DNA from: an uncultured Roseicyclus sp.
GTDB lineage: Bacteria; Pseudomonadota; Alphaproteobacteria; Rhodobacterales; Rhodobacteraceae
NCBI GenBank assembly: GCA_947494975.1
Contig: CANLXA010000005.1
Location: 1 to 64,000 of the forward strand
Length of the DNA stretch: 64,000 nt
Direction: 5' to 3'
Notes under the pieces: model-generated
The model's input: the letters and a program-made list of their open reading frames with translations, nothing else
The model's database searches: none
Told to the model about the DNA's origin: nothing
Shown here: one piece after another, positions 1 through 64,000 of the stretch
Numbering within the stretch: the first letter of the stretch is position 1
Layout of the letters: the number at the start of each line of letters is the position of its first letter
Position numbers and translations under genes: made by a program

Positions 1-518
1 CCATCCGAACAATCATGGCCCAGTGCCGGAGGAGCCTCGGCGACAATGCCGGTGCGCTTGCAGAGCTCACAGAGCATCTGCCGATCAGCATCGATGCTCG
101 TGGACAACGACATCCGGAAGTGCTGACCATCCGAACAATCATGGCCCAGTGCCGGAGGAGCCTCGGCGACAATGCCGGTGCGCTTGCAGAGCTCACAGAG
201 CATTTGCCGATCAGCATCGACGTGTTCGGAGAACGGCATCCCGAAGTGCTGGCCATCCGCACGATGATGGCCCAGTGCCGTATGGGCCTCGGCGATAGTG
301 CCGGTGCGCTTGCAGAGCTCACAGAGCATCTGCCGATCAGCATCGACGTGCTCGGAGAACGACATCCGGAAGTGCTGACCATCCGCACGATCATGGCCCA
401 GTGCCGGAGGAACCTCGGCGACAATGCCGGTGCGCTAGCAGAGCTCACAAAGCATTTGCCGATCAGCATCGATGCTCGTGGAAGCCATCATCCTTCGACC
501 CAATTGATACATATTGTC
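1..518 (+). repeat. Tandem 126-bp intragenic repeats
   Basis: The word ATGGCCCAGTGCCG recurs at 15, 141, 267 and 393, and a diverged ATGGCAGG unit begins at 519, giving an exact 126-bp (42-codon) period. Units differ by few bases, so copy number probably changes by slippage or recombination. Confidence 0.9.
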
Positions 519-668
519 ATGGCAGGTTGCATGCTGGATCTTGGCGACTCGAGTGGCGCGGTCCGAGAGATTGAAGGTATTCGCAATGGATTGGTGAGCG
601 CTGGCCTATTGCCGGAACATGAGCTCTTTCGTGAGCTGGAGAATGTTGAAGGGCGCTTAGCGATCTAA
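1..668 (+). CDS. TPR-like repeat protein, 3' end of gene (5' end outside window)
   Basis: The reading frame is open from the first base, so the N-terminus is missing. What remains is four nearly identical 42-residue units followed by one degenerate unit and a short tail. Each unit carries the pattern MAQCR-x-LGD-x-AGALAEL and ends RHPEVL-x-IRT, which resembles kinesin-light-chain/TPR helical hairpins. TPR repeats mediate protein-protein contacts. In bacteria such near-identical arrays often form the C-terminal sensor part of larger STAND-type or effector proteins, but the missing N-terminus prevents any choice here. The gene points towards the accessory cassette and away from the late operon, so it is probably another cargo gene of the prophage. 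The repeat call is firm; the role is unknown. Confidence 0.75.
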   Translation, partial: IRTIMAQCRRSLGDNAGALAELTEHLPISIDARGQRHPEVLTIRTIMAQCRRSLGDNAGALAELTEHLPISIDVFGERHPEVLAIRTMMAQCRMGLGDSAGALAELTEHLPISIDVLGERHPEVLTIRTIMAQCRRNLGDNAGALAELTKHLPISIDARGSHHPSTQLIHIVMAGCMLDLGDSSGAVREIEGIRNGLVSAGLLPEHELFRELENVEGRLAI

Positions 669-836
669 GGGCAATTTCAAGAATGCATTGAGATATGAGG
701 TTTGTTGCCGGAAAGAAGGAGCGGCATAACTGCCCCGATAGTAACATTGCGGTAACGACCTCAGAACACGCAATCGCAACTGGCAAAGTCCACATTGCGC
801 ACAGGCCGCTGTTGTGACAGCCCAATGGCATGCATC

Positions 837-1214
837 TCACGCCGGTTCCATCGCCCCCTGGCTCGCGGGCTGGCCCACCGTCCGCTGAACGCCGAAGATA
901 TCCCGCAAAGACATCGCCTCTGTCGCCGCCCCGGCGACAGCGGCAGACGCGGTCGGCGCATAAAGCTGCAGGGCCGCCGCCGGGGTGGCATAGCTGGCAT
1001 CCACGTCGAACACGCCGTTATTGCCCACGTTGACCGTCATGTTCGCGGTCCGGCCTGCACCGATTGCCCCATCGTGCCGGATGCCGAACGTCTCGCGCGG
1101 TGCGATGGGAGCGCCCAGAGCCGTCCAGCCGGTGGGGGCGATCGGCGTGTCCCCATAGTTCGGGGCATAGACCACGTTGTCGCGGGTCTCTTCATAGCCG
1201 GTGTAGAACGATGC
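837..1214 (-). pseudogene. Remnant of the 3' end of the phage fibre gene
   Basis: The minus-strand translation matches the last ~125 residues of the fibre protein encoded at 3778-6081 with scattered substitutions: APIAPRETFGIRHDGAIGAG here against SPIAPRETFGIRHDGAIGAG there, and both end in QPASQGAMEP plus one residue. Similarity starts at the stop codon and ends abruptly near 1214, where the sequence changes to the start of the accessory cassette. There is no N-terminal part or plausible start, so it is not expected to make a functional protein. The divergence suggests it derives from a related phage and not from a fresh duplication. Confidence 0.85.
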
Positions 1215-1225
1215 GACCCTTCCAA

Positions 1226-1254
1226 TTGACGCTTGGAATCACGTTCCGTACTCT
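1226..1254 (+). promoter_or_regulatory. Promoter-like sequence of the accessory cassette
   Basis: TTGACG at 1226-1231 and TACTCT at 1249-1254 are separated by 17 bp and lie 27 bp before the first start codon, immediately after the end of the fibre-gene remnant. The spacer holds a small inverted repeat, GGAA-TCACG-TTCC. The -10 match is weak. Confidence 0.45.
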
Positions 1255-1280
1255 AAGGCAGAACGAACGGGACAAGTGGT

Positions 1281-2198
1281 TTGAGCAGCGCGGCCTTTAG
1301 CATTGCCTTCGAAGGCCAACCTTTTGACCAAGGTGAAATCGATATCAAAGACCTTGCACCCGCATTGCTGGCGCTTGGTGATGTCGTACAAGCCGCAAAT
1401 AGAGCTTTGAACGGTGATCGAGCAGACGCGCGTCTCAAAGTGAAGGCAACCAAAGAAGGTTCCTTCGAAGCTCTACTTGCACTGGATGTAAGTTGGGTCA
1501 CGGACATGCTCGACGTGGTTGCTGCAAACCCAGACCGCATGACCGCAGCAAAAGACCTTGTTGATCTCGTGTTCAAAGCTGGTGGAGGCGCAGGGGCAGC
1601 AACGATTGGCGTTGTTCAAGCTCTCAAACTTATTCGGGGCAAAAAGCCAGAGAAGATTGAAGAGAAGTCCTCTGGTGTTTCAATAACCGTCAACAATACG
1701 ACTATTCAGATGAAACCGAAGGCATTTCAACTCCTGCAAGATCAGCGCACTAGAGAGAACATCGAGAAATTTGGGAACAAAACCCTCGGCATCCAAGGCC
1801 TTGAGAACGTTAGGATCGGAGCTGATGCGGATGGCGAGTCTCTTTCAATCAGTAATAGTGACGTGTCAGCTCTTCGTATTCCCGAACCGAGTGATGATGA
1901 GGCAGAAACCAACATCAGTCATGTAACCCTTTGGCTACGGCTGGTAACGCCGCAATTCGAAGGTGGCTATAAGTGGCGTTTCTCGGACGGCGGTGAACGT
2001 CGTTTTACAGCAGAGATGGAAGACACCGATTTCTTGAATCCTGTGCTAGCTGGTGATGTCACCATGAGTGCAAATGATACTCTCCGTTGCTTAATCCGTG
2101 AAGAGCAAGAAATTCGGGGAGGGAATTTGGCCAAAACGGTGTTTGTCGAGAAAGTGCTTGATCACCGCCGGGGTGATACGCAACTGCGATTAGTTTGA
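1281..2198 (+). CDS. Conserved protein of unknown function, first gene of accessory cassette (305 aa)
   Basis: I cannot assign a characterised family. The N-terminus has a conspicuous motif, F-x-G-x-x-x-DxGEIDxxDLAPALLALG (residues 10-33), of a kind I associate only with uncharacterised proteins of genomic islands. Residues 92-118 are hydrophobic and Gly/Ala-rich, which could be a membrane-inserting or buried segment. The C-terminal half looks beta-rich with an acidic linker near residue 205. The start is TTG, the first usable start after an in-frame stop at 1254-1256, and no strong ribosome site is visible. Its stop abuts the ATG of the HNH gene, so the two are probably translated together. 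The DNA is visibly more A+T-rich than the phage genes around it, which suggests separate acquisition. Confidence 0.7.
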   Translation: MSSAAFSIAFEGQPFDQGEIDIKDLAPALLALGDVVQAANRALNGDRADARLKVKATKEGSFEALLALDVSWVTDMLDVVAANPDRMTAAKDLVDLVFKAGGGAGAATIGVVQALKLIRGKKPEKIEEKSSGVSITVNNTTIQMKPKAFQLLQDQRTRENIEKFGNKTLGIQGLENVRIGADADGESLSISNSDVSALRIPEPSDDEAETNISHVTLWLRLVTPQFEGGYKWRFSDGGERRFTAEMEDTDFLNPVLAGDVTMSANDTLRCLIREEQEIRGGNLAKTVFVEKVLDHRRGDTQLRLV

Positions 2199-2912
2199 AT
2201 GGCAATAACGCAGAAATCCGTCAAGATTCTCTGGTCAGCGTCGGGTGGGCGATGTGCGTTTCCAGGGTGCTGGGAACGGCTGTGCTATCATGAGGCCGAA
2301 GAGGCCGCACCATTCACGCTGGGCGAGATGGCCCATATCTGCGGGGACAAGCCGGGTGCCAATCGGCATGATACAATGCAATCCGCCCCGGAGCGCGACG
2401 GTTATCAGAACCTGATCTTGCTCTGTCCAACACATCACACGCTGATCGACCGCAAGGAAAACGAGGCAGAATACACGGTCGCTGCCCTGCATGCGATGAA
2501 AGCCGAGCATGAAGCCCGCGTGCTGGCGCGCATAGATCAAGATGCAATGACAACCAAGGTCGACATAGCTCGAGCCATCCTGCCCCTGCTGGAAGAGAAC
2601 AGGCAGTCCTGGGCACAATATGGTCCGTTGTCAGAACTTGCCCGGTCGCAGCCCCACAATTTGGCAGTGCATGCAGTGTGGGAGTCGGAACGGCTCTCGG
2701 TAATCGCGCCCAATAACCGCAAGATGTCGGCTGAGCTCGACGCACATCGGGGCTTGTTTGACACAAGCGAACAGACCGTGCTCACGGCGTTCCTGCAGCA
2801 CGCGCGCAGCTATGCGAAATGGGTCGAGGATGAGATCCCATATGCTGCGGTGAGGCGTTTCCCGGTGGAATTGGATGATTTAATCAGAGGGCTTGCCGAT
2901 GACAGCGCATAG
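2199..2912 (+). CDS. HNH endonuclease of accessory cassette (237 aa)
   Basis: The N-terminal ~85 residues form a complete HNH/zinc module: C19-x4-C24, H46-I-C48, then Y69-Q-N71-L-I-L-L-C76-P-T-H79-H80 and L-I-D84. These supply the zinc ligands and the metal-binding His-Asn-His set of the beta-beta-alpha-metal nuclease fold. Residues 86-237 are helical, without a fold I recognise, and could be a sensor or partner-binding domain. ATG 2199 directly follows the previous stop and the 3' end overlaps the next gene. HNH modules of this type occur in restriction-like and anti-phage effectors, so DNA cleavage is the likely activity. Its trigger and target are unknown. Confidence 0.85.
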   Translation: MAITQKSVKILWSASGGRCAFPGCWERLCYHEAEEAAPFTLGEMAHICGDKPGANRHDTMQSAPERDGYQNLILLCPTHHTLIDRKENEAEYTVAALHAMKAEHEARVLARIDQDAMTTKVDIARAILPLLEENRQSWAQYGPLSELARSQPHNLAVHAVWESERLSVIAPNNRKMSAELDAHRGLFDTSEQTVLTAFLQHARSYAKWVEDEIPYAAVRRFPVELDDLIRGLADDSA

Positions 2913-3309
2913 CGAGCATTTCCCTTGGCCTAGCCACTACGGCCACTTCAACTATTTTGAAGCCCAGATGACTAAACACGGCAAAGTGGCCGACCTGACG
3001 GCGCAGGGCGGCGGTGTTTATGAATTGACACGCACTCAAGGCGATACGCTGCGCGTGTTCATCTGCGAGTGCTACGCATTCGGCGTGGCGGAATACCTAG
3101 AGACGGTCGAGAACATCGGGAAGATCGATGTTGTAATCATCAATTCTGCATGGAGCGGCTATACGCAGGATGCCAAGGCCCATTGTTGCGAGTCCAATGT
3201 CGGCCTGTTCAAGATCGGGGAATTCATGGGGGCGATGCACCGCGACGATTACTGGCGCTATCTGACCGACAAAGAAAAGGAATACTTCAAAAAGCGAGAC
3301 TGGCTGTGA
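2899..3309 (+). CDS. Conserved small protein preceding a nucleotidyltransferase (136 aa)
   Basis: No named domain can be assigned with confidence. The C-terminal half has a distinctive run: I-N-S-A-W-S-G-Y, then D-A-K, then V-G-L-F-K-I-x-E-F-M-x-A, ending YLTDKEKEYFKK-x-WL. From memory, proteins with this pattern are found directly upstream of small nucleotidyltransferases in bacterial islands. ATG 2899 overlaps the HNH gene by 14 bp (a TTG six bases earlier is possible). Its own stop overlaps the next start by 4 bp, which points to coupled translation and a functional pairing with the nucleotidyltransferase. Confidence 0.7.
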   Translation: MTAHSEHFPWPSHYGHFNYFEAQMTKHGKVADLTAQGGGVYELTRTQGDTLRVFICECYAFGVAEYLETVENIGKIDVVIINSAWSGYTQDAKAHCCESNVGLFKIGEFMGAMHRDDYWRYLTDKEKEYFKKRDWL

Positions 3310-3626
3310 CGCGCAGTGTTACAGTCTATGGTTTCGGCTCCGCTTTCGCCAGAAAAGACACAGATAAGACAGTCGCTACTGACATTGACCTATTGATCAT
3401 CCATCCTGGCACTGGTCCCGAATCCTGTCAGTTGGCCATCGCGTGCAAACGGCGGCTTGCTAAGTCCGTTGACCGCGCTCACATCACCATGCTCGCCGAC
3501 TGCGAAGAGGCGGATCTTCAGTTCATCAAAGCCGCGCGGGCGGTGAGTATCGGTACTATACGTGAAGAGTATTTCGACGGAGATCTGGGAACGCTTGGCG
3601 CCGCGCTTCCACGATTGGGTACTTGA
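3306..3626 (+). CDS. Minimal nucleotidyltransferase-like protein (106 aa)
   Basis: The N-terminus carries the polymerase-beta-type nucleotidyltransferase signature: G11-S12 in a G-F-G-S-A context, followed by D26-I-D28-L-L-I. D65 is a possible third acidic residue. At 106 residues it is the size of MNT partners in HEPN-MNT toxin-antitoxin pairs and of other stand-alone minimal transferases. The GTG start at 3306 overlaps the preceding stop (GTGA). Neither neighbour shows an obvious HEPN R-x4-6-H motif, so a classical HEPN-MNT pair is not supported. The activity (AMP or other nucleotide transfer to a protein or RNA) is inferred from the family. Confidence 0.75.
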   Translation: MTRSVTVYGFGSAFARKDTDKTVATDIDLLIIHPGTGPESCQLAIACKRRLAKSVDRAHITMLADCEEADLQFIKAARAVSIGTIREEYFDGDLGTLGAALPRLGT

Positions 3627-3767
3627 TTGGCCGTGCGCGTGGCAATCACCAGCTTCAACCGCGAAATGTCTGACAGCGATGCGTTGGGCGATGATGCGCA
3701 TGGGCGAACCATGACCAAAGGTTACTTTGATAGCACCTCAGAGGTGCTGCAAATCATTCTAAACTAG
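3627..3767 (+). CDS. Possible 46-aa ORF after the nucleotidyltransferase
   Basis: An open frame begins with TTG immediately after the nucleotidyltransferase stop, in the same frame, and ends at TAG 3765-3767. The C-terminal GYFDSTSEVLQIIL vaguely resembles the G-x-Y-x-SxSEVxxxxL motif of ParD-type antitoxins but is cut short. No ribosome site is seen. It may be a degenerate fragment. Confidence 0.2.
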   Translation: MAVRVAITSFNREMSDSDALGDDAHGRTMTKGYFDSTSEVLQIILN

Positions 3768-3777
3768 CGAGGCCGCC

Positions 3778-6081
3778 TCAGACCGGCTCCATCGCCCCTT
3801 GGCTCGCGGGCTGGCCCACCGTCCGCTGAACTCCCAAGATATCCCGCAAGGACATCGCCTCGGTCGCCGCCCTGGCGACAGCGGCAGACGCGGTCGGGGC
3901 GTAGAGCTGCAGGGCGGCCGCTGGGGTGGCGTAGCTGGTATCCTCGTCGAACACGCCGTTATTGCCCACATTGTCGGTCATGCTGGCGGTCAGGCCCGCA
4001 CCGATGGCCCCATCGTGCCGGATACCGAAGGTCTCACGCGGTGCGATCGGGGAGCCCAGAGCCGTCCAGCCGGTCGGGGCGATAGGCGTGTCCCCATAGT
4101 TCGGCGCATAGACCACGTTGTCGCGGGCCTCCTCATAGCCGGTGTAGAACGATGCAATTCCAACCAGCGCCGAGCCCGCCGGGTTCTCCAACTCATCCGC
4201 CGCGCGCGTCGTGGCCTTGAGGTCAATCGTGGTGTTGCCGATCACCCGCACCGGGTGCTGGACCACCTCGTCATTCATGCCGTCCACCCAGCCGTTTCCG
4301 TTGTAGGACGGAGCGATCACTTCGGTCAGGCCGATATTCCAGTCACCGCCGCGGTCGTCGTCGGCATTGACAGCCTTCCAGCGCAGGACGTCGGGCCGGA
4401 CACAGACATTCTCCACGATGGAGGAACACGACCGCCGCAGATTGATCGCGCCACTGACGCTGAAGGACCCAAGGCAGAGATTGTGCTTGGCCAGCGTGTT
4501 GATCGGCCATGTGTGGCCCCGGCACGAGGCGTCCCCGGCATTGAAGCCCGGCGGGCAGATGATGGCACCCGGCGGATCGTCGGTGCCGCCCGCGCTGTCG
4601 GACAGGATCAGCACCGAGCCACCCTCCAGCGTGTTGCCGTAGATGATGACAGAGCCGGGCGCGATGCCCCATTGCTGAGGGCTGAGGGTGTTGAGGCGGA
4701 TACACGGTTGCACATCGGCGCCCCAGTCCTGGCGGCTGTAGAGATCGGATCCACGCACCAGGATGGTATGGGCGTTTTCCACGCGCATGGGACCGTGTTC
4801 ATTCTGGTCCCCGGCCTTGCCGTTCAGGCCCATGGCGCTGTCAGGTCGATGGGCAATACGCGACCCGAGGATAGAGACGTTCTGATAGAAGCTTTCCACC
4901 GCCGCGCCCGTCACCATGACGCCGTATTCGCGCCAGCCCGTGACGTCCGTGTCGCACAACACCATCGAGCGGTCGCCGAGGGCAATCCCCTGACCGCTGT
5001 TGAGGCCGAAATTGACAGGCGAACCCGCCTTGTCCATCAGGCAATCGTGGGCCAGGTAGTGCCGCCCGCCTTCACCTCCGAACAGGCTTTGCTGCGCGCC
5101 GGAGCCGCTTTCGTCGAACGCGTCCCAATCCCCCCGAAGATCGAGGCCGTCAAGGATGAAGAACCCACCTTGCGCGGCCTGCGCCACATCGCTGGATCCA
5201 TCGGTAAACAGGCTACCGCCCTGCGAGGCGTGGACGATGGGCCGCGCACCGCTGCCATAGGTCCCGAGATAGAGGTTGGGGTTTGCGGTGGGAACCGAGC
5301 TGCTGCCGGTCCCGTTCCAATCGGTCAGGCTGGCCGCCTTGAAGAACACGGCCACCGGATTTGGCTGCGCCTCGGCCCATTCCATCACCCGGAACAGGGA
5401 ATTCGAGTTGAGGGGCAGGCTACCGGGCGTGTTGGCCCCTGACGGGATATCGGAATCCGCCGCGTAGTGGGCATCCATGGCCGCCTGACCAGACGGCGGC
5501 GCGTCGGGGTCGAAGTAGATCCGCTGCGCCAGGGGGAACGCCTCATCCACCGAGGGGATCGCCGCATGGTCGCCGCCGCTGGCAAAGGTGATGGTCTTGC
5601 GGGCCACCAGATCGCGGGTGACGTTGTTCGACCCGTCCACACCCATGCGATAGGCGCTGCATGTCACCGTCTTGTCGCCCGGCGTCGCGAAGACATGGTT
5701 GATCACCTTGCCGTGCCCATAGTCGCGCGAGCGGTAGAGCGCCGAGAGGTGCCGCGCCGCATAGGCCCAGTCGCCGGTTTCCCCGAAGGACCACTCGAAT
5801 TCCAGCTCGTGCAACTGCTGGTCGTATTCGTCGTAGGCCGCGGTTGCCGTGTTCGTCCGGGTGGGCAGGCCCGTGGCGCTGGTAACGGTTGCTTCGAACC
5901 AGATCGACGCGGGCGCGGGCGTGCCGGGCGCGTGGCTGACATCGATGGTCATGGTGCCCACATCGGCCAGCGCGCCCTGGCGCCATGCCGGGACGGTCAG
6001 CGGGTCGAGGGTGATGGCACCCTGGGCGGCCCGCAACGTCACGGGGTCGCCCTGCCTGGGGCCTAGCAAACCAATCGTCAT
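3778..6081 (-). CDS. Phage fibre / receptor-binding protein with PKD-like and parallel beta-helix regions (767 aa)
   Basis: This is the last gene of the late operon and one of the longest, the usual place of the receptor-binding protein. Residues ~90-175 look PKD-like (F-E-W-S-F-G ... H-V-F-A-T-P-G-D-K-T-V). From ~190 to 640 there are repeated short strands with G/N-rich turns and phrases such as ILDGLDLRG and ILVRGSDLY, typical of a right-handed beta-helix. The last ~125 residues are duplicated, with substitutions, at 837-1214, so this end is subject to exchange. It overlaps the upstream gene by 4 bp (ATGA). It probably binds or degrades a surface polysaccharide; enzymatic activity cannot be judged. 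Confidence 0.75.
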   Translation of the reverse strand: MTIGLLGPRQGDPVTLRAAQGAITLDPLTVPAWRQGALADVGTMTIDVSHAPGTPAPASIWFEATVTSATGLPTRTNTATAAYDEYDQQLHELEFEWSFGETGDWAYAARHLSALYRSRDYGHGKVINHVFATPGDKTVTCSAYRMGVDGSNNVTRDLVARKTITFASGGDHAAIPSVDEAFPLAQRIYFDPDAPPSGQAAMDAHYAADSDIPSGANTPGSLPLNSNSLFRVMEWAEAQPNPVAVFFKAASLTDWNGTGSSSVPTANPNLYLGTYGSGARPIVHASQGGSLFTDGSSDVAQAAQGGFFILDGLDLRGDWDAFDESGSGAQQSLFGGEGGRHYLAHDCLMDKAGSPVNFGLNSGQGIALGDRSMVLCDTDVTGWREYGVMVTGAAVESFYQNVSILGSRIAHRPDSAMGLNGKAGDQNEHGPMRVENAHTILVRGSDLYSRQDWGADVQPCIRLNTLSPQQWGIAPGSVIIYGNTLEGGSVLILSDSAGGTDDPPGAIICPPGFNAGDASCRGHTWPINTLAKHNLCLGSFSVSGAINLRRSCSSIVENVCVRPDVLRWKAVNADDDRGGDWNIGLTEVIAPSYNGNGWVDGMNDEVVQHPVRVIGNTTIDLKATTRAADELENPAGSALVGIASFYTGYEEARDNVVYAPNYGDTPIAPTGWTALGSPIAPRETFGIRHDGAIGAGLTASMTDNVGNNGVFDEDTSYATPAAALQLYAPTASAAVARAATEAMSLRDILGVQRTVGQPASQGAMEPV
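3781..4155. repeat. Second copy of the direct repeat flanking the cassette
   Basis: This stretch, the 3' end of the intact fibre gene, is repeated in direct orientation at about 840-1214. The two copies bracket the four-gene cassette and could let it be gained or lost by homologous recombination. Confidence 0.85.
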
Positions 6082-7784
6082 GAAAGATCCTCGATTTGGA
6101 CAGAGCGCAAATTCACCGCATCAGAGGCGTTGTTTCCGAGGAACGCCCCCCAGCTCGGCGCGCCGCCTGTGATGGTGATGCCCGCCATGGTGGCGACCGA
6201 ATTGCCGTTGATGAACACCTCGGCATCGCCACCGATGATTTCGGCGCGGATCACATCGCCCGGTTGCAGGGTAATCGACCCGATGATTTGCGCCTGCAAA
6301 TCCGCCCCGCCGCTATACTCGTTGATGTAAAGCTCGTTCGAGATCGTGCGGAAGAACATCCGGAACCCGGTTTCGTCCAGGCCTGTCCCCGATGCCCGCA
6401 GGGTGAAGGTTGGATCGGCCCGGTTATTGCGGACGAAGTTCTCCAGAACAATCTCCATCGCCTGATCGTCCGGGATGGCCCCGGCATAGGCGATGCGAAT
6501 GTTCTTGCTGGCCGCAGATCGTGTGATGCTCGCAATGCCAAGCGGCGAGACGTTGGCCGCGATCTGCGCGTCAGTGGCGAACAGGGTCTGCCAATTGGCC
6601 GAGGTGGCCGGGATATCGTCGTTCAGCGCGTAGCCGTCCGCGGCGTCGAATTCGTCAAGCAGCAATGGGCCAGACGATGTAACCGACACCGGGTCGGACG
6701 GTGCGACCCGTGTGCCATTATTGTCGGACAAGGTCTCGACGATGCGGATATCAAGGCCCGCCTCGTTGGAGGTGATCAGATAGGAACCTGACGTGGCGCC
6801 TGCGATATCATCGTCGAACGTGCCGGTTCCCTCACGCTGCCATTGAAGGGCGGGTTCAGCGTCCAGACCACCCGCCTCGACGCGATAGACCCACAGCCCC
6901 GGATACGTTTGTAGTGTGTCACCCTCATCCGCTGAACCGTCGTCAATGATCTGCCGCGGCACCAGGTTGATCGGGCCAAGGTCCAGATCGCCCTCGTCGA
7001 AGATGAACACACCGGGGCCGTCACCCGCGTCGTAATTCGCGTATTCCGGCGGCGCGGTGAACGTCAGTGTGACGATGCCATCCTCGCCGACCACCACGGC
7101 TTCCTGTTCGGCAGTCTGGTTGAGCGCGAAGGCCGGCAGCACCGTCGCCAGTGGCAGGTTATAGATCGCATCGACGGCATCGGTTGCGGAATAGACGACA
7201 TTGACGGTGCCGACCTCATCAGCCACGGCCGGGTCACTCATCCCGGTGATGGTGATGGTCCGAGCGACGGTCCCGGCGCCGCTTGTGCTGGCTTCACCCG
7301 CATCGGCGGTATCACCACCCGCGGGGTCGGTCATGCGGGCAATGATCGCGGCGTGCGTCTCTCCATCAACAACGGACCCGATGCCCACCGTTGATGGCGC
7401 ATCGGCGATGGAGATGATCGCGGCGGCCACGGTGCCGGTCGCGACAGACGTCCATGAGCTGGTCGACCCACCGCCCTCGGCCACGTCGACCTGCATCTGG
7501 ACATCGATCGCGTCGCCAACGGCCCCTGTGGGCACCTGCAGCGTCGCGCCGGCCTGCGGCCCATCCACCACCTGACCGCCCACCACCAGGCGATAGCGCC
7601 GCGCGGTCGGCACCGCCGCGAGGCCGTCATAGGTCCACGTGTCATTCGTGCTGACAACCAGATCGGTGCCGCTGGTGGCGTTCCCGGTCACCGTGGGCGC
7701 GGCGTTCAGCACCGGGCGGATCGCGGCGGCCACAAGGGACGGCAGGCGGCCGGTGGTGAGGCCGAAACCGTAGCCGTAGGCCAT
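6078..7784 (-). CDS. Phage tail fibre / structural protein, beta-sandwich-rich (568 aa)
   Basis: The protein is low in Lys, rich in Gly/Ala/Thr/Val and organised as successive beta-domains. Ig-like stretches fill the first ~200 residues, and a region around 250-340 contains W-x-Y-R-V and L-Q-W-Q-R-E-G-T-G phrases. The C-terminal ~180 residues (LLLDEFDAADGYAL ... AEVFINGNSVATM) resemble a concanavalin/LamG-type sandwich. It starts four bases inside the end of the spike-base gene and overlaps the following fibre gene by 4 bp, so the three are translationally linked. It is probably a tail-tip or fibre component; the exact role is not recognisable. Confidence 0.65.
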   Translation of the reverse strand: MAYGYGFGLTTGRLPSLVAAAIRPVLNAAPTVTGNATSGTDLVVSTNDTWTYDGLAAVPTARRYRLVVGGQVVDGPQAGATLQVPTGAVGDAIDVQMQVDVAEGGGSTSSWTSVATGTVAAAIISIADAPSTVGIGSVVDGETHAAIIARMTDPAGGDTADAGEASTSGAGTVARTITITGMSDPAVADEVGTVNVVYSATDAVDAIYNLPLATVLPAFALNQTAEQEAVVVGEDGIVTLTFTAPPEYANYDAGDGPGVFIFDEGDLDLGPINLVPRQIIDDGSADEGDTLQTYPGLWVYRVEAGGLDAEPALQWQREGTGTFDDDIAGATSGSYLITSNEAGLDIRIVETLSDNNGTRVAPSDPVSVTSSGPLLLDEFDAADGYALNDDIPATSANWQTLFATDAQIAANVSPLGIASITRSAASKNIRIAYAGAIPDDQAMEIVLENFVRNNRADPTFTLRASGTGLDETGFRMFFRTISNELYINEYSGGADLQAQIIGSITLQPGDVIRAEIIGGDAEVFINGNSVATMAGITITGGAPSWGAFLGNNASDAVNLRSVQIEDLS

Positions 7785-8044
7785 CAGGCGAGAACCACGA
7801 TGCCGGTTGCGTCGGTGCCCGTCGCGAAGATGCGGACGACCCGGATGCCGAACGGGACGCCGGCGGCCACGAAGATCGTGCCCTCATCTCCGGCCGCCGT
7901 GCGCACCCGCACGTTTCCGCTGCCCGCGACATTCAACGCGCGCGACGTGACGGACAGGTCCGCGCCGTCATTGGGCGTCACCTCCAGAAGGCGGGTGGCG
8001 GGGCTTTCGAGACCGGAAGAATGGCTTGCAAATGCGTCGGCCAT
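7784..8044 (-). CDS. Spike base protein, RCAP_Rcc01079-like (86 aa)
   Basis: This small beta-rich protein has S-P-A-T-R near the N-terminus, then VTPNDGADL, and VVRIFATGTDATGIV near the C-terminus. That matches the family named after Rhodobacter capsulatus gene rcc01079, a spike-base protein of the gene transfer agent particle. In that family it connects tail tip or head spikes to fibres. Here it precedes the two fibre genes with an ATGA overlap, consistent with acting as their adaptor. The identification rests on remembered family features. Confidence 0.65.
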   Translation of the reverse strand: MADAFASHSSGLESPATRLLEVTPNDGADLSVTSRALNVAGSGNVRVRTAAGDEGTIFVAAGVPFGIRVVRIFATGTDATGIVVLA

Positions 8045-8084
8045 GGCCAGCGCTCCTTTTCGCTTGGGGTATGAGGGGGTGGGA

Positions 8085-8420
8085 TCAGAACGGCAGGTTG
8101 CCGTCCGGGCAGGTTTCCACCTCGCCCGCGATCAGGCGGCGGTGGCAGTTCTGGGTGCGGCGGGCCGCAAGAAACTGGTCGTTCGCCCGCGCGATGATGC
8201 CGCGAAGGTCGAGGATATAGGCCGCGGCATCGCCCAGATCCTCCACCGGGCGGGGGCTGTCGGATGGCACATCGGCCAGAAACTCGGCCGGCACTTCGAC
8301 AAGCACCAATTCCGGCGCAGGCGGCGCGCGATCGGGCGGCGGGTCATCACCGCAGCTCGATAACGCGGCGCAGCACGTCAGGCACAGGATCGCCCGCCCC
8401 GTCCGATTGTTCGATGTCAT
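8085..8420 (-). CDS. Outer-membrane lipoprotein, o-spanin (Rz1-like) candidate (111 aa)
   Basis: The N-terminus is basic, followed by a hydrophobic run ending in a lipobox (A-L-S-S-C, Cys about residue 23), and then a proline-rich stretch DPPPDRAPPAPE as in Rz1-type spanins. The start overlaps the end of the adjacent membrane-anchored coiled-coil gene by about 74 bp, the nested arrangement typical of spanin pairs. It would anchor in the outer membrane and help fuse inner and outer membranes in the last step of lysis. At 111 residues it is longer than lambda Rz1. Confidence 0.6.
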   Translation of the reverse strand: MTSNNRTGRAILCLTCCAALSSCGDDPPPDRAPPAPELVLVEVPAEFLADVPSDSPRPVEDLGDAAAYILDLRGIIARANDQFLAARRTQNCHRRLIAGEVETCPDGNLPF

Positions 8421-8691
8421 CGATCAGATCCTCCATGGCTTCCATCCGCGCCAGATCCCGTTCGTGGATCCGCGTGACCTGGCGAAACGCGAAATCCGCC
8501 ACCGTGGCCCGAGATTCTGCGATCTCCCGCGCTGCGTTCGCCGTGGCGACCTCGGCCAGAGCGGCATCCAGCGCCGCCTGCGCCTCCACCAGGTCGGTCT
8601 TGGCGACGTAAAGGTCGGACAGCACCCACCACGCCCCGCCCGCGCCCAGAACGGCGGAGAGAACGGCGGTGATGGCGAGGCTGCGGATCAT
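8347..8691 (-). CDS. Inner-membrane coiled-coil protein, i-spanin (Rz-like) candidate (114 aa)
   Basis: One N-terminal transmembrane segment (residues ~5-26, ending GGAWWVLSDLYV) is followed by an alpha-helical, Ala/Glu-rich coiled coil to about residue 95. This is the topology of Rz-type i-spanins. The gene sits directly after the endolysin with a 4-bp overlap, and its 3' end contains the start of the lipoprotein gene. The pair would span the periplasm during lysis. Confidence 0.6.
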   Translation of the reverse strand: MIRSLAITAVLSAVLGAGGAWWVLSDLYVAKTDLVEAQAALDAALAEVATANAAREIAESRATVADFAFRQVTRIHERDLARMEAMEDLIDDIEQSDGAGDPVPDVLRRVIELR

Positions 8692-9350
8692 GCCGCCAGC
8701 GCCTCGTTATGGTCCACAACGCGGCGATCGATCTGGAACGGCGTGTCGGGCTTGCCCTGCCACCATGCGAACCGTTCGGCCAGTTTTTCGTCATACCGGT
8801 TGCGGCGATATCCGGCACCGTTATAGCCCCGCGCAAAGCCCGCCCAATCGTGGCGCCGCAACTCATCATCCAGCCCCGCCGAAATGATGAACCGCACCAT
8901 CGCCGTCAGGTGGCGATCTTCGTCATCAAGGAAATCCGCCACCATCGCGGCGGCGCTGTCATATCCGGCCAGCGAGGCATTGAACCCCATGATCTGGCCA
9001 AGCCCCCAGGACGCCGAACGCAATGCGGCGTCCCGATCGATCTTCGTCGCCTCGATCAGGCGGGGATAACTGTCGCGCGGATACCGTTCGGCGCCCCACC
9101 GCTTGTAGGCCAGCCCCTGCCGCACCGCGTCGCGCAATTCCGGGCTGCCTTCCCCATACTTGGCGACCAGCTCGCGCCAGAAGATATGCGGCTCGAACAG
9201 CATCTTGGGCCGCCCGCGCCTGTCAAAGCCGCCGCCCCGCGTCTCTACATCCAGAACCGCATGGATTTCGTCCTCACCGACGCCAATCAGTGAACCGGCG
9301 CGCGGCAGATCGACGTCGTCTATGCGCTTGGCCCGTCCAACGAAATTCAT
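8688..9350 (-). CDS. Phage endolysin, N-acetylmuramidase (DUF3380-type), 220 aa
   Basis: The sequence fits the N-acetylmuramidase family: a probable catalytic Glu in A-V-L-D-V-E-T-R-G-G-G-F (E36), then K-M-L-F-E-P-H-I-F, a central SWGLGQIMG motif and a C-terminal FARGYNGAGY. It should cleave the glycan backbone of peptidoglycan. ATG 9350 is preferred because GGAGGA lies 6-10 bases upstream and the codon overlaps the previous stop. No signal peptide is seen, so release through the holin encoded upstream is expected. Neighbours (membrane protein, holin candidate, spanins) form a lysis cassette. Confidence 0.85.
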   Translation of the reverse strand: MNFVGRAKRIDDVDLPRAGSLIGVGEDEIHAVLDVETRGGGFDRRGRPKMLFEPHIFWRELVAKYGEGSPELRDAVRQGLAYKRWGAERYPRDSYPRLIEATKIDRDAALRSASWGLGQIMGFNASLAGYDSAAAMVADFLDDEDRHLTAMVRFIISAGLDDELRRHDWAGFARGYNGAGYRRNRYDEKLAERFAWWQGKPDTPFQIDRRVVDHNEALAA

Positions 9351-9835
9351 CAGGAATCCTCCCTGTAAAAGCCGGAGCAATAGGGCCCCAAATCGCGTTC
9401 AACATTGCTGGAGGTGGTCACGTGGTATCGCACGCAAACCCGGAACGGGATGTCCGGCACATCGGGCGCCAGCCTTTGGCCGCCATCGAAGAACGCACTC
9501 CACGTCCAGATCGCCTGGCCCGAATTGCGGGGAAGGTAGCGCCCCTGCCCGTAGCGGGTGGCAAGGCGGCGCCCCTCGCCGTCTTCGACGTAGGCCCGCC
9601 ATTCGCCCGATACCGGTCGGTCCACCTCCAGCCCGTACTGGATGCGGGGGATCGGCAGGCCCTCGTCCAGAACGGTGATCTCGGCCTGCACCCATGGTGT
9701 CTGCGACAGGCGATCCTGCCAGTAGGGCAGCGCGTTGCTCGCGATCATCATCAGGACCATGCCGACAATGATGTATCCAGAATTTTGCGACGTCCGCCCC
9801 ATAGCGCGGCGCGTGAGGTGAAAAGCGCGCATCAT
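9350..9835 (-). CDS. Membrane-anchored protein of the lysis region, function unknown (161 aa)
   Basis: A single hydrophobic segment lies near residues 20-36 (YIIVGMVLMMIASNAL). The rest is a soluble, probably periplasmic domain with Trp/Tyr-rich strands and a late Cys pair (V-C-V-R-Y, Y-C-S-G-F). No family was recognised. It lies between the holin candidate and the endolysin with short overlaps on both sides, so it may regulate or assist lysis. Confidence 0.55.
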   Translation of the reverse strand: MMRAFHLTRRAMGRTSQNSGYIIVGMVLMMIASNALPYWQDRLSQTPWVQAEITVLDEGLPIPRIQYGLEVDRPVSGEWRAYVEDGEGRRLATRYGQGRYLPRNSGQAIWTWSAFFDGGQRLAPDVPDIPFRVCVRYHVTTSSNVERDLGPYCSGFYREDS

Positions 9836-10200
9836 TCGCCCCTTCCAATAAATCTGGTCAGAAGTCGGTTCAGGATGTCGCCGGGGTTCATCACCCGGCG
9901 CGTCACATGCTCACCCGTCAGCACCAGAACCGCGGTCACCAGGTAGGTCTGTTCCTCATCGATCCAGTCAACCCAGTTGACGATCGGCTTCGCGGCGACA
10001 GCCGCCACCAACAGCCCCGCGACCACGCCAGACCACATGCGTTGCGCGCGCTTGCGACGGCCCTTTTCCGTCTCGTCTTCGGGCGGATCTTCGGAGATCG
10101 TCAGGATCACCTTCACCGCCGCCGCGGCCAAAGCGGTCATGATGAAATTCATCCGCTCGGCGAAGTAGGCAATGATCGCATTCCAGTCCATCACGGCCAC
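9832..10200 (-). CDS. Holin candidate (122 aa)
   Basis: Two or three hydrophobic segments are visible (about residues 17-33, 56-72 and 83-97), separated by a charged loop EDPPEDETEKGRRKRAQR. The C-terminal tail is basic. Size, topology and position two genes before the endolysin suit a holin that permeabilises the inner membrane to release the muramidase. No specific holin family was recognised. Confidence 0.5.
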   Translation of the reverse strand: MAVMDWNAIIAYFAERMNFIMTALAAAAVKVILTISEDPPEDETEKGRRKRAQRMWSGVVAGLLVAAVAAKPIVNWVDWIDEEQTYLVTAVLVLTGEHVTRRVMNPGDILNRLLTRFIGRGE

Positions 10201-10523
10201 CGCGGATCGGTCAGGTAGTCAACAGGCAGATCCACCTCGATCAGGTCTGAGGCAGCGCGGATGCCCTCCACCTGCGCCCAGATCGCCTCGCCGGCATTCC
10301 ACGCCGCCAGTTCCTCGGGCGTCCAATTCGCTTCACCCTTCTTGGCCAGGCGCACGGCTTGAGCGATCAGGTTCCGCTGCTTCCACTCCGGGATGATCGC
10401 CAATATCTTGCGCTCCGCCTCGGCCTTGATCATGTCGACGGTTGGGGCAATCTCATCGGGAATATCCTCTGGCAAAGCATCGCGAACGACCTTCTGGCCG
10501 CCATCCCAAATCAGAGCCTTCAT
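10191..10523 (-). CDS. Phage tail-region protein of unknown function (110 aa)
   Basis: A mostly helical soluble protein with a Trp-containing second half (KKGEANWTPEELAAWNAGEAIW). It overlaps the upstream tail gene by 4 bp and the holin candidate by 10 bp. It may be a fibre-assembly or chaperone-type protein given its place at the tail/lysis junction, but nothing specific is recognised. Confidence 0.55.
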   Translation of the reverse strand: MKALIWDGGQKVVRDALPEDIPDEIAPTVDMIKAEAERKILAIIPEWKQRNLIAQAVRLAKKGEANWTPEELAAWNAGEAIWAQVEGIRAASDLIEVDLPVDYLTDPRWP

Positions 10524-11140
10524 GACGGCACCCCCGATAGATACTCGCGCCGACGCAACAGGCGCAGGCGGCCCTCATTGAGGGTGCCCAGATTGGGTGA
10601 AATTCTCACACGAGATATCTTGCTCAAAGAGCCCAACGCGATTGGGGTCGAGACCCCACCCCTCGCGCCATTCTGATCTCGCATTGGAATGATTGTATTC
10701 AGGTCGAGACTAAACTTGGCAATCCGCGGAAGATCGAGCGCAAACAATCCACTGACCACATCAGGGAGCGTCAAACCGGCCGCAATATTGGATGGGCTGG
10801 TATACGTGCTGGAGGTCTCTTGAAAGAACTCGGCGCGAATTGAACTGCCATCTGACAACCCGACAGCGTCCAATTCTATTGCATATTCATAGCCGTCCTG
10901 AAAACTCGGCGTTTCCACCGAGACAACGGCACCATCAGTTGCCGCATCCCAATAGCTGCCGTCATTTCCGTCGCCGATCTCCTGGCTGTCAAACGGGTGC
11001 CATAGACCCTGCATGTAGGGCGCGCCAACGGCCCCCTCCGTTATGGCAATGGGGTTTTTCCACCAGGCTTTCCACAATTCGGATTTCGGGGGTGCACCGG
11101 GGTCCGTCTCGGCCTCGGTGATGTTGTACCAAGCTGTCAT
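10520..11140 (-). CDS. Minor tail protein of unknown function (206 aa)
   Basis: Beta-rich with many Ser/Thr/Gly and aromatic residues (GLWHPFDSQEIGDGNDGSYW). It follows the large tail-hub gene with no gap. Codon use is slightly more A+T-rich than its neighbours, which may indicate later acquisition. It could be a tail-tip or small receptor-binding subunit; the family is not recognised. Confidence 0.5.
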   Translation of the reverse strand: MTAWYNITEAETDPGAPPKSELWKAWWKNPIAITEGAVGAPYMQGLWHPFDSQEIGDGNDGSYWDAATDGAVVSVETPSFQDGYEYAIELDAVGLSDGSSIRAEFFQETSSTYTSPSNIAAGLTLPDVVSGLFALDLPRIAKFSLDLNTIIPMRDQNGARGGVSTPIALGSLSKISRVRISPNLGTLNEGRLRLLRRREYLSGVPS

Positions 11141-12892
11141 TTATACCGCCTTGAAAGACTTGCTGCCGTCCGGCAGTTTTCCGTTCGCATCGCTGCAGTA
11201 GATGTATTCGATGCGCTCATCGTCTGACGCTGCCGCGAAGTCCGGCGCATCGTTCGGGGCGCAATAACCGATCTCGACATCGAGATTGTAGGATTGCGCC
11301 GTCACCTCGAAATCGTGGCCCGCCGTTACATCGCGAATGGCCAGAACCTGCATGGGCTGCATGCGGGCCGCCCCCGTTTCGTCAACGAACACGCCGCTTC
11401 TCACCCTCAGAACATCGGTAGGGCCAATAGCAGAATCCTTCGCGTCCAGAACCATCCTGACCCGTTGCGGCGCATCCTTGAGCCGCTGCAGCAATCGGCG
11501 GGCTGCGATGCGAATTGTGGTGTCGTCACCGGTGTTCAGCCATCGACAAAAGACCTCGCGGGTCTTGCTGCCGTCATACTGCAAGTTACTCTCGCTGGCC
11601 GGGTCGATGAAAAGCCACTGTTGGCGGAAATTGTCGTCATCCGTGATCGATTTCGTTGGATCGATCTGGACAGAAAAAAAGGCAACACGCGTCAGGCGGT
11701 CCTCATCCAGATCATCAACAAATGCCGCCTTGATCGCGTTGTCATCGGTCACCGAATAAACCGCATCACCATCGGGCGGCCTGACCATCTTGAGGCGCAC
11801 CTCTTGGGCGACATCATCCCACCAGATGTTCACACCCAAGATCGCCAGTTCTCCAACCAGCTTTGCCACACCTTCGGGCTTTGGAATAAGGGTGGTCAAT
11901 TCAACAGACGTACCCCATCGGGTTACTTCTGATTGCCAGTTTGCAAAGGGAATGAAGCCCGCTGGAATACCGGCATAGTCCACCAGCAATTCGCGAACGA
12001 CATCATCGATCCGTTGGCGCTGGATTTCGTAGCAGACCTGAATTGCATCGCCCGCCGAATGCGTCGTGCCGCTGGTGTTGTTCTGCCCGCGCTCCACGTT
12101 CATGATATCGCCAGCCCGGGAAAACGACATGATCTCCGAACCGACCGCGACCTTGCCAGATGCCGGATATTCCACATCACCTATTCCCGCAGGCGTCAGG
12201 TCAAGCACGGTGGCCGTCTCCGTCACGTCCTTTTGCAAAACCCCCGTGGATTGCCGCGGACAGGTGGCTTTCTTGTTGTCGGCCAGGTCCAGAATATCTT
12301 TGCCGTTGATGGTGATGGACCCACCGCTATCGATCGACATGTCGGTCATCACGAAATGGCGGGTCTTCAGCGCTACGACTGAGCTGCCGTCTAGATAGGC
12401 ATCAATCACGCGCAGGGATCGACCAGCATAGTAGGGCCACCGGGTCTTGAGTTTACGAAAGAACGTGCTGCGCGCGGCTGGATCGTAGCCCCCCTCATCG
12501 GTTTGAGCGGTGCCATCCTTGCGGCCGGATTGATATTTATCCAACAGGCTGTCGTGATAGGGGAAATCGCGCAACCGAACCGTCACCGTCGCCCGCCGTC
12601 CCAGTGGATCGAACCTTTCATCCGCCCCACCGATATTGACCGTTGCAGACCGCGGCGATGCACTCTCAAGACACGGAAAATACACCTGATCCATTGGCAT
12701 GTTCGCCCGTGGCTGCGCAAAGCGAAGCGTTAGAACCTCTTGGCTGAAATTCTCCTGATCCTGGCAGTGCCGAAACATGTTGAAGCACTTGCGCTCGCCC
12801 GTAACCCCTAGCGCCGCGGTGCAAGCGCCTTCGCCATACGACAAGGCGCAGTAGTCAACATCGATTTCGACAATCTGGACGGGCTCACGCAT
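11141..12892 (-). CDS. Phage tail tip / baseplate hub-type protein (583 aa)
   Basis: The N-terminal ~40 residues hold a Cys-rich motif (VDYCALSYGEGACTA, then RKCFNMFRHC). Beta-rich domains follow, and a segment near residues 95-240 (DFPYHDSLLDKYQSGRKDG, YYAGRSLRVIDAYLDG, VMTDMSIDSGGSITINGKD) is of the kind found in tail-hub proteins of Rhodobacterales siphoviruses. It comes after the tape measure and one minor tail gene, the usual place of the distal tail/hub proteins. The exact counterpart (Dit or Tal) cannot be fixed without a structural search. Confidence 0.6.
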   Translation of the reverse strand: MREPVQIVEIDVDYCALSYGEGACTAALGVTGERKCFNMFRHCQDQENFSQEVLTLRFAQPRANMPMDQVYFPCLESASPRSATVNIGGADERFDPLGRRATVTVRLRDFPYHDSLLDKYQSGRKDGTAQTDEGGYDPAARSTFFRKLKTRWPYYAGRSLRVIDAYLDGSSVVALKTRHFVMTDMSIDSGGSITINGKDILDLADNKKATCPRQSTGVLQKDVTETATVLDLTPAGIGDVEYPASGKVAVGSEIMSFSRAGDIMNVERGQNNTSGTTHSAGDAIQVCYEIQRQRIDDVVRELLVDYAGIPAGFIPFANWQSEVTRWGTSVELTTLIPKPEGVAKLVGELAILGVNIWWDDVAQEVRLKMVRPPDGDAVYSVTDDNAIKAAFVDDLDEDRLTRVAFFSVQIDPTKSITDDDNFRQQWLFIDPASESNLQYDGSKTREVFCRWLNTGDDTTIRIAARRLLQRLKDAPQRVRMVLDAKDSAIGPTDVLRVRSGVFVDETGAARMQPMQVLAIRDVTAGHDFEVTAQSYNLDVEIGYCAPNDAPDFAAASDDERIEYIYCSDANGKLPDGSKSFKAV

Positions 12893-13649
12893 AGAAGCTC
12901 ACCGTCATGGCAACTGAAACGAACCCACCAAGCCGCATCTTTGGCCGAAGCTCTGCCGCGCCGGGGCCACGCCAGCAATAGGCTATATCCCCAGGAAACA
13001 GGCTCGGCCCGCCCGCATAGAAGAACGGCTGCCCCGCATTGAACCGGGCGCGCACGGCGTCACCATTCGCCCGCCACCACGCATCATCCAACACCGCAAG
13101 ATCGATGTCCGTTTCGCCGCTCGTCCGAATGATCCGCTGGGGCAAGAACTGGCCCGACAAGGTCAGACCGCCAAGGATCTCGCTCCGCTGAGCCCATTCG
13201 GTTGGCACGTATCCATCCAGCAAGCCGCGCTGGAATGAAATGGCCCGGCCAAGCATCAACACGCCGACACTGGACGCCGCCGCGCCGCCCGCAATCGCGA
13301 TCTCAACGGTCTGCTCCGTTACCTCAGGGAACAGCATCATCACCGCACTGTCATCTGGAGGGGCAAATGTGGCGACATCAGCTCCGCCTGCCCGCACCGT
13401 CACCGTCGCACCCTTCGATCCCAGATCATGTGCCGCAATGCACAGACAGTCGAACGGGAGCGCGCCCGAAAACGTGAATTCCGCGTCGGCATTGACGGCG
13501 GTGGGCGACCAGAAATCAAAGGTCGCCCCGTTTGTCGCAAGCGACGCATCGCCTCCGCCCGTCACAATAACCGTTGCTGTTTCCAACAGGTTCTCGACAA
13601 GAAACGTCGGTAGATTGGTGGCAGGATAACCGGCCTCGATATGGATCAT
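12885..13649 (-). CDS. Minor tail protein, distal-tail candidate (254 aa)
   Basis: Beta-rich protein directly following the tape measure (4-bp overlap) and overlapping the hub gene by 8 bp. Its place suggests a distal tail protein that terminates the tube. Visible phrases such as GRAISFQRGLLDGYVPTEWAQ and SFYA at the very end do not identify a family to me. Confidence 0.55.
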   Translation of the reverse strand: MIHIEAGYPATNLPTFLVENLLETATVIVTGGGDASLATNGATFDFWSPTAVNADAEFTFSGALPFDCLCIAAHDLGSKGATVTVRAGGADVATFAPPDDSAVMMLFPEVTEQTVEIAIAGGAAASSVGVLMLGRAISFQRGLLDGYVPTEWAQRSEILGGLTLSGQFLPQRIIRTSGETDIDLAVLDDAWWRANGDAVRARFNAGQPFFYAGGPSLFPGDIAYCWRGPGAAELRPKMRLGGFVSVAMTVSFYA

Positions 13650-16015
13650 GCCTGCACCACAGAAATGCGCGCACCGTTCTCGGTTTCCCTGTAGATTTGT
13701 TCCATCAGGTCACCCACCATCGATTTCACCCATTCCGGGCTATTGCCGAAATCAATCAAGACGCGCCGTTCGGACTCCTGAGCCTCGCGCAGGGGTGCCG
13801 CGCTCTGTCCTCCTTGCGACGGAGACGTGGAGACGCCCCCACCACCGACCTTTCCGCCCGCCGCCTTGATCGCCGCAACACCGCGCAAGCCCGTCGCAAG
13901 AACGCTGGCATACGCGGCGAAACGGCCGGCCAGGCTGATACCGGGCTGAGCCAGTGCCTGGGTTGCCGCCAGGTAGGAGTTGATGGTGGCCTGCACTGCA
14001 CCGAAGATTGCCGCTGAACGCGCCATGCCCTGCCCACCCGCGGCAGCGACTTCCTGCAGCGCCCCGAAAAAGGTGGCAGTATCCGACAGCGTCGATGATT
14101 GGCTGGTCGACCTGATCTCTGCCAGACGGCGTTGATATTCTTCCTCGATCCGCAACAACTGCGCTCGATGTTCTTCCTCACCCAGCAACTCGATGGCGCG
14201 TTGATCGCCCAGTATCTCCTGCTGCTCCTGATACCAGCGGTCCAGCGCCTCGCGCTCGGTTTCAAGGCTGCGCACCAGGCCCTGCAATCGCCCCGCAAAA
14301 CCATCGCCGCCGCCTCCACCGCCGCCGCCCGAGGCAGCGCCAGGGCCACCGGCCTCACCCTCCACCGGCGCGGACGTTTCACCACCGGCGGTGTCCACTG
14401 TCTGCTGGAGGGCTTCCCGAAGCGCCGCCAGGCTCTCCAGTGGCGCTGTCGCCGCCTCCGTTGCCGCCTGCCCCATACTGCCGAGAATATCAGAGGCATC
14501 CGCCGCGTTTGAGGCCACCTCCCGCAAACCTTCCGCGATCGACGAATTGCCCACATAGTCTTGCCCAAACGCATCGGAGAATGCCTCGGAGGCGGCCTGC
14601 GCCACACCAACCACATCCTCGCCGGTTTGGATGAACCCGCTCACGTCGAAATCGGCAATGTTGAAACCGGGGATCCGGTTGATGGCCGCAATGATGCCGT
14701 TAATCGCCGAACCCATGCGCTCGACAAGGGCGTTGGAGGCGCGCACGGCCAGCGCTTCCATGGCAGCAGGAAGCTGGTTCCAAGCCGCGATGATTGCCTC
14801 ATATGTGCCCACAAACGTGCCAATAACGCTGTTTGAAAAACCAGCCAGGCGATCAACGATGTTTGCAATAGTGGTCACGATCGCCGACCGGATCGACAGC
14901 CATTCGCTCTGCACCTTGAAGCGCAGCGCCACGACGCCGAGCCCAACCCTCGCCCACACTTCATTGCCTACAGCACCCAGAAGTTCGAGCGCCGCGCCCA
15001 CACTTCCGGTCGCTTCGACCAGCCGCGCGAATTCGGCAACAAGATAGCCCGCGCCAACGATCAACGCGCCGATCCCGGTGGTGATCAGCGCCGTGCGAAG
15101 AACCGCCAACGCGCCCGACAGGGTGAAGGTCGAAATCGTCGCAACCGCCAGGGCCCCCACATACCGAACTCCGAAAACGGTAACGGCAACCCCCATGCTG
15201 GCGACAATGACGTCCATGTTTTCCGCCAGCGCGTCGATGATTGTGCGAAAGGCGCCGCCCTCTTGCATCGCTTCGACGAACGCATCCGCCAACGCGGTCA
15301 AGGCAGGCGCCAGCGCCCCGGCAATCCGAAAGCCGACGCCGGCCACAGCATTGCCCGCCTCATCCAGTGATCTGCGAAGGGCGGTCATTGCCGCGACCGT
15401 TTCATCGGACATGACAGCGCCCAGGTCGGCGGCGTTTTGGCCAAGCCGGGCCATTTCCTCGCCATTGTTGCGAAGCAGCGGCAGCAACGCGGTCGCGTCC
15501 GAGGCCATGGCCTCCAGGTAGAAAGTCATCTCCTGTTGGCTCAGGCCCGCGGCCTCCAGCGATGAAACATATAGCTGCAGGGCATCGGGACCTGACAGAT
15601 CGCGGAACGCGTCTGCGGTAATACCAACACGCGGGGCGATGTTCTCGAAAAAATCGGCCATCGGCCCGCCGCCGGTGGATAGAAAATCTCCGACCCGATC
15701 ATTCACATCTTTCAGGACATCAGCCAGTTTCTCCTGTTCGATCCCCACGGTCTCGGCGGCCGCCGCCCACCGCTGAAACTGTTCAGGTGCCGCATTGGCG
15801 ACTTGCGAGAAGCGCGAGATTTCCGAAGCCGTCCGCGACACCGAAACCGTGAGCGCACTCAGGGCGGTCCCCAGGGCCGCTGCCACACCCGCGACGGCCA
15901 GGAACTGGCCCCGCATCCGGCGCAGGGTCGACGATGCGCCGCGGGCGCCCCGCGTGAATTGCGCGCTATCCAAGCCCAGGTTGACACGGAGCGCGCCGAT
16001 TACGCTGTTTGACAT
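13646..16015 (-). CDS. Tail tape measure protein (789 aa)
   Basis: The longest late gene, lying after the G/GT pair. The N-terminal phrase LGLDSAQFTRGARGASSTLRRMRGQF is typical of phage tape-measure N-termini. Long helical stretches, hydrophobic segments (about 250-300) and a coiled-coil C-terminal third with a poly-Gly linker follow. The protein sets tail length and leaves with the DNA at ejection. ATG 16015 is preferred over a start 30 bases upstream because GGGAG lies 8 bases before it. With 789 residues, a tail of moderate siphovirus length is expected. Confidence 0.85.
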   Translation of the reverse strand: MSNSVIGALRVNLGLDSAQFTRGARGASSTLRRMRGQFLAVAGVAAALGTALSALTVSVSRTASEISRFSQVANAAPEQFQRWAAAAETVGIEQEKLADVLKDVNDRVGDFLSTGGGPMADFFENIAPRVGITADAFRDLSGPDALQLYVSSLEAAGLSQQEMTFYLEAMASDATALLPLLRNNGEEMARLGQNAADLGAVMSDETVAAMTALRRSLDEAGNAVAGVGFRIAGALAPALTALADAFVEAMQEGGAFRTIIDALAENMDVIVASMGVAVTVFGVRYVGALAVATISTFTLSGALAVLRTALITTGIGALIVGAGYLVAEFARLVEATGSVGAALELLGAVGNEVWARVGLGVVALRFKVQSEWLSIRSAIVTTIANIVDRLAGFSNSVIGTFVGTYEAIIAAWNQLPAAMEALAVRASNALVERMGSAINGIIAAINRIPGFNIADFDVSGFIQTGEDVVGVAQAASEAFSDAFGQDYVGNSSIAEGLREVASNAADASDILGSMGQAATEAATAPLESLAALREALQQTVDTAGGETSAPVEGEAGGPGAASGGGGGGGGDGFAGRLQGLVRSLETEREALDRWYQEQQEILGDQRAIELLGEEEHRAQLLRIEEEYQRRLAEIRSTSQSSTLSDTATFFGALQEVAAAGGQGMARSAAIFGAVQATINSYLAATQALAQPGISLAGRFAAYASVLATGLRGVAAIKAAGGKVGGGGVSTSPSQGGQSAAPLREAQESERRVLIDFGNSPEWVKSMVGDLMEQIYRETENGARISVVQA

Positions 16016-16063
16016 ATGGGCACTCCCCTGTTGATCGGGCTGCAAACGGCCGCGTGGGTGGTT

Positions 16064-16405
16064 TCAGTTTGTCGGAGGAAGGCCTGATCCGGCGGCGGCC
16101 GAATTCCTCGCCAATGCGCGATCGACCTTGTCCCACGCATCGACCCACTCCGCGATCCGCTGCCCTTTCGGACGCGCGCCATCGCAGAACTCTTCGAGAC
16201 TTGGCACTGTCTTGAGATTGGGGAGCATCGCCGCAAACCATATGTCGGCCCTGCGGCTGCGGTAGCGCATCGCCGCCCCCTCCATTTCGAGAGCGTAAAG
16301 GCGCGGCGTGATCTCCCAGAACCGCGCCGGATCGAAACCCGCCGCGATATAGTTTTTCAGAAGGATTTCGAGATTTAGGCAGCCGCCTTCTTCGGCTTTC
16401 GACCC
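16064..16405 (-). CDS. Tail assembly chaperone, T extension made by -1 frameshift
   Basis: This frame has no ribosome site of its own and is open from inside the preceding G gene to its stop at 16064. After slippage at 16405-16411 translation continues through EILLKNYIAAGFDPARFWEI and then MRYRSRRADIWFAAML, giving a fusion of about 225 residues. In lambda the GT protein binds the tape measure through T and tail-tube subunits through G. An internal ATG at 16285 exists but is probably not used independently. Confidence 0.75.
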   Translation of the reverse strand, partial: GSKAEEGGCLNLEILLKNYIAAGFDPARFWEITPRLYALEMEGAAMRYRSRRADIWFAAMLPNLKTVPSLEEFCDGARPKGQRIAEWVDAWDKVDRALARNSAAAGSGLPPTN

Positions 16406-16740
16406 TTTCCCGCCGGCGGCCCATCCGAGCCTTGGGGCGTGGGGAAAGCCTGCGCCATCAGATCGCCGAGGATTTCGCCGTGATGCGCCAGGATGTCATC
16501 CGCCGTCCAGCGGGTCGCGGCGTCGGGATGAAATCGCTTCAAGGCTCCGACGACAACGTCGACAACAACACTCAGATCAGGAACCCAATTCGGGTTGGCA
16601 CCCCCATCAGGCGGCTGCAGACGCTCCAGAACATCCTGCCCGTGCTTTGCCTGCAGGTCCGCGATGACGCTCATCCCGAGGAACAGCGTGAATTCCTCAC
16701 CCTCAACCTCGACGGTCAGTGTGCCTTTCACGTTGCCCAT
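16375..16740 (-). CDS. Tail assembly chaperone G (121 aa)
   Basis: A small acidic protein (VEGEEFTLFLGMSVIADLQAK) between the tail-tube gene and the tape measure, the conserved place of the G-like chaperone. The C-terminus turns basic and Pro/Ala-rich (PPAGKGRKPKKAAA), encoded by the stretch that carries the slippery heptamer. Its start overlaps the previous stop by one base. G alone is the major product; the frameshifted form includes the T extension. Confidence 0.75.
   Translation of the reverse strand: MGNVKGTLTVEVEGEEFTLFLGMSVIADLQAKHGQDVLERLQPPDGGANPNWVPDLSVVVDVVVGALKRFHPDAATRWTADDILAHHGEILGDLMAQAFPTPQGSDGPPAGKGRKPKKAAA
16405..16411 (-). promoter_or_regulatory. Programmed -1 frameshift site GGGAAAG
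   Basis: On the minus strand, in the zero frame of G, the codons are GCG-GGA-AAG, so the heptamer G-GGA-AAG is correctly phased. It is the same heptamer as in the lambda G/T overlap. The -1 frame then stays open to 16064. Confidence 0.8.
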
Positions 16741-17219
16741 TACGCAATCACCCGCGGGTTTGTCGCCTGCCGATCAAGGATCTTTGCCGACAGGGTGCCC
16801 ATGGCCTTGTCGCCCACCGTGCCGTTCGGCGTGTAGCTGTTGACATAGCCCCGATACGTGCGCCGGATCGAGCCGCCCGCAGGATTGATGTTGAACTCGA
16901 ACAGCACATCCTCCTTGGTGCCCGCAGCGGTCAACGCGGCCAGCGCCTCCAGGATCACATCGCCGGGATCGGAGGGCCAAAGCTGCTTGTCCTGTGACCA
17001 GTCGGCCACCGGCAACAGGCCAGGTACGGTTTCGCGCGTTCGCGCCGGGGAATTGAGGTGGGTCACGTCAACTTCCTCGGGCACCTGATCCGGGAACGGC
17101 AGGGCCTCGAAACCGAAGATCTGCGTGAACGCATGGTCATCCGCACCCGGCGACGTCTCGCGCCCGATCCACAATTCCCAATCATAGGCGATATCACCGC
17201 CAAATACCTTCTGTGCCAT
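16740..17219 (-). CDS. Major tail tube protein (159 aa)
   Basis: Position between the tail terminator and the G/GT chaperones, plus size, mark this as the tube subunit. It begins AQKVFGGDIAYDWELWIG, has a D-V-T-H-L-N-S-P-x-R motif near residue 51 typical of lambda-V-like tube proteins, and ends in a beta-rich segment (GSIRRTYRGYVNSYTPNGTV). The subunit polymerises as hexameric rings around the tape measure. Confidence 0.75.
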   Translation of the reverse strand: MAQKVFGGDIAYDWELWIGRETSPGADDHAFTQIFGFEALPFPDQVPEEVDVTHLNSPARTRETVPGLLPVADWSQDKQLWPSDPGDVILEALAALTAAGTKEDVLFEFNINPAGGSIRRTYRGYVNSYTPNGTVGDKAMGTLSAKILDRQATNPRVIA

Positions 17220-17222
17220 CTG

Positions 17223-17606
17223 TCAGGGCCTCCATGAAGTTAAGAAGTCGAGGCTCGACCGGTAGGGCCGGTCCACCTCATTTGCACCGCCAGAGCGGCC
17301 GTCGCGTGATGCATCGTGCCGGATCAGAAAGAAGCCACCGCCGCGATACCCGTGCAGCACGGCTTTCGCCGCGCGTGAAATCCGCTTCGCCTCACCGTAG
17401 GAATGCGCATAGCAATCGACTTGAACACGCCCCTGGCTCAAGCCGGTCGCGCTGTTCATGCTCATGTGTTCCCGATCGGAAATCGTGTTGAGAACGATGG
17501 CCGGGAGCGGATCACCTTGGGGATGCGCACCGAAGTTGACCCGCGCCGCAACCTGGGAAACCACATCTGCATCGGCCAACAACAGCGCCCTGAATTCTTC
17601 CTCCAT
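17223..17606 (-). CDS. Tail terminator / completion protein, DUF3168-type (127 aa)
   Basis: The length and sequence pattern (ALLLADADVVSQVAARV at the N-terminus, GDPLPAIVLNTIS, then a V-Q-V-D-C-Y-A strand and the AKRISRAAKAVLHGY helix) match DUF3168 tail completion proteins. These cap the tail and join it to the connector. It follows the HK97-gp10-type gene by three bases, in the usual order. Confidence 0.75.
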   Translation of the reverse strand: MEEEFRALLLADADVVSQVAARVNFGAHPQGDPLPAIVLNTISDREHMSMNSATGLSQGRVQVDCYAHSYGEAKRISRAAKAVLHGYRGGGFFLIRHDASRDGRSGGANEVDRPYRSSLDFLTSWRP

Positions 17607-17608
17607 GC

Positions 17609-18058
17609 CTAACTCCGCGCGTTGCGCCGTGCGGCACGCGCAACCGATTTGTCGATTTCGTCCGCCAACTCCGTTTTCAATCGATCAAGCGTTGGCAGAG
17701 CCTCGGCGTCCCAAGCAGGACGAAGTGCAGGCTGTGGCACGTGGTTGATGTTACCGAATTCCTGCTGCACACCGGCTGGGTCGTTGGTGCCAACGAAGCC
17801 CTCGACTGCGGCCCTATCATCCCGGAACAGCTTGCGGTGTAGCCCTCTCTGGCGATCATTGAGCTTTTTGCTGTAGGCAAACGACTTGGCATACTCGCCT
17901 GTGTCGCCTTGCGGCGCCGCCGCATTGGCCGCATCAGCGATCGAACTGGCGGATGTCTTGAGCGCACGCCTCAGGGCACCCTTTCCTGCCGCCTTCGAGA
18001 GCTTTTCAAGGTTTCGGTCCAGCTCAGCAAACCCTTCCAGACGCATGATATCAGCCAT
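17609..18058 (-). CDS. HK97 gp10-like head-tail / tail completion protein (149 aa)
   Basis: The start at 18058 begins MADIMRLEGFAELDRNLEKLSK, the normal N-terminus of the gp10 family. The frame is open further upstream but that part is antisense-like and arginine-rich. A-P-x-x-T-G-E-Y-A-K-S (residues ~50-60) and a C-terminal helix with many Ala/Arg fit the family. It overlaps the head-closure gene by 8 bp. Confidence 0.75.
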   Translation of the reverse strand: MADIMRLEGFAELDRNLEKLSKAAGKGALRRALKTSASSIADAANAAAPQGDTGEYAKSFAYSKKLNDRQRGLHRKLFRDDRAAVEGFVGTNDPAGVQQEFGNINHVPQPALRPAWDAEALPTLDRLKTELADEIDKSVARAARRNARS

Positions 18059-18377
18059 CAACACGGGCCCCCGCTGTGATCTCGACATAGCCGGTACGTT
18101 TCGATTTCTTGACACCGAAAATCTCGAACACCAGGCTATCGCAGACCAGACGATCCTTGGGCGACAGGTCGGCAAGATGGTTGCTTCGCCGCACCGTGAA
18201 ACGGGTGGTCACATGGGCGCCCACCTCATGGGCCCGCCAGCGTTCACCATCCGAGATGTCTTCCCGTCGAACATAGACGGCAGGCCCCAAATCGGCGAAA
18301 GCCTCGACCTGCGAAAAGCCATCGTCGCTCCTTGTGGCGCGCTGGAATTGCGCCAGCCTGTCCAATTCGCCGATCAT
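18051..18377 (-). CDS. Head closure protein, SPP1 gp16 / phage head-tail joining type (108 aa)
   Basis: The N-terminus GELDRLAQFQRATRSDDGF followed by a beta-barrel pattern (FADLGPAVYVRREDISDGER, FTVRRSN, DRLVCDSLVFEIFGV) is typical of head-closure proteins that bind the connector and tail. It overlaps both neighbours. Confidence 0.75.
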   Translation of the reverse strand: MIGELDRLAQFQRATRSDDGFSQVEAFADLGPAVYVRREDISDGERWRAHEVGAHVTTRFTVRRSNHLADLSPKDRLVCDSLVFEIFGVKKSKRTGYVEITAGARVDG

Positions 18378-18955
18378 GTGAACGTTCGGATCCGGTGGCG
18401 GGACACAATGGCATCAACACCGTTTGGCACGACCGCGAGGCTCTGCCCCGCGATGACCTCTTCCCGAATTTCAAAGCGATGCGCCGCCAGCAGGCAAACC
18501 GCGCGCCGAAGATCCGCGGGAACACTTTCAGCGGTATCGCCGAACCCTGCCCGATATGTGACCTTGAGGGCGTCGGGCCGCGCCGCCAGGCCGGAGGGCC
18601 ATGCCTCGGCGCGGAGCCAATACCTGTCCCCATCCGTGATCAGATCGAAACCGACCAGGCCCTGATCAACCCAGGCACCAGCCGCGTCCCTCACTTCGAT
18701 CGAAACGACCGATTGCACCGGCGTGATTTCCAGCTCCCAATCGCAAGCGCGGGGTGCGCTCAGTTGTTCAACGTCCTGCGTGATCATCGCCCGCCCGAGC
18801 CGACCGGTTGCGTCGATTTCGGCAATCGCCGCTGTCAGTGCGTCATCCACGTCCACATCGTGCGTCGTATCCGCATCTGCGATGCGCAACTGGCGCTTTA
18901 CCTCAGCGCGGGTGACCACGCTGTTGGTGGGCTGGGTGACAACGCGGGCGACCAT
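18374..18955 (-). CDS. Head-tail connector protein, phiE125 gp8 / gp6-like (193 aa)
   Basis: The N-terminal pattern V-T-R-A-E-V-K-x-Q-L-R-I-A-D-A-D, with an acidic helix DALTAAIAEIDATGRLGRAM, is the signature of gp6-type head-tail connectors. W-x-L-x-I-T-P-V-Q-S-V and the late ALKVTYRAGFGDTAESVPADLR also fit. It forms the ring below the portal. The stop overlaps the following gene by 4 bp. Confidence 0.75.
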   Translation of the reverse strand: MVARVVTQPTNSVVTRAEVKRQLRIADADTTHDVDVDDALTAAIAEIDATGRLGRAMITQDVEQLSAPRACDWELEITPVQSVVSIEVRDAAGAWVDQGLVGFDLITDGDRYWLRAEAWPSGLAARPDALKVTYRAGFGDTAESVPADLRRAVCLLAAHRFEIREEVIAGQSLAVVPNGVDAIVSRHRIRTFT

Positions 18956-18961
18956 GGCGGC

Positions 18962-19237
18962 TTACCCGCCTGCCGTTTCGCGGGCGGCGGCGCCGGAGGC
19001 CGCCGCGACTTCGCGGGCGTCCGCATCCCCAGCGATGGCCTTGTTTCGGATTTTCGCCGCCTGGGCCTCGGCCTTCTCGCGTGTCAGACCTTTGGACCAT
19101 TTTACCAGGTCGCCGCGGTCGATCATCGATTGCGCCAGCTTGGCGGGAAGCGTCTTGCGCTCGCCCGGTGACACGGACAGGTCAGGGCCCTCCGCAGAAA
19201 CCAGCGAGTAGCAATCAATCATTTTCTCATCAGCCAT
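18962..19237 (-). CDS. Small phage head-region protein (91 aa)
   Basis: A charged helical protein (LAQSMIDRGDLVKWSKGLTREKAEAQAAKIRNKAIAG is paraphrased here as a Lys/Ala-rich middle) lying between the capsid terminator and the connector gene. No family is recognised. It could be a head decoration or connector accessory protein. Confidence 0.55.
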   Translation of the reverse strand: MADEKMIDCYSLVSAEGPDLSVSPGERKTLPAKLAQSMIDRGDLVKWSKGLTREKAEAQAAKIRNKAIAGDADAREVAAASGAAARETAGG

Positions 19238-19262
19238 GAACTCGAACCTCGGTTGAGAATTG

Positions 19263-19288
19263 AAAAACCCCCGCGCGCGGGCGCGGGG
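19263..19288 (-). terminator. Rho-independent terminator after the capsid gene
   Basis: On the minus strand CCCCGCGC-ccgc-GCGCGGGG forms a perfect 8-bp stem with a 4-base loop, followed by GTTTTT. It lies 26 bp after the capsid stop, inside the late operon, so it probably reduces read-through into connector and tail genes. Confidence 0.8.
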
Positions 19289-19313
19289 ATCAGCCTTGTT
19301 TCAAAGCGGAAGC

Positions 19314-20603
19314 TCAGGAAGCGGCGTGCTGCAGCACCTTGATCGCACTGGCCTGCCCCACTGCACCGTCCAGACGCATGACGCCGGCAATGCCCATGTT
19401 CGGCCAGAATTTCTCACGCGCGACGCCCAGGACCGGATCGCCGACCTTGCGGGCATAGAACTCGCCGAAATTGCCGAAGGCGATGGATTTTGCGCTGGCC
19501 GCGATCTCATCCATCGCCTGGTTGAACCGCACCTGACGCCCGTTCAGAGAAGGCGGCACACCATTCACGACATTGCCATCCGACCAGATGAACCGGCCCT
19601 CGGAATCCTTGATTTTCCGCAGGGCCTTCACCGTCTTGTCGTGCATCTGGAACGCCACCCGATCGCCGCTGCGGTAGGCAGGGTCGACTTCGTGTTCCAG
19701 GTCCATGATGTCATCAAAGGTCACCGCCCCTACAGCCGCCGTCACCCCCACCCCGGCAGAGGTGACAAAGCCAAGCGGTTGCGCAGTGCCGGTGCCGACC
19801 GTCAGGAGCCGGTTGCCGAGCCGACCGAGGCGCTCACCGATCAGGCGGCCAAGGATCTGCTCCCACGAAAACGCGCTGTCTTGCGACAATTCCATGGCCC
19901 ATTTGATCCACGGCGTGATGTAGGTGTAGGCGCCCAGATCGGATTTCCCGACCACAACGTCACCCGAATTGTCATCCGCAGGCTCGCCACCTTCCGTGTG
20001 CGCTCCTGCCTCATTCGCCGTGTCGTCGATCGTTGGCATGGCGATGCTGTTGCCCGAGGTGGTGTTCAGCATCGTGACCAGGTCGCCATCCATCATCGGC
20101 CCGGTCGCCGCCATGGCGATATTGATGAAATTCGCGAGGCTATCGGGAACGGTGTAACCGCCGGCAGCATCCGCGCCGCCAACCTGAACCCGAGTTTCGA
20201 CATGGCGACCCCGCAGCAGGTCGCGCTGCTCGGTCGGAAGATCGGCGACATTCCCACCGTTCAGCAGCATTGCCTGAAACGCTTCGCGGTATTCATCACT
20301 CTGGGCGTTTTCGGGCACGAATTCCGACCGGCCATTCCCCGGACGGCGCTGCTCACGCTGTTCGCGATCGCGGGTTTCCTGCGCCGCGTCCAGATCTCGT
20401 TGGCCGACCTCCAGGCGCTCAAGCCGGTCCGCCTCTTTGGCCTTGGCGTCCCGCTGATCCATCAGCTTGTCTGCCTCGGCTTCCATCGCCGCTGCCTCGT
20501 CGGCCTTCCCGGCCTCCGCAAGCTTGGCTGCCTCATCGATTTTGGAACGGGCTTCCGTCTGGAGGCGCATGGCTTCCTCGCGGAGTTTCTTGATCTTGTC
20601 CAT
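19314..20603 (-). CDS. HK97-family major capsid protein (429 aa)
   Basis: The first ~110 residues form a Lys/Glu/Ala-rich coiled coil (scaffold or delta domain) ending near RRPGNGRSEFVP, as expected for HK97-type precursors cleaved by the protease encoded next door. The rest carries capsid-fold phrases: GGYTVPDSLANFIN, ASRVLT-type elements replaced by AYTYITPWIKWAMELSQDS, RLGRLGNRLLTVGTGTAQPLG, and a C-terminal GVMRLDGAVGQASAIKVLQ. ATG 20603 has GGAGG 9 bases upstream; a TTG two codons earlier is less likely. A strong terminator follows the gene. Confidence 0.85.
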   Translation of the reverse strand: MDKIKKLREEAMRLQTEARSKIDEAAKLAEAGKADEAAAMEAEADKLMDQRDAKAKEADRLERLEVGQRDLDAAQETRDREQREQRRPGNGRSEFVPENAQSDEYREAFQAMLLNGGNVADLPTEQRDLLRGRHVETRVQVGGADAAGGYTVPDSLANFINIAMAATGPMMDGDLVTMLNTTSGNSIAMPTIDDTANEAGAHTEGGEPADDNSGDVVVGKSDLGAYTYITPWIKWAMELSQDSAFSWEQILGRLIGERLGRLGNRLLTVGTGTAQPLGFVTSAGVGVTAAVGAVTFDDIMDLEHEVDPAYRSGDRVAFQMHDKTVKALRKIKDSEGRFIWSDGNVVNGVPPSLNGRQVRFNQAMDEIAASAKSIAFGNFGEFYARKVGDPVLGVAREKFWPNMGIAGVMRLDGAVGQASAIKVLQHAAS

Positions 20604-20698
20604 TGACAAGCCTCCATAGGTTGAAAGCGCCCCTCCCCCAATGGGGGGCGCGGAAAGGTACGTCAGAACGGGGGAGACCGACCCGAAGGTCGAAGCGG

Positions 20699-21283
20699 CT
20701 AAGCGCCGACCAGGCGGGCCTTCCGGGCCAGCCGTTGAATTTGGCGCTCTTGAGCAAGGGCGGCCTGAGGTTCGCCCAGATTTGCGCGCATGTCGCGCAG
20801 GCCGATTTCTGTTGAGGCATAGGCCGGGAAGGTCACGATCGACACCTCGAACAATTCGACCTCAAGAATACGACGCAGCGGCAGATCGCCGGTATCGTCC
20901 CATTCCTGCCGCAGAACGCGGAACCCGAACGACATCTCGCGCAGATCGCCACGTTCCATCTTCGGCCGGATCCGGGCCACATCCGGGTCGCTGGCGTCCA
21001 GATCCGCCGCGATCTTCAAGCCCCGATTGTCCACCGTCAGGTCCAGCGTGCCAGACGCCGTTCGCGCAAGTGGCTCGCCTTCGTGGCCGATCAGCAAACG
21101 CACATCGTCTGGTCGGGATAAGGCCGCATCAAAGGCACCGCGATCGATCTCTTCCTCGAAATAGTCGGCGATATTGGCCCGTTCCCCGAACACGGCCGCA
21201 TAGCCCGAAACGCTGCAGGCCTCGCCATCCGTGCGCAACTCAAGGGGCTGTGCTGCGCGGATTTCCCTTTCATTCGGTGTCAT
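20699..21283 (-). CDS. HK97-family prohead protease (194 aa)
   Basis: Catalytic elements of the U35-type serine protease are visible: LLIGHEGEPLART (His near residue 66), EMSFGFRV (Ser near 119) and a late ELFEVSIVTFPAYASTEI motif, which is characteristic of the family. It matures the capsid precursor. ATG 21283 gives MTPNEREI and has a GGAGG/GAAGG region upstream; the frame is open further but that part is covered by the portal gene. It overlaps the portal gene by 14 bp. Confidence 0.85.
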   Translation of the reverse strand: MTPNEREIRAAQPLELRTDGEACSVSGYAAVFGERANIADYFEEEIDRGAFDAALSRPDDVRLLIGHEGEPLARTASGTLDLTVDNRGLKIAADLDASDPDVARIRPKMERGDLREMSFGFRVLRQEWDDTGDLPLRRILEVELFEVSIVTFPAYASTEIGLRDMRANLGEPQAALAQERQIQRLARKARLVGA

Positions 21284-22529
21284 CACCTTCGCCTCCATCG
21301 GTTTGCGCGCCGTCATCCGGCTCGCCCATTTGATCAATCGGCACGGTGCCGGATTGAATGAAAGTCCGATCGCCGCATTCCACAGGCGCCAGACCGTGGA
21401 ACTCCCGACCCTCGTTTTGCGTGAACTGTCCGCTGGCAATGCCGCGGGCAATGGCCTCGACCCGGTCTTTCAGAATACCCCGCGCCAATGCGTCCAGATC
21501 GAACTTCAGGTAATTCTGCGACCCTCGCCCAAAGAGCTTGAGCGTCAATTCCTGCGCGATCTGCGCGACCCGCGGTCCCAGTGTGTGCTTGATCAGGTGC
21601 AGATCCTGTTGCTCCACATTGGCGAAGGTGCCGGTCGAAAGATCTTGCAGGAAGACCGGCGGCAAGCCGTAAATCCTCGCCACTTGCTGAACCACGAACA
21701 CCTGCACCGCCGTCAATTGCATCTTCTCGGGATCGTCGCCGAGCCGTTTGAGCTGGTGTCCTACAGGTATCGGCATGATCGGCCGCCCGTTTGCGGCTGC
21801 CTTTCCGGCCGCCTTCGTCACGTCCACCGCTGCCCGTTCCGCCGTCGCGCCATCGGGAAACGGCCCCTCAAGCGTATAGGGCGGCACGCCGTTTTTTCCG
21901 AAGACCGTCAAAGCATAGTTTTCGGCATTCAGACCCTGTCGGATCGCGGCGGCACATTTCAGCACCGGGCAGTCGCTGGAAATCCAATCGGCCCGGCGCC
22001 GGAATGCCAGGTCAATGACTTCCGGCGCCGCATATTGGACTTGGCTCGCGCCGGTACGGGTGTAGCTGTAATAGACGCGCCCCGCGCCCGTTCGCAGAAC
22101 GTGGGTTGCATCATATTCCATCGGAAACAGATTGACCGGCTCGCCGCCTTGGCGCTCCACATAGATGTATCCCCGACCTTGGCCGAATTGTTCCCCATGG
22201 GCGATCTGGCGCACGTCGAAGGCCGTCATGCCGTCATTCGCAGCATCGTTCAGCACCCCGCGGATCGGGTGATCAATCAGCTTGTCGCCCTCCCCCTGCG
22301 GCCTCCGCTCAAATACTTGGATCGGCAGTGCCGCCAAAGTGGAGGCCAGAAACGTATTCGCCGCAAACACAGCCGGCAGAGACATCGCTTCGTTGAACGT
22401 GACGCTGGCATTTGCTCCGCCGTTGATGGCGTCCATCAGCCGCGTCAGACCAGGATCGACGACAACCTGCGCCCGCCCTTCGATGATGGCGGGTGCGGCA
22501 CCGCGGCGACGGAACAAGCCGAGTTTCAT
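21270..22529 (-). CDS. HK97-family portal protein (419 aa)
   Basis: The N-terminus (MKLGLFRRRG), the early helix FNEAMSLPAVFAANTFLAS, the central stem region and the motif GLPPVFLQDLSTGTFANVEQQ near residue 300 all fit HK97-type portals. The portal forms the dodecameric vertex through which DNA is packaged. It lies between large terminase (4-bp overlap) and protease. An acidic, flexible C-terminal tail (DDGAQTDGGEGDDTE) ends it. Confidence 0.85.
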   Translation of the reverse strand: MKLGLFRRRGAAPAIIEGRAQVVVDPGLTRLMDAINGGANASVTFNEAMSLPAVFAANTFLASTLAALPIQVFERRPQGEGDKLIDHPIRGVLNDAANDGMTAFDVRQIAHGEQFGQGRGYIYVERQGGEPVNLFPMEYDATHVLRTGAGRVYYSYTRTGASQVQYAAPEVIDLAFRRRADWISSDCPVLKCAAAIRQGLNAENYALTVFGKNGVPPYTLEGPFPDGATAERAAVDVTKAAGKAAANGRPIMPIPVGHQLKRLGDDPEKMQLTAVQVFVVQQVARIYGLPPVFLQDLSTGTFANVEQQDLHLIKHTLGPRVAQIAQELTLKLFGRGSQNYLKFDLDALARGILKDRVEAIARGIASGQFTQNEGREFHGLAPVECGDRTFIQSGTVPIDQMGEPDDGAQTDGGEGDDTE

Positions 22530-24337
22530 TGCAGCGCTTCCTCCATCGAGTAATTCGGGTCAGCCCAGGGCGAGACCGGTGGTTTTTCGACTTCCCGGCA
22601 AAGCGCCATGCCCACTGACATCGCCAAGGACACCATCCCGTCGATCCGGCCATGGGCCTTTTGTTTGTCAAACATGCGCGCGCCCGTCCGATTTTCCGCA
22701 TAGGTGGTCGACGCCGCCATGCTGTCCAACAATGGGTTCGGCGCGACTGTCAGGCGACCGTCGCCAATCGCTTCCTCGAACTTGTTGATGCTGTCGGGCA
22801 TCCACAGGAACACTTTCGACGTGTCATCGGGCGCCGCATCATCGTCGCCAAGGAACTTCTTTTGATATCCTTGCGGATGTATTTCAGCCGGGAACGTCAC
22901 GCCCAAATCGTCCAGGTGTTCCGTCAGTCGCTCCAACCCATATTGGTCACACCCAACAGAAGTCGGCCCGTATGCTGCGGTCAACTCGCCAAGCGCGTGA
23001 GCCAGCCAGGCATATTTCAGCCGCTTGCCCGGAACCGCTTCGCAATGCCCCTGATCCACCCATAGATCGTAGGGCGCCTGATCGATCGCACAGCGATCAA
23101 GGAGCGTATCTTTGGGCGTCCAAAGCCACGTTTTGGCCGCCAGTTTTTCGGCCCCTTTGGTCGCATCCAGAACCCAAGTCAGCGTGAAGGCGCTGAAATC
23201 ATTCACCTGCGACAGGTCGAGCCCACCGAAACACGGATAGCCCGCCTCCGTCAGCTCAACCGGATCGACAGCACCATGGCAAGCCATCCATGCTTCACGG
23301 CTGATCGCAGCCGTAACGCTCTGCGTCCATTGGCAGAAATGCAGCCGAGCGATCCCGTTGCGTTTGCCCGGCATTTGCTTGGCCGCCTTCACCTTCTTGG
23401 CGAGGTATTCCTCTGTCAGGATGTGGCCCAACAGCGGGTTCACCTTCAGCCAGCAGGCGGGATCGTTCTCCCAATCATCGCCCTCATCCAAGGAACAGAC
23501 AAAGGCAAAGGTCGAATCGTCCTCGGTCACGCCCGTGACCACGTTGACGGCGTGCTGGTGTTCCTCCCAGCAGATCGATTTTCGGTCTGTACCGGAATTG
23601 GTGGTCATCACCAGAAGCGGTTGCTCGCGAAACTTGAACCCCGCCTCCAGCATATCCACGGTGTCGCGGGTCCGATGCTCATGCACCTCGTCACACAGCG
23701 CGCAATGCGGCCGGGGCCCCGACTGCCCGCCTTCGGCAGATATCGGTTTGAAGACGCGCTTGTCGCCACGCTTTCCGGAATAGGTCAATTGCCAAACAGG
23801 GTTTTCGCCCTGCGCTGAAACCATCCGCTTCAAGAGAGGCGATTGATCCCGCATCGCAACGGCATCCCGAAACAGAACCTGCGCCTGATCCTTCTTCGAT
23901 GCCGCGGCGTAGACCTCAGCCCGCGCCTCATTGTCGGCGACCAGCATGAACAATCCGATACCCGCCGCCAGCGGCGACTTCCCGTTGCCTTTGCCTTCTT
24001 CATCGTAGAACCGGGTAAACCGGCGCTTGCCGCTCTCCGTCCACCTCCACCCGAACAGCGACCCGACCCGAAACGCCTGGCTTGGGTGCAATTTGAAGGG
24101 CTTCCCCTCGAATTGCCCACCGTTCAGCCGCAACACCTTCGGAAAGAACTTGATGGCCCGCAGCGCCGCATCCAGATCCCAGACCAGGCCACGCTCCGGC
24201 CCCTCGTCCAGATCGCGCAAGTGACGTGATGCGGCCGCACGAATGTATGGTCCGGCGACGATCTCGCCCGCCACAACCTCGCGCGCCCATGCCGTGACCG
24301 GATCGATCTCGGATCGAATGCGATCATGGGCCGTCAC
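22526..24337 (-). CDS. Phage terminase large subunit (603 aa)
   Basis: The ATPase domain shows a Walker-A-like E-E-G-K-G-N-G-K-S (about residue 114) and Walker B with catalytic acid in HCALCDEVHEH (about 218). The adjacent VMTTNSGT is a coupling motif. The nuclease domain begins GGLDLSQVNDFSAF (about 372) and has a second acidic motif at SVGCDQYGLE; ASTTYAENRTGARMFDK and RIDGMVSLAMSVGMA near the end are also typical. It cuts concatemeric DNA and pumps it into the prohead. Confidence 0.9.
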   Translation of the reverse strand: MTAHDRIRSEIDPVTAWAREVVAGEIVAGPYIRAAASRHLRDLDEGPERGLVWDLDAALRAIKFFPKVLRLNGGQFEGKPFKLHPSQAFRVGSLFGWRWTESGKRRFTRFYDEEGKGNGKSPLAAGIGLFMLVADNEARAEVYAAASKKDQAQVLFRDAVAMRDQSPLLKRMVSAQGENPVWQLTYSGKRGDKRVFKPISAEGGQSGPRPHCALCDEVHEHRTRDTVDMLEAGFKFREQPLLVMTTNSGTDRKSICWEEHQHAVNVVTGVTEDDSTFAFVCSLDEGDDWENDPACWLKVNPLLGHILTEEYLAKKVKAAKQMPGKRNGIARLHFCQWTQSVTAAISREAWMACHGAVDPVELTEAGYPCFGGLDLSQVNDFSAFTLTWVLDATKGAEKLAAKTWLWTPKDTLLDRCAIDQAPYDLWVDQGHCEAVPGKRLKYAWLAHALGELTAAYGPTSVGCDQYGLERLTEHLDDLGVTFPAEIHPQGYQKKFLGDDDAAPDDTSKVFLWMPDSINKFEEAIGDGRLTVAPNPLLDSMAASTTYAENRTGARMFDKQKAHGRIDGMVSLAMSVGMALCREVEKPPVSPWADPNYSMEEALQ

Positions 24338-24813
24338 GTCAGATATTCCTCGCCGGCCCCCTCGCCCGGGAACTGAAAGCCCATCTGCCCCGGCGCGGTA
24401 ACGGCTCGGGCGCTTGCCGGCGTCATCCCGAACTCATTGCCGAGCGCGCGTATCTGACGGAAGGTTTCATTGAGCTGCGCCACCTGCGGTCGCGTCTTCC
24501 ACTGTTCTCCGTCGCGGGTGGACGTGGAATAGGTTTCGTCCAGCTCCTCCAACTCCACCCGAAGCCGTTCATGGCGCATCACGCAACGCACCAACTGCAG
24601 GAACATGAACGTGTTCGTCGGGTTCAGCCGATCGACGGTCGGGTGGCAGAGCGGCAGGGCCAGACGCTTCCAGGCCTCTCGCTCCTCCAGGGTCAGATCT
24701 TCGGGCTGTAGCTCATCGCAACGAATTGCCGCGCGCTCATCGAGATTGGAACCTGCATCCCCGGCTTCGCGGAGCGGTATGGCGCCATCATGTGTTGCCC
24801 TCCGTCCCCGCAT
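24334..24813 (-). CDS. Terminase small subunit, P27-type candidate (159 aa)
   Basis: Position directly before the large subunit (4-bp overlap), size, and the central W-K-R-L-A-L-P-L, helical LVRCVMRHERLRVELEELDETY and C-terminal LNETFRQIRALGNEFGMTPASARAV pattern fit the P27-type small terminase, which recognises the packaging site. The ribosome site before ATG 24813 is weak, and a later start is possible. Confidence 0.75.
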   Translation of the reverse strand: MRGRRATHDGAIPLREAGDAGSNLDERAAIRCDELQPEDLTLEEREAWKRLALPLCHPTVDRLNPTNTFMFLQLVRCVMRHERLRVELEELDETYSTSTRDGEQWKTRPQVAQLNETFRQIRALGNEFGMTPASARAVTAPGQMGFQFPGEGAGEEYLT

Positions 24814-24951
24814 CGGTTCAGCCCAGTTCCTTTCCCTCCAAACCAGTGGAGAACTCTATTCAATTCCGACTTTGCACACAGAAACCTTTCCCCGCCGGTC
24901 CTACGCAAAAGACCCTGAGCTTCGACCCCTCCCCACCCGTCGCGACGAACC

Positions 24952-25317
24952 TTATCCAGCATTGGCGGGGTGCCTTGGATCGACGGGCCAGCCATCGATA
25001 CCGCGCTCCTCCGAAAAGCCTCTCGCTTCCTCGGCCTGCTTGTGCCGATCATGGTGATCGGGGCAGAGCGACTGGAGGTTGTTGGGGTCATAGAACAGGG
25101 ACAGATCGCCCTTGTGCGCTTCGACATGATCGGCGACGAGATATCGCCGCTTGGGGTTGGACTGCCGTGCGCCGGTGAGTGTCAACGATCCATCGTTCAC
25201 CAAACCACCGGCCAGGCAATACTTGCAGAACGGCTCCTTCGCCTTCTGCGCGGCCGCCAGATCAAGCCATGCTTTCTTCTTGTAGAGATAACGCCACGAT
25301 CTCTGATCATCATACAT
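24952..25317 (-). CDS. Phage HNH endonuclease next to terminase (121 aa)
   Basis: A compact HNH nuclease: C-K-Y-C pair (F-C-K-Y-C-L-A-G), A-D-H-V-E-A-H-K-G-D, and D-P-N-N-L-Q-S-L-C-P-D-H-H-D. HNH proteins beside terminase genes are needed for specific cos cleavage in several HK97-type phages. ATG 25317 is chosen because the frame further upstream runs through a hairpin terminator. About 140 bp without a gene separate it from the small terminase, a plausible place for the packaging site. Confidence 0.8.
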   Translation of the reverse strand: MYDDQRSWRYLYKKKAWLDLAAAQKAKEPFCKYCLAGGLVNDGSLTLTGARQSNPKRRYLVADHVEAHKGDLSLFYDPNNLQSLCPDHHDRHKQAEEARGFSEERGIDGWPVDPRHPANAG

Positions 25318-25339
25318 CAGCGGCACCCTCAAACGCGAA

Positions 25340-25370
25340 GCGCCCGAGGCGGGGTCTCCGCTTCGGGCGC
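25340..25370 (-). terminator. Hairpin separating early-left and late operons
   Basis: GCGCCCGA pairs with TCGGGCGC, with an inner GCGG/CCGC stem, one 1x1 mismatch and a 5-base loop. It lies between the last replication-region gene and the HNH gene. The T-run is weak, so it may be an antitermination-controlled or Rho-assisted stop. Confidence 0.6.
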
Positions 25371-25401
25371 AATTCGGTCGAGCGCTATCTGTCAACAGAC
25401 C

Positions 25402-26064
25402 CTAAGTTGTGTCAACAGTTTTCTTCCACGGCTGCATCGGCGGCATCGCCAACGAGACGTCGAACTGCGACAGCGTCGGACCCATCCGAAGGCTGTCGCG
25501 CACATGCATAAGTGCCCCAAAAAACTCTAGGTAGCGCCGCCGCGCAGCCGCGATCTCATCTGCCGATGTCGTCACTCGCACAGGGCAATAGCGCATGTCG
25601 AACTCACGAACGCGGCCGCGCAGAACGTAGGAGCCGCGACCCGCCGACGCCGTCTTGGCGGTGCGTGCATACTGCGTCGGGTTCGCCCACTTCACCGGAA
25701 CGATGCGGGGCCGCGCGCCGATCATGCAATCGGGCAACTGCCCCGCGCGTGCCAGGTCGGCGATGATCAGGGCCATCCGCTGCCCGCCGCGCTCCGGCGG
25801 CAGTACCGCCACGGCATCGGCCACCGCATCCGCATCCGGATGGGTGGGTGACCGGCCACCGCCATCCACCTTGCATCCCAACCGCGCGCGCTCGATCAAC
25901 ACGAACTCCATGCCGAAGCCCGGCATTGCCACATCGCTGCCGGGTCCATCGAAATCAACGCTCGCACCCTCACGCTGAAACGCCCATTGCAGCAACGGCC
26001 AGACACCGATGACCTCGCGGAGGCGCCCATTCGCGTCGGGACGTATCGGCGCCTCAAGCCTCAT
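25402..26064 (-). CDS. Phage protein of unknown function (220 aa)
   Basis: Last gene before the terminator, overlapping its upstream neighbour by 4 bp. Recognisable features are limited: an N-terminal LREVIGVWPLLQWAFQREGA, a central Arg/Pro-rich part, and a C-terminal HTH-like or helical region (ARRRYLEFFGALMHVRDSLR). Late regulators and RusA-type resolvases occur at this position in other phages, but no motif of either is seen. Confidence 0.55.
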   Translation of the reverse strand: MRLEAPIRPDANGRLREVIGVWPLLQWAFQREGASVDFDGPGSDVAMPGFGMEFVLIERARLGCKVDGGGRSPTHPDADAVADAVAVLPPERGGQRMALIIADLARAGQLPDCMIGARPRIVPVKWANPTQYARTAKTASAGRGSYVLRGRVREFDMRYCPVRVTTSADEIAAARRRYLEFFGALMHVRDSLRMGPTLSQFDVSLAMPPMQPWKKTVDTT

Positions 26065-26648
26065 GCCCGAACCTCCACATCGGCAACCGGCGCCAATGCC
26101 TCGGCCCGCGCCCGGTCCCGCTTCCGGAATTCCAGAAAGCCCGCCTCGGAACCCGTCATCGACGCACCCTCACGGTCCATCCGCTCCAACCGCGCCTCGG
26201 CCCGATTGTTCTGCTCGGCCGCCGCCTTGATCTGACGCAGATCGACGGGGCCGCTTGGAACCCCGGAATGCTCCTTGAGCCACCGGTAAAGATCGACGTG
26301 ATACCCGCCAGCCCGCGCCGCCATCCCCGCCGATGACCTCATGTAGGACACGACCTTTTCGCTGTCGGACGGCGGCGGCGGGCAAAGCACATGGGCAAAG
26401 CCGAACACCACCGCCGGCGATGGCCACTCACCCGCCCGGGTCAGCGTGGCCCTGATCCCATACTGTAGGGCCAACAGATCAGGTTCACCCAGATAGGCCA
26501 GCTTGTTCTGGATCTCGGCCAACCCGGCCAGATGCTCCATGTTCGACCTGCAGCGCTTGGGGCGCTTCAACCCCAACAACCGGTCCAGAGGTTCGATCAG
26601 ATGCACCCGGACCCGCTCCTTGCCATCCTTCAGATCATCGCCTGTCAT
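26061..26648 (-). CDS. Phage replication-region protein of unknown function (195 aa)
   Basis: Helical protein with a central segment around GEWPSPAVVFGFAHVLCPPPPSDSEKVVSYMRSSAG (partly quoted: CPPPPSDSEKVVSYMRSS) and a charged C-terminal coiled coil (RAEARLERMDREGASM, FRKRDRARAEALAP). It follows the initiator candidate by 18 bp and may act with it, for example as a helicase-loading partner. This is inference from position only. Confidence 0.5.
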   Translation of the reverse strand: MTGDDLKDGKERVRVHLIEPLDRLLGLKRPKRCRSNMEHLAGLAEIQNKLAYLGEPDLLALQYGIRATLTRAGEWPSPAVVFGFAHVLCPPPPSDSEKVVSYMRSSAGMAARAGGYHVDLYRWLKEHSGVPSGPVDLRQIKAAAEQNNRAEARLERMDREGASMTGSEAGFLEFRKRDRARAEALAPVADVEVRA

Positions 26649-26666
26649 CTGCCCTTCCCCCTTTTC

Positions 26667-27311
26667 TCAGCCTGCTTCGCCGGCAGTCTTGCGAAACGAT
26701 CTGCCATGGGTGATCCCGATAGCCTCCAACTGCTCAACCGAGACCAACCCCTTCGCCAGCATCTCGTGGGCCATCGCCGGGTTGATCTGATTTGCACAAA
26801 ACGCATGGCCGGCGATGACGCTGTCAGCCCAGATTTCCGCCCTCGTCCGGGGGGCGCCCTGGTTCTTTACGGGTTCTTTACAGGTTACCTCTCCAGTGGG
26901 CTGGAGACGGCTCACCCCTGAAATTGGAGACGGCTCACCCTCCAGATTGGAGACGGCTCCGTCTCCAGAATTTGGAGACGGCTTTGGTGGTTTTCCGTCT
27001 CCAGAATTTGGAGACGGCCCCTGTGGGCGGATGGCCTCAAACCCCAAGATGTAGCGCGTGGGCAATTGCCGGTGATTGACCTTATCCCAGATCTTCTGGC
27101 GCTCGATCAGGCCCTTGGATTGGAGCGAATTGAGTGCATTGTTCAGCGTCCCGTTGGACACGCCCGACGCCTCGATCAGATAGGCCTGAGATGGGTAGCA
27201 GCCGCGTGACGGGTTGTGGCAGTCACACAGATGGAACAGCACCCGGAATTCGCTGTGCCCCAGCAATTGCGGATCGATCTCCGAAAGCCAGGTGGTCGCC
27301 TTGTGGCTCAT
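26667..27311 (-). CDS. Winged-helix replication initiator candidate (214 aa)
   Basis: Residues ~1-95 form a winged-helix domain: LLGHSEFRVLFHLCDCHNP, then CYPSQAYLIEASGVSNGTLN and ALNSLQSKGLIERQKIW. This resembles the N-terminal DNA-binding domains of lambda-O-like or Rep-like phage initiators. A repetitive linker (about 110-150; PSPNSGDG occurs twice) is encoded by the iteron-like repeats. The C-terminal part may bind a helicase or loader. ATG 27311 has GGAGG 8 bases upstream and overlaps the preceding stop. A transcription regulator is the alternative. Confidence 0.65.
   Translation of the reverse strand: MSHKATTWLSEIDPQLLGHSEFRVLFHLCDCHNPSRGCYPSQAYLIEASGVSNGTLNNALNSLQSKGLIERQKIWDKVNHRQLPTRYILGFEAIRPQGPSPNSGDGKPPKPSPNSGDGAVSNLEGEPSPISGVSRLQPTGEVTCKEPVKNQGAPRTRAEIWADSVIAGHAFCANQINPAMAHEMLAKGLVSVEQLEAIGITHGRSFRKTAGEAG
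26902..27017. repeat. Iteron-like repeats inside the initiator gene (candidate replication origin)
   Basis: TGGAGACGG occurs at 26902, 26925, 26948, 26973 and 27009 (start points), spaced 23, 23, 25 and 36 bp. The last two copies are halves of identical 23-bp inverted repeats, CCGTCTCCA-n5-TGGAGACGG, at 26959-26981 and 26995-27017. Iterons inside the initiator gene are the arrangement of lambda ori in gene O. Confidence 0.7.
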
Positions 27312-27589
27312 CCCGCCACCTCCGCACCACAGGCGGCATAACCCGCGATATCGACCCAATTGTCCTCATGGCCGGGATTGCCCCACGCCCGCGTGCCCTT
27401 CAAATCCACTAGCATGATCGCCACTTGCGCCGCGCTGACAGTCACGCCCAGACGGGCAGACCAGATCGCCGAAAGGGCGACAAAACTGGCCTCCACATCG
27501 CCATGGGTGGCGGCGCGGTCGACGGTCACCGCCTGCGCGGCCCGGTCCAGAACCGCCTGGCGGATGGACTGCGGCGTCTCCGCGCTCAT
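27308..27589 (-). CDS. DUF6378-type phage protein (93 aa)
   Basis: Small protein with the pattern RQAVLDRAAQAVTVDRAATHGD, a middle IWSARLGVTVSAAQVAIMLVDLKGTRAWGNP and C-terminal DNWVDIAGYAACGAE. I associate this with DUF6378 proteins of phages, which look related to MazG-like helical pyrophosphatases in shape (E/D-x-x-x-D in the last helices), though activity is unproven. ATG and stop overlap neighbours by 4 bp. Confidence 0.65.
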   Translation of the reverse strand: MSAETPQSIRQAVLDRAAQAVTVDRAATHGDVEASFVALSAIWSARLGVTVSAAQVAIMLVDLKGTRAWGNPGHEDNWVDIAGYAACGAEVAG

Positions 27590-27786
27590 GCCACAGCCAG
27601 GATTGGCAACCGGCCCGGTGAGCTGCCGTCACCGGGCCGATCTACCGCGCAGGGCGTGAACACCTGGGACTTGGAGCGCCCCGCGCAGATTTCGTTTTGC
27701 TTAATTGAGACGGGGTTTTCCCCGTGGCAGATAACGGGGTTTTCCCCGTTCGCGCCTGCTGGGGCGGTATTGCACTGCCCGACCAC
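27586..27786 (-). CDS. Possible 66-aa protein
   Basis: An open frame with a GTG start fills the ~200 bp between two firm genes and overlaps the following ATG by 4 bp, the spacing rule of this operon. The composition is unusual: GENPV occurs twice, encoded by the two tandem hairpins, and there are three Cys. It could instead be untranslated regulatory DNA. Confidence 0.35.
   Translation of the reverse strand: MVGQCNTAPAGANGENPVICHGENPVSIKQNEICAGRSKSQVFTPCAVDRPGDGSSPGRLPILAVA
27710..27749. repeat. Two tandem hairpins ACGGGG-TTTT-CCCCGT
   Basis: The 16-base element ACGGGGTTTTCCCCGT occurs at 27710-27725 and again at 27734-27749, 24 bp apart. Each can fold into a 6-bp stem with a TTTT loop. They may be an RNA hairpin pair, a protein-binding site or part of an origin. 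Confidence 0.6.
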
Positions 27787-27789
27787 GGC

Positions 27790-28290
27790 TCAGATCTCGT
27801 CAACCAGAAGGCTCAGGGCCAATTCGCGATCCCGCTTCAAGGCGACAACCACATGCTTGCCGCGGCACCCCATTTCCTCATTGAGCCATTGGCGCGCGGT
27901 GCGCTCGCTGGCGCCCAATTCGCGTTGGATCACCGTCCGGTCGCCCTCGTAGCCAACTTCCATCAGCTTGCGCCACTGGCCGTTGAAGCGGCGCGCCACG
28001 CCATCGATATCGATTGGCTCGCGCCCGGCACCGGGCGCCCGCCATCGCGCTTCGTCCTGCGCCGTGCAGCCGAACAATTGCTGCGCCGACCCAAAGACCG
28101 GGTAATTGCCATTCAGATAGGCGGCGAATTCATGGGGTCTGTCGCGGGCTTCAAGCCAGGGATCGAAGACATGCGCAGTGCGGGGGGAAACGCCGCTTTG
28201 AGACCCGCCCCCGCCCGGCTGAAGTAGGATGGAATTTCGCCCGGGAGTATAGGCCGCCAATGCCACGTCAAACCGAGATCGCACGCTCAT
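27790..28290 (-). CDS. Phage early protein with C-terminal HTH-like region (166 aa)
   Basis: The C-terminal half contains a helix-turn-helix-like run (DRTVIQRELGASERTARQWLNEEMG) that suggests DNA binding. The N-terminal half is Gly/Pro-rich without recognisable domain. As second gene of the leftward early operon, directly after the Cro-like gene (4-bp overlap), it may be a CII-like or other early regulator. This is inference. Confidence 0.55.
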   Translation of the reverse strand: MSVRSRFDVALAAYTPGRNSILLQPGGGGSQSGVSPRTAHVFDPWLEARDRPHEFAAYLNGNYPVFGSAQQLFGCTAQDEARWRAPGAGREPIDIDGVARRFNGQWRKLMEVGYEGDRTVIQRELGASERTARQWLNEEMGCRGKHVVVALKRDRELALSLLVDEI

Positions 28291-28562
28291 GCCGCGTCCT
28301 CCGCCATCGGATCGAGGCGATCCTGCGGATCAAGCAAGAGCCACCTCAGCAGATCGGGCTTGTCTCCCTCATCTGGCCAGTTCGCATCCAGCCAGCGCAG
28401 CGCATCGTTGAACCGCAAAACCGTAACCCCCGCACCGCCGCGCAAGGCCGCCACCTTCTTGCTGTCGCCGAAGATGCGCGTGGATACCGTCGTGTCCTGC
28501 GGCACGTCCGCGCTCGATTTGTAGGCGTCGATGACAGCCAGAAGATGGTCAACGTTAATCAT
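28287..28562 (-). CDS. Cro-like early regulator candidate (91 aa)
   Basis: First gene of the leftward operon, divergent from the CI-like repressor across an 80-bp gap. Its N-terminus (LLAVIDAYKSSADVPQDTTVSTRIFGDSKKVAALRGGAG) parallels that of the repressor (ILQSVDAYKERTGESDAAISRRLGKSSSLI), which suggests a shared DNA-binding fold that reads the same operators. Quoted only in part here: VIDAYK and FGDSKKVAALR. This is the expected layout of a CI/Cro switch. Confidence 0.65.
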   Translation of the reverse strand: MINVDHLLAVIDAYKSSADVPQDTTVSTRIFGDSKKVAALRGGAGVTVLRFNDALRWLDANWPDEGDKPDLLRWLLLDPQDRLDPMAEDAA

Positions 28563-28641
28563 ACCCTACCGGATATGGAGTTATTTTACCGATATCAAGA
28601 GGTTTTCTTACTGCTAACCGTCCCATGCGCGCGGTCTTAAG
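28563..28641. promoter_or_regulatory. Divergent promoter/operator region of the immunity switch
   Basis: The gap holds repeated ACCGGATAT (28568-28576) and ACCGATAT (28588-28595), 20 bp apart, and a further AACCG at 28616. TTACCG words also occur in the operator-like palindrome before the rightward operon. The region is A+T-rich compared with the flanking genes. Exact promoters are not assigned. Confidence 0.5.
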
Positions 28642-29259
28642 ATGCTCGGCATGAAATTACGTGATATTTTACAGAGCGTTGACGCCTACAAGGAACGGAC
28701 CGGCGAAAGTGATGCCGCGATCAGTCGAAGGCTTGGCAAATCCAGCTCGTTGATCCGCAACTGGCGCAAGCGCGTGGACGCGGGCGATAGCGATGCAAGC
28801 GCCAGTGCCGATACGATTGGCAAGCTCGACGCATTGGTCGGTGGACTTGGATTAACCGACCGTCAACCAAAGATTGTTAAAGGTTTTGGTGAGGCTGCCT
28901 TGGCACCCTGGATACCCAAAACCACTGACAAAGATCTGTTACTGAAAATGCTTGCACCAGATGCACAACACCCCAGCGCCTTCCTGCTAAGTGATAGCAT
29001 CCCTGAACTGTTTTACAGGGCTGGCGACGTCTTGGTGATTGATCTTCGGCGGCCACCTGAAAGCGGGGAAACCGTCATCGCGAATCGCGTGGATCTTGAC
29101 ACGGGCACCGCCGTCACCCTGATCGGTCGATTGCTGCCGCCCTATATTGCGCCACCCTCAGCCAACATGGCCCCCGTCCTCATAGACAGCACGATTTCCG
29201 TCATGGGGCCGGTCATCTCATCCTTCCGCAATCCCGAGGCGCAACCCGTGGCTCGGTAA
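28642..29259 (+). CDS. CI-like phage repressor with S24-like C-terminal domain (205 aa)
   Basis: The N-terminal ~65 residues form a helix-turn-helix domain (SDAAISRRLGKSSSLIRNWRKR). Residues ~110-170 resemble the S24/LexA peptidase fold: SAFLLSDSIPELFYRAGDVLVID, with S119 at the nucleophile position, and then GETVIANRV. The Lys that normally follows (V-K-R-L type) appears replaced by T-L-I-G-R-L, so self-cleavage may be lost. ATG 28642 has no ribosome site; it may be leaderless like lambda cI, or ATG 28651 may be used. It faces the Cro-like gene and should keep the prophage silent. Confidence 0.75.
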   Translation: MLGMKLRDILQSVDAYKERTGESDAAISRRLGKSSSLIRNWRKRVDAGDSDASASADTIGKLDALVGGLGLTDRQPKIVKGFGEAALAPWIPKTTDKDLLLKMLAPDAQHPSAFLLSDSIPELFYRAGDVLVIDLRRPPESGETVIANRVDLDTGTAVTLIGRLLPPYIAPPSANMAPVLIDSTISVMGPVISSFRNPEAQPVAR

Positions 29260-29276
29260 TTTTACTCCATTTCTGA

Positions 29277-29306
29277 TTGACGACAGTAATATTACCGCTT
29301 AGGTAA
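29277..29306 (+). promoter_or_regulatory. Promoter/operator before the rightward early operon
   Basis: TTGACG (29277-29282) is followed by two palindromes, GTAATATTAC (29286-29295) and TTACC-GCTTA-GGTAA (29292-29306). The second covers the expected -10 region, so a bound repressor would block transcription. The -10 hexamer itself is poor. Confidence 0.45.
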
Positions 29307-29335
29307 GTCTCCATTCGATACGATTGGAGACTGAG

Positions 29336-29806
29336 ATGAACACCCTCTCCCCCATCCCCAGAGCGAAACCGCAACCCGAGGGCCAGCATCTGCCCACGCC
29401 GATGCTGCGTCTGATCTCGGGCAATCCCGCCATCGCAATGAGCCTTCCCGACCGTGTCGTGCAGGGCATGGCCGACGAGCTTCTGGGCCGCCGCGCCTTC
29501 GACAAGGTCGACGCGGCCCTGGCCCGCCAAACCCGCCGCGCCGACGCGATCTGCGACGCGTTCCGCGCGAACTTCATCATCACCGGCAAGGCCAACAACA
29601 TCTGGCCCGTCGACAGCATCGCCGATGTCATCACCGATGACATGAAGACGCGCGGCTGGCGCGATTGCACCCGACGTGACGTGGCAAAGGTGCTGGACGC
29701 GATCGACCGCGACCCATGGATCCCGCTCGCACTCATCACCAAAACCACGCGGGGCCGCACCCACACCTACATGCAGGGCGTCCGCGCCCAGGGGGCGGCG
29801 GTATGA
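29336..29806 (+). CDS. Early phage protein of unknown function (156 aa)
   Basis: First gene of the rightward operon. ATG 29336 is preferred over 29324 because GGAG lies about 7 bases upstream of it. The protein is helical, with Arg-rich segments (RRADAICDAFRAN, TRGWRDCTRRDVAKVLDAIDRD) that could form a winged-helix-like fold. No family is recognised. Confidence 0.6.
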   Translation: MNTLSPIPRAKPQPEGQHLPTPMLRLISGNPAIAMSLPDRVVQGMADELLGRRAFDKVDAALARQTRRADAICDAFRANFIITGKANNIWPVDSIADVITDDMKTRGWRDCTRRDVAKVLDAIDRDPWIPLALITKTTRGRTHTYMQGVRAQGAAV

Positions 29807-30117
29807 GCAAGCTCGATGCCCCCAAGGAAGTGTATCAATTCCTCACGGAATACACGGCGGCCGTCACACGCGATGTCATGGCCCGGGGCCCCGACTTCCG
29901 CGCCCCTGCAACCGTGATGAACGTCGCCATGATTGCCATCAATGTGGCCTTCCTCACCAAGTTGGATCGGAAGCTCACCGCCAACTATCTCCGCGAACAC
30001 GCCCGCGATCTGACGGCTGGCGGCCCACGACCGAACACCAAGGCCGACAAGTATCTGCAACAGCTCATCGCCATTGAAGAGGCGGCGCGGGAAGCCGAGG
30101 GGGCGACGACCCAATGA
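29803..30117 (+). CDS. Early phage protein of unknown function (104 aa)
   Basis: Starts within the preceding stop (ATGA) and ends with the same overlap to the next gene. Helical, with a short hydrophobic stretch (TVMNVAMIAINVAFLTKL). Function unknown. Confidence 0.6.
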   Translation: MSKLDAPKEVYQFLTEYTAAVTRDVMARGPDFRAPATVMNVAMIAINVAFLTKLDRKLTANYLREHARDLTAGGPRPNTKADKYLQQLIAIEEAAREAEGATTQ

Positions 30118-30566
30118 ACCCCGCCGCCCTGCATGACCCGCTGCCCGCCACGCTGATCTGCCTCGAAACCCTCGGGCCCGCCGGTCAGGCGGATTTGCTC
30201 TACCTGCAGGTCGCCACCCATGGCGGCCACTGGAAGGCGCCCCAGGGCAAGGACCCGTGGGATGACCAATTGTTCGACATCAAGGTGCACGGCGTCTCCG
30301 CCACCGGCAGCGATATGGACGAGGTGATCCGCAATTGGACCCGCATGGCCTATGGCGAATTGCAGGCCCGCGCCGAACGCCCCGATGGCTTCGACCGCGC
30401 CGTGGCCATCATCACCACCCCCGCCCCCACCACGATCCCCGAGGCCCGCGCGGCCTGCGCCCTGGTGATCCAGCATCACACCCATGCCAGCGCGCCACTG
30501 CTCAGGCGCGCCCGCGCCCTGTCCGAGGCGCTGGACCGCGCCGAGGCGGGAGGCGCGGCGGCATGA
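30114..30566 (+). CDS. Early phage protein of unknown function (150 aa)
   Basis: Overlaps both neighbours by 4 bp. Pro/Ala-rich with Trp residues (HGGHWKAPQGKDPWDDQLF) and a helical C-terminus with many Arg and Ala. No domain recognised. Confidence 0.55.
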   Translation: MNPAALHDPLPATLICLETLGPAGQADLLYLQVATHGGHWKAPQGKDPWDDQLFDIKVHGVSATGSDMDEVIRNWTRMAYGELQARAERPDGFDRAVAIITTPAPTTIPEARAACALVIQHHTHASAPLLRRARALSEALDRAEAGGAAA

Positions 30567-30868
30567 CACAGTCCCCCAAACTGCGCATGAAGCAATGCAT
30601 CCACCCGGAATGCCGCAAACGCGTCCGCGCCTCCCGGCAATACCGGCTCTGCGAAACGCACCGCCACGCGCCGAACCTGTGCACATGCCACGCCTGCAGC
30701 ATGCGCGACGAGGCCGAGAAGCTGCGCAACGATCGTGAAGCCCGCGCCCGCGCCAAACACCGCCCCGGCATCCGGCAAGTTACCGTCGCGCCCATCGGCA
30801 TCGGCGGCATGTCCTTCACACCCACCAACGTCTCCCTGCCCGCCGAGCCGTGGGAGCAACACCCATGA
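30563..30868 (+). CDS. Small Cys/His-rich early protein, zinc-binding candidate (101 aa)
   Basis: Cys and His cluster in the first 50 residues: C-I-H-P-E-C, then L-C-E-T-H-R-H and L-C-T-C-H-A-C. This could bind one or two zinc ions. The C-terminal half is basic and then Pro-rich. Such small zinc ribbons in early operons are often anti-defence or regulatory, but no family is recognised. Confidence 0.6.
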   Translation: MTQSPKLRMKQCIHPECRKRVRASRQYRLCETHRHAPNLCTCHACSMRDEAEKLRNDREARARAKHRPGIRQVTVAPIGIGGMSFTPTNVSLPAEPWEQHP

Positions 30869-31143
30869 GTGTTCCGTTCAAGACAAGGCGGCGCTTCGAT
30901 GACCTTCCGCCCTCGCAGCAGGCGGGCATCCTCAGCCAGACCGAGGCCTTCCAGCGCTTCGCGGGCGCCCGCCTGATCGGCCGGGGCATTGTTCTGGATG
31001 ACGTGACCGCCGCCGATTTCATCCGCACCACCTGCAACATCACCTCGCGCCGCGACCTCGACACCAACCCGGACGCCGCCGCCCGCTTCGCGGCGCTCCG
31101 CACCGATTACGACGCCGAGCGCGGAAAGATCCCACGCCCATGA
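30865..31143 (+). CDS. Early phage protein of unknown function (92 aa)
   Basis: ATG 30865 overlaps the previous stop by 4 bp; an in-frame start 15 bases earlier is less likely. The protein is charged and helical (TEAFQRFAGARLIGRGIVLDD). No family recognised. Confidence 0.55.
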   Translation: MSVPFKTRRRFDDLPPSQQAGILSQTEAFQRFAGARLIGRGIVLDDVTAADFIRTTCNITSRRDLDTNPDAAARFAALRTDYDAERGKIPRP

Positions 31144-31409
31144 GCTTGATCAGCGAACCCTCCCTGTGCAGTGCCACCCACTACACACAACCGGACGAAG
31201 AACCGGCCCGCCGCGCCGCGATATCCGAGCCGTTCGGCCTGCGCGCCGCATGGCTGCACTTTACAACCGAACTTGAGCTGCGCCGCCTGGCCGTCCTTCA
31301 CATGCGGATCGAGCGCCGAAAGCGCGGCATGGCCGATCTGGTGGCGGAGCGCCAACGGATCATGAACCGCTGCATCCGCCGGATGCGCCGCGCAGGCGGC
31401 AAGAACTGA
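31140..31409 (+). CDS. Early phage protein of unknown function (89 aa)
   Basis: Overlaps the preceding stop by 4 bp. The C-terminal half is strongly basic and helical (LHMRIERRKRGMADLVAERQ), consistent with nucleic-acid or protein binding. A 54-bp gap without coding content follows, so a new translational unit begins after it. Confidence 0.55.
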   Translation: MSLISEPSLCSATHYTQPDEEPARRAAISEPFGLRAAWLHFTTELELRRLAVLHMRIERRKRGMADLVAERQRIMNRCIRRMRRAGGKN

Positions 31410-31463
31410 TGCCAATCACCTCCAAGAAGCCAGACTGCCTCCCAACCCTGAAAGGAACCTAAA

Positions 31464-31724
31464 ATGTCCAACCACCTCCCGAGTCTTGGCGATCGTGTTC
31501 GCTGCAAAATCTCTGGTTTCACCGGCATCGCGACAACACACGCCACGCACTTGGCGGGCTGTGATCGTCTTTGGGTCTTGCCCGCCGTTGGAGAAGACGG
31601 GAAGGCCGTCGACGGCCAGTGGCTTGATATCGACATGCTCGAAATTGTCGATCCCGCTGTCGTGGACGTCATGAAGTACACGCGCCGCGCACCCGGTGGG
31701 ATTGAGCTTCCCAACTCACGATGA
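31464..31724 (+). CDS. Small conserved phage protein, GFxGIA motif (86 aa)
   Basis: Begins SNHLPSLGDRVRCKISGFTGIAT and continues L-A-G-C-D-R-L-W-V-L-P. A G-D-x-V-x-D/C-x-x-x-G-F-x-G-I-A core followed by L-x-G-C is shared, from memory, by many small phage proteins of unknown role with an SH3-like barrel look. AAAGGAAC precedes the ATG by 5-6 bases. Confidence 0.65.
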   Translation: MSNHLPSLGDRVRCKISGFTGIATTHATHLAGCDRLWVLPAVGEDGKAVDGQWLDIDMLEIVDPAVVDVMKYTRRAPGGIELPNSR

Positions 31725-31883
31725 CGAATACCCGCACCGCTATCGCGACCACGCGACCCCAACCTGCCGGGGTTCGGTGCGGCACTGGCCCGGCGTTCGG
31801 GGATGTCCGTCGCGGCTCTTTTTTGCAGATCGCCACACCGGCGCGACCCTCCCTCGCGTCGGCACCCCGCGGAGGCGGCCAGG

Positions 31884-32231
31884 ATGGCCGACACCACTCA
31901 CGGAGAAGCCGCCCCGCGGGCCAATTTCGGAGATACGAGCATGTACGACACCGGATATTACTACGAAGCATTCAACCCGCGCAGCGGCCATTGGTCACCG
32001 GTCTGGATCGCCGAGGCCCCGACCATCAAACGTGGCCGCATCCAGCGCCTGGGCGGCCCCGGCCCCCGCGTGCGCTGCCTCCAGCCGATCATCGCGACCC
32101 TGCCCGCCAAGGCCGGTGATGCGATGCAGGCCCTTTATGGTCCCTATGGCAGTCAGAACGCCGGATATCGTGCGAACACCAAGATCGGCGCCGTTCAGGC
32201 CGATATCGCGAAGGCAGAGGAAGCGGCGTGA
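31884..32231 (+). CDS. Early phage protein of unknown function (115 aa)
   Basis: ATG 31884 has GGAGG 8 bases upstream; ATG 31941 with its own GGAGAT is an alternative. The region 31725-31883 carries no convincing gene. The protein has an aromatic N-terminal part (MYDTGYYYEAFNPRSGHWSPV) and a Tyr/Gly-rich middle. No family is recognised. Confidence 0.55.
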   Translation: MADTTHGEAAPRANFGDTSMYDTGYYYEAFNPRSGHWSPVWIAEAPTIKRGRIQRLGGPGPRVRCLQPIIATLPAKAGDAMQALYGPYGSQNAGYRANTKIGAVQADIAKAEEAA

Positions 32232-32677
32232 TGGAACCTGCACAATCGCTGGATAGGCAACTGAGCAATGCTCACGAAGGCGATGAGGCCGGGCGATGCG
32301 GAGGATGCGGGTCACGCAACATCCTGCAGGCCGACATGTTCGATACCGACGTCCAGCACGGCATCTGCCTGAATTGCCGCCGCCTGCAGGAGATCGAAAC
32401 CCGAGATTGGCCGGTCAGTCAGATGTGCGACAATTGCGCCTTCCGAAAGGGCTCTCCCGAGCGGGCCGACCCTTACCGATGGGCCGAAGTTATGGAGACC
32501 ATAACACGCGGGCAAAGCTTTCATTGCCACAAGGGACTGGTGATGTCCCAGCCAGACGAACGTGGCGACGTCACCTTCGAAGCGCCCGACGCTGAAAAGG
32601 GCCGGGTGAAGGTCTGCGCGGGCTGGTTGGCGATGTTCATCAAGAGATGCGAACAGCAAGGGTCGCCCAATGCCTAA
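32231..32677 (+). CDS. Cys-rich early protein, zinc-binding candidate (148 aa)
   Basis: Several Cys pairs are spaced as in zinc ribbons: C-G-G-C-G near residue 23, I-C-L-N-C near 46, M-C-D-N-C near 66, and single Cys at F-H-C-H and V-C-A-G-W. At least one C4 site is likely. ATG 32231 overlaps the previous stop. Function unknown. Confidence 0.6.
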   Translation: MEPAQSLDRQLSNAHEGDEAGRCGGCGSRNILQADMFDTDVQHGICLNCRRLQEIETRDWPVSQMCDNCAFRKGSPERADPYRWAEVMETITRGQSFHCHKGLVMSQPDERGDVTFEAPDAEKGRVKVCAGWLAMFIKRCEQQGSPNA

Positions 32678-32999
32678 ACGCATTCAAATGACCCGCCTTC
32701 ATCCGTGGCGGAAAGACAACCCCGATGCCGTCATCGTCGCGCGGCCGGGCCCATGGGGAAACCCGTTCAAGGTCGGCATCCACGGCGATGCGGCGACCTG
32801 CACGGCGCGCTACCGGTCCTTGCTCTGCGGGGGCATCGACATGATCACGCAACCCGCCGCGCCCTATGCCAGGCAAGCGGCTGTTCTCGACCACATGCGG
32901 GCAAACCTCGACACCCTGCGCGGGCGCGATCTGGCCTGCTGGTGCCCGCTAGACCAACCGTGCCATGCCGATGTGCTGCTGGACCTGGCCAATGCCTGA
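32670..32999 (+). CDS. DUF4326 protein (109 aa)
   Basis: The pattern of DUF4326 is clear: an N-terminal R-x-x-P/A-x-W...VARPGPWGNPF, a central H-M-R-A-N-L-D-T-L-R-G-R-D-L-A-C-W-C-P and final P-C-H-A-D-V-L-L. The function of the family is not established; it is common in phages. It overlaps both neighbours by 8 bp. Confidence 0.8.
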   Translation: MPKRIQMTRLHPWRKDNPDAVIVARPGPWGNPFKVGIHGDAATCTARYRSLLCGGIDMITQPAAPYARQAAVLDHMRANLDTLRGRDLACWCPLDQPCHADVLLDLANA

Positions 33000-33171
33000 C
33001 CGGTGCCCCTTCTGCGATTGCCCCGAGGATATGCAGGTGCACGGCTACGGACAGGGCGGGCGTGCGATCGCGTGCATCGGTTGTGGCGCGAAGGGCCCCA
33101 CGGCCCGCACGATCGCACTGGCCTGGGCGGCCTGGCGAAGCCGGGCGCAGAGTGAGGAGCAAGGCAGATGA
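32992..33171 (+). CDS. Lar-like restriction alleviation protein candidate (59 aa)
   Basis: A compact zinc ribbon: R-C-P-F-C-D-C at the N-terminus and I-A-C-I-G-C-G-A-K-G-P in the middle, followed by AIALAWAAWRSR-type ending (T-I-A-L-A-W-A-A-W-R-S-R). This matches the CPFCG...C-x-x-C-G-A-x-G-P...A-x-x-x-W-N/R-x-R layout of Lar proteins, which in the Rac prophage moderates type I restriction. The identification is by pattern only. Confidence 0.65.
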   Translation: MPDRCPFCDCPEDMQVHGYGQGGRAIACIGCGAKGPTARTIALAWAAWRSRAQSEEQGR

Positions 33172-33407
33172 CGGCACGGGCGACGATGCAGCCACGATTG
33201 ATGACGGCCCCCATGGCCGCAGCCTATCTGGGCGTCTCCGCCACCAAGCTGCGAGAGCTGCCGATCCCGCGCAAAGCCCTGGGTTCGAAGCGCCTCTATG
33301 AAATTGCCGATCTTGACGCCTATGCCGACTCTCTGCCCTATGTGGATGCTCCACCGCCGGACGATGGGGATTTATGCGCAGACGAGGCATTCGGGGTGGC
33401 CCATTGA
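33168..33407 (+). CDS. Excisionase / AlpA-like DNA-binding protein (79 aa)
   Basis: MTAPMAAAYLGVSATKLREL with I-P-R-K-A-L-G-S-K-R-L-Y-E-I-A-D-L-D-A-Y is a MerR/AlpA-type winged-helix motif used by phage excisionases. It lies directly before the integrase and overlaps its 5' end, as xis genes commonly do. It should bind the attachment site and direct recombination towards excision. Confidence 0.75.
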   Translation: MTARATMQPRLMTAPMAAAYLGVSATKLRELPIPRKALGSKRLYEIADLDAYADSLPYVDAPPPDDGDLCADEAFGVAH

Positions 33408-34450
33408 AGGGCCTGCGCCGCGTTCGACAGGACGGGAAGCTCTACGTCTACCATCGCGCGACTGGCATCCGGATGCCGGATCTGCCCGAAAACCATCTGG
33501 ATTTCCTCGACGCCTACCGAGAGGCAGAGCGCAGCCGGACCAACCCGAAACCCCGAGGCAAAGGCAAGCCGGGCACCATGCTGGCCGTCTGGCACGCCTA
33601 TTGCACCTCCGATGCATTCGCGATCCTCTCGGTGAGTTATCAGGGCGTCAGGCGCCGGGATGGCCACAAGCTTATAGAGACCGGTGGCGCGGTTCCGATC
33701 CGCAGCATCAAGCCCGGGCACATTCAGAATGATTTGGCAGCCCTGACACCCCATCAAGCCCGTGAGCGCCGCAAGACGTGGCGTGCGATCATGGCCTTCG
33801 CGATGGCGCGCGGCTTGATCCAGGTCGACCCATCCGCCGATGTGAAGACCGCCGCGCCGCCGAAGCCACGGCAGCACGAGCCGTGGACGCAATCAGACGT
33901 CGAGGCTTTCCGGTCCCGCTGGACAATCGGCAGCGCGCAGCGCCTTGCCTTTGAACTCATCCATTGGGCCGGTTGCCGTATTTCAGATGCCGTGCGGCTG
34001 GGGCCTGGCCACGTATCGGCCGATGGCTGGCTGGAATACCGGCAGCAAAAGACAGCCGGCCACGTGGCCATCCCTTTTGACCGTCCACTGCCGGAATTCG
34101 CCAATCCGGCCGACCTGGCACATCTGCATGCATCCATCGCCGCGCTTGGCACACGCCACATGACATGGCTGGCCACGGCGACGGGGCGGAGCCGGTCCGA
34201 AAAGGCCGCGAGCCAATGGTTTTCAGCCGCCGCCCGAACGGCTGGCCTCAAGGGGCGGACCGCCCATGGCCTGCGCGTAACCCGCGCAATCCTTTTGGCC
34301 GAAAGCGGCGCGAGCACGCACCAGATCGGCGCCTGGACCGGCCACGAATCCCTGAAAGAAATCGCCCATTACAGCCATCAAGCCGACAAGAAACGGATAC
34401 TGGATGGACCAAAGACGGAACGGAAAATTGTTCAGAACCGCAATTCCTGA
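33374..34450 (+). CDS. Tyrosine recombinase, phage integrase (358 aa)
   Basis: The catalytic set is visible in order: Arg in H-W-A-G-C-R-I-S-D-A (near residue 202), Lys in YRQQKTAGHV, H-G-L-R (near 297-300), G-H in AWTGHESLKE (near 323) and the nucleophile Tyr in AHYSHQ (near 333). ATG 33374 overlaps the excisionase by 34 bp; a TTG at 33404 within the excisionase stop is an alternative and gives 348 aa. The stop lies about 50 bp from the 3' end of tRNA-Arg, the likely attachment site. Confidence 0.9.
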   Translation: MRRRGIRGGPLKGLRRVRQDGKLYVYHRATGIRMPDLPENHLDFLDAYREAERSRTNPKPRGKGKPGTMLAVWHAYCTSDAFAILSVSYQGVRRRDGHKLIETGGAVPIRSIKPGHIQNDLAALTPHQARERRKTWRAIMAFAMARGLIQVDPSADVKTAAPPKPRQHEPWTQSDVEAFRSRWTIGSAQRLAFELIHWAGCRISDAVRLGPGHVSADGWLEYRQQKTAGHVAIPFDRPLPEFANPADLAHLHASIAALGTRHMTWLATATGRSRSEKAASQWFSAAARTAGLKGRTAHGLRVTRAILLAESGASTHQIGAWTGHESLKEIAHYSHQADKKRILDGPKTERKIVQNRNS

Positions 34451-34498
34451 ACAATTTCGGGCTGCAACTGATTGAAGATAAAGGGAAGTTTTTTGGGA

Positions 34499-34545
34499 TG
34501 GCGCGCTGGGGAGGATTCGAACCCCCGACCCCTTGATTCGTAGTC
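34499..34545. other. Probable attachment site (att) at the tRNA-Arg 3' half
   Basis: Integrase and excisionase lie immediately beside the 3' end of an intact tRNA gene, the standard layout for integration into a tRNA 3' half. The tRNA remains complete. A second copy of this 3' sequence should mark the other prophage end; none was seen in the first 4 kb of the window. The extent of the core is inferred. Confidence 0.55.
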
Positions 34546-34575
34546 AAGTACTCTATCCAACTGAGCTACCAGCGC
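34499..34575 (-). tRNA. tRNA-Arg(ACG)
   Basis: A full cloverleaf of 77 nt with CCA encoded. The acceptor stem is GCGCTGG/CCAGCGC, the D-arm contains AGCTCAGTTGGATAGAG, the anticodon stem CTTGA/TCAAG encloses loop CTACGAA with anticodon ACG, and the T-arm is GGGGGTTCGAATCCTCC-like. Only one arginine tRNA type fits. Confidence 0.97.
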
Positions 34576-34621
34576 ACGCGGGCTTCACTTAACGCCGCGC
34601 CTTGCCCGGCGCAAGGGGCAA

Positions 34622-36007
34622 TCAGGTTGCCATTCCACCCGGAAGAAACAGCACGAAGGTAGTGCCCTCCGGCCCGGTGCTCAGCAACTCCAGCCGTCCG
34701 CCATGGCCGCGCAGGATCTCGGAACAGATCGCAAGGCCAAGCCCGGTGCCGCCCTTCTTGGCGGTGGTGGAGAAGGGTTTGAACAGCGTCTCCTGCGCCT
34801 TTTGGGGCAGGCCGGGGCCGGTATCGCACACCTCGATGCACCACCCGTCCTCATGGGCGCGGCCCTTGATGGTGACCTCGCCGGGCATGTTGGTGGATGC
34901 GATGGCCTGGCGCGCATTGCGCACGAGGTTCGACAGAACCCGGTGCAATTGCTCGGGATCGGCGCGGACCACCATGTCGCGGGCGATCTCGGAGGCGTAG
35001 CTGACATCGCCATCGCCCTGGGCCAGATTGTCGTTGTCCAGCACATCATCGACCAATGGCTCCAGCGGCACGCGGTCGAGCTTGGGGGCCGGTTCCTCGG
35101 CGCGGCCAAAGGCCAGTGTGGCTTCGGTCAGATTGATCGCGCGGGACAGGGAGTTGATCAGCTTCGGCGCGATGCGGCGCACGGTCGGGTCCTGGCTGCT
35201 TTCCAGCCGATCCGCGACCAGTGTCGCCACCGAAAGCATGTTGCGCAGATCGTGGGAAATCTTGGCCACGGCCTCCCCCAGTTGAGCCAACCGCTCGCGC
35301 TGGCGCAACAGCGATGTGAGCTGCGTCTGCATGGCGTTCAGCGCCTCTTCGGCATTGCGCAACTCCCGTACCGTGCCGCGCGGTTCGATGATCCTGTTGG
35401 CATCATCGGGGGCCTCTGCGTAGGACATCATGGAGCCGACGACCCGTTTGATCGGGTTCACCATCAGGATCCGGACCGACACGAACAGCAAGAGCGCCGT
35501 GAAGATCGAGATCACCGCCGAGAGGAGCAGGATGCGGGCGCCGTAATCGATCATCGCCGCGCGCAGGGGGGCGGTTTCCATCGTCACTTCGATCAGCAGA
35601 CCGGCATCGCGCACCGGTTCGCCGATCACCCGGATGGTTTGATCCTCAGGCGTCAGCATTCGCATCGTGGCATCGCGGATCAAGGCCCAGGCAGGCGCGT
35701 CGCGCAGGTCGAAACTGCCCGAGATCGCTGGCATCCCCTCGGTGGACAGTATCAGCTGCCGCACCGCGTCACGGCGCAATACGACGTTCAGGACCTCGGC
35801 GTTTTCCAGCAATTCGTATTCCAGATCGTCATCGATCATCCCGTCGGTCGCCAGCAGGGCCAGCGACGCGATCTGCGCACGCTCCAGCCGAGCCATAAGG
35901 TAATCCTCACGGAACCGCGCAATGGACGGCACAAAGATGAATACCTCGGCCAGCATCACGAAGATGATCGTGAGGATCAGAAATCGCCCTGATAGTGAGT
36001 TGGCCAA
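34622..36007 (-). CDS. Sensor histidine kinase (461 aa)
   Basis: Topology: N-terminal transmembrane segment (8-30), a periplasmic sensor of ~130 residues and a second segment (about 160-185), then HAMP-like and kinase core. The H-box is AKISHDLRNMLSVA, the N-box NLVRNARQA, and the ATP-binding motifs are D-T-G-P-G-L-P, F-K-P-F-S-T-T and GGTGLGLAI. It autophosphorylates on His and passes phosphate to a response regulator, but no regulator gene is adjacent. It is the first chromosomal gene beyond the tRNA. The signal is unknown. Confidence 0.85.
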   Translation of the reverse strand: MANSLSGRFLILTIIFVMLAEVFIFVPSIARFREDYLMARLERAQIASLALLATDGMIDDDLEYELLENAEVLNVVLRRDAVRQLILSTEGMPAISGSFDLRDAPAWALIRDATMRMLTPEDQTIRVIGEPVRDAGLLIEVTMETAPLRAAMIDYGARILLLSAVISIFTALLLFVSVRILMVNPIKRVVGSMMSYAEAPDDANRIIEPRGTVRELRNAEEALNAMQTQLTSLLRQRERLAQLGEAVAKISHDLRNMLSVATLVADRLESSQDPTVRRIAPKLINSLSRAINLTEATLAFGRAEEPAPKLDRVPLEPLVDDVLDNDNLAQGDGDVSYASEIARDMVVRADPEQLHRVLSNLVRNARQAIASTNMPGEVTIKGRAHEDGWCIEVCDTGPGLPQKAQETLFKPFSTTAKKGGTGLGLAICSEILRGHGGRLELLSTGPEGTTFVLFLPGGMAT

Positions 36008-36060
36008 ACGCCGCCCCCCGGATGGCCCGTTCGGGCCGGTGTCAGTGGATCGCCCCCGGA

Positions 36061-37479
36061 TCAGGGGCGACCGAACGTCTGCACGATGCGCACGACACGT
36101 TTCACGAGCGGGCTGTCGAACAGTTTGGGAGTGAAATACGCGCTTGCGGCCCGTTTGTTAATCTCCCCAAGCGTCGGGTAGGGCGCGACCATGTTTGCAA
36201 CGGCGCTCATCTTCAGCTTATTGGCAATGGCCAGCGACCAGATCCCGATCAGTTCACCGGCTTGTGGGCCGACGATCGTGGCTCCGACAGGCTTGCCCTT
36301 CACCACCATGACCTTGACGAAGCCCTTGGTCTGACCGGTGGCGATCCCGCGGTCGTTATGCTCGAATTCAGCCCTGGCGATGAAAACGCCATCGCCGTGT
36401 TCATCCTTGGCCTCGGCCTCGGTCAGGCCGACCTGCGCGAGTTCCGGCGAGGTATAGGTGGCCCAGGGAATATGATCCGTCCGTGCCTTGGCAGGCAGGC
36501 CGAACAGCATCGGCCGGATGATGACGCCCGCGTGGTAGCCCGCGACATGGGTGAACTGGAGGTCGCCCGCAACGTCGCCCACCGCGTAGACGCGTTTGTT
36601 GGTGGATCGCAGGCCCGCATCGACTGTGATACCGCCGCGTTCATACTCCACCCCGGCCTTTTCGAGGTCGAGCTTATCCACATTCACGGCCCGTCCCACG
36701 GCCACCAGCAGGTGGCTGCCGGAATAGCTGGCGCCATCCTTCGTCTCGACCGTGATCGCGCCTTCGGTGCCGCTGATCTGCGAGGCCAGCGCGCCTTCCA
36801 CGATCTCGATGCCCTCGGCGCGCAGATTTTCCAGCACCAGTGCGGCGGCCTCCGGGTCATCCTTGCCCATCGCCTTGGCACCTTCCAGAACGGTCACCTT
36901 GGAGCCCAAACGCCGGTGGGCCTGAGCCATCTCCATCCCGATGGGCCCGCCGCCGATGATGATCAGGTGATCGGGCCTCTCGCGCAGATCAAAGATCGTC
37001 TCGTTGGTATGGTGCGGCACAGTGTCGAGGCCGGGGATCGGCGGCACGAAGGGCCGGGAGCCCGTGGCAATCACGAAACGCCGCGCCTTGATGACGTGAT
37101 CTCCGGCCTGCACCTCGCTGTCGCTGATGAACCGCCCGAATTCGCGGATCACGTGGACGCCAAAGCCTTCGAACCGTTCCTGGCTGTCGACCGGCGCGAT
37201 CTCATCGATCACCGCCTGCACATGGTCCTTGGCGGCCGCGTAGTCCGGCGCCGGGGCGTGGCCCGCCACGCCGAACGCGGCCTCCGACGTCTCGTGGGCC
37301 TTGTGGCCCGCCGCCAGCAGCGCCTTGGAGGGCACACAACCATAGTTCAGGCAGTCGCCGCCCATCTTGTGGCCTTCCAGCAGAACCACCTTGGCCCCCA
37401 TCTGCGAGGCACCTGCCGCAACCGACAGCCCGCCAGAGCCCGCGCCGATGACGCAGATATCCGTTTCGATCACGGCCAT
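36061..37479 (-). CDS. FAD-dependent pyridine nucleotide-disulfide oxidoreductase, mercuric-reductase-like (472 aa)
   Basis: The N-terminal FAD site is D-I-C-V-I-G-A-G-S-G-G-L, followed by the redox-active disulfide GGDCLNYGCVPSKALL. The NAD(P) site IIIGGGPIGMEMA is near residue 175, then a second FAD motif YAVGDVAG near 300, and a dimerisation domain. The C-terminus lacks the vicinal Cys pair needed for Hg(II), so mercury reduction is unlikely. Genes of this type often stand beside TVP38/TMEM64 membrane proteins, as here (4-bp gap). The physiological substrate is not known. Confidence 0.85.
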   Translation of the reverse strand: MAVIETDICVIGAGSGGLSVAAGASQMGAKVVLLEGHKMGGDCLNYGCVPSKALLAAGHKAHETSEAAFGVAGHAPAPDYAAAKDHVQAVIDEIAPVDSQERFEGFGVHVIREFGRFISDSEVQAGDHVIKARRFVIATGSRPFVPPIPGLDTVPHHTNETIFDLRERPDHLIIIGGGPIGMEMAQAHRRLGSKVTVLEGAKAMGKDDPEAAALVLENLRAEGIEIVEGALASQISGTEGAITVETKDGASYSGSHLLVAVGRAVNVDKLDLEKAGVEYERGGITVDAGLRSTNKRVYAVGDVAGDLQFTHVAGYHAGVIIRPMLFGLPAKARTDHIPWATYTSPELAQVGLTEAEAKDEHGDGVFIARAEFEHNDRGIATGQTKGFVKVMVVKGKPVGATIVGPQAGELIGIWSLAIANKLKMSAVANMVAPYPTLGEINKRAASAYFTPKLFDSPLVKRVVRIVQTFGRP

Positions 37480-37482
37480 GGT

Positions 37483-38217
37483 TCAGAGACCTTTCTTGCC
37501 GCGCACGGCTTTGAGGATAATCGGCAGAAGCGCAAGCGCGCAGAGCCCGAGGATCGGCAACAGGATCTGCGGCTCGAAAATGATGCCGAGGTCGGGCGTC
37601 TCGCCACGCTCGAACACCTCGCCCAGACCGGCACCGACGGAGGTATAGACAATCGCGCCCGGCATGATGCCGAAGAATGTGGAGATCACGTACCGACGTA
37701 GGGGCACCTCCAGAAAGGCGGGGATAAGGTTCGCCATGAAAAACGGCACAGCGGGAACCAGGCGCAGCAGGAACAGGGCCGACCACTGATTCTCGTCAAT
37801 GCTGTCCTTGATCTTCTTCGTGAGGCCCTCCGACCCTTCAAGCCGGGCACCAAGCCGCGACCCGAAGCTTGTTTGTGCCGCCAGAAAGATCGCTGTCGCC
37901 CCGATCGTTGCGGCCGTCACGTTGAACAAGGCGCCGGGGAAGGTCGCGAAAAGGAACCCGCCCGTCAGCGTGGCGATAGTGGCGCCGGGGAGCGAAAACG
38001 CCACGATCAGCGCATAGGCCAGGATGAACACCGCGGCCGTCAGAAGGTAGTTCGCGTCACGGAACGCGATCAGCGCGTCCCGATTGTCGGCCAGGGCCTG
38101 AAAGCTGAGATAATCGCGGAAGAAATACCAGGCCACGCCTGCGCCGATCACGATGGCGACGATCGGGGCATATCTGGCGATTGGATTGGAAGGCGTTTCG
38201 GTCACGCTATCGGTCAT
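37483..38217 (-). CDS. TVP38/TMEM64 (DedA-like) membrane protein (244 aa)
   Basis: About six hydrophobic segments are visible, and the family core FLFATFPGALFNVTAATIGATAIF with F-x-x-R-L-x-P-x-V-P-F-F (LRLVPAVPFFMANL) is present. These re-entrant-loop motifs define the SNARE-associated/DedA group, proposed to move lipids across membranes. It probably forms an operon with the reductase downstream. Confidence 0.8.
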   Translation of the reverse strand: MTDSVTETPSNPIARYAPIVAIVIGAGVAWYFFRDYLSFQALADNRDALIAFRDANYLLTAAVFILAYALIVAFSLPGATIATLTGGFLFATFPGALFNVTAATIGATAIFLAAQTSFGSRLGARLEGSEGLTKKIKDSIDENQWSALFLLRLVPAVPFFMANLIPAFLEVPLRRYVISTFFGIMPGAIVYTSVGAGLGEVFERGETPDLGIIFEPQILLPILGLCALALLPIILKAVRGKKGL

Positions 38218-38392
38218 GTCCTCAGGGTCCCTTAGTCTTGCAACAGGACCCTAGATGCGCCATCCGGCGCAAGGGCGATATCCCTCCTCACGGGCGCTTG
38301 ATGGGACGTGACAGTTTTCAGGGTTTTCGTGACGTGCAGGCGGAAGACACGTAACATTACCGGGTTGGAGTATTTCAGTCTCAGGCGATCCG

Positions 38393-38896
38393 ATGGAAAA
38401 GATCCTCGTCAGTTCGTGTCTTATGGGCGCGCCCGTGCGTTACGATGGGTGCGCGAAGACGCTGAATGATCAGCTCTTGGCGACGTGGCGTGCGCAGGGC
38501 CGCCTTGTGGCGTTGTGTCCCGAAATGGCGGCCGGTCTGCCCACGCCCCGCCCCGCCGCCGAAATCGAGCCCGGTGCTGCGGCCCGCGATGTGCTGGCCG
38601 GTCGGGCCCATGTGATCGATGCAAGGGGCACGTCGATGTCCGAGGCATTTGTGCGGGGCGCGGATCTGGCGCTTGAGGTCTTACGAGAGAACGCCTGCCG
38701 CTTTGCCCTGCTGACCGACGGCAGCCCGTCCTGCGGGTCCAGCTATATCTACGACGGCCATTTCAGCGGACAGCGGCAAAGCGGTGAGGGGGTGGTCGCT
38801 GCCCGGCTGCGCGATGCGGGCGTGCAGGTCTTCGCCCCGGATCAGCTCCATGATCTCGCCCTTGCCCTCGACACGGCAGAAAATGCGCACGCCTAG
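38393..38896 (+). CDS. DUF523 protein (167 aa)
   Basis: Clear DUF523 pattern: I-L-V-S-S-C-L-M-G-x-x-V-R-Y-D-G, then L-C-P-E-M-A-A-G-L-P-T-P-R-P-A-A-E, and LLTDGSPSCGSSYIYDG. The conserved Cys residues suggest metal or iron-sulfur binding. The family's reaction is unknown to me. The gene stands alone, divergent from the reductase operon. Confidence 0.85.
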   Translation: MEKILVSSCLMGAPVRYDGCAKTLNDQLLATWRAQGRLVALCPEMAAGLPTPRPAAEIEPGAAARDVLAGRAHVIDARGTSMSEAFVRGADLALEVLRENACRFALLTDGSPSCGSSYIYDGHFSGQRQSGEGVVAARLRDAGVQVFAPDQLHDLALALDTAENAHA

Positions 38897-38908
38897 GGCT
38901 TCGCTTTG

Positions 38909-38937
38909 TTGACACGGCGCGCGCCATTGCCTATTGC
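38909..38937 (+). promoter_or_regulatory. Promoter of the rpmH operon
   Basis: TTGACA at 38909-38914 and TATTGC at 38932-38937 with a 17-bp spacer lie 78 bp upstream of the rpmH start codon. This is a near-consensus housekeeping promoter. Confidence 0.65.
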
Positions 38938-39014
38938 CCAGCCTTCATCGGAGTTACTTGCCGTTTGAGGGACGCATCCGGCGCCCTCCGGCCCAGATTG
39001 ACGGAGTGAGATCC

Positions 39015-39152
39015 ATGTCGAAACGCACGTTTCAGCCTTCGAACCTGGTGCGCAAGCGCCGCCACGGGTTCCGGGCGCGGATGGCCACCAAGGCCGGCCG
39101 CAAGATCCTGAACGCCCGCCGCGCCCGCGGCCGGAAGTCGCTCAGCGCCTGA
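39015..39152 (+). CDS. rpmH: 50S ribosomal protein L34 (45 aa)
   Basis: The complete L34 sequence is recognisable: [20 protein letters not shown], then [20 protein letters not shown]. It is a small basic rRNA-binding protein of the large subunit. It heads the conserved order rpmH-rnpA-yidD. Confidence 0.97.
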
Positions 39153-39162
39153 TCGCCTGTTC

Positions 39163-39570
39163 ATGGCTATGACATCGCCTCCGCCGAGCGCCGCCTCGAC
39201 GGGGGCTTTTTCTGTTATATCTCCGCTGCTTACCTTGCGCAAACGGGCGGATTTTCTGCGCGCCGCCCGCGCCCGTCGCGCCCCCATGCCCGCCTTCCTG
39301 CTGCAGGCCCGCAAGCGGGCCGAGGAGGAGACCCCCGAGGCGCCGGGCGCGATCCGGGTGGGCTACACCTGCTCAAAGAAGGTTGGCAACGCCGTTGCCC
39401 GCAACCGTGCCAAACGCCGGCTGCGGGAGATCGCACGGGCGATTCTCCCCACCGAGGGAAAGCCGGGATACGACTACGTTTTGGTCGGTCGCGCCACCGA
39501 GACAGCCACACGAAATTTCGAGCTGATGAAAGAGGAGCTCGTCCAGGCGTTGAAGAAGGTACACGGATGA
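39163..39570 (+). CDS. rnpA: Ribonuclease P protein component (135 aa)
   Basis: Contains the RnpA signature [25 protein letters not shown], spread over residues ~65-90, and the N-terminal [17 protein letters not shown]. It binds M1 RNA and helps cut tRNA 5' leaders. The first ~20 residues are atypical, so ATG 39169 or a later start is possible. Overlaps yidD by 4 bp. Confidence 0.93.
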
Positions 39571-39788
39571 ACCCGCTTGCCTTCATCATCTCGCTGCCGT
39601 TGCGGTTCTATCGCCTCGCCATCTCTCCGCTGATCGGCACGAATTGCCGTTACACGCCCACCTGTTCCGCCTACGCGATGGAGGCCCTGCGCAAACACGG
39701 CGCGATCAAGGGCACGTGGCTCAGCGCAAAACGCGTCGCGCGCTGCCATCCCTGGGGCGGATCAGGGATTGACAACGTCCCGGATTAG
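39567..39788 (+). CDS. yidD: Membrane protein insertion efficiency factor YidD (73 aa)
   Basis: The family pattern is complete: [21 protein letters not shown][11 protein letters not shown] and R-C-H-P-W-G-G-S-G-x-D. YidD is a small membrane-associated protein that helps YidC insert proteins. In many genomes yidC follows closely; here five genes intervene. Confidence 0.93.
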
Positions 39789-40330
39789 TCGCGCGGCACG
39801 GTGAAGGTGTCCAACCGGTCGGGCAGATCGACATAACGGTCGCGGCTGCGCCGGACGAATCCGAACCCGCCAAAAGCCCGTACGGCGCCATAGATCAGCC
39901 ACCGGCGGACAAGCCCCACCTTCGCGGCCTCCATGGCCCGCAGCATTACCAGATCGGCGAAGGCGCGATCCCGGTCCAGCGGCTTGCGGCCCTCCACATC
40001 CTGCCACGCGATGTAGAGGTAATCGTGCACGATCGCGGCCTCCAGCCATGGCCCGACCCGCCCGACATACCAGCGCAAGAGCGCGGGAACCGAGGTCAGA
40101 TCGGTGATCAGCCCCGCCGGAACGGTGATCCCCCATTCCACGCCATCGACCACAAGGCTGATCGTGTAATCCTCGCCGACGATGTAGTCGGCATCCTCGC
40201 CATCGCGCATCTGCACCGCATCCTTCAGGCGCAGCAGCACAAGATCCGTCAGGAACCGCACAGCGCCCAGGTCCCGCCAATCCGGCGGGTACGGACACAC
40301 GCATTGGGCCGGATGATCGTAGCGGCGCAT
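39785..40330 (-). CDS. DUF1353 protein (181 aa)
   Basis: Central motif [20 protein letters not shown] with a following [11 protein letters not shown] is the DUF1353 hallmark (Asp, Ser and His-Asp-Tyr conserved). Proteins of this family are often phage or tail-associated and their activity is unknown. It is convergent with yidD, overlapping its stop by 4 bp, and interrupts the usual yidD-yidC order. Confidence 0.8.
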
Positions 40331-40383
40331 TTTGACATCTCCTTTCTGGCCCCACGCCCCGGGCGCGGCAACGGCGGGGCGGC

Positions 40384-41334
40384 TCAGGCCGGGCGGCGCA
40401 ACACCAGCCCGTCGGTCGCCACCACGCGGGTGACAATCTCATTGCGATCCACATCGCCGCGGATCGTGTGCAGCATATCCTCCAACACCAGATCATCGTG
40501 AAACCAGAACGTATGGGCCGGGAATGTCAGGTGATCATATCCGGCCCTGTTCGCATTGAAATGCGCCCCGCAATTGACCTCGACAGCCTTACTCGGGCGC
40601 CCAAGGGGCAGGCCAACCCGCCCGACGCGGGGCGCCACACCGATCCGTTTCACATCGGACAGTGACAGAACATCATCGAAGGGGTTCGAGTAATTCGTCA
40701 ACCGCACGCAGTGGCGGTAAAGCGACGAGGATTTCGATGAGCCATCGACCATCCCACCCGCCGAAATATCACCGGAGATCAACATCACCTGGCTGACTGA
40801 CCAGGAATTGGACGCCACGCCCGGGCGGTCATCAGCGTCGTCAAAGGCCTCCCGCACGACAAAGGCGCCGGTGGAATGGGCAAGAACATGTAGGTTGATG
40901 AAGCAATCTGGCCGCTGCATCCGCGCGAAATTCGCGATGCCTTCGGTGACCAGACGAAAGGCCGTGGTTTTCGCATCCACCCGATCTTCCAGATAGTTCA
41001 ACGCGGAACTCGCGGCGGGCCAATCGAACCCGACGACCACGCCCTCGAACCCCTTGGCCTCAAGCGCCGTCTTGAGCAGGCGCTGGCGCTCCAGCATCAC
41101 CGCGTTTTCGGTATTGAACCCGTGGATGTAGAACAAGATGTCGCCCCGGGGCCCATCATTTTGATCGCCGTGGCGCGCGGCCTGAACCACCTGATCGAAC
41201 CAGGCCGTTTTGCGGATGGCGTGGTGCGGTTTCGGATCGTGATCTGCCGGGGGGATTGCCAGAAAATGCGTGGCGCCCGGTTCGCTTGAAAAATCTCCGC
41301 TCCGGATGGAACGGACTGAAAATACATAGTCCAT
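40384..41334 (-). CDS. Alpha/beta hydrolase, DUF900-type (316 aa)
   Basis: The N-terminal half has D-I-L-F-Y-I-H-G-F-N-T, the oxyanion-type element, and VVVGFDWPA. The nucleophile elbow is H-V-L-A-H-S-T-G-A (Ser near residue 155), followed by ISGDISAGGM. Residues that could complete the triad lie near the C-terminus (AHTFWFHDDLV). The substrate is unknown. It lies in the insertion between yidD and yidC in the same direction as the DUF1353 gene. Confidence 0.75.
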   Translation of the reverse strand: MDYVFSVRSIRSGDFSSEPGATHFLAIPPADHDPKPHHAIRKTAWFDQVVQAARHGDQNDGPRGDILFYIHGFNTENAVMLERQRLLKTALEAKGFEGVVVGFDWPAASSALNYLEDRVDAKTTAFRLVTEGIANFARMQRPDCFINLHVLAHSTGAFVVREAFDDADDRPGVASNSWSVSQVMLISGDISAGGMVDGSSKSSSLYRHCVRLTNYSNPFDDVLSLSDVKRIGVAPRVGRVGLPLGRPSKAVEVNCGAHFNANRAGYDHLTFPAHTFWFHDDLVLEDMLHTIRGDVDRNEIVTRVVATDGLVLRRPA

Positions 41335-41392
41335 GACAAAGCTCCTTAATGAAACCCCGCCATAATGCGCGCATTCGCGCGAATCTCAAAAT

Positions 41393-41920
41393 TCAGTTGC
41401 GCTCGAAGATGATGATGACTTCGCCGATGGGCACGCCGAACCGGCTCATATAGGCGCGGTTCAACAGGCGGTCGTCGGTCAGCAGCCACATCCAATCATC
41501 AAACGTGACGCGGAGCGTTTCATCGTCGGGTACGGGCAGATCGATCGTGTATTGCCAATTGAACGTATCGCCCCGCTCCTGCCCCGTCGCTACGCCGATC
41601 ACACCCGGGGCCGTGCCCTGCCACCCGCCATTGCCGGTTTGCTGCAAAAACCAGATCCGCTGTTCGGTGGAGCCGTCCTCATAGACAAAGTCTTCGACCA
41701 GCCGCAGAGTCTGGCCATCCCACGTGCCGTGGATATCCACTTCGAAGCGGCGACGCACCTCGCCGAACACGTCCTGAAACTGGCCATGGGCCGTCAGGTG
41801 CCCGTTGAAGAACTCTTCGAGGTTCAGCTGCCGGTTGCTGAGCGAGGGGTCGTTCAGGGACGGGCGGCCACAGGCGGCCAGTGTCACCAGAAAGGCGGCA
41901 AGAAGGAGACGTTTCATCAT
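41393..41920 (-). CDS. DUF3833 lipoprotein (175 aa)
   Basis: ATG 41920 gives MMKRLLLAAFLVTLAACG, a lipoprotein signal with lipobox L-A-A-C. The mature part has the DUF3833 pattern: LEEFFNGHLTAHGQFQD, R-F-E-V-D-I-H-G-T-W-D-G and D-D-W-M-W-L-L-x-D-D-R-L-L-N-R. It should be lipid-anchored in the envelope. The frame is open further upstream, but that part is antisense to ttcA. Confidence 0.8.
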   Translation of the reverse strand: MMKRLLLAAFLVTLAACGRPSLNDPSLSNRQLNLEEFFNGHLTAHGQFQDVFGEVRRRFEVDIHGTWDGQTLRLVEDFVYEDGSTEQRIWFLQQTGNGGWQGTAPGVIGVATGQERGDTFNWQYTIDLPVPDDETLRVTFDDWMWLLTDDRLLNRAYMSRFGVPIGEVIIIFERN

Positions 41921-41997
41921 GTTGCGGGACCTAACCCGCCGCGCCCCGCAGGCAAGCCATCTTGACGCGATCCCGCGCAACGCCCTACCTCTCCCCC

Positions 41998-42849
41998 ATG
42001 TTGGATCAGCCTGACGATATCCACGCGCTGTTTCATGGCGCGCCCAAGACCACCGAGTTTCGCAAGCTGCGCAAACGACTGATCCGCGACACGCGGGAGG
42101 CGATCGGGCGATATGGTATGGTCCTGCCCGGCGCACGGCAGAAATGGCTGGTCTGCCTGTCGGGCGGCAAGGACAGCTACACGCTTCTGGCGGCCCTGAC
42201 GGAGCTGCAATGGCGCGGTCTTCTGCCCGTTGATCTCCTTGCGTGCAACCTCGATCAGGGCCAGCCGGGGTTCCCGGCAACGGTGCTGCCCGCGTTTCTG
42301 GAGCGTATGGGTGTCCCCCACCGGATCGAATATCAGGACACCTATTCCATCGTCGTCGACAAGGTCCCTGCCGGGCGCACCTATTGCGCGCTGTGTTCGC
42401 GTCTGCGGCGTGGCAACCTCTACCGGATCGCGCGGGAGGAAGGCTGCTCCGCCGTGGTGCTTGGCCATCACCGCGACGATATTCTCGAGACGTTCTTCCT
42501 CAACCTCTTTCACGGCGGAAAGCTGGCCACGATGCCGCCCAAGCTGGTGAATGATGAGGGCGATCTGATGGTCCTGCGCCCTCTGGCCCATGTGGCCGAG
42601 GCCGATTGCGAAAAATTCGCGGCTGCCATGGAGTACCCGATCATTCCCTGTGATCTCTGCGGCTCGCAGGATGGGCTGCAACGCCAGCAGATCAAGGGGA
42701 TGCTGGATGAATGGGAGGCCCGCGCGCCCGGCCGACGGGGCAAGATGTTCTCGGCCCTCATGAACGCGCGGCCGTCGCACCTTCTGGATCCGGCCCTGTT
42801 CGATTTCGCGGGCCTGGCGCCGAAAAGTGCCGACAGTTCTATCGACTGA
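41998..42849 (+). CDS. ttcA: tRNA 2-thiocytidine(32) synthetase TtcA (283 aa)
   Basis: The PP-loop motif L-S-G-G-K-D-S (residues ~53-59) binds ATP. The iron-sulfur cluster ligands are C-A-L-C (about 130) and C-D-L-C-G (about 217), with [10 protein letters not shown] between them. This is the TtcA pattern; it thiolates C32 in certain tRNAs, including some arginine tRNAs. ATG 41998 is chosen because the family starts near there. Confidence 0.9.
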
Positions 42850-42931
42850 TCCGCTTCCGTTAACCGTCCGTGATGGAGTCTTGCGTTAGCCCTCCGACGG
42901 GGCATGTGTTGGCACAGATTGGACGTAAGAA

Positions 42932-44467
42932 ATGAACGAACGGGGCGCAGGTCTGCGGCACGAGATCGGGAATTGGGCCGGATCGGCGCTCGGCCGGTTG
43001 GAGGTTCTTGCCCTCTTCCCGCTGGTCGCGCTGACGGCATCGTGGTTCGGCTTCACGGATCTGGCCATGATCACGGCGCTCGGTCTGTCTGCTCTTCTGG
43101 CAGTTGCCGTGCTTCTGGGGCGAACCACCCCACGGGGTGATCTTGTCATCGCGTCCGGCGGAACCGGGCGGGCGGGCCTCACCGCGCTTCTGGAACAGGT
43201 CACCAATCTTGAAGGGCGCGATACGGCCTGCTTCCTTGTGCAGATCGATGATTGGCCGGTGCTTGTGGACCGCTGGGGGCACGATTCCTGTCAGGACCTC
43301 GTGACCCGCACCGAAGATCGCCTGCGCGCGGCCTTGCGGCATGGCGATGTGCTGGTTCGCCTGGGGGATGCCCGGTTTGGAATTGGGCTGGCGCCTATAC
43401 GATCGGCCAGGCTGGAATGGCGCGAGACGATCGCGGCGCGGTTGGTACAATCGGTTGGGGATCCTATCCCGTTCAACGGCACCACCCTGCATCTGACGGC
43501 CTGCGTCGGGCATACGGCGTTGATCCGGCGCGGTACCGACCCTGCCGCCGCAACGTTTCTTGCGGCCGAAGCGGCACTGAGCGACGCGGTCGCGCACGGG
43601 CCCAACGCCGTGCGTGCCTACGCCCCCAATCTGGGACGGGCGCGCAGCCTGCAATCGAGCCTCAGCGCCGATGTGGAGGACGCAATTCACGATGGGCTCA
43701 TCACGGCCTGGTTTCAGCCGCAGATCTGCGCCGGGACGGGCGCGATCCTTGGCATGGAAACCCTCGCACGGTGGGACCACCCGAAACATGGCCTGCTAAG
43801 CACGGGTGAGTTTCTGGAGGCTGTCTCTGCCGCGGGGCATCTGCCGCTTCTGGGCCAATCCCTGACCCATCAGGCGCTCAAGGCGCTGAGCCTGTGGGAC
43901 GCTGCGGCGGCCCACATCCCCAGCGTGTCGATCAATATCTCGGCGCCCGAACTGCGCGACGGCTCCATGGTAAACGGTCTGGTGCAGGAACTCAGCCGCT
44001 ACGCGCTCGATCCGGCGCGGGTGCGGATCGAGATCGCTGAAGACGTCGCCGCCAGTGCCGCGGATGATGCGATCATCGCATCCCTCATCGCCCTCAAGGA
44101 GGCCGGGCATCTGATCGATCTTGACGGGTTTGGCCTTGGCGCAACCTCGGTGCCGATGTTGCAACGGTTCCGTGTGGATCGGATCAAGATTGACCGGACA
44201 TTCGTTGTGGGCGTGGATGGCGACGCCGCGAAGGCACGCTCCGTCTCCGCGATTATCGCGATGGCGCAGGCACTTGGCATCTCCACGCTCGCCAATGGCG
44301 TCGAAACTCCGAATGAACACACCGCGCTTGAAATGCTTGGCTGCGATGCGCTCCAGGGCTTCGGCATCGCCGGTCCGATGCGGAGCGACAAGGTCGCGGA
44401 TTGGGCGCGGGCCCGGTTGGTCAAGGACAAGACCATTCGTCTGGACGATCGGCGCAGCGGCGGCTAG
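42932..44467 (+). CDS. Degenerate GGDEF-EAL protein (511 aa)
   Basis: Two N-terminal hydrophobic segments (about 20-70) are followed by a GGDEF-like domain whose motif reads L-G-D-A-R-F, so diguanylate cyclase activity is unlikely. The EAL domain (from ~250) keeps parts of its core (N-I-S-A-P-E-L, R-I-E-I-A-E-D, D-R-I-K-I-D-R-T-F). EAL itself reads E-T-L, the D-D-F-G motif is D-G-F-G and E-G-V-E is N-G-V-E. It is probably a c-di-GMP or protein-binding regulator instead of an enzyme. Confidence 0.8.
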   Translation: MNERGAGLRHEIGNWAGSALGRLEVLALFPLVALTASWFGFTDLAMITALGLSALLAVAVLLGRTTPRGDLVIASGGTGRAGLTALLEQVTNLEGRDTACFLVQIDDWPVLVDRWGHDSCQDLVTRTEDRLRAALRHGDVLVRLGDARFGIGLAPIRSARLEWRETIAARLVQSVGDPIPFNGTTLHLTACVGHTALIRRGTDPAAATFLAAEAALSDAVAHGPNAVRAYAPNLGRARSLQSSLSADVEDAIHDGLITAWFQPQICAGTGAILGMETLARWDHPKHGLLSTGEFLEAVSAAGHLPLLGQSLTHQALKALSLWDAAAAHIPSVSINISAPELRDGSMVNGLVQELSRYALDPARVRIEIAEDVAASAADDAIIASLIALKEAGHLIDLDGFGLGATSVPMLQRFRVDRIKIDRTFVVGVDGDAAKARSVSAIIAMAQALGISTLANGVETPNEHTALEMLGCDALQGFGIAGPMRSDKVADWARARLVKDKTIRLDDRRSGG

Positions 44468-44633
44468 GCCAAATCGCTCCGCATTTCCTTGGTGCACGGC
44501 CGCCCCGCGCCGATTTCGCCCCTTGACCTTTCACCCCCCAAACTGTTGAACCCCGTTGACTTGGCTGCGCCACTTCTGGCCCGGCCCACTTGCCTGTTTC
44601 GCAAGACTTATCGCGCGGAGGACCGACACCAAG

Positions 44634-46523
44634 ATGGACGATCAGAACAGAAACCTGATCCTGGCCACGGGCCTGAGCTTTGTGGTCATCCTTGTGTGGT
44701 TCGTCCTGTTTCCACCGCCCGCTCCCGTCGAAGATCCCAACGCCCTGCCCCCGACGGCAACCCCCGAGGGCGGAACCGCCGTTGGCGACACCGATATTGC
44801 CCTGACCCCGCCGGTCGGGACGACGGGTACGGAAACCGCCGGGGCAGGCCCTGACACGCCGACCGAAGTTGCGCTGAGCGAAGCCGCGCGTATTCCCATC
44901 GAAACGCCGTCGGTCGAAGGCTCCATCTCGCTGCTCGGCGGGCGCATCGACGATCTGTCGCTGCGCAACTACACCGTCGAGGTCGACAGCGACGAGATCG
45001 TGCGCCTCCTGTCGCCCGTCGGCACTGAAGATCCCTATTATGCGCTGTACGGTTGGACCCCCTCAAGCGGGCTGACCTATGATGACGTCCCCACTTCCGG
45101 TACGCCCTGGGAGCTTGAGAGCGGCGAAACGCTCACACCTGATAGCCCGGTGACGTTGGTCTGGGACAATGGAAGCGGCCTGATCTTCCGCCGCACGATC
45201 GAGATCGACGACAGCTACATGTTCGAGATCACCCAATCGGTCGAGAACACGACAGAGGTTGAGGTGAACCTTGCCCCGTATGGCATCGTCGCCCGCCACG
45301 GCCTGCCCTCGGATCTGCAGAACTTCTTCATTCTTCACGAAGGGGTTGTGCGCAAGGTCGACGGCGAACTGAGCGAGATCGACTATTCCGACATGCCCGA
45401 TCTCGATGTGGTGCAGCGCGAAGGCGTGCCCGCCGAAGTGATCGAGGTGGAGGCCAACGGCTGGATCGGGTTCACCGACAAATACTGGATGACCACGCTG
45501 ATCCCCGGCGACGATCAGCCCTTTGTCTCGGTCACCAAATACGTCCCCAACGCGGATATCTATCAGACCGAGGCGCGACTGCCCTACATGCCCATCGCCG
45601 CTGGCGCGACGGTTGAAGTCACGACGAACCTCTTCGCCGGGGCCAAGGAAGCCGAAGCTATCCGCTATTACGAAAACGCGGAACCCGGCCTGATCGCTGG
45701 CCTCTTCGGCGCCGAGCAGGACCCCAACCGCCCTGAAGTGGCGCGGTTCATCGACAGCATCGACTGGGGCTGGTTCTACTTCCTCACCAAGCCGCTCTTC
45801 TGGCTCTTGCACTGGCTCAACGGCGCCATCGGCAATATGGGCGTGGCGATCATCTGCCTGACCCTGATCGTCAAGGCGATCCTCTTTCCGCTGGCCTACC
45901 GCTCCTACGTCTCGATGGCGAAGATGAAAGAGCTTCAGCCGGAAATGGAGAAGCTCAAGGAACGCGCGGGCGATGACCGCGAGAAGCTCCAGAAGGGCAT
46001 GATGGAGCTCTACAAGACCAACAAGGTGAACCCCGCCGGGGGCTGCCTGCCGATCCTGTTGCAGATCCCGATCTTCTTCTCGCTCTACAAGGTGATCTTC
46101 GTCACGCTGGAACTGCGCCACGCGCCGTTCTTCGGCTGGCTGAATGACCTTTCGGCGCCGGACAGCTCCTCGATCATCAACCTGTTTGGCCTTCTGCCCA
46201 ACGCGGCGCCCGAGCCGGAATCGATCATGGCGCTGATTTTCATCGGCATCCTGCCGATCCTTCTGGGCATTTCGATGTGGCTGCAGCAGAAGCTGAACCC
46301 GGCCCCCACCGATCCGACGCAGGCCGCCGTCTTCGCGTGGTTGCCCTGGGTCTTCATGTTCATGCTCGGCAGCTTCGCCTCCGGCCTTCTGGTCTACTGG
46401 ATCGCGAACAACACGCTGACCTTCACGCAGCAATACCTGATCATGCGCAGCCAGGGCTTCAAACCAGATGTCTTCGGCAACATTCGCAGGAGTTTCTCCC
46501 GGAAGAAATCCGAAGAGAAATGA
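44634..46523 (+). CDS. yidC: Membrane protein insertase YidC (629 aa)
   Basis: ATG 44634 gives MDDQNRNLILATGLSFVVIL, the usual first membrane helix. A large periplasmic beta-domain (about 60-340) follows, then the conserved core with GWFYFLTKPLFWLLHWLNG, a cytoplasmic hairpin rich in Lys/Glu (KMKELQPEMEKLKERAGDD), K-V-N-P-A-G-G-C-L-P and the last helices around LPWVFMFMLGSFASGLLVYW. It inserts inner-membrane proteins alone or with Sec. It overlaps the following gene by 4 bp. Confidence 0.95.
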   Translation: MDDQNRNLILATGLSFVVILVWFVLFPPPAPVEDPNALPPTATPEGGTAVGDTDIALTPPVGTTGTETAGAGPDTPTEVALSEAARIPIETPSVEGSISLLGGRIDDLSLRNYTVEVDSDEIVRLLSPVGTEDPYYALYGWTPSSGLTYDDVPTSGTPWELESGETLTPDSPVTLVWDNGSGLIFRRTIEIDDSYMFEITQSVENTTEVEVNLAPYGIVARHGLPSDLQNFFILHEGVVRKVDGELSEIDYSDMPDLDVVQREGVPAEVIEVEANGWIGFTDKYWMTTLIPGDDQPFVSVTKYVPNADIYQTEARLPYMPIAAGATVEVTTNLFAGAKEAEAIRYYENAEPGLIAGLFGAEQDPNRPEVARFIDSIDWGWFYFLTKPLFWLLHWLNGAIGNMGVAIICLTLIVKAILFPLAYRSYVSMAKMKELQPEMEKLKERAGDDREKLQKGMMELYKTNKVNPAGGCLPILLQIPIFFSLYKVIFVTLELRHAPFFGWLNDLSAPDSSSIINLFGLLPNAAPEPESIMALIFIGILPILLGISMWLQQKLNPAPTDPTQAAVFAWLPWVFMFMLGSFASGLLVYWIANNTLTFTQQYLIMRSQGFKPDVFGNIRRSFSRKKSEEK

Positions 46524-47257
46524 GTTGGCTGCTGGATCAGATCTGGCGCTATCCGATCAAGGGCATCGGGGCGGAGCCGCTCGAGAGTGTTGATCTGGCA
46601 TTGGGCCTGCCCCTGCCGCTTGACCGCGCCTGGGCGGTGCTTGAGGCCGGTGGAGATGCGTCCGACGGCTGGCGCTCCTGCCGCAATTTCCTGCGCGGGG
46701 CCAAGGGCCCATCCCTGATGGCCATCATGGCGCGGGTCGAAGGCGGCGCGATCCACCTGTCGCATCCCGAGCGCCCGGACATCAGCATCACGCCTGGCAC
46801 GGATGACCAGGCGCTTTTCGATTGGCTCGCGCCCATCTACCCGGACACCCGTAGCCCCGCCGCCGCTTTGGTGCCCTCCCCGCCCGAAGGCATGTCCGAC
46901 GCGCCTTTTGCTTCGATCTCCATACTAAACCATGCCTCGCGCCGTGCGCTCGGACAGAAACTGGGCCAGACCCTCGATCCGCGCCGGTTCCGCGGCAATC
47001 TCTGGATCGAAGGCCTTGCGCCGTGGGAGGAATTCGACCTTGTAGGCCAGACCCTCGCCATTGGCGAAGCCCGTTTTGACGTGGTCGAGATCATCACCCG
47101 TTGCCGTGCGACCGAGGCAAACCCCGAGACCGGCAAACGCGACGCCAACACGTTGCGCGCCCTGTCGGACGGCTGGGGGCATGAGGATTTCGGCGTCTAT
47201 GCCATGGTCCGCACCGGCGGCTCCATCGCGGCAGGCGATACCGTCACGCTCGCATGA
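46520..47257 (+). CDS. MOSC domain protein (245 aa)
   Basis: Starts WLLDQIWRYPIKGIGAEPLE, the MOSC N-terminal beta-barrel pattern, and ends with the core RFRGNLWIEGLAPWEEFDLV, R-C-R-A-T-E-A-N-P-E-T and G-x-Y-A-M-V-R-T-G-G. The Cys in R-C-x-A-T is the family sulfur-carrier position. The role may be sulfur or molybdenum-cofactor transfer. ATG 46520 overlaps the yidC stop. Confidence 0.85.
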   Translation: MSWLLDQIWRYPIKGIGAEPLESVDLALGLPLPLDRAWAVLEAGGDASDGWRSCRNFLRGAKGPSLMAIMARVEGGAIHLSHPERPDISITPGTDDQALFDWLAPIYPDTRSPAAALVPSPPEGMSDAPFASISILNHASRRALGQKLGQTLDPRRFRGNLWIEGLAPWEEFDLVGQTLAIGEARFDVVEIITRCRATEANPETGKRDANTLRALSDGWGHEDFGVYAMVRTGGSIAAGDTVTLA

Positions 47258-47898
47258 CCGGCCCCGATCCCACCAACCTCACCCCCATGGCGCCCAGTTA
47301 CGGCGGCACCGTGTTTCTCCAGCCCTTGGCCGAGGGACGTGTCAACGTGACTGTGGGCGCGTTTTCCTATTATGATGATCAGGACGAGACGCGTGATTTC
47401 TTCACCCGCAACGTGCTCCACCACTACGATTTCATCGGTGACCACCTGCATATCGGCCCCTTCTGCGCCATCGCCCACGGCGTGCGCATCTTCATGAATG
47501 GCGGCACCCATGCGATGGACGGGTTCTCCACCTTTCCGTTCAACATCGTCGGCCACGGCTGGGAGGAGGGGTTTGATCCCGCCACGTGGACCGCCGTCCA
47601 CAAGGGCGACACACGCATTGGCGCGGACGTCTGGATCGGCAATTCCGCCACGATCATGCCCGGCGTCACCATCGGCGCAGGCGCGATCATCGCCGCCAAC
47701 GCAACCGTCACGCGCGATGTCCCGCCCTATGCCATCGCCGCCGGGAATCCGGCCCAGACGGTCAAACAGCGCTTCGATGACGCCACGATCGCCCGCCTGC
47801 TGGCCATCGCGTGGTGGGACTGGCCGGTGGACAAGATCACCCGTAACCTCAACGCGATCCGCGGCGCCGACCTGTCCGCGTTGGAGGCTGCCGAATGA
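47254..47898 (+). CDS. CatB-related O-acetyltransferase, hexapeptide type (214 aa)
   Basis: Left-handed beta-helix hexapeptides (DVWIGNSATIMPGVTIGAGA, IIAANATVTRDVPPYAIAAGNP) with catalytic His in F-M-N-G-G-T-H-A-M-D mark the xenobiotic/CatB acetyltransferase group. The C-terminal R-F-D-D-A-T-I-A-R-L-L-A-I-A-W-W-D-W fits too. The substrate is unknown. It overlaps both neighbours by 4 bp in the yidC-engB operon. Confidence 0.85.
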   Translation: MTGPDPTNLTPMAPSYGGTVFLQPLAEGRVNVTVGAFSYYDDQDETRDFFTRNVLHHYDFIGDHLHIGPFCAIAHGVRIFMNGGTHAMDGFSTFPFNIVGHGWEEGFDPATWTAVHKGDTRIGADVWIGNSATIMPGVTIGAGAIIAANATVTRDVPPYAIAAGNPAQTVKQRFDDATIARLLAIAWWDWPVDKITRNLNAIRGADLSALEAAE

Positions 47899-48545
47899 CC
47901 CAACTTCCCTTCCCCCTCGCGGACGAGCCCGACCACGCAACAACCGAACGGGGACGCAAGCTGTTTGCCGGCAACACCGACTTCCTCAAGGGCGTTGTCG
48001 CCATGGATGGCCTGCCACCCAGTGACCGGATCGAGGTCTGTTTCGCGGGTCGATCGAATGTCGGCAAATCTACGCTGATCAACGCGCTCACCGGCCGCAA
48101 AGGCCTCGCCCGGGCCTCCAACACGCCGGGCCGTACGCAAGAGATCAACTTCTTCACGCTGACCGACTCACATTATCTCGTCGACCTACCCGGATACGGC
48201 TACGCCGAAGCGCCCGTGGCGGTCGTGCAGCAATGGCAGGCGCTTCTGAAAGCCTACCTGCAAGGCCGCGCCAACCTGCGCCGCGCGTTTGTGTTGATCG
48301 ACGCGCGCCACGGCGTGAAGGCGGTGGACGAGGAAATCATGAAACTCCTCGATATCGCCGCCGTCCCCTTTCAGGCCGTGCTTACCAAATCCGACAAGGT
48401 GAAAGGCAAGGATTGCGACGCATCGCTCACCCGCACCCGCGCCGCGCTCGCCAAACACCCCGCTGCCTTCCCCGAGATCATCCTGACCTCATCGGAAAAA
48501 GGCGACGGCATCCCGACACTCCGCGCCACCATCGCCACTTTGTAA
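47895..48545 (+). CDS. engB: Ribosome biogenesis GTP-binding protein YsxC/EngB (216 aa)
   Basis: G-motifs are in order: G1 F-A-G-R-S-N-V-G-K-S-T, G2 S-N-T-P-G-R-T-Q, G3 D-L-P-G-Y-G-Y-A, G4 T-K-S-D-K, G5 T-S-S-E-K. This is the EngB pattern, a GTPase for 50S assembly. It lies in the usual yidC-engB-argB order. Confidence 0.93.
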   Translation: MTQLPFPLADEPDHATTERGRKLFAGNTDFLKGVVAMDGLPPSDRIEVCFAGRSNVGKSTLINALTGRKGLARASNTPGRTQEINFFTLTDSHYLVDLPGYGYAEAPVAVVQQWQALLKAYLQGRANLRRAFVLIDARHGVKAVDEEIMKLLDIAAVPFQAVLTKSDKVKGKDCDASLTRTRAALAKHPAAFPEIILTSSEKGDGIPTLRATIATL

Positions 48546-48602
48546 CCACCCATTAAGGTTAACGCGCCCGCGCCCCTTCATCTTGGCGAAAAACTCCGGG
48601 GG

Positions 48603-48622
48603 TTTGGGGGCTGGCCCCCAAA
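48603..48622. terminator. Hairpin between engB and argB
   Basis: TTTGGGGG and CCCCCAAA form an 8-bp stem with loop CTGG. It lies 58 bp after engB and 70 bp before argB. A/T flanks on the stem make it a possible terminator in either direction; it may also be a dispersed repeat. Confidence 0.5.
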
Positions 48623-48691
48623 GGCAACGCTTTCCACCGGATGAACGGCCCGATAACCTGCCCTGACCCCTGGTCCTAACCCCTTGCGCCC

Positions 48692-49549
48692 ATGAAAACC
48701 CAAATGACCCGCGACTATCTCGCCACCGCCCGTACCCTGTCCGAGGCCCTGCCCTACCTGCAACGCTTCAACGACGCGGTCGTGGTGGTGAAGTTCGGCG
48801 GCAACGCGATGGGCGACGACGCTGAAATGGCGAGCTTCGCCCGCGATATGGTGCTGCTGCGTCAGGTCGGCGTGAACCCGGTTGTCGTCCATGGCGGCGG
48901 CCCGATGATCAACGACATGCTGGCCAAGCTGAACATCGAAAGCACCTTCAAGAACGGCAAGCGCGTCACCGATGCCGCCACGGTGGAGGTGGTCGAGATG
49001 GTCCTCTCGGGTCGCGTGAACAAACGCATCGTGCAGGCGATCAATTCCGAGGGCGGCAAGGCCGTGGGCCTGTCGGGCAAGGATGCCAACCTGATCACCT
49101 GCAAGGCGGCAGACCCGGAACTGGGGTTTGTGGGGGAGCCCACGGATGTCGACCCGAGCGTGATCAACAACCTCTTTGAGGATGACATGATCCCGGTCAT
49201 CGCCCCCCTGGGCCAGGGCCACGCCGGCGAGACCTACAATATCAACGGCGACACCGCCGCCGGTGCCATCGCCGCCGCGCTCCAGGCCGACCGCCTGCTG
49301 CTGCTTACCAATGTCTCAGGTGTCAAGAATGCCGCAGGGGACGTGGTGACCGAGCTGACCACCGCCGATATCGAGGCTCTGATTGCCGACGGCACGATCG
49401 CCGGGGGTATGATCCCCAAAACGGAGACCGCGATGGAGGCTGTGCGGGCGGGTGTGCGCGCCTGTACCATCGTCGATGGCCGCGTGCCCAATGCCGTTCT
49501 GCTCGAGCTGTTCACCGAACACGGTGCCGGCTCCATGATCCGCGCCTGA
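48692..49549 (+). CDS. argB: Acetylglutamate kinase (285 aa)
   Basis: Substrate and ATP motifs are clear: [38 protein letters not shown], and LLTNVSGV. It phosphorylates N-acetylglutamate in arginine synthesis. The N-terminal extension of ~25 residues is typical of arginine-inhibited ArgB. Its stop overlaps the ferredoxin-like start by one base. Confidence 0.95.
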
Positions 49550-50196
49550 TGGATTACGCCGCCCTGCAATCCGCCGCCGCCGCGTCTCACCTTGCGGTGG
49601 TCGGCGCGTTCCACCCCGAAGCGCACCACAAGGCTCCGGAAGGCACGGGCACCCTCGCCCTTCTCGCCCCGCTGGAGCCCGGCTTCTGGGCGCATTTCAC
49701 CGCCTCGCCGGAATACGAGGACGGCGCGCCGGACCCGATGGACCGCTGGTCGACCCGGGTCGTCACCGACCTCGCTGCGGCCACGAATGCCACCCCTGTC
49801 TTTCCGTTCGGAGGCCCACCCTACAGCCCGTTCATCGCCTGGGCGCAGGAGACGGGCCGGATCCACAAAAGCCCCGTGACGCTGCTGGTCCATGACAAAC
49901 AGGGCCTTATGATCTCGTTCCGGGGCGCGCTGGCCCTGCGCGAGGTGATCGACCTCCCGCCCCCACCGCTCAGCCCCTGCCTGATCTGCCCCGCGCCCTG
50001 CGAAGAGGCTTGCCCGGTCGACGCGCTCTCCGAAGATGGCTACGACACCGCCGCCTGCCACGCGTTTCTTGATACCTCGGACGGTCAGGATTGCATGCAA
50101 AACGGGTGCAAGGCCCGCCGCGCCTGCCCCGTCAGCCAGGATTTCGCGCGCGACCCGGCCCAATCCGCCTTCCATATGCAAAGCTTTCACAAATGA
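49549..50196 (+). CDS. Ferredoxin-like iron-sulfur protein (215 aa)
   Basis: Two Cys clusters lie in the last third: C-L-I-C-P-A-P-C-E-E-A-C-P-V-D-A-L (from ~residue 144) and C-M-Q-N-G-C-K-A-R-R-A-C-P-V. These can hold one or two [4Fe-4S] clusters. The N-terminal ~140 residues resemble QueG-like or electron-transfer ferredoxins without a clear catalytic motif. It probably carries electrons; the partner is unknown. Confidence 0.75.
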   Translation: MDYAALQSAAAASHLAVVGAFHPEAHHKAPEGTGTLALLAPLEPGFWAHFTASPEYEDGAPDPMDRWSTRVVTDLAAATNATPVFPFGGPPYSPFIAWAQETGRIHKSPVTLLVHDKQGLMISFRGALALREVIDLPPPPLSPCLICPAPCEEACPVDALSEDGYDTAACHAFLDTSDGQDCMQNGCKARRACPVSQDFARDPAQSAFHMQSFHK

Positions 50197-50705
50197 GCCT
50201 CACCCTCCTCCTGATCCGTCATTGCAAATCCGACTGGACGGCCGGAGCGGTCTCGGATCATGACCGCCCGTTGAACCCGCGCGGACAACGGGACGCACCG
50301 CGGATCGGTGCCTGGTTGCGGTCGCAGGGCCTCACGCCTGACCTCGTCCTGTGTTCCGACGCCTGCCGCACCCGGCAGACATGGGACGGGATCACCTCGG
50401 TCCTGCCCTCGCCGTTGCCCAAGCTGGTGCTGAGCCGGGATTTCTACCTGGCAGAACCGGCAGTGATGTTGCGCGCGATCCAACAGGTCGAGGGCGCACA
50501 GACGGTTGCCGTGGTGGCCCACAGCCCGGGCATTCCGTCGCTCGCCTGGGATGTGGTGGAGATGCCGCCGGTGGAACCCGAATTCGGCACCTATCCGACA
50601 GGCGCCGTCACGGTGATCGATTTTGACGCCGAAGCTTGGGCCGACATCACACGCGGCGACGTCAGGGCCTTCGTCATCCCACGCGGGCTGCCCGACCGGG
50701 ATTGA
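50193..50705 (+). CDS. SixA-like histidine phosphatase (170 aa)
   Basis: Starts L-T-L-L-L-I-R-H-C-K-S-D-W, the phosphoglycerate-mutase-type RH motif in SixA form. L-N-P-R-G-Q-R-D-A, S-D-A-C-R-T-R-Q-T, and V-V-A-H-S-P-G-I (second His) complete the active site. SixA acts on phosphohistidine. The start overlaps the previous stop by 4 bp. Confidence 0.85.
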   Translation: MSLTLLLIRHCKSDWTAGAVSDHDRPLNPRGQRDAPRIGAWLRSQGLTPDLVLCSDACRTRQTWDGITSVLPSPLPKLVLSRDFYLAEPAVMLRAIQQVEGAQTVAVVAHSPGIPSLAWDVVEMPPVEPEFGTYPTGAVTVIDFDAEAWADITRGDVRAFVIPRGLPDRD

Positions 50706-50873
50706 TGACACACCGTCACGCACGGTTTCCAAAAAATTCGAGGCAAAACTGCGCCAGTTTATCTGCACTCAGCCACTCTTCTTCATGCTCCGTTAGGGCC
50801 TGGGGCAACAATGTGGCGGTGTTCGGGACAGGGCTTATACGCCTGTTTGTCGGACATTGTAGGGGTGCTTCAA

Positions 50874-51962
50874 ATGGACGACCAAAGCCTGACATGGAAA
50901 GTGACGCCGGATCTTCTTGGCGTTCTCGACGCTGACGGAAAGTTCATGCGAACCAACCCGGCCTGGTTCGCCGTGCTTGGCCGCACGTCCGAAGAGATCG
51001 AAAGCCGGTTGTTCTTCGATTTCATTCATCCCGACGACATGGCCATCACCGCCAAGGCATTCGTCGATATCCAGCATGGCAAGCCGATCCTTCAATTTGA
51101 GAACCGCTATCGGCACAAGGACGGGAGCTATCGGTGGCTGTCTTGGAACGCTGTGCCCGAAGCTGACCTGTTTGTCTGCTCCGCGCGCGATGTCACCGAC
51201 GCGAAAGACCGGGAAGACAAACTTGCCCGGGCGCAGGCCGACGCCGTGCTGCGCGAGCAATTCATCTCCATCCTCGGCCACGATTTGCGCAACCCGCTTG
51301 CCGGTGCCAGCTGCGCGGTGCAATTCCTGGAGCGCGAGGTTCTGTCCGAGCGAGGGCGTATCGTGCTCAACACCGCCAACCTCTCCCTTCAGCGGATGTC
51401 CAAGCTGATCGACGATGTGCTCGATTTCGCGCGTGCGCGGCTTGGTGGGGATATCGGCGTTTCGCTCAAGCCGGATGCCCGCCTGAAACCGGTTCTCCAG
51501 CAGACGGTGAACGAGATGAAGTTGGCCAACCCCACCATTCAATGGCAAGAAATCCTCGATTTCGCCGATCCGGTTTCCTGCGATCCCGACCGGATTGCGC
51601 AATTGATCTCCAACCTTTTGGGCAATGCCATTTTCCACGGCGAGCCCGGCGGCACGATCCGCATTCATGCCCGCGATGCCGGTCCGAACCTGCTCGTCTC
51701 CGTCACCAATCGCGGTGGACAGATCCCTAAAGAGATCCAGACGCAGCTCTTCGAGCCATTCGAGCGGGCCGAACCGGGAAGTTCGCAAAACGGGCTCGGC
51801 CTGGGGCTCTATATCTGCAAGCAGATCGCCGATGGGCATAACGGCGATTTCGAGGTTGAGTCCGACGGCAATGAGACGACTTTCACGCTCAAGATCCCGC
51901 GTGGTCGAAGCCTGATCTCATTGGTGACGGAGCCGATGGTAGAATTGCGCAAGACGGCCTGA
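50874..51962 (+). CDS. PAS-domain sensor histidine kinase (362 aa)
   Basis: Residues ~1-110 form a PAS/PAC domain (LGVLDADGKFMRTNPAWFAVL ... YRHKDGSYRWLSW). The kinase core has H-box ILGHDLRNPLAGAS, N-box NLLGNAIFHG, and ATP motif NGLGLGLYICKQ. No membrane segment is seen, so it is cytosolic. ATG 50874 is preferred; an upstream ATG at 50811 adds 21 less typical residues. The partner regulator is not adjacent. Confidence 0.85.
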   Translation: MDDQSLTWKVTPDLLGVLDADGKFMRTNPAWFAVLGRTSEEIESRLFFDFIHPDDMAITAKAFVDIQHGKPILQFENRYRHKDGSYRWLSWNAVPEADLFVCSARDVTDAKDREDKLARAQADAVLREQFISILGHDLRNPLAGASCAVQFLEREVLSERGRIVLNTANLSLQRMSKLIDDVLDFARARLGGDIGVSLKPDARLKPVLQQTVNEMKLANPTIQWQEILDFADPVSCDPDRIAQLISNLLGNAIFHGEPGGTIRIHARDAGPNLLVSVTNRGGQIPKEIQTQLFEPFERAEPGSSQNGLGLGLYICKQIADGHNGDFEVESDGNETTFTLKIPRGRSLISLVTEPMVELRKTA

Positions 51963-52005
51963 CCGGGCCCGCCGGTCGAAAGGCACGCCCCTCAAACAGC
52001 GAAGC

Positions 52006-52033
52006 GCCCGCCGCCCCGATAGGGGCGACGGGC
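52006..52033. terminator. Bidirectional hairpin between PAS kinase and bztD
   Basis: GCCCG-CC-GCCCC pairs with GGGGC-GA-CGGGC, giving two 5-bp stems around a small mismatch and a GATA loop. It lies between two convergent genes (stops at 51962 and 52074) and may serve both. Confidence 0.55.
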
Positions 52034-52073
52034 GATCTGGTATCTGTTTGGCGGGAATTACCCTGCTACGCAA

Positions 52074-52877
52074 TCAATGGCCGAGGATCTGGCTCAGGAA
52101 CAATTGCGTGCGTTCGCTTTGCGGGTTCGTGAAGAACTCTTCCGGCTCGTTCTGTTCCACGATCTGGCCGGCATCCATGAAGATCACGCGGTTCGCCACC
52201 TGACGGGCAAAGCCCATCTCGTGGGTCACGCACAGCATCGTCATGCCTTCCTCGGCGAGCGCGATCATGGTGTCGAGCACCTCCTTGATCATCTCCGGGT
52301 CCAGCGCCGAGGTCGGTTCGTCGAACAGCATGATGCGCGGGCGCATGCAAAGCGACCGGGCAATGGCCACACGCTGTTGCTGGCCGCCCGAAAGCTGGCC
52401 GGGATACTTGTCGGCCTGTTCGGGGATCTTCACCTTCTCCAGGAAATACATCGCCGTTTCCTCGGCTTCCTTCTTGGGCGTCTTGCGCACCCAGATCGGG
52501 GCCAGTGTGCAGTTCTCCAGGATCGTCAGATGCGGGAACAGGTTGAAGTGCTGAAAGCACATGCCAACCTCGGACCGGATCTTGTCGATATTCTTCAGGT
52601 CATTCGACAGAAGCGTGCCGTCCACCACGATGGAGCCCTGCTGATGCTCTTCCAGTGCATTGATGCATCGGATCAGCGTGGATTTCCCCGAGCCGGAGGG
52701 GCCGCAGATCACGATCCGCTCGCCTTGCTGGACGGTCAGGTTGATGTCGCGCAGGACGTGGAACGTCCCGAACCACTTGTTCATCCCGGTGATCTCGATC
52801 GCGACCTCGTCAGAGACCTTCATTTGCGACCGGTCGATTTCCCGGTCCTGAATAAGCGTGTTTGCTGCGTCGGACAT
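52074..52877 (-). CDS. bztD: Glutamate/glutamine/aspartate/asparagine ABC transporter ATPase (267 aa)
   Basis: Walker [12 protein letters not shown]-loop [10 protein letters not shown], signature [13 protein letters not shown], Walker B I-M-L-F-D-E-P-T and H-switch V-T-H-E-M mark an amino-acid-type ABC ATPase. It ends the bztABCD order and powers uptake. High similarity to the Rhodobacter Bzt system is inferred from gene order and subunit lengths. Confidence 0.9.
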
Positions 52878-52888
52878 GGTTTCTCTCC

Positions 52889-54223
52889 TCAGCGGTGGTC
52901 AGTGGCGAGCTTGCGCTCGAGATATTGCGAATAACGGGACATGCCGAAGCAACAGATGAAGAAGCACAGCCCGATGAAGATGAACAATTCCCAGTAGATC
53001 CCGTTCCAATCCGTGTCGGCCCGGATCGCGTTCGAGAACCCGATCGGGTCAAACAGCCCGATGAAGACCACCAGCACGGTATCCTTGAAGAGGCCGATGA
53101 ACGACGACACGATGCCCGGAATGGAGATCTTGAGCGCCTGGGGCAGGATGATCAACTGCATGCTCTGCCAGTAATTCAGGCCCAGGGAATCTGCGCCCTC
53201 ATACTGTCCCCGCGGCAAGGCCGCGAGGCCGCCCCGGATCACCTCGGCGATATAGGCCGAGGAGAAGAGCGTGACCATGATGATCACCCGCACCATCAGG
53301 TCGAAATTCGATCCCGGCGGCAGGAAGTATCCCAACAGCAGCTGTGCGGTGAACAGCCACACGATCAATGGCACGCCCCGGATCACCTCGATGAAGATGA
53401 CGGAGCATTTGTTGATGATGAACAGATCCGATTGCCGTCCCAGGGCCAATATGACGCCCAGGGGCATCGACAGGATGATACCCGACGCGCCGATCACGAA
53501 GGCCAGAAGGAAGCCGCCGAACGCGCGGGATTCCACCGACTGGATGCCAATGGGAAGGATCGAATGCAAGCCGCTGATCAGCGGGCCGGTCAGGTACATC
53601 CAGAACAGGATGGGCACCAGGATCGCACCAATGGTGGCCAGCATGGACCCCAACGTGCCTTCACCGAACTTGACGACGGCCCAGCCGAGGACAAACCCAA
53701 GCGCCACGACGATCGGGGTCCAGATCGACCCGCCCCACAACAGCCAGAAGCACAGGAATGGCATCAGGACGGTCAGGATCAGCATCTTGCGCGGCAGACT
53801 GTCGTAAAGCACCGGCGCAATCGCGGTGAGAAACAGGACCAGTGCAAGGATCGGACGCCAGTAGAGATCGCTGGGGTAGAAGCCGAACATCAGCTGGTCC
53901 CAGCGGTCGACCAGGACCGCCCAACAGGCCACGTCATGGCCATGCTCTCCGCTGCCGCCCCGTGCATCGCGGATCTCGCGGCATTCGTTCAGCGATCCCG
54001 CGTCCCAGATGCCGTTGAGCATCCACGGCAGGATCGCAACAAGGACGACGTAGATCACGTAGATCGAGATGATCGTCATCAACGCGTTCCACACCGATGA
54101 GAACAGGTTCTCGCGCGCCCACTTTATCGGCCCGGAGACCGTGACCGGTGGCGTCTGCTCGGGCAGCATCTCGGTGCGGACATACGCAGTGTCGAGGGCG
54201 GTTTCTGAATGCAGTTCACTCAT
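52889..54223 (-). CDS. bztC: Amino-acid ABC transporter permease BztC-like (444 aa)
   Basis: A long permease with about eight hydrophobic segments. The C-terminal membrane domain has the inner-membrane permease signature ([24 protein letters not shown]-like loop) that docks to the ATPase. The periplasmic loop after the first segments ([20 protein letters not shown]) is typical of Bzt/Aap permeases. It starts 2 bp upstream of bztB's stop side, so the pair is co-translated. Confidence 0.87.
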
Positions 54224-54224
54224 A

Positions 54225-55514
54225 TCACCGCTCCTTCAGTTTGACGGAGTTGTTGTAGACGTTCATCACCGCCGAAATGATCAGCGACGTCGCGAGGTAG
54301 AACGCCCCGAGGAGGAGCATCCCCTCCAATTCTCGCCCTGTCTGGTTGATCGTGATGCCGCCCAGGGTCGAGCGAACATCCATGTATCCCACCGCGAGCG
54401 CCAGTGACGAGTTCTTGGTGAGGTTCAGGTATTGCGAGATCAGCGGCGGGATGATGACCCGCATCGCCTGCGGCAGAACCACGAGGTTCATCGTCCAGGA
54501 GGCCCGCATACCCAGGGCCGAGGACGCCTCGGTCTGGCCCTTGCTGACCGACATGATGCCCGCCCGCACGATCTCGGCGATGAACGCGCCGGTATAGAGC
54601 GACAGGGCGAACCATAGCGCGATCAGGGAGTTGCGCAGATGCACACCGCCCGTGAAGTTGAAGCCCCGCAACTCGGGATAATCCAGGGTGACCCCAAGCG
54701 CGATCAGAACAAGGGTGGCAGGTAGCACAACGCTGGCCGCGCGCATCCAGAACAGGCCTGGCGGTCGTATCCCCGTGGCCTCCTGTTTTGCCTTGCCCCA
54801 GCGCCCGATGATGCCGGACACCACGATGCCACCGATCAGGGCCACCAGAAACAGCGCCCAATCTCCGAAGCTGACGGCGGGAATGACGGCGGCGGGCACG
54901 CCATCGGCGGCCTCACTCATCTCATTGCCGCCGAGCGACCGGGTGAAGACAACGTTGGGAATGTAGACGCCGCGATTGGTGACGGCCACGCTCTGGCCCA
55001 GGATCATCGAGGCCTCGGCATCCTCCCCGCGGAAATCGCGCGGTTGCGGCATGCCCTCTGTCATGACTGCGAAGATCACGATGATCCACAGCAGCAGCGG
55101 AATGTTGCGGAAGCCTTCGACATAGACCGTCATCAGGCGGCCGACGATCCAGTTCTTCGACAGGCGTAGAACACCGGCGATCACGCCTAGGATCGTTGCG
55201 AAGACGCAGCCCAGGAAGGCCACCAGAAGGGTGTTGAGGATCCCCACGAACGCGGCCCGACCGTGGGTCGAGTCGTTCGAATACTCGATCAGACGCTGGT
55301 TGATATCATACCCGGCCCGGTTTCCCAGAAAGCCGAAATCGAAATCCTTGCCAAGCGCCGACAAATTCTGGATCGCGTTTGTGACGAGCTCGAACAAGCC
55401 CCACATGATCAGAATGAACGCCACCACCTGGATCGTGAGAGACCGGTATCGGGTGTCGTAAATCAGCTGGCTGAAATGGAAAGATGGTTGCGGTGGATCC
55501 GTCAACGTCGCCAT
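54225..55514 (-). CDS. bztB: Amino-acid ABC transporter permease BztB-like (429 aa)
   Basis: Multi-spanning permease with the signature FIAEIVRAGIMSVSKGQTEA in its C-terminal membrane domain and a long periplasmic loop near residues 60-110 and 150-200, as in the Bzt/Aap family. It heterodimerises with BztC. A hairpin and a 153-bp gap separate it from bztA. Confidence 0.87.
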   Translation of the reverse strand: MATLTDPPQPSFHFSQLIYDTRYRSLTIQVVAFILIMWGLFELVTNAIQNLSALGKDFDFGFLGNRAGYDINQRLIEYSNDSTHGRAAFVGILNTLLVAFLGCVFATILGVIAGVLRLSKNWIVGRLMTVYVEGFRNIPLLLWIIVIFAVMTEGMPQPRDFRGEDAEASMILGQSVAVTNRGVYIPNVVFTRSLGGNEMSEAADGVPAAVIPAVSFGDWALFLVALIGGIVVSGIIGRWGKAKQEATGIRPPGLFWMRAASVVLPATLVLIALGVTLDYPELRGFNFTGGVHLRNSLIALWFALSLYTGAFIAEIVRAGIMSVSKGQTEASSALGMRASWTMNLVVLPQAMRVIIPPLISQYLNLTKNSSLALAVGYMDVRSTLGGITINQTGRELEGMLLLGAFYLATSLIISAVMNVYNNSVKLKER

Positions 55515-55626
55515 GGAATTGCCCCTGTCAGAAGGTATCGCGCGTCCCGTGCGGCGGCCCGATTATGGTGGGTCCTGCCGGATATATGAGGGTCGCTGCG
55601 CTTGGTAGTTGGTCCCGGATATGGAA

Positions 55627-55652
55627 AGGGCGCGACCCGTAGGTCGCGCCCT
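55627..55652 (-). terminator. Hairpin between bztA and bztB (attenuator)
   Basis: AGGGCGCGACC pairs perfectly with GGTCGCGCCCT (11 bp, loop CGTA), 15 bp after the bztA stop and followed by TTT on the minus strand. Such hairpins commonly let the binding protein be made in excess of the membrane subunits, by stopping part of the transcripts or protecting the bztA 3' end. Confidence 0.75.
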
Positions 55653-55667
55653 CACCAGTTTCAGAGT

Positions 55668-56693
55668 TTACCGGAACGGCGGGCTGTAGAGCAGGCCACC
55701 ATCGGTCCACTGGGCGTTGAGCCCGCGGGCCAGGCCGATGGGTGTCGCTTCCCCGATGTTGCCCTCGAAGAGCTCGCCGTAATTGCCGCCCGCCGCGATG
55801 GCGTTTGCGGCCCAGTCGGCCTCGAGGCCGAGCATTGCGCCCAGTTCACCCTCGGTGCCGAGCAGACGGCGGATTTCGGGGTTCTCCGTGCTGCTGCCGA
55901 TTTCGCCGACATTGGCAGAGGTCACACCGAGCTCTTCAGCAGAGATCAGCGCGTTCAGCGTCCAGCGGACGATATCGCCCCATTCGTTGTCGCCGTGACG
56001 GACCAGCGGGCCCAGCGGCTCCTTGGACACGATCTCGGGCAGAACGACGTGTGCAGTGGGATCTTCAAACGTGGCGCGCGTTGCGGCCAGGCCCGAAGCG
56101 TCCGTGGTGTACACGTCACATGCGCCGGCAAGGTATTGCTGCTGGGCTTCTGCATTGGTCTCGATCGGCACGGGCTCGTAGCTCATGTTGTTCGAGGAGA
56201 AGAAGTCAGCAAGGTTCAGTTCGGTCGTGGTGCCGGTCTGGATGCAGACGGTTGCGCCATCCAGTTCCAGGGCAGACGAAACGCCCAGTTCACGCGGAAC
56301 CATGAAGCCCTGACCATCGTAGTAGTTCACGCCGACGAATTCAAACGCCAGGTCAACGTCACGCGAGAAGGTCCACGTGGTGTTGCGCGCCAGCAGGTCG
56401 ATCTCGCCCGAAGCCAGAGCGGTAAAGCGGGTCTGGCCGGTGGTCGGGACGAATTCAACCGCGCTCGGGTCGCCGAGAACGGCGGCTGCAACCGCGCGGC
56501 ACACGCCGACATCGAAGCCCTGCCATTCGCCGTTGGCGTCAGGTGCCGCGAAACCGGTCAGGCCGGTGGTGACGCCGCAATTCAGCGTGCCACGTTCCTG
56601 GACCTGGGCCAGCGTGCCACCGTCTTGTGCAGATGCGTAACCTGCGACGGCGCCAGCAATCGCGAGCGTACCGAGAAATACGGATTTTTTCAT
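55668..56693 (-). CDS. bztA: Periplasmic glutamate/glutamine/aspartate/asparagine-binding protein (341 aa)
   Basis: A Sec signal peptide (MKKSVFLGTLAIAGAVAGYA, cut after A-S-A) precedes a family-3 solute-binding fold: VQERGTLNCGVTTGLTGFA, FDVGVCRAVAAAVLGD, then FVPTTGQTRFTALASGEIDL. It captures acidic amino acids and amides and delivers them to BztBC. First gene of the leftward operon. Confidence 0.92.
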   Translation of the reverse strand: MKKSVFLGTLAIAGAVAGYASAQDGGTLAQVQERGTLNCGVTTGLTGFAAPDANGEWQGFDVGVCRAVAAAVLGDPSAVEFVPTTGQTRFTALASGEIDLLARNTTWTFSRDVDLAFEFVGVNYYDGQGFMVPRELGVSSALELDGATVCIQTGTTTELNLADFFSSNNMSYEPVPIETNAEAQQQYLAGACDVYTTDASGLAATRATFEDPTAHVVLPEIVSKEPLGPLVRHGDNEWGDIVRWTLNALISAEELGVTSANVGEIGSSTENPEIRRLLGTEGELGAMLGLEADWAANAIAAGGNYGELFEGNIGEATPIGLARGLNAQWTDGGLLYSPPFR

Positions 56694-56928
56694 GTTTACC
56701 TCTTCCTGTGGATCCGCCCGTCGGGGTCATCTTTCCGTGTCCGTCGGGCCTTGGCATATGCCGGGAGAGCCTGTTGAACCCTCGCCGAGGCCAAAATGGG
56801 CAAATCCTGTGCATAAGGTCAAGGGTAAGGGGCGTGGAATGCCGATAGGAAACGGAGCGTTTTCGCGTACGCGTCAGGCATTCGACCATAAAATGCGCAA
56901 TGGTATCTGGGCACTGCCGCCCTTTGCA

Positions 56929-57642
56929 TCATTTTGCACAACACAGATCCCAGAACGCTTCTGCGTGAAGCAACTGGGCCTCTTTTGCGGCAGCGGCCGC
57001 TTTCGCCTCCTCATCCTCACCCCATTGCTCGATCTGCCAATCCTCATCGATTCGGCTGAGTTCGTAGGCATTCTTGGCATTTAGGCGACGTTCCGTCACC
57101 GCAAGGCCCAGAACGAGAGACCCAGTCAGCGTCACCAGATCATGCAGCGCGACCATCGAAAAGGCGTCCGTTCCGGCGACGGCATCGGCAAGATTGGCGA
57201 CCGCTTGCGGCGGCTGATCCACGGGCACGATCCCCGCGCCCACATTCAACCGCGCGTCGTAGCGCTCCGCGGCCCAGTCCAATAGTGGATCCCAGCCCGC
57301 AATGTGACGTTGCGTCAGTTCCGCCGGGCCCTCGGCGCGGTAGCACAAAAGATCGGTCTCGCCATAAGCCGCGAGCATGGCGGCGACCTCCCGAAGCTGC
57401 GGCACCACCCGCTCAATCGCCGAATTCGCCGATCGTGTGTTGGGCATGGTGAGCGGTTTGATCTCCGCCTCCTGCGCGTTCCATTCCGCGGAGATGGCAT
57501 CCGCCATCGGGCACGTCGGCAATATCAGAGGCAGCTTGCCAGGCGTGTTGAGCGGCTTTCCGTCAAGCGCCACTTGATAGCCGCCTTCCACTTCGGTCAC
57601 CTCGGCACGGGTCCAGAACCGTTTCGCTTTCCACTCGGTCAT
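56929..57642 (-). CDS. ATP12-family F1-ATPase assembly chaperone (237 aa)
   Basis: The pattern A-K-R-F-W, Y-Q-V-A-L-D-G-K-P-L-N-T-P, A-E-W-x-A-Q, E-I-x-P-x-T-M-P-x-T-R and then R-A-E-G-P-A-E-L is the ATP12 family, which binds F1 alpha subunits during assembly. It occurs in alphaproteobacteria and mitochondria. ATG 57642 has GGAGG six bases upstream and overlaps the preceding stop. Confidence 0.87.
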   Translation of the reverse strand: MTEWKAKRFWTRAEVTEVEGGYQVALDGKPLNTPGKLPLILPTCPMADAISAEWNAQEAEIKPLTMPNTRSANSAIERVVPQLREVAAMLAAYGETDLLCYRAEGPAELTQRHIAGWDPLLDWAAERYDARLNVGAGIVPVDQPPQAVANLADAVAGTDAFSMVALHDLVTLTGSLVLGLAVTERRLNAKNAYELSRIDEDWQIEQWGEDEEAKAAAAAKEAQLLHAEAFWDLCCAK

Positions 57643-58310
57643 GCGGCCTCCCACATCCGGTCAAGCGCCGTGGGAAGCGCGTCGAAATCATCCAGAACCT
57701 CCACGGCCCGCGCGGCGCGCAATGTACCCGCCGGATGGTAGCCCCAGCCAACGCCAAGCCCCCGTACCTTCGCGGAGGCCGCCATCTCCATATCGTAGCT
57801 GGTATCACCCACCATCACGGCGCGCTCGGCCGCCACGCCGGTATCGTCCAGGCAGGTCAGCACCATGGAGGGATGCGGCTTGGACGGATGATGGTCGGCC
57901 ACCTGGATGGTCTGAAACATCCGGTCCCACCCGTGCAGCTCGATCAGATGATCGAGACCCCGGCGGGATTTTCCCGTGGCTATGCCCAACAGCGTATCCG
58001 GTTCGGCGGACAATATCGCCAGGGCGGCTTCGGCGCCGGGATAAAGCGGCGAATGGGCCTCGCCGGACTGGCGCAGCGTCGCGAAGCTGTCTTTGTAGGC
58101 TTCCGTCAGGCTACCGCGCAGATGGACGTGATCGGGCACCAGCCGGGCAAACGCCTGCGGCAGCGACAGGCCGACGATCGAGAGGATGTCCGTTCGCCCG
58201 GGCGTCGGCAGATTGTGGGCCTCAAACGCGCCCGCCATCGACGCCAGGATATGCCCCTGGCTATCGACCAGCGTGCCATCGACATCGAAGATCACCAGGC
58301 GCAGGCTCAT
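57639..58310 (-). CDS. HAD-family phosphatase, phosphoglycolate-phosphatase-like (223 aa)
   Basis: HAD motifs: I-F-D-V-D-G-T-L-V-D-S (nucleophile Asp), I-A-T-G-K-S (motif II), K-P-H-P (motif III) and V-M-V-G-D-T-S-Y-D (motif IV). The cap domain fits subclass I. AGGAGG lies five bases before ATG 58310. Substrate not determined. Confidence 0.87.
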   Translation of the reverse strand: MSLRLVIFDVDGTLVDSQGHILASMAGAFEAHNLPTPGRTDILSIVGLSLPQAFARLVPDHVHLRGSLTEAYKDSFATLRQSGEAHSPLYPGAEAALAILSAEPDTLLGIATGKSRRGLDHLIELHGWDRMFQTIQVADHHPSKPHPSMVLTCLDDTGVAAERAVMVGDTSYDMEMAASAKVRGLGVGWGYHPAGTLRAARAVEVLDDFDALPTALDRMWEAA

Positions 58311-59350
58311 AATTCCTCCTCGAACGGATCGGCAGGCACGTCGCGGGGATCCCAGCCCAGGGTCTCCCACGTCTTGGCCATATGCGCGGGCATCGGCGCG
58401 ATCAGGGTCAATTGCGCGCCGGTCATCGGGTGTTTCAGGCTCAGAGAGCGGGCGTGCAAATGCAGCTTCCGGCTGATCTCACCGCCCAATTGCGCGCCCC
58501 AGCCATCGCCAAGGTTTTCCTGCCCGCTGCCGCCATACTTGCCGTCGCCGATGATCGGATGCCCGATCTCGGCCATGTGGGCGCGCAATTGATGGGTCCG
58601 GCCGGTGATCGGCACCAGGGCGCACCAGCTGACGCGACCGCCGAGGTTCGACATCACGGCATAATCCGTCTCCGCCCGCTTCGCGCCGTCCACCTGGCGC
58701 ACCTCGTCGGGATGAACCGCGCGCATCTTCTCGTTTTCCCCGCCGCGCCCATGGCCCGGCGCTTTCACCAGGCCATATTTGATCGTGCCCATTTTCGGCA
58801 GCGGTGTGCCCGCGACGGCGGCCCAGTAAATCTTCCGCGTCGTGCGCGCGCGGAACGCATCGGTCAGCGCCTTGGCCCCCATCCGCGTCCGCGCCAGAAG
58901 CAGGACGCCGGAGGTGTCCTTGTCCAACCGGTGCACAAGGCGGGGTTTGTCCTCAAGGCCGAACCGCAATTCCTCGGCCAGCCCATCCACGTGTCTGGTC
59001 TGGCCGCTTCCGCCCTGGGTGGGCAGACCGGCGGGCTTGTTCAAGGCGATGATGTGATCGTCGCGGTAGATCACCGCCTCGCGGATCATGCGGGCGTCCT
59101 CATCCGATATGCGCGCGATCCGATCGGGCGCCGGCGCCGCTCCATCCGGCAAGGGCGGGATGCGCACCTGCTGCCCCACATCGAGGCGGGTCGATGTCTT
59201 GACCCGCCCGCCATCCACGCGGATTTCACCCTTGCGGCACATCTTCTCGATCCGGCCCTGCGGGATATGCGGGAAGATCCGGCGGAACCACCGATCCAGC
59301 CGTTGATCCCCGTCGTCCGGGCCAACCTCAAGGGTCTGAACACCACTCAT
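58307..59350 (-). CDS. RluC/RluD-family rRNA pseudouridine synthase (347 aa)
   Basis: An S4-like RNA-binding domain (RIEKMCRKGEIRVDGGRVK) is followed by the catalytic core V-H-R-L-D-K-D-T-S-G-V-L-L-L-A-R (catalytic Asp), and later I-T-G-R-T-H-Q-L-R-A-H. RluC-type enzymes act on 23S rRNA. It overlaps both neighbours by 4 bp in a crcB-rlu-HAD-atp12 operon. Confidence 0.9.
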   Translation of the reverse strand: MSGVQTLEVGPDDGDQRLDRWFRRIFPHIPQGRIEKMCRKGEIRVDGGRVKTSTRLDVGQQVRIPPLPDGAAPAPDRIARISDEDARMIREAVIYRDDHIIALNKPAGLPTQGGSGQTRHVDGLAEELRFGLEDKPRLVHRLDKDTSGVLLLARTRMGAKALTDAFRARTTRKIYWAAVAGTPLPKMGTIKYGLVKAPGHGRGGENEKMRAVHPDEVRQVDGAKRAETDYAVMSNLGGRVSWCALVPITGRTHQLRAHMAEIGHPIIGDGKYGGSGQENLGDGWGAQLGGEISRKLHLHARSLSLKHPMTGAQLTLIAPMPAHMAKTWETLGWDPRDVPADPFEEEL

Positions 59351-59724
59351 GCAAACATCCCCCGCGCGACCCAAAGCCCCGCCATCAAGCCACCAATCGA
59401 CAGGGCGACAGACAATACCACATAGAGCGCCGCCTGCCCGATATCGCCCCGCTCATACAGCGTCACCGTCTCAAGCGAGAACGCCGAAAACGTCGTGAAC
59501 CCGCCCAGAAGGCCGGTCATCACCAAGGGCGACAGATGCGTCAGCCCGCGATGTGCGGCGACCACCACGAACACGCCCATCAGGAAGGATCCGACGACGT
59601 TCACCGTCAGGATCGGGAGCGGAAACCCACCATGCCCGAACATCCGGATCATCCCGATCCCGGTCAGGTATCGGAGCACGGCACCAACCGCACCACCTAG
59701 GGCAACTTGCAAGACAGCAATCAT
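59347..59724 (-). CDS. crcB: Fluoride channel CrcB/Fluc (125 aa)
   Basis: Four hydrophobic segments, the conserved GGAVGAVLRYLTG near the N-terminus and G-L-L-G-G-F-T-T-F-S-A-F-S in the third helix identify a Fluc subunit. It exports fluoride as an antiparallel dimer. No fluoride riboswitch was recognised in the short space upstream. Confidence 0.92.
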   Translation of the reverse strand: MIAVLQVALGGAVGAVLRYLTGIGMIRMFGHGGFPLPILTVNVVGSFLMGVFVVVAAHRGLTHLSPLVMTGLLGGFTTFSAFSLETVTLYERGDIGQAALYVVLSVALSIGGLMAGLWVARGMFA

Positions 59725-59755
59725 GGGCGGGGATTGGGCCGCGGCGCGGAGATTG

Positions 59756-61069
59756 TCAACGTTTGCGCTTCGCGCGCAGCCCTTCGAACCAGTCCAGACG
59801 CTTCTTCAGATCCCGCTCGAACCCGCGCTCCTTCGGCGCGTAGAAATGCGCGCGCGACATGGTGTCGGGGAAGTAATTGGCGCCGGAAAATCCATCCTCA
59901 GCGTCATGGTCATATTCATACCCCTTGCCGTATCCCTGATCCTTCATCATCGCGGTCGGCGCGTTCAGGATGTGCTTCGGCGGCGGCGCGGATCCGGTCG
60001 ACTTGGCCGAAGACCGCGCGCCCTTATACGCCACATAGGCCGAGTTCGATTTCGGCGCGAGGGACAGGTAGATCACGGCCTGAGCGAGCGCCAGTTCCCC
60101 CTCCGGCGAGCCGAGGCGTTCATAGGTTTCCCACGCATCGAGGCAAACCCGCTGCGCCTTGGGATCGGCAAGGCCGATGTCTTCCACCGACATGCGCGTG
60201 ATCCGGCGGGCCAGAAAGCGGGGATCTTCGCCGCCCTCCAGCATCCGGGCGAACCAATAGAGCGCCGCATCCGGATCCGATCCGCGCACCGATTTGTGCA
60301 GCGCCGAGATCAGGTTGTAATGGGCATCGCCCGACTTGTCGTATTGCGCCGCGCGCCGTTGCAGCCGGGTGGACAGCTGATCGACGTTGATCTGCCCCGT
60401 CACCTTCCACGCCGCGACCTGCTCCGCCAGGTTTAGCAGCGCCCGCCCGTCGCCATCGGCCATGGTCAGAAGCGCCTCCCGCGCCTCCGGCGTCAACGGC
60501 ATGGGGTGGTGCAGTTCCAGCTCCGCGTGCGCCAGGATCTTCTCCAACGCCGCCTCGTCCAGACGGTTGAGCACCAGGACCTGCGACCGGCTCATCAACG
60601 CGGCGTTCAACTCGAAGGACGGGTTCTCCGTTGTGGCGCCGACCAGAAGGATCGTGCCGTCCTCCATATGGGGCAGGAACCCGTCCTGCTGCGCCTTGTT
60701 GAACCGATGGATCTCGTCCACGAACAGCAACGTGCCCTTGCCATTCGCATGCCGCATCCGTGCGGCTTCGAAGACCTTGCGCAGCTCCGGGACGCCGGTG
60801 AAAATCGCGCTGATCTGCACGAAATGCAGATCCGTCTCCGCCGCGAGGAGCCGCGCGATGGTGGTCTTGCCGACCCCCGGCGGCCCCCAGAAAATCAGCG
60901 ACGACAGGGCGCCGCTATCAAGCATGACGCGCAGCGCGCCTTCGGGTCCCAACAGATGGTCCTGCCCGATGACATCATCAAGCACAGCCGGGCGCAGCCG
61001 ATCCGCCAAGGGACGGGGTCCCTTGGGGGTATCGCTTGCGGCGGCTCCGGTGTCGAACAGATCGGCCAT
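59756..61069 (-). CDS. rarA: Replication-associated recombination ATPase RarA/MgsA (437 aa)
   Basis: AAA+ motifs: Walker A G-P-P-G-V-G-K-T-T, Walker B L-F-V-D-E-I-H-R-F-N-K, sensor GATTENPSFELNAAL. The N-terminal R-P-L-A-D-R-L-R-P and C-terminal LYWFARMLEGGEDPRFLARR complete the RarA/MgsA pattern. It acts at stalled replication forks. Confidence 0.93.
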   Translation of the reverse strand: MADLFDTGAAASDTPKGPRPLADRLRPAVLDDVIGQDHLLGPEGALRVMLDSGALSSLIFWGPPGVGKTTIARLLAAETDLHFVQISAIFTGVPELRKVFEAARMRHANGKGTLLFVDEIHRFNKAQQDGFLPHMEDGTILLVGATTENPSFELNAALMSRSQVLVLNRLDEAALEKILAHAELELHHPMPLTPEAREALLTMADGDGRALLNLAEQVAAWKVTGQINVDQLSTRLQRRAAQYDKSGDAHYNLISALHKSVRGSDPDAALYWFARMLEGGEDPRFLARRITRMSVEDIGLADPKAQRVCLDAWETYERLGSPEGELALAQAVIYLSLAPKSNSAYVAYKGARSSAKSTGSAPPPKHILNAPTAMMKDQGYGKGYEYDHDAEDGFSGANYFPDTMSRAHFYAPKERGFERDLKKRLDWFEGLRAKRKR

Positions 61070-61085
61070 GGTGCCGATCTACCAC

Positions 61086-61673
61086 TCAATGCATCTTGGA
61101 TGCCATCGAAACGAAGTAGCACCGATGCGCCACACCGCCGATTTTCATGATCGGCCCGCCGGGTTCCATGTCGATGCCAAGGCGACGGCCAAGGCGCGGG
61201 ATGCCGATGGGCAGAAGGCCCAGAAGCGTCGTTGCTCCAAGCTCCCGGGCCGAGCGCACCATGTGACCCATCAGGGACATCTGCACCTCGCGGCGGATAT
61301 CGGTTTCCACACCCTCGGCCACGAACAGGCGATTGGCGTCCCAGATATGCTCGGCAATCGGCGCGGGCTCATCCAGAAGGTTGGCCGGGATCGCATCCAG
61401 CAAGCCACGCTGCGCATCGCGCACCATGTAGCTGTAGATCCCGCAAGAGGCCGTCGTCGGCGTCAGGCGCACACCGGCCAGCACCCGGGTGCCGTCATGC
61501 ACACAGACCCAGCGGCTCTGGGCGGTGTCGTACTGGTCGAACTCCATGTCGCCCTCCGACGGGATCTCCCAGCCCATCTCCTCGATGAACGTGCGGTGCC
61601 GGGCCTTGAGCATGTTGGTGAACAAGGGTCCGTGGGTGTAGAAGTTTTCAAACGATAGCGTTGTGCTTTGCAT
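61086..61673 (-). CDS. Acyl-homoserine-lactone synthase, LuxI-type (195 aa)
   Basis: Catalytic LuxI residues are recognisable: R-H-R-T-F-I-E-E-M-G-W-E (Arg, Phe, Trp), E-F-D-Q-Y-D-T (two Asp), LAGVRLTPT (Arg), and I-W-D-A-N-R-L-F-V where Asp replaces the usual Glu and Arg is kept. It makes AHL signals from SAM and acyl-ACP. ATG 61673 has AGGAGG six bases upstream; longer starts lack this. It lies directly after a LuxR-type gene. Confidence 0.85.
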   Translation of the reverse strand: MQSTTLSFENFYTHGPLFTNMLKARHRTFIEEMGWEIPSEGDMEFDQYDTAQSRWVCVHDGTRVLAGVRLTPTTASCGIYSYMVRDAQRGLLDAIPANLLDEPAPIAEHIWDANRLFVAEGVETDIRREVQMSLMGHMVRSARELGATTLLGLLPIGIPRLGRRLGIDMEPGGPIMKIGGVAHRCYFVSMASKMH

Positions 61674-61754
61674 AAGCGCCTCCTGTAGCGTGAATCGAAA
61701 AAGTCGATCACACCGCAAAAAGAGACTCATCATGTGCGACTGACGTCGCGGCGC

Positions 61755-62366
61755 TCAGATCAATCCGTATTCCTTTGCCCGTTGCACAGCCTCAGCCGTG
61801 GTCCGGGCCATCAATTTCTGACGAGCAGATGTCAGCCGTGCCTTGAAGGCACTTTCGGATATGCCGAGCTTGGCGGCAGCAGCAGCATGGCGGTCCCCCT
61901 CCGCGATGCGTTTCAGTGCATCGGCCTGCGCCTTGGACAGGCGGGCCGGTGGTTCGGACAGATCGTGCATCCGGTGCACGATCCTGTAGATCAGCTCCAT
62001 CTCGTCATCGGTGAATTCCCGATCCGCGCGGCTGGCGCCCGCGATGGTGCGCGAGGACATCGGCCCGATCGAGGCGATCATCCCGTAGCGCAGGCCGTAC
62101 TGGGCCGATTCATCGAGGATCCCGAACGGATCCGGCAGGCCGATCTGGCTCCACCGCCGCGTCCCCGTATGGCTCAGCCCCCAGGCCAGCGTCGGGTCGC
62201 GCAATCCGTAGAGCTTGGACGTGTAAACCTCCTGCCAGGTATCGGGATACGTATTCACCATGATGAGCGGCGACACGTACCGAATGTGCAGCCCGACGGC
62301 GAACCCTGCAGGGGCCGCCAACGAAAGCTCGTGCAGCAACAAGTCGAGAACCGGCGCTTTCGTCAT
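61755..62366 (-). CDS. LuxR-type transcriptional regulator with AHL-binding domain (203 aa)
   Basis: The N-terminal ~135 residues contain autoinducer-domain phrases (W-Q-E-V-Y-x-S-K-L-Y-G-L-R-D-P-T, and WGLSHTGTRRWSQIG). The C-terminal ~65 residues are the LuxR helix-turn-helix (L-S-K-A-Q-A-D-A-L-K-R-I-A-E-G, KLGISESAFKARLTSARQKL). It should bind the AHL made by the adjacent synthase. ATG 62366 is chosen; upstream codons would overlap the lux-box-like site. Confidence 0.85.
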   Translation of the reverse strand: MTKAPVLDLLLHELSLAAPAGFAVGLHIRYVSPLIMVNTYPDTWQEVYTSKLYGLRDPTLAWGLSHTGTRRWSQIGLPDPFGILDESAQYGLRYGMIASIGPMSSRTIAGASRADREFTDDEMELIYRIVHRMHDLSEPPARLSKAQADALKRIAEGDRHAAAAAKLGISESAFKARLTSARQKLMARTTAEAVQRAKEYGLI

Positions 62367-62382
62367 ACGACCCACCAAATAG

Positions 62383-62402
62383 ACATGTCCATTTAGACAG
62401 GT
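62383..62402. promoter_or_regulatory. lux-box-like palindrome
   Basis: On the minus strand ACCTGTC-n6-GACATGT is a 20-bp imperfect palindrome close to the lux box (ACCTGT...ACAGGT), with one mismatch between arms. It lies 17 bp before the luxR-type start and 56 bp before a rightward small ORF. Nineteen bases to its right is AATGAT (62422-62427), the spacing of a lux-activated promoter. Confidence 0.65.
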
Positions 62403-62458
62403 TGCCAGAAGGGGGGTCAAGAATGATCCTGCGGCGACCGAAATCAATGGTGAGACCT

Positions 62459-62641
62459 ATGGACAAAAGGATCGAACCCGATCTTTTTGCGCGTCTCATG
62501 AAGATGCCTTCGCAGACGCGCAATGACCTGTTCGAGTACCTCGGACAAACGCCTGTACCGGCGGAAGACGCCGCGCGCCTTATACATAAGGCGGCCAACA
62601 AGGGCGACAAGCCGGGCGGCGATACGCGCGACCGGGGTTAG
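62459..62641 (+). CDS. Small ORF divergent from the LuxR-type gene (60 aa)
   Basis: ATG 62459 follows GGTGAG by five bases; ATG 62447 is also possible. The protein is charged and helical (EPDLFARLMKMPSQTRNDLF), ending in a basic, Gly/Asp-rich tail. No family is recognised. Its place right of the lux-box-like site suggests AHL control. It could be a non-coding stretch. Confidence 0.4.
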   Translation: MDKRIEPDLFARLMKMPSQTRNDLFEYLGQTPVPAEDAARLIHKAANKGDKPGGDTRDRG

Positions 62642-62691
62642 GGCCCAACCGTCTGATTAGGGCGGCTTTTCCCGTTTCATGACAATTCCAC

Positions 62692-62720
62692 GAAAAAGCC
62701 CCCCGACAACGTCGGAGGGC
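62692..62720 (-). terminator. Rho-independent terminator of the rpoA-rplQ operon
   Basis: On the minus strand GCCCTCCGAC-gtt-GTCGGGGGGC forms a 10-bp stem with one mismatch, followed by TTTTT. It lies 30 bp after the rplQ stop. Confidence 0.85.
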
Positions 62721-62749
62721 ATATATCGTCTCGGACCTGGCGCTGCGGC

Positions 62750-63169
62750 TCAGTCTTCGAGCGTCTCCTCGGCTTCGACGCGGGCGCGGTCTGCAGCACC
62801 CTTGGCATCCACGTCGCGATCGACGAATTCGATGATCGCCATGGGTGCCATATCACCATACCGGAAGCCCGCCTTCATGACGCGGACATATCCGCCTTGA
62901 CGTTCCGCATAACGGGGGCCCAGCACGTCGAACAGCTTCGCAACATACTGGTCCTGCTTGAGCTGCGACGCGGCCTGGCGGCGCGCATGCAGATCGCCAC
63001 GCTTGGCCAGCGTGATCAGTTTCTCGATGATCGGACGAAGCTCCTTCGCCTTGGGCAGGGTCGTCTTGATCTGTTCATGTTCGATAAGCGAGCCGGACAT
63101 GTTGGCAAACATCGCCTTGCGATGTTCATGGGTCCGGTTCAGGCGGCGGTATCCGCGGGCGTGACGCAT
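62750..63169 (-). CDS. rplQ: 50S ribosomal protein L17 (139 aa)
   Basis: Complete L17: [20 protein letters not shown], then [19 protein letters not shown] and a late [15 protein letters not shown]. It follows rpoA, as usual. The 165-bp gap to rpoA shows nothing else I can assign. Confidence 0.96.
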
Positions 63170-63334
63170 GTCATTTCTCCAATCAGGTGCCCTCTACGGG
63201 CGATTTTGCTTTGTCCGGAGCCCCATGCGTTTGTGGGGCCCTCTCCTTGGGGCCAGCTTGTGCTGACCCAGTACGTTCCCCGGAACGATCCGGGCATTTG
63301 CGCGGGCGAAGATTCCTCCCCGCCCGCAAATTCT

Positions 63335-64000
63335 TCAGAAGTTGTCTTCGTACTTCTTGGCCAGTTCCTCGATATTGTCGGGCGGCCAATCGACGATATC
63401 CATGCCAAGGTGGAGGCCCATACCCGACAGCACTTCCTTGATCTCGTTGAGCGACTTGCGGCCGAAGTTCGGCGTGCGCAGCATCTCGGCTTCGGTTTTC
63501 TGGATCAGATCCCCGATATAGACGATGTTGTCGTTCTTCAGGCAGTTCGCCGACCGGACAGACAGCTCCAGCTCATCGACCTTCTTCAGCAGAAGCGGGT
63601 TGAATTCCAGATCGTCTTCGTCGTCCTGACGGGTCGCGGATTCAGGTTCATCGAAGTTCACGAAGATGCTGAGCTGATCCTGGATGATCCGCGCGGCATA
63701 GGCCACGGCATCGTCCGGCGTCAGCGAGCCATCGGTCTCCAGCTTCAGCGTCAGCTTGTCGTAATCCAGCACCTGGCCCTCGCGGGTCGGCTGCACGTCG
63801 TAAGACACCTTCTTGACCGGCGAATAGATCGCGTCGATCGGCATCAGGCCGATGGGCGCGTCTTCCGGGCGGTTCTTGTCGGCGGCGACATAACCTTTGC
63901 CCGTATTGACCGTCAGCTCGATATAGAGGTCGGCGCCATCGTCGAGGTGGCAGATCACGTGATCCTTGTTCAGGATCTCGATACCCGCGGATTCGGAGAT
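63335..64000 (-). CDS. rpoA: RNA polymerase alpha subunit, C-terminal part (5' end outside window)
   Basis: The alpha-NTD part ([29 protein letters not shown]) and the alpha-CTD ([55 protein letters not shown]) are clear. The frame is open to the right edge, so about the first third is missing. The CTD contacts activators and UP elements. Confidence 0.96.

Follow-up and report, generated by a model that had tools for sequence, protein, structure and literature searches.

Minimal nucleotidyltransferases (MNTs) are known mainly as antitoxins of HEPN RNases, exchangeable effector parts are known from abortive-infection systems, and CD-NTases are much larger than ∼100 amino acids. These systems lie close to a set of three genes in a prophage of an uncultured Roseicyclus sp., carried on the 64,000-nucleotide stretch analyzed here (the window). 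The set, termed the trio, comprises genes for an HNH nuclease (gene 2), a protein designated X (gene 3), and an MNT (gene 4). As in the HEPN/MNT pairs (HepT/MntA, type VII), an MNT of ∼100 amino acids with a GS...DxD motif is encoded next to a protein in which a tyrosine is conserved; unlike in those pairs, X has neither a HEPN match nor an RX4HXY motif, three genes are involved, and the effector is an HNH nuclease or, at one locus, a membrane segment. With CBASS systems carrying HNH-SAVED (Cap5-type) effectors, the trio shares a closely related N-terminal HNH domain and exchangeable effector parts, whereas gene 2 has no SAVED match and an MNT takes the place of the CD-NTase. The HNH part of gene 2 also matched the PADLOC candidate PDC-M68 (PDC-M68A; 7e-32, residues 3 to 115), but this match stopped at model position 115 of 253, before the C-terminal domain (aC), and neither X nor the MNT matched a PDC-M68 model. 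An ABC-three-component locus on a Pseudomonas plasmid (L072) is likewise a tightly packed operon of three genes headed by one for a related HNH protein, although the partners are ABC-3C middle component 6 and DUF2326, and aC, X, and the MNT are absent. No account of the trio was found in the literature searched, where preprints and subscription papers were thinly covered and a prior description is possible. Within these libraries and publications, the view of the initial annotation that the combination is not a named system holds.

Locus layout and prophage setting

Four plus-strand open reading frames (ORFs) were confirmed: gene 1 (positions 1281 to 2198; 305 amino acids, TTG start), gene 2 (2199 to 2912; 237 amino acids), X (2899 to 3309; 136 amino acids, ATG at 2899), and the MNT gene (3306 to 3626; 106 amino acids, GTG at 3306). 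As initially annotated, the genes are tightly packed, with genes 1 and 2 end to end and overlaps of 14 bp between genes 2 and 3 and 4 bp between genes 3 and 4. They also oppose the late operon, which ends in minus-strand genes at 3778 to 6081 and 6078 to 7784. The proposed prophage setting was corroborated by an integrase gene (33374 to 34447) adjoining tRNA-Arg (34499 to 34575), a large terminase gene (22529 to 24337), and a tape measure gene (13649 to 16045) in the same window. The cassette had also been credited with its own promoter-like sequence, which was not borne out: a σ70 scan of positions 600 to 4200 returned two sites against a shuffle mean of 1.7, and both of them lie within gene 1 on the minus strand.

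The four genes are bracketed by two minus-strand copies of the 3′ end of a tail gene, a duplication absent from the initial annotation. The right copy (3777 to 4155) is the end of the intact gene (3778 to 6081; 767 amino acids), and the left copy (836 to 1214) is truncated. They share 343 of 379 bases (91%), with 36 coding differences distributed 4/5/27 over the three codon positions (dN 0.037; dS 0.33). The location of the cassette between two 91%-identical tail-gene ends points to arrival by recombination between related phages. Among relatives, the tail-gene end was found in its own genome only (1/295), and neither the tail gene nor gene 1 was identified in viral contigs, using scans that reach close relatives only. 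A search of the first 8 kb for a distal attachment site in the form of a tRNA-Arg repeat gave a best score with no more than 14 exact bases; as the contig begins at base 1, the far end of the prophage may be missing.

Conservation of the trio and independence of gene 1

The genomes searched comprised sets of 398, 203, and 190, and 72,556 plasmids were searched as well. The order effector-X-MNT was identified at 17 distinct loci of distant Proteobacteria, some chromosomal and others in plasmids or prophages, with joints that overlapped or were ≤3 bp apart. Eight of the 17 loci are plasmid-borne and two, the window and L021, are on phage-type contigs. Divergence was correlated among the three genes (distance-matrix correlations of 0.86 to 0.95 across 15 loci), and in each of them the differences between the window and locus L010 were concentrated at the third codon position. 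From sequence comparison, genes 2 to 4 are a conserved mobile three-gene module.

Profile searches gave the same picture. Of the 398 phylum genomes, six had a match to the first aC profile, and five of these carried the trio; the sixth match (G433, locus L031) spanned 57 residues without an HNH ORF and was rejected as spurious. A second aC profile matched 2/203 and 2/190 genomes, all with aC-X-MNT. Thirteen plasmid records were recovered with a Vibrio aC query, every one with the trio on inspection, and the plasmid records with X (4 and 8) all fell within these 13. No orphan X or aC lacking the other trio genes was found in the searches run. As a control, five non-trio loci with gene 2 matches, one of them annotated as an ATP-binding protein, yielded no aC or X match at an E value of ≤1 among 101 ORFs. 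An HNH match was present in 370 plasmid records, at least 17 of which, including those reached by other queries, were inspected; among the matches listed for the others, most cover the HNH part only. One viral contig matched and was recovered by three scans, and queries from L014, L028, and L017 recovered none, in scans limited in reach to close relatives. Phage records contained no match to aC or X of the window. In Novosphingobium and Polymorphobacter, the MNT genes were unannotated and were recovered as ORFs, and one Rhizobium plasmid record has the HNH gene annotated in shortened form.

Gene 1 belongs to a separate family, with a full-length match to PADLOC PDC-S42 (2.1e-99; residues 1 to 304, model positions 1 to 298 of 302) and matches to NCBIfam LAPAL_fam (1.4e-66) and phrog_3243 (8.9e-50). 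It occupies a phage cargo site, as do its relatives in phage A2 and Listeria phage vB_LmoS_188, and differs in lying directly before the trio, an arrangement seen nowhere else here. The initial annotation treated all four genes as one functional cassette, and genes 1 and 2 are indeed end to end in the window. However, tblastn of 23 stretches (including duplicates) matched gene 1 in the window alone, leaving the 16 other trio loci without it; it was also absent from all seven other trio genomes (0/7), and the trio had no match at E 0.1 at eight loci with gene 1 relatives (424 ORFs). These data largely refute a four-gene system, which is highly improbable. The proposed linkage survives for genes 2 to 4, which the suggested co-occurrence check found together in the same order and with tight joints at the 17 loci, and fails for gene 1, which occurs apart. 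On this distribution, gene 1 is taken to be unrelated single-gene cargo, upstream of the trio by happenstance.

Domains of the trio proteins

The assignment of gene 2 as an HNH nuclease was supported by a match to Pfam HNH_2 (2.1e-5). The nuclease domain (residues ∼1 to 115) precedes aC (∼116 to 237). A PADLOC CBASS-type HNH effector matched at 5.6e-32 (residues 3 to 117), PDB 9om4 and SAVED-type HNH chains matched the N-terminal part only, and all PADLOC and PDB matches ended by residue 138 of 237. Within aC, residues N134, P143, W161, N172, and H201 were kept at 17/17 loci. It had no match among PDB sequences, and neither aC nor X is described by any library model used here. AlphaFold, given two sequences, predicted a helical aC (mean pLDDT of ∼50 to 82 per ten residues) and placed the HNH part below 50; Foldseek with this model found no match at an E value of ≤0.001. 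The idea that aC is a HEPN domain was dropped, being without sequence support. The trio could act like restriction, with the HNH protein cutting incoming DNA, X aiding recognition, and the MNT modifying or regulating. The HNH motif is intact at 16 of the 17 loci, and Shedu-type models include a similar HNH domain (PADLOC SduA, 4e-14), as would suit this reading, but a methyltransferase or DNA-binding domain was recognized in neither X nor aC, and the membrane version of the module could not restrict DNA in such a way; restriction is thus improbable.

A single residue of X, Y59, is invariant (17/17 loci). X matched nothing in family libraries or the PDB, including no HEPN family, and the R-X4-6-H-X-Y motif was found in 0/17 X proteins and in 1/17 of the HNH/membrane proteins (L037). 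The parallel with HEPN/MNT is therefore one of mechanism only. By its invariance, Y59 is a candidate nucleotide acceptor. The best Pfam match, to SGNH (0.0035, below cut-off, 2 of 15 members), was taken as chance, the best hit of a PDB profile search (0.17) was a designed protein, and a single-sequence AlphaFold model (pLDDT 40) was set aside. On a purely speculative view, the probable succession of strands and helices in X may reflect a degenerate PD-(D/E)XK fold.

In the MNT, FGS and DxD are invariant at 17/17 loci, including the D26 and D28 singled out in the initial annotation, and a GSX10DXD-type motif is present with a spacer of varying length. Pfam NTP_transf_2 matched 12 of 15 aligned relatives and the window copy at 0.25 only, and the MNT profile reached solved MNTs (2rff, 5e-5; 5yep, 0.006). 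By eye, the residue corresponding to MntA D71, a third metal ligand there, is seemingly His, Asp, or Ser. Gene 4 had no PADLOC match; the suggested search of each protein against defense profiles thus succeeded for gene 1 (PDC-S42) and the HNH part of gene 2 and failed for aC, X, and gene 4.

The MNT is also of the type VII antitoxin kind, and the trio could be a plain toxin-antitoxin system in which a DNase toxin, formed by the HNH protein (with X), is countered by the MNT as antitoxin, maintaining plasmids and prophages with no real role against phage. The plasmid and phage-type loci fit this reading, whereas several loci are chromosomal or in defense-type neighborhoods. The MNT is short at the Acinetobacter locus (70 amino acids, adjoining IS66 genes) and in two of three near-identical Rhizobium records (55 amino acids, perhaps sequence errors); HNH is intact in both, which is a poor fit with an essential antitoxin. 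Effector exchange and a TIR neighbor, described below, suit immunity better, and a plain toxin-antitoxin system is considered unlikely.

Effector exchange and a model for control of the effector

At locus L065, a membrane segment (mean hydropathy of 2.57 over 19 residues) takes the place of HNH before aC, X, and MNT (E values of 1.4e-14, 7.1e-8, and 4.1e-7, respectively, in a 118-ORF set). X of this locus was weak with the short-X profile alone (9e-4) and not significant with the long-X profile (0.14). This is the only membrane-type locus; none was found in the three other genomes of the same family, nor was there a plasmid match. At L066, a TIR gene (Pfam TIR_2, 1.1e-19; PADLOC PDC-S66, 7.8e-60) overlaps HNH by 11 bp. 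Together, the membrane segment and the TIR gene indicate that the N-terminal effector part is exchangeable. Other neighbors include Drt3a/b, an NTase-HEPN gene, and an integrase (L012), Shedu (L017), and integrases (L035 and L037, and L030 by eye). PADLOC matched 3 of 10 chosen neighbor proteins, all weakly (best, 7.3e-8). The defense or abortive-infection role suggested in the initial annotation thus gains from context and effector exchange and is weakened by the many trio loci without a recognized defense neighbor; from genomic context, an anti-phage or abortive-infection role for the trio is inferred.

The model preferred here, tentatively and as somewhat short of probable, is an abortive-infection-type module carried as prophage cargo. 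Gene 2 would encode an exchangeable effector, here the HNH DNase, fused to the control domain aC, and X and the MNT would form the control pair. The MNT would attach a nucleotide to X, with Y59 the leading candidate for the site, and nucleotide-bearing X would keep the effector silent through aC until phage infection disturbed this control and the nuclease cut DNA. The MNT would accordingly act as inhibitor rather than activator, Y59 being its presumed target and X contacting aC. As a precedent, MntA is reported to modify a HepT tyrosine through GSX10DXD (PMC7641770). Counting against the model are the short MNTs accompanying intact HNH genes, the variable residue at the MntA D71 position, and the single membrane-type locus with its weak X match. 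Alternatively, the MNT, perhaps with X, might make a nucleotide or oligonucleotide product that aC senses, switching the HNH or membrane part on or off as in CBASS. CBASS-type HNH effectors are the nearest to the HNH domain, a common domain follows interchangeable effector parts, and the MNT profile touches HalB, an NTase of the Hailong system, at E 0.18. However, the MNT is far smaller than CD-NTases, the known HNH relatives stop short of aC with SAVED and PDB matches lacking there, and the small-MNT precedent is reported to act on a protein (PMC7641770); CBASS-like signaling is unlikely.

The MNTs at L065 and L066 bear a weak resemblance to the A component of PDC-M63AB, a prophage-borne PADLOC candidate. 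PDC-M63AB is reported to have given no defense on testing (PMC12409345), a result that weighs against the abortive-infection model.

More broadly, and as a possibility rather less likely than not, the trio may represent a new class of nucleotidylation-gated immunity, in which X and the MNT restrain interchangeable killers (an HNH DNase, a membrane segment, perhaps TIR) via a common adaptor domain. If so, the gating idea of HEPN/MNT would become a modular, effector-swapping platform, and if Y59 carries a nucleotide, MNT control of toxins would extend beyond HEPN. The locus shows how a true module is told from its neighbor in a prophage cargo site, and the duplicated tail-gene end suggests a route by which such cargo arrives. 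The trio itself is compact and testable, and it links a tiny nucleotidyltransferase to a DNase, or in one instance to a membrane effector, by way of aC and X.

The cassette and its duplicated bracket

The four plus-strand genes reported in the initial annotation were recovered as ORFs: gene 1 (1281-2198), gene 2, an HNH nuclease (2199-2912), gene 3, called X (2899-3309), and gene 4, a minimal nucleotidyltransferase (MNT; 3306-3626). They oppose tail genes on the minus strand; these belong to a prophage with its integrase (33374-34447) next to a tRNA-Arg gene (34499-34575). The promoter attributed to the cassette found no support, as scanning returned two sites against a shuffle mean of 1.7 and none before gene 1. 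The window starts at base 1 of contig C5 in its own genome, and positions 1-668 carry near-identical 126-bp tandem repeats coding for a TPR protein (partial match to NCBIfam FxSxx_TPR) that continues past the contig start; the assembly may have broken within these repeats.

A bracket of two tail-gene ends had been overlooked. The terminal 379 bases at the end of a 767-aa tail gene are present on both sides of the cassette (836-1214 and 3777-4155), with 343 of 379 bases identical (91%). The 36 coding differences fall mostly at third codon positions (4, 5 and 27 at positions 1, 2 and 3; dN, 0.037; dS, 0.33), and thus protein-level selection acted on both copies as they diverged. The simplest reading is that two related phages recombined and that the cassette brought a different allele of this gene end along with it. 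No other genome among the 295 family genomes sampled gave a match to this end. Elsewhere in the same genome (L038; G000:C6:22000-41000), the two distal tail genes occur a second time, the larger being 77% identical. This second pair adjoins genes resembling, by eye, methyltransferases, glycosyltransferases and sugar-nucleotide genes.

Genes 2 to 4 form one unit and gene 1 is a passenger

The link first proposed for all four genes from their layout holds, as a conserved association, for genes 2 to 4 and not for gene 1: the three recur together elsewhere, and among the trio loci examined all four co-occur only in the window. The order effector, X, MNT was identified in 17 distinct loci (the window, L010, L011, L012, L013, L014, L016, L017, L021, L028, L029, L030, L035, L036, L037, L065 and L066), with joints ranging from overlaps to 3 bp apart. 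Duplicates were not counted separately (L015, same as L014; L049 and L050, near-identical to L036; L051 and L052, further Ensifer records under L037). Overlaps and lengths are approximate for the MNTs of L014, L017 and L036 and the HNH and X of L030, where starts are alignment limits rather than start codons; the L014 overlap is overstated.

X was detected in 3 of 295 family genomes and the MNT in 2, the MNT of genome G046 being overlooked by the single-sequence search and found as an ORF. A profile of aC, the conserved C-terminal domain of gene 2, matched 6 of 398 phylum genomes, 5 with the trio; the match in genome G433 was dropped from these. At class level it matched 2 of 203 genomes (class of genome G514) and 2 of 190 (class of the window). 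All 13 plasmid records with aC, identified with a Vibrio query, carry the trio. At five loci with gene 2 matches and no trio, none of the 101 ORFs matched aC or X, and linkage is therefore a property of aC, not of HNH proteins generally. Pairwise distances among X, the HNH protein and the MNT were correlated across 15 loci (0.95, 0.86 and 0.89; none of 2000 permutations as high), to which carrier relatedness contributes.

Gene 1 is a full-length match to PADLOC PDC-S42, NCBIfam LAPAL_fam and phrog_3243. Relatives were found in 7 phage records, 7 plasmid records and 6 of 290 family genomes, including its own. In Lactobacillus phage A2, for instance, the relative is flanked by the lysin and integrase genes, and in Listeria phage vB_LmoS_188 it adjoins the integrase. 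None of the other 7 trio genomes carried gene 1, and among 23 trio stretches (the 17 distinct loci plus duplicates) only the window did. Conversely, no aC, X or MNT match was obtained at 8 loci with gene 1 relatives (E value, 0.1; 424 ORFs). In genome G096, a relative (L060, 1788-5002) lies near candidate DNA cytosine methyltransferase and GHKL-type ATPase genes identified by eye, surroundings that look like a defence island.

Conserved domains and effector exchange

Residues 1 to ~115 of gene 2 form an HNH domain of the type seen in CBASS effectors (PADLOC, 5.6e-32), with PDB matches to 9om4 and SAVED-type HNH chains. A Pseudomonas plasmid (L072, 2501-5210) encodes a related HNH protein and, after it, an ABC-three-component middle component 6 and then a DUF2326 protein. 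The remainder of gene 2, aC, retains N134, P143, W161, N172 and H201 in all 17 loci and yielded no PDB sequence match and no consistent Pfam match. X occurs in short (104 to 138 aa) and long (about 212 to 215 aa) forms, the C-terminal part of the latter being homologous to short X (hhalign probability, 97%; 98 columns); Y59 is its sole invariant residue (17/17). F10, G11, S12, D26 and D28 of the MNT are likewise kept throughout the 17 loci. Pfam NTP_transf_2 matched 12 of 15 MNTs, and the antitoxin 5yep (0.006) was among the solved MNTs that the MNT profile recovered.

In L065, a membrane-type stretch replaces HNH before aC (1.4e-14), followed by short X (7.1e-8) and MNT (4.1e-7). In L066, the HNH gene shares 11 bp with an overlapping TIR-domain gene (Pfam TIR_2, 1.1e-19). 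Neighbors include Drt3a/Drt3b, an NTase-HEPN gene and an integrase (L012), Shedu (L017), and a DUF4365-TPR gene beside candidate terminase and capsid genes identified by eye (L021). Integrases are annotated near L035 and L037, and one was seen by eye at L030. The G046 trio (L011, 2174-12678) is flanked by candidate tape measure and phage primase genes, identified by eye, the former showing no similarity to the tape measure of the window. Defence-type or integrase neighbors were absent at several trio loci, and a PADLOC scan of 10 neighbor proteins gave matches for 3 only, all weak.

The individual parts of the trio are of known kinds. No model describing X or aC was found in the Pfam, NCBIfam, PHROG or PADLOC sets used, nor any account of the trio in the literature searched; within these searches, neither the combination nor the swapping of effectors over a shared aC-X-MNT base has been described.

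A proposed role for the MNT

In HepT/MntA, the MNT places AMP on a tyrosine of the toxin (PMC7641770). By analogy, we propose that the MNT would modify X, with Y59 the best candidate target. Short MNTs next to intact HNH genes, present in L013 and two of the three Rhizobium plasmid records, speak against a strict antitoxin role. The three near-identical records (L036, L049 and L050) differ in the region solely at gap columns, which shorten the MNT or HNH gene, so sequencing error is likely there. The MNT may instead be an activator, opposite in sign to restraint, or may make a diffusible signal. Under the restraint model that we propose, X modified by the MNT would act through aC to keep the effector silent.
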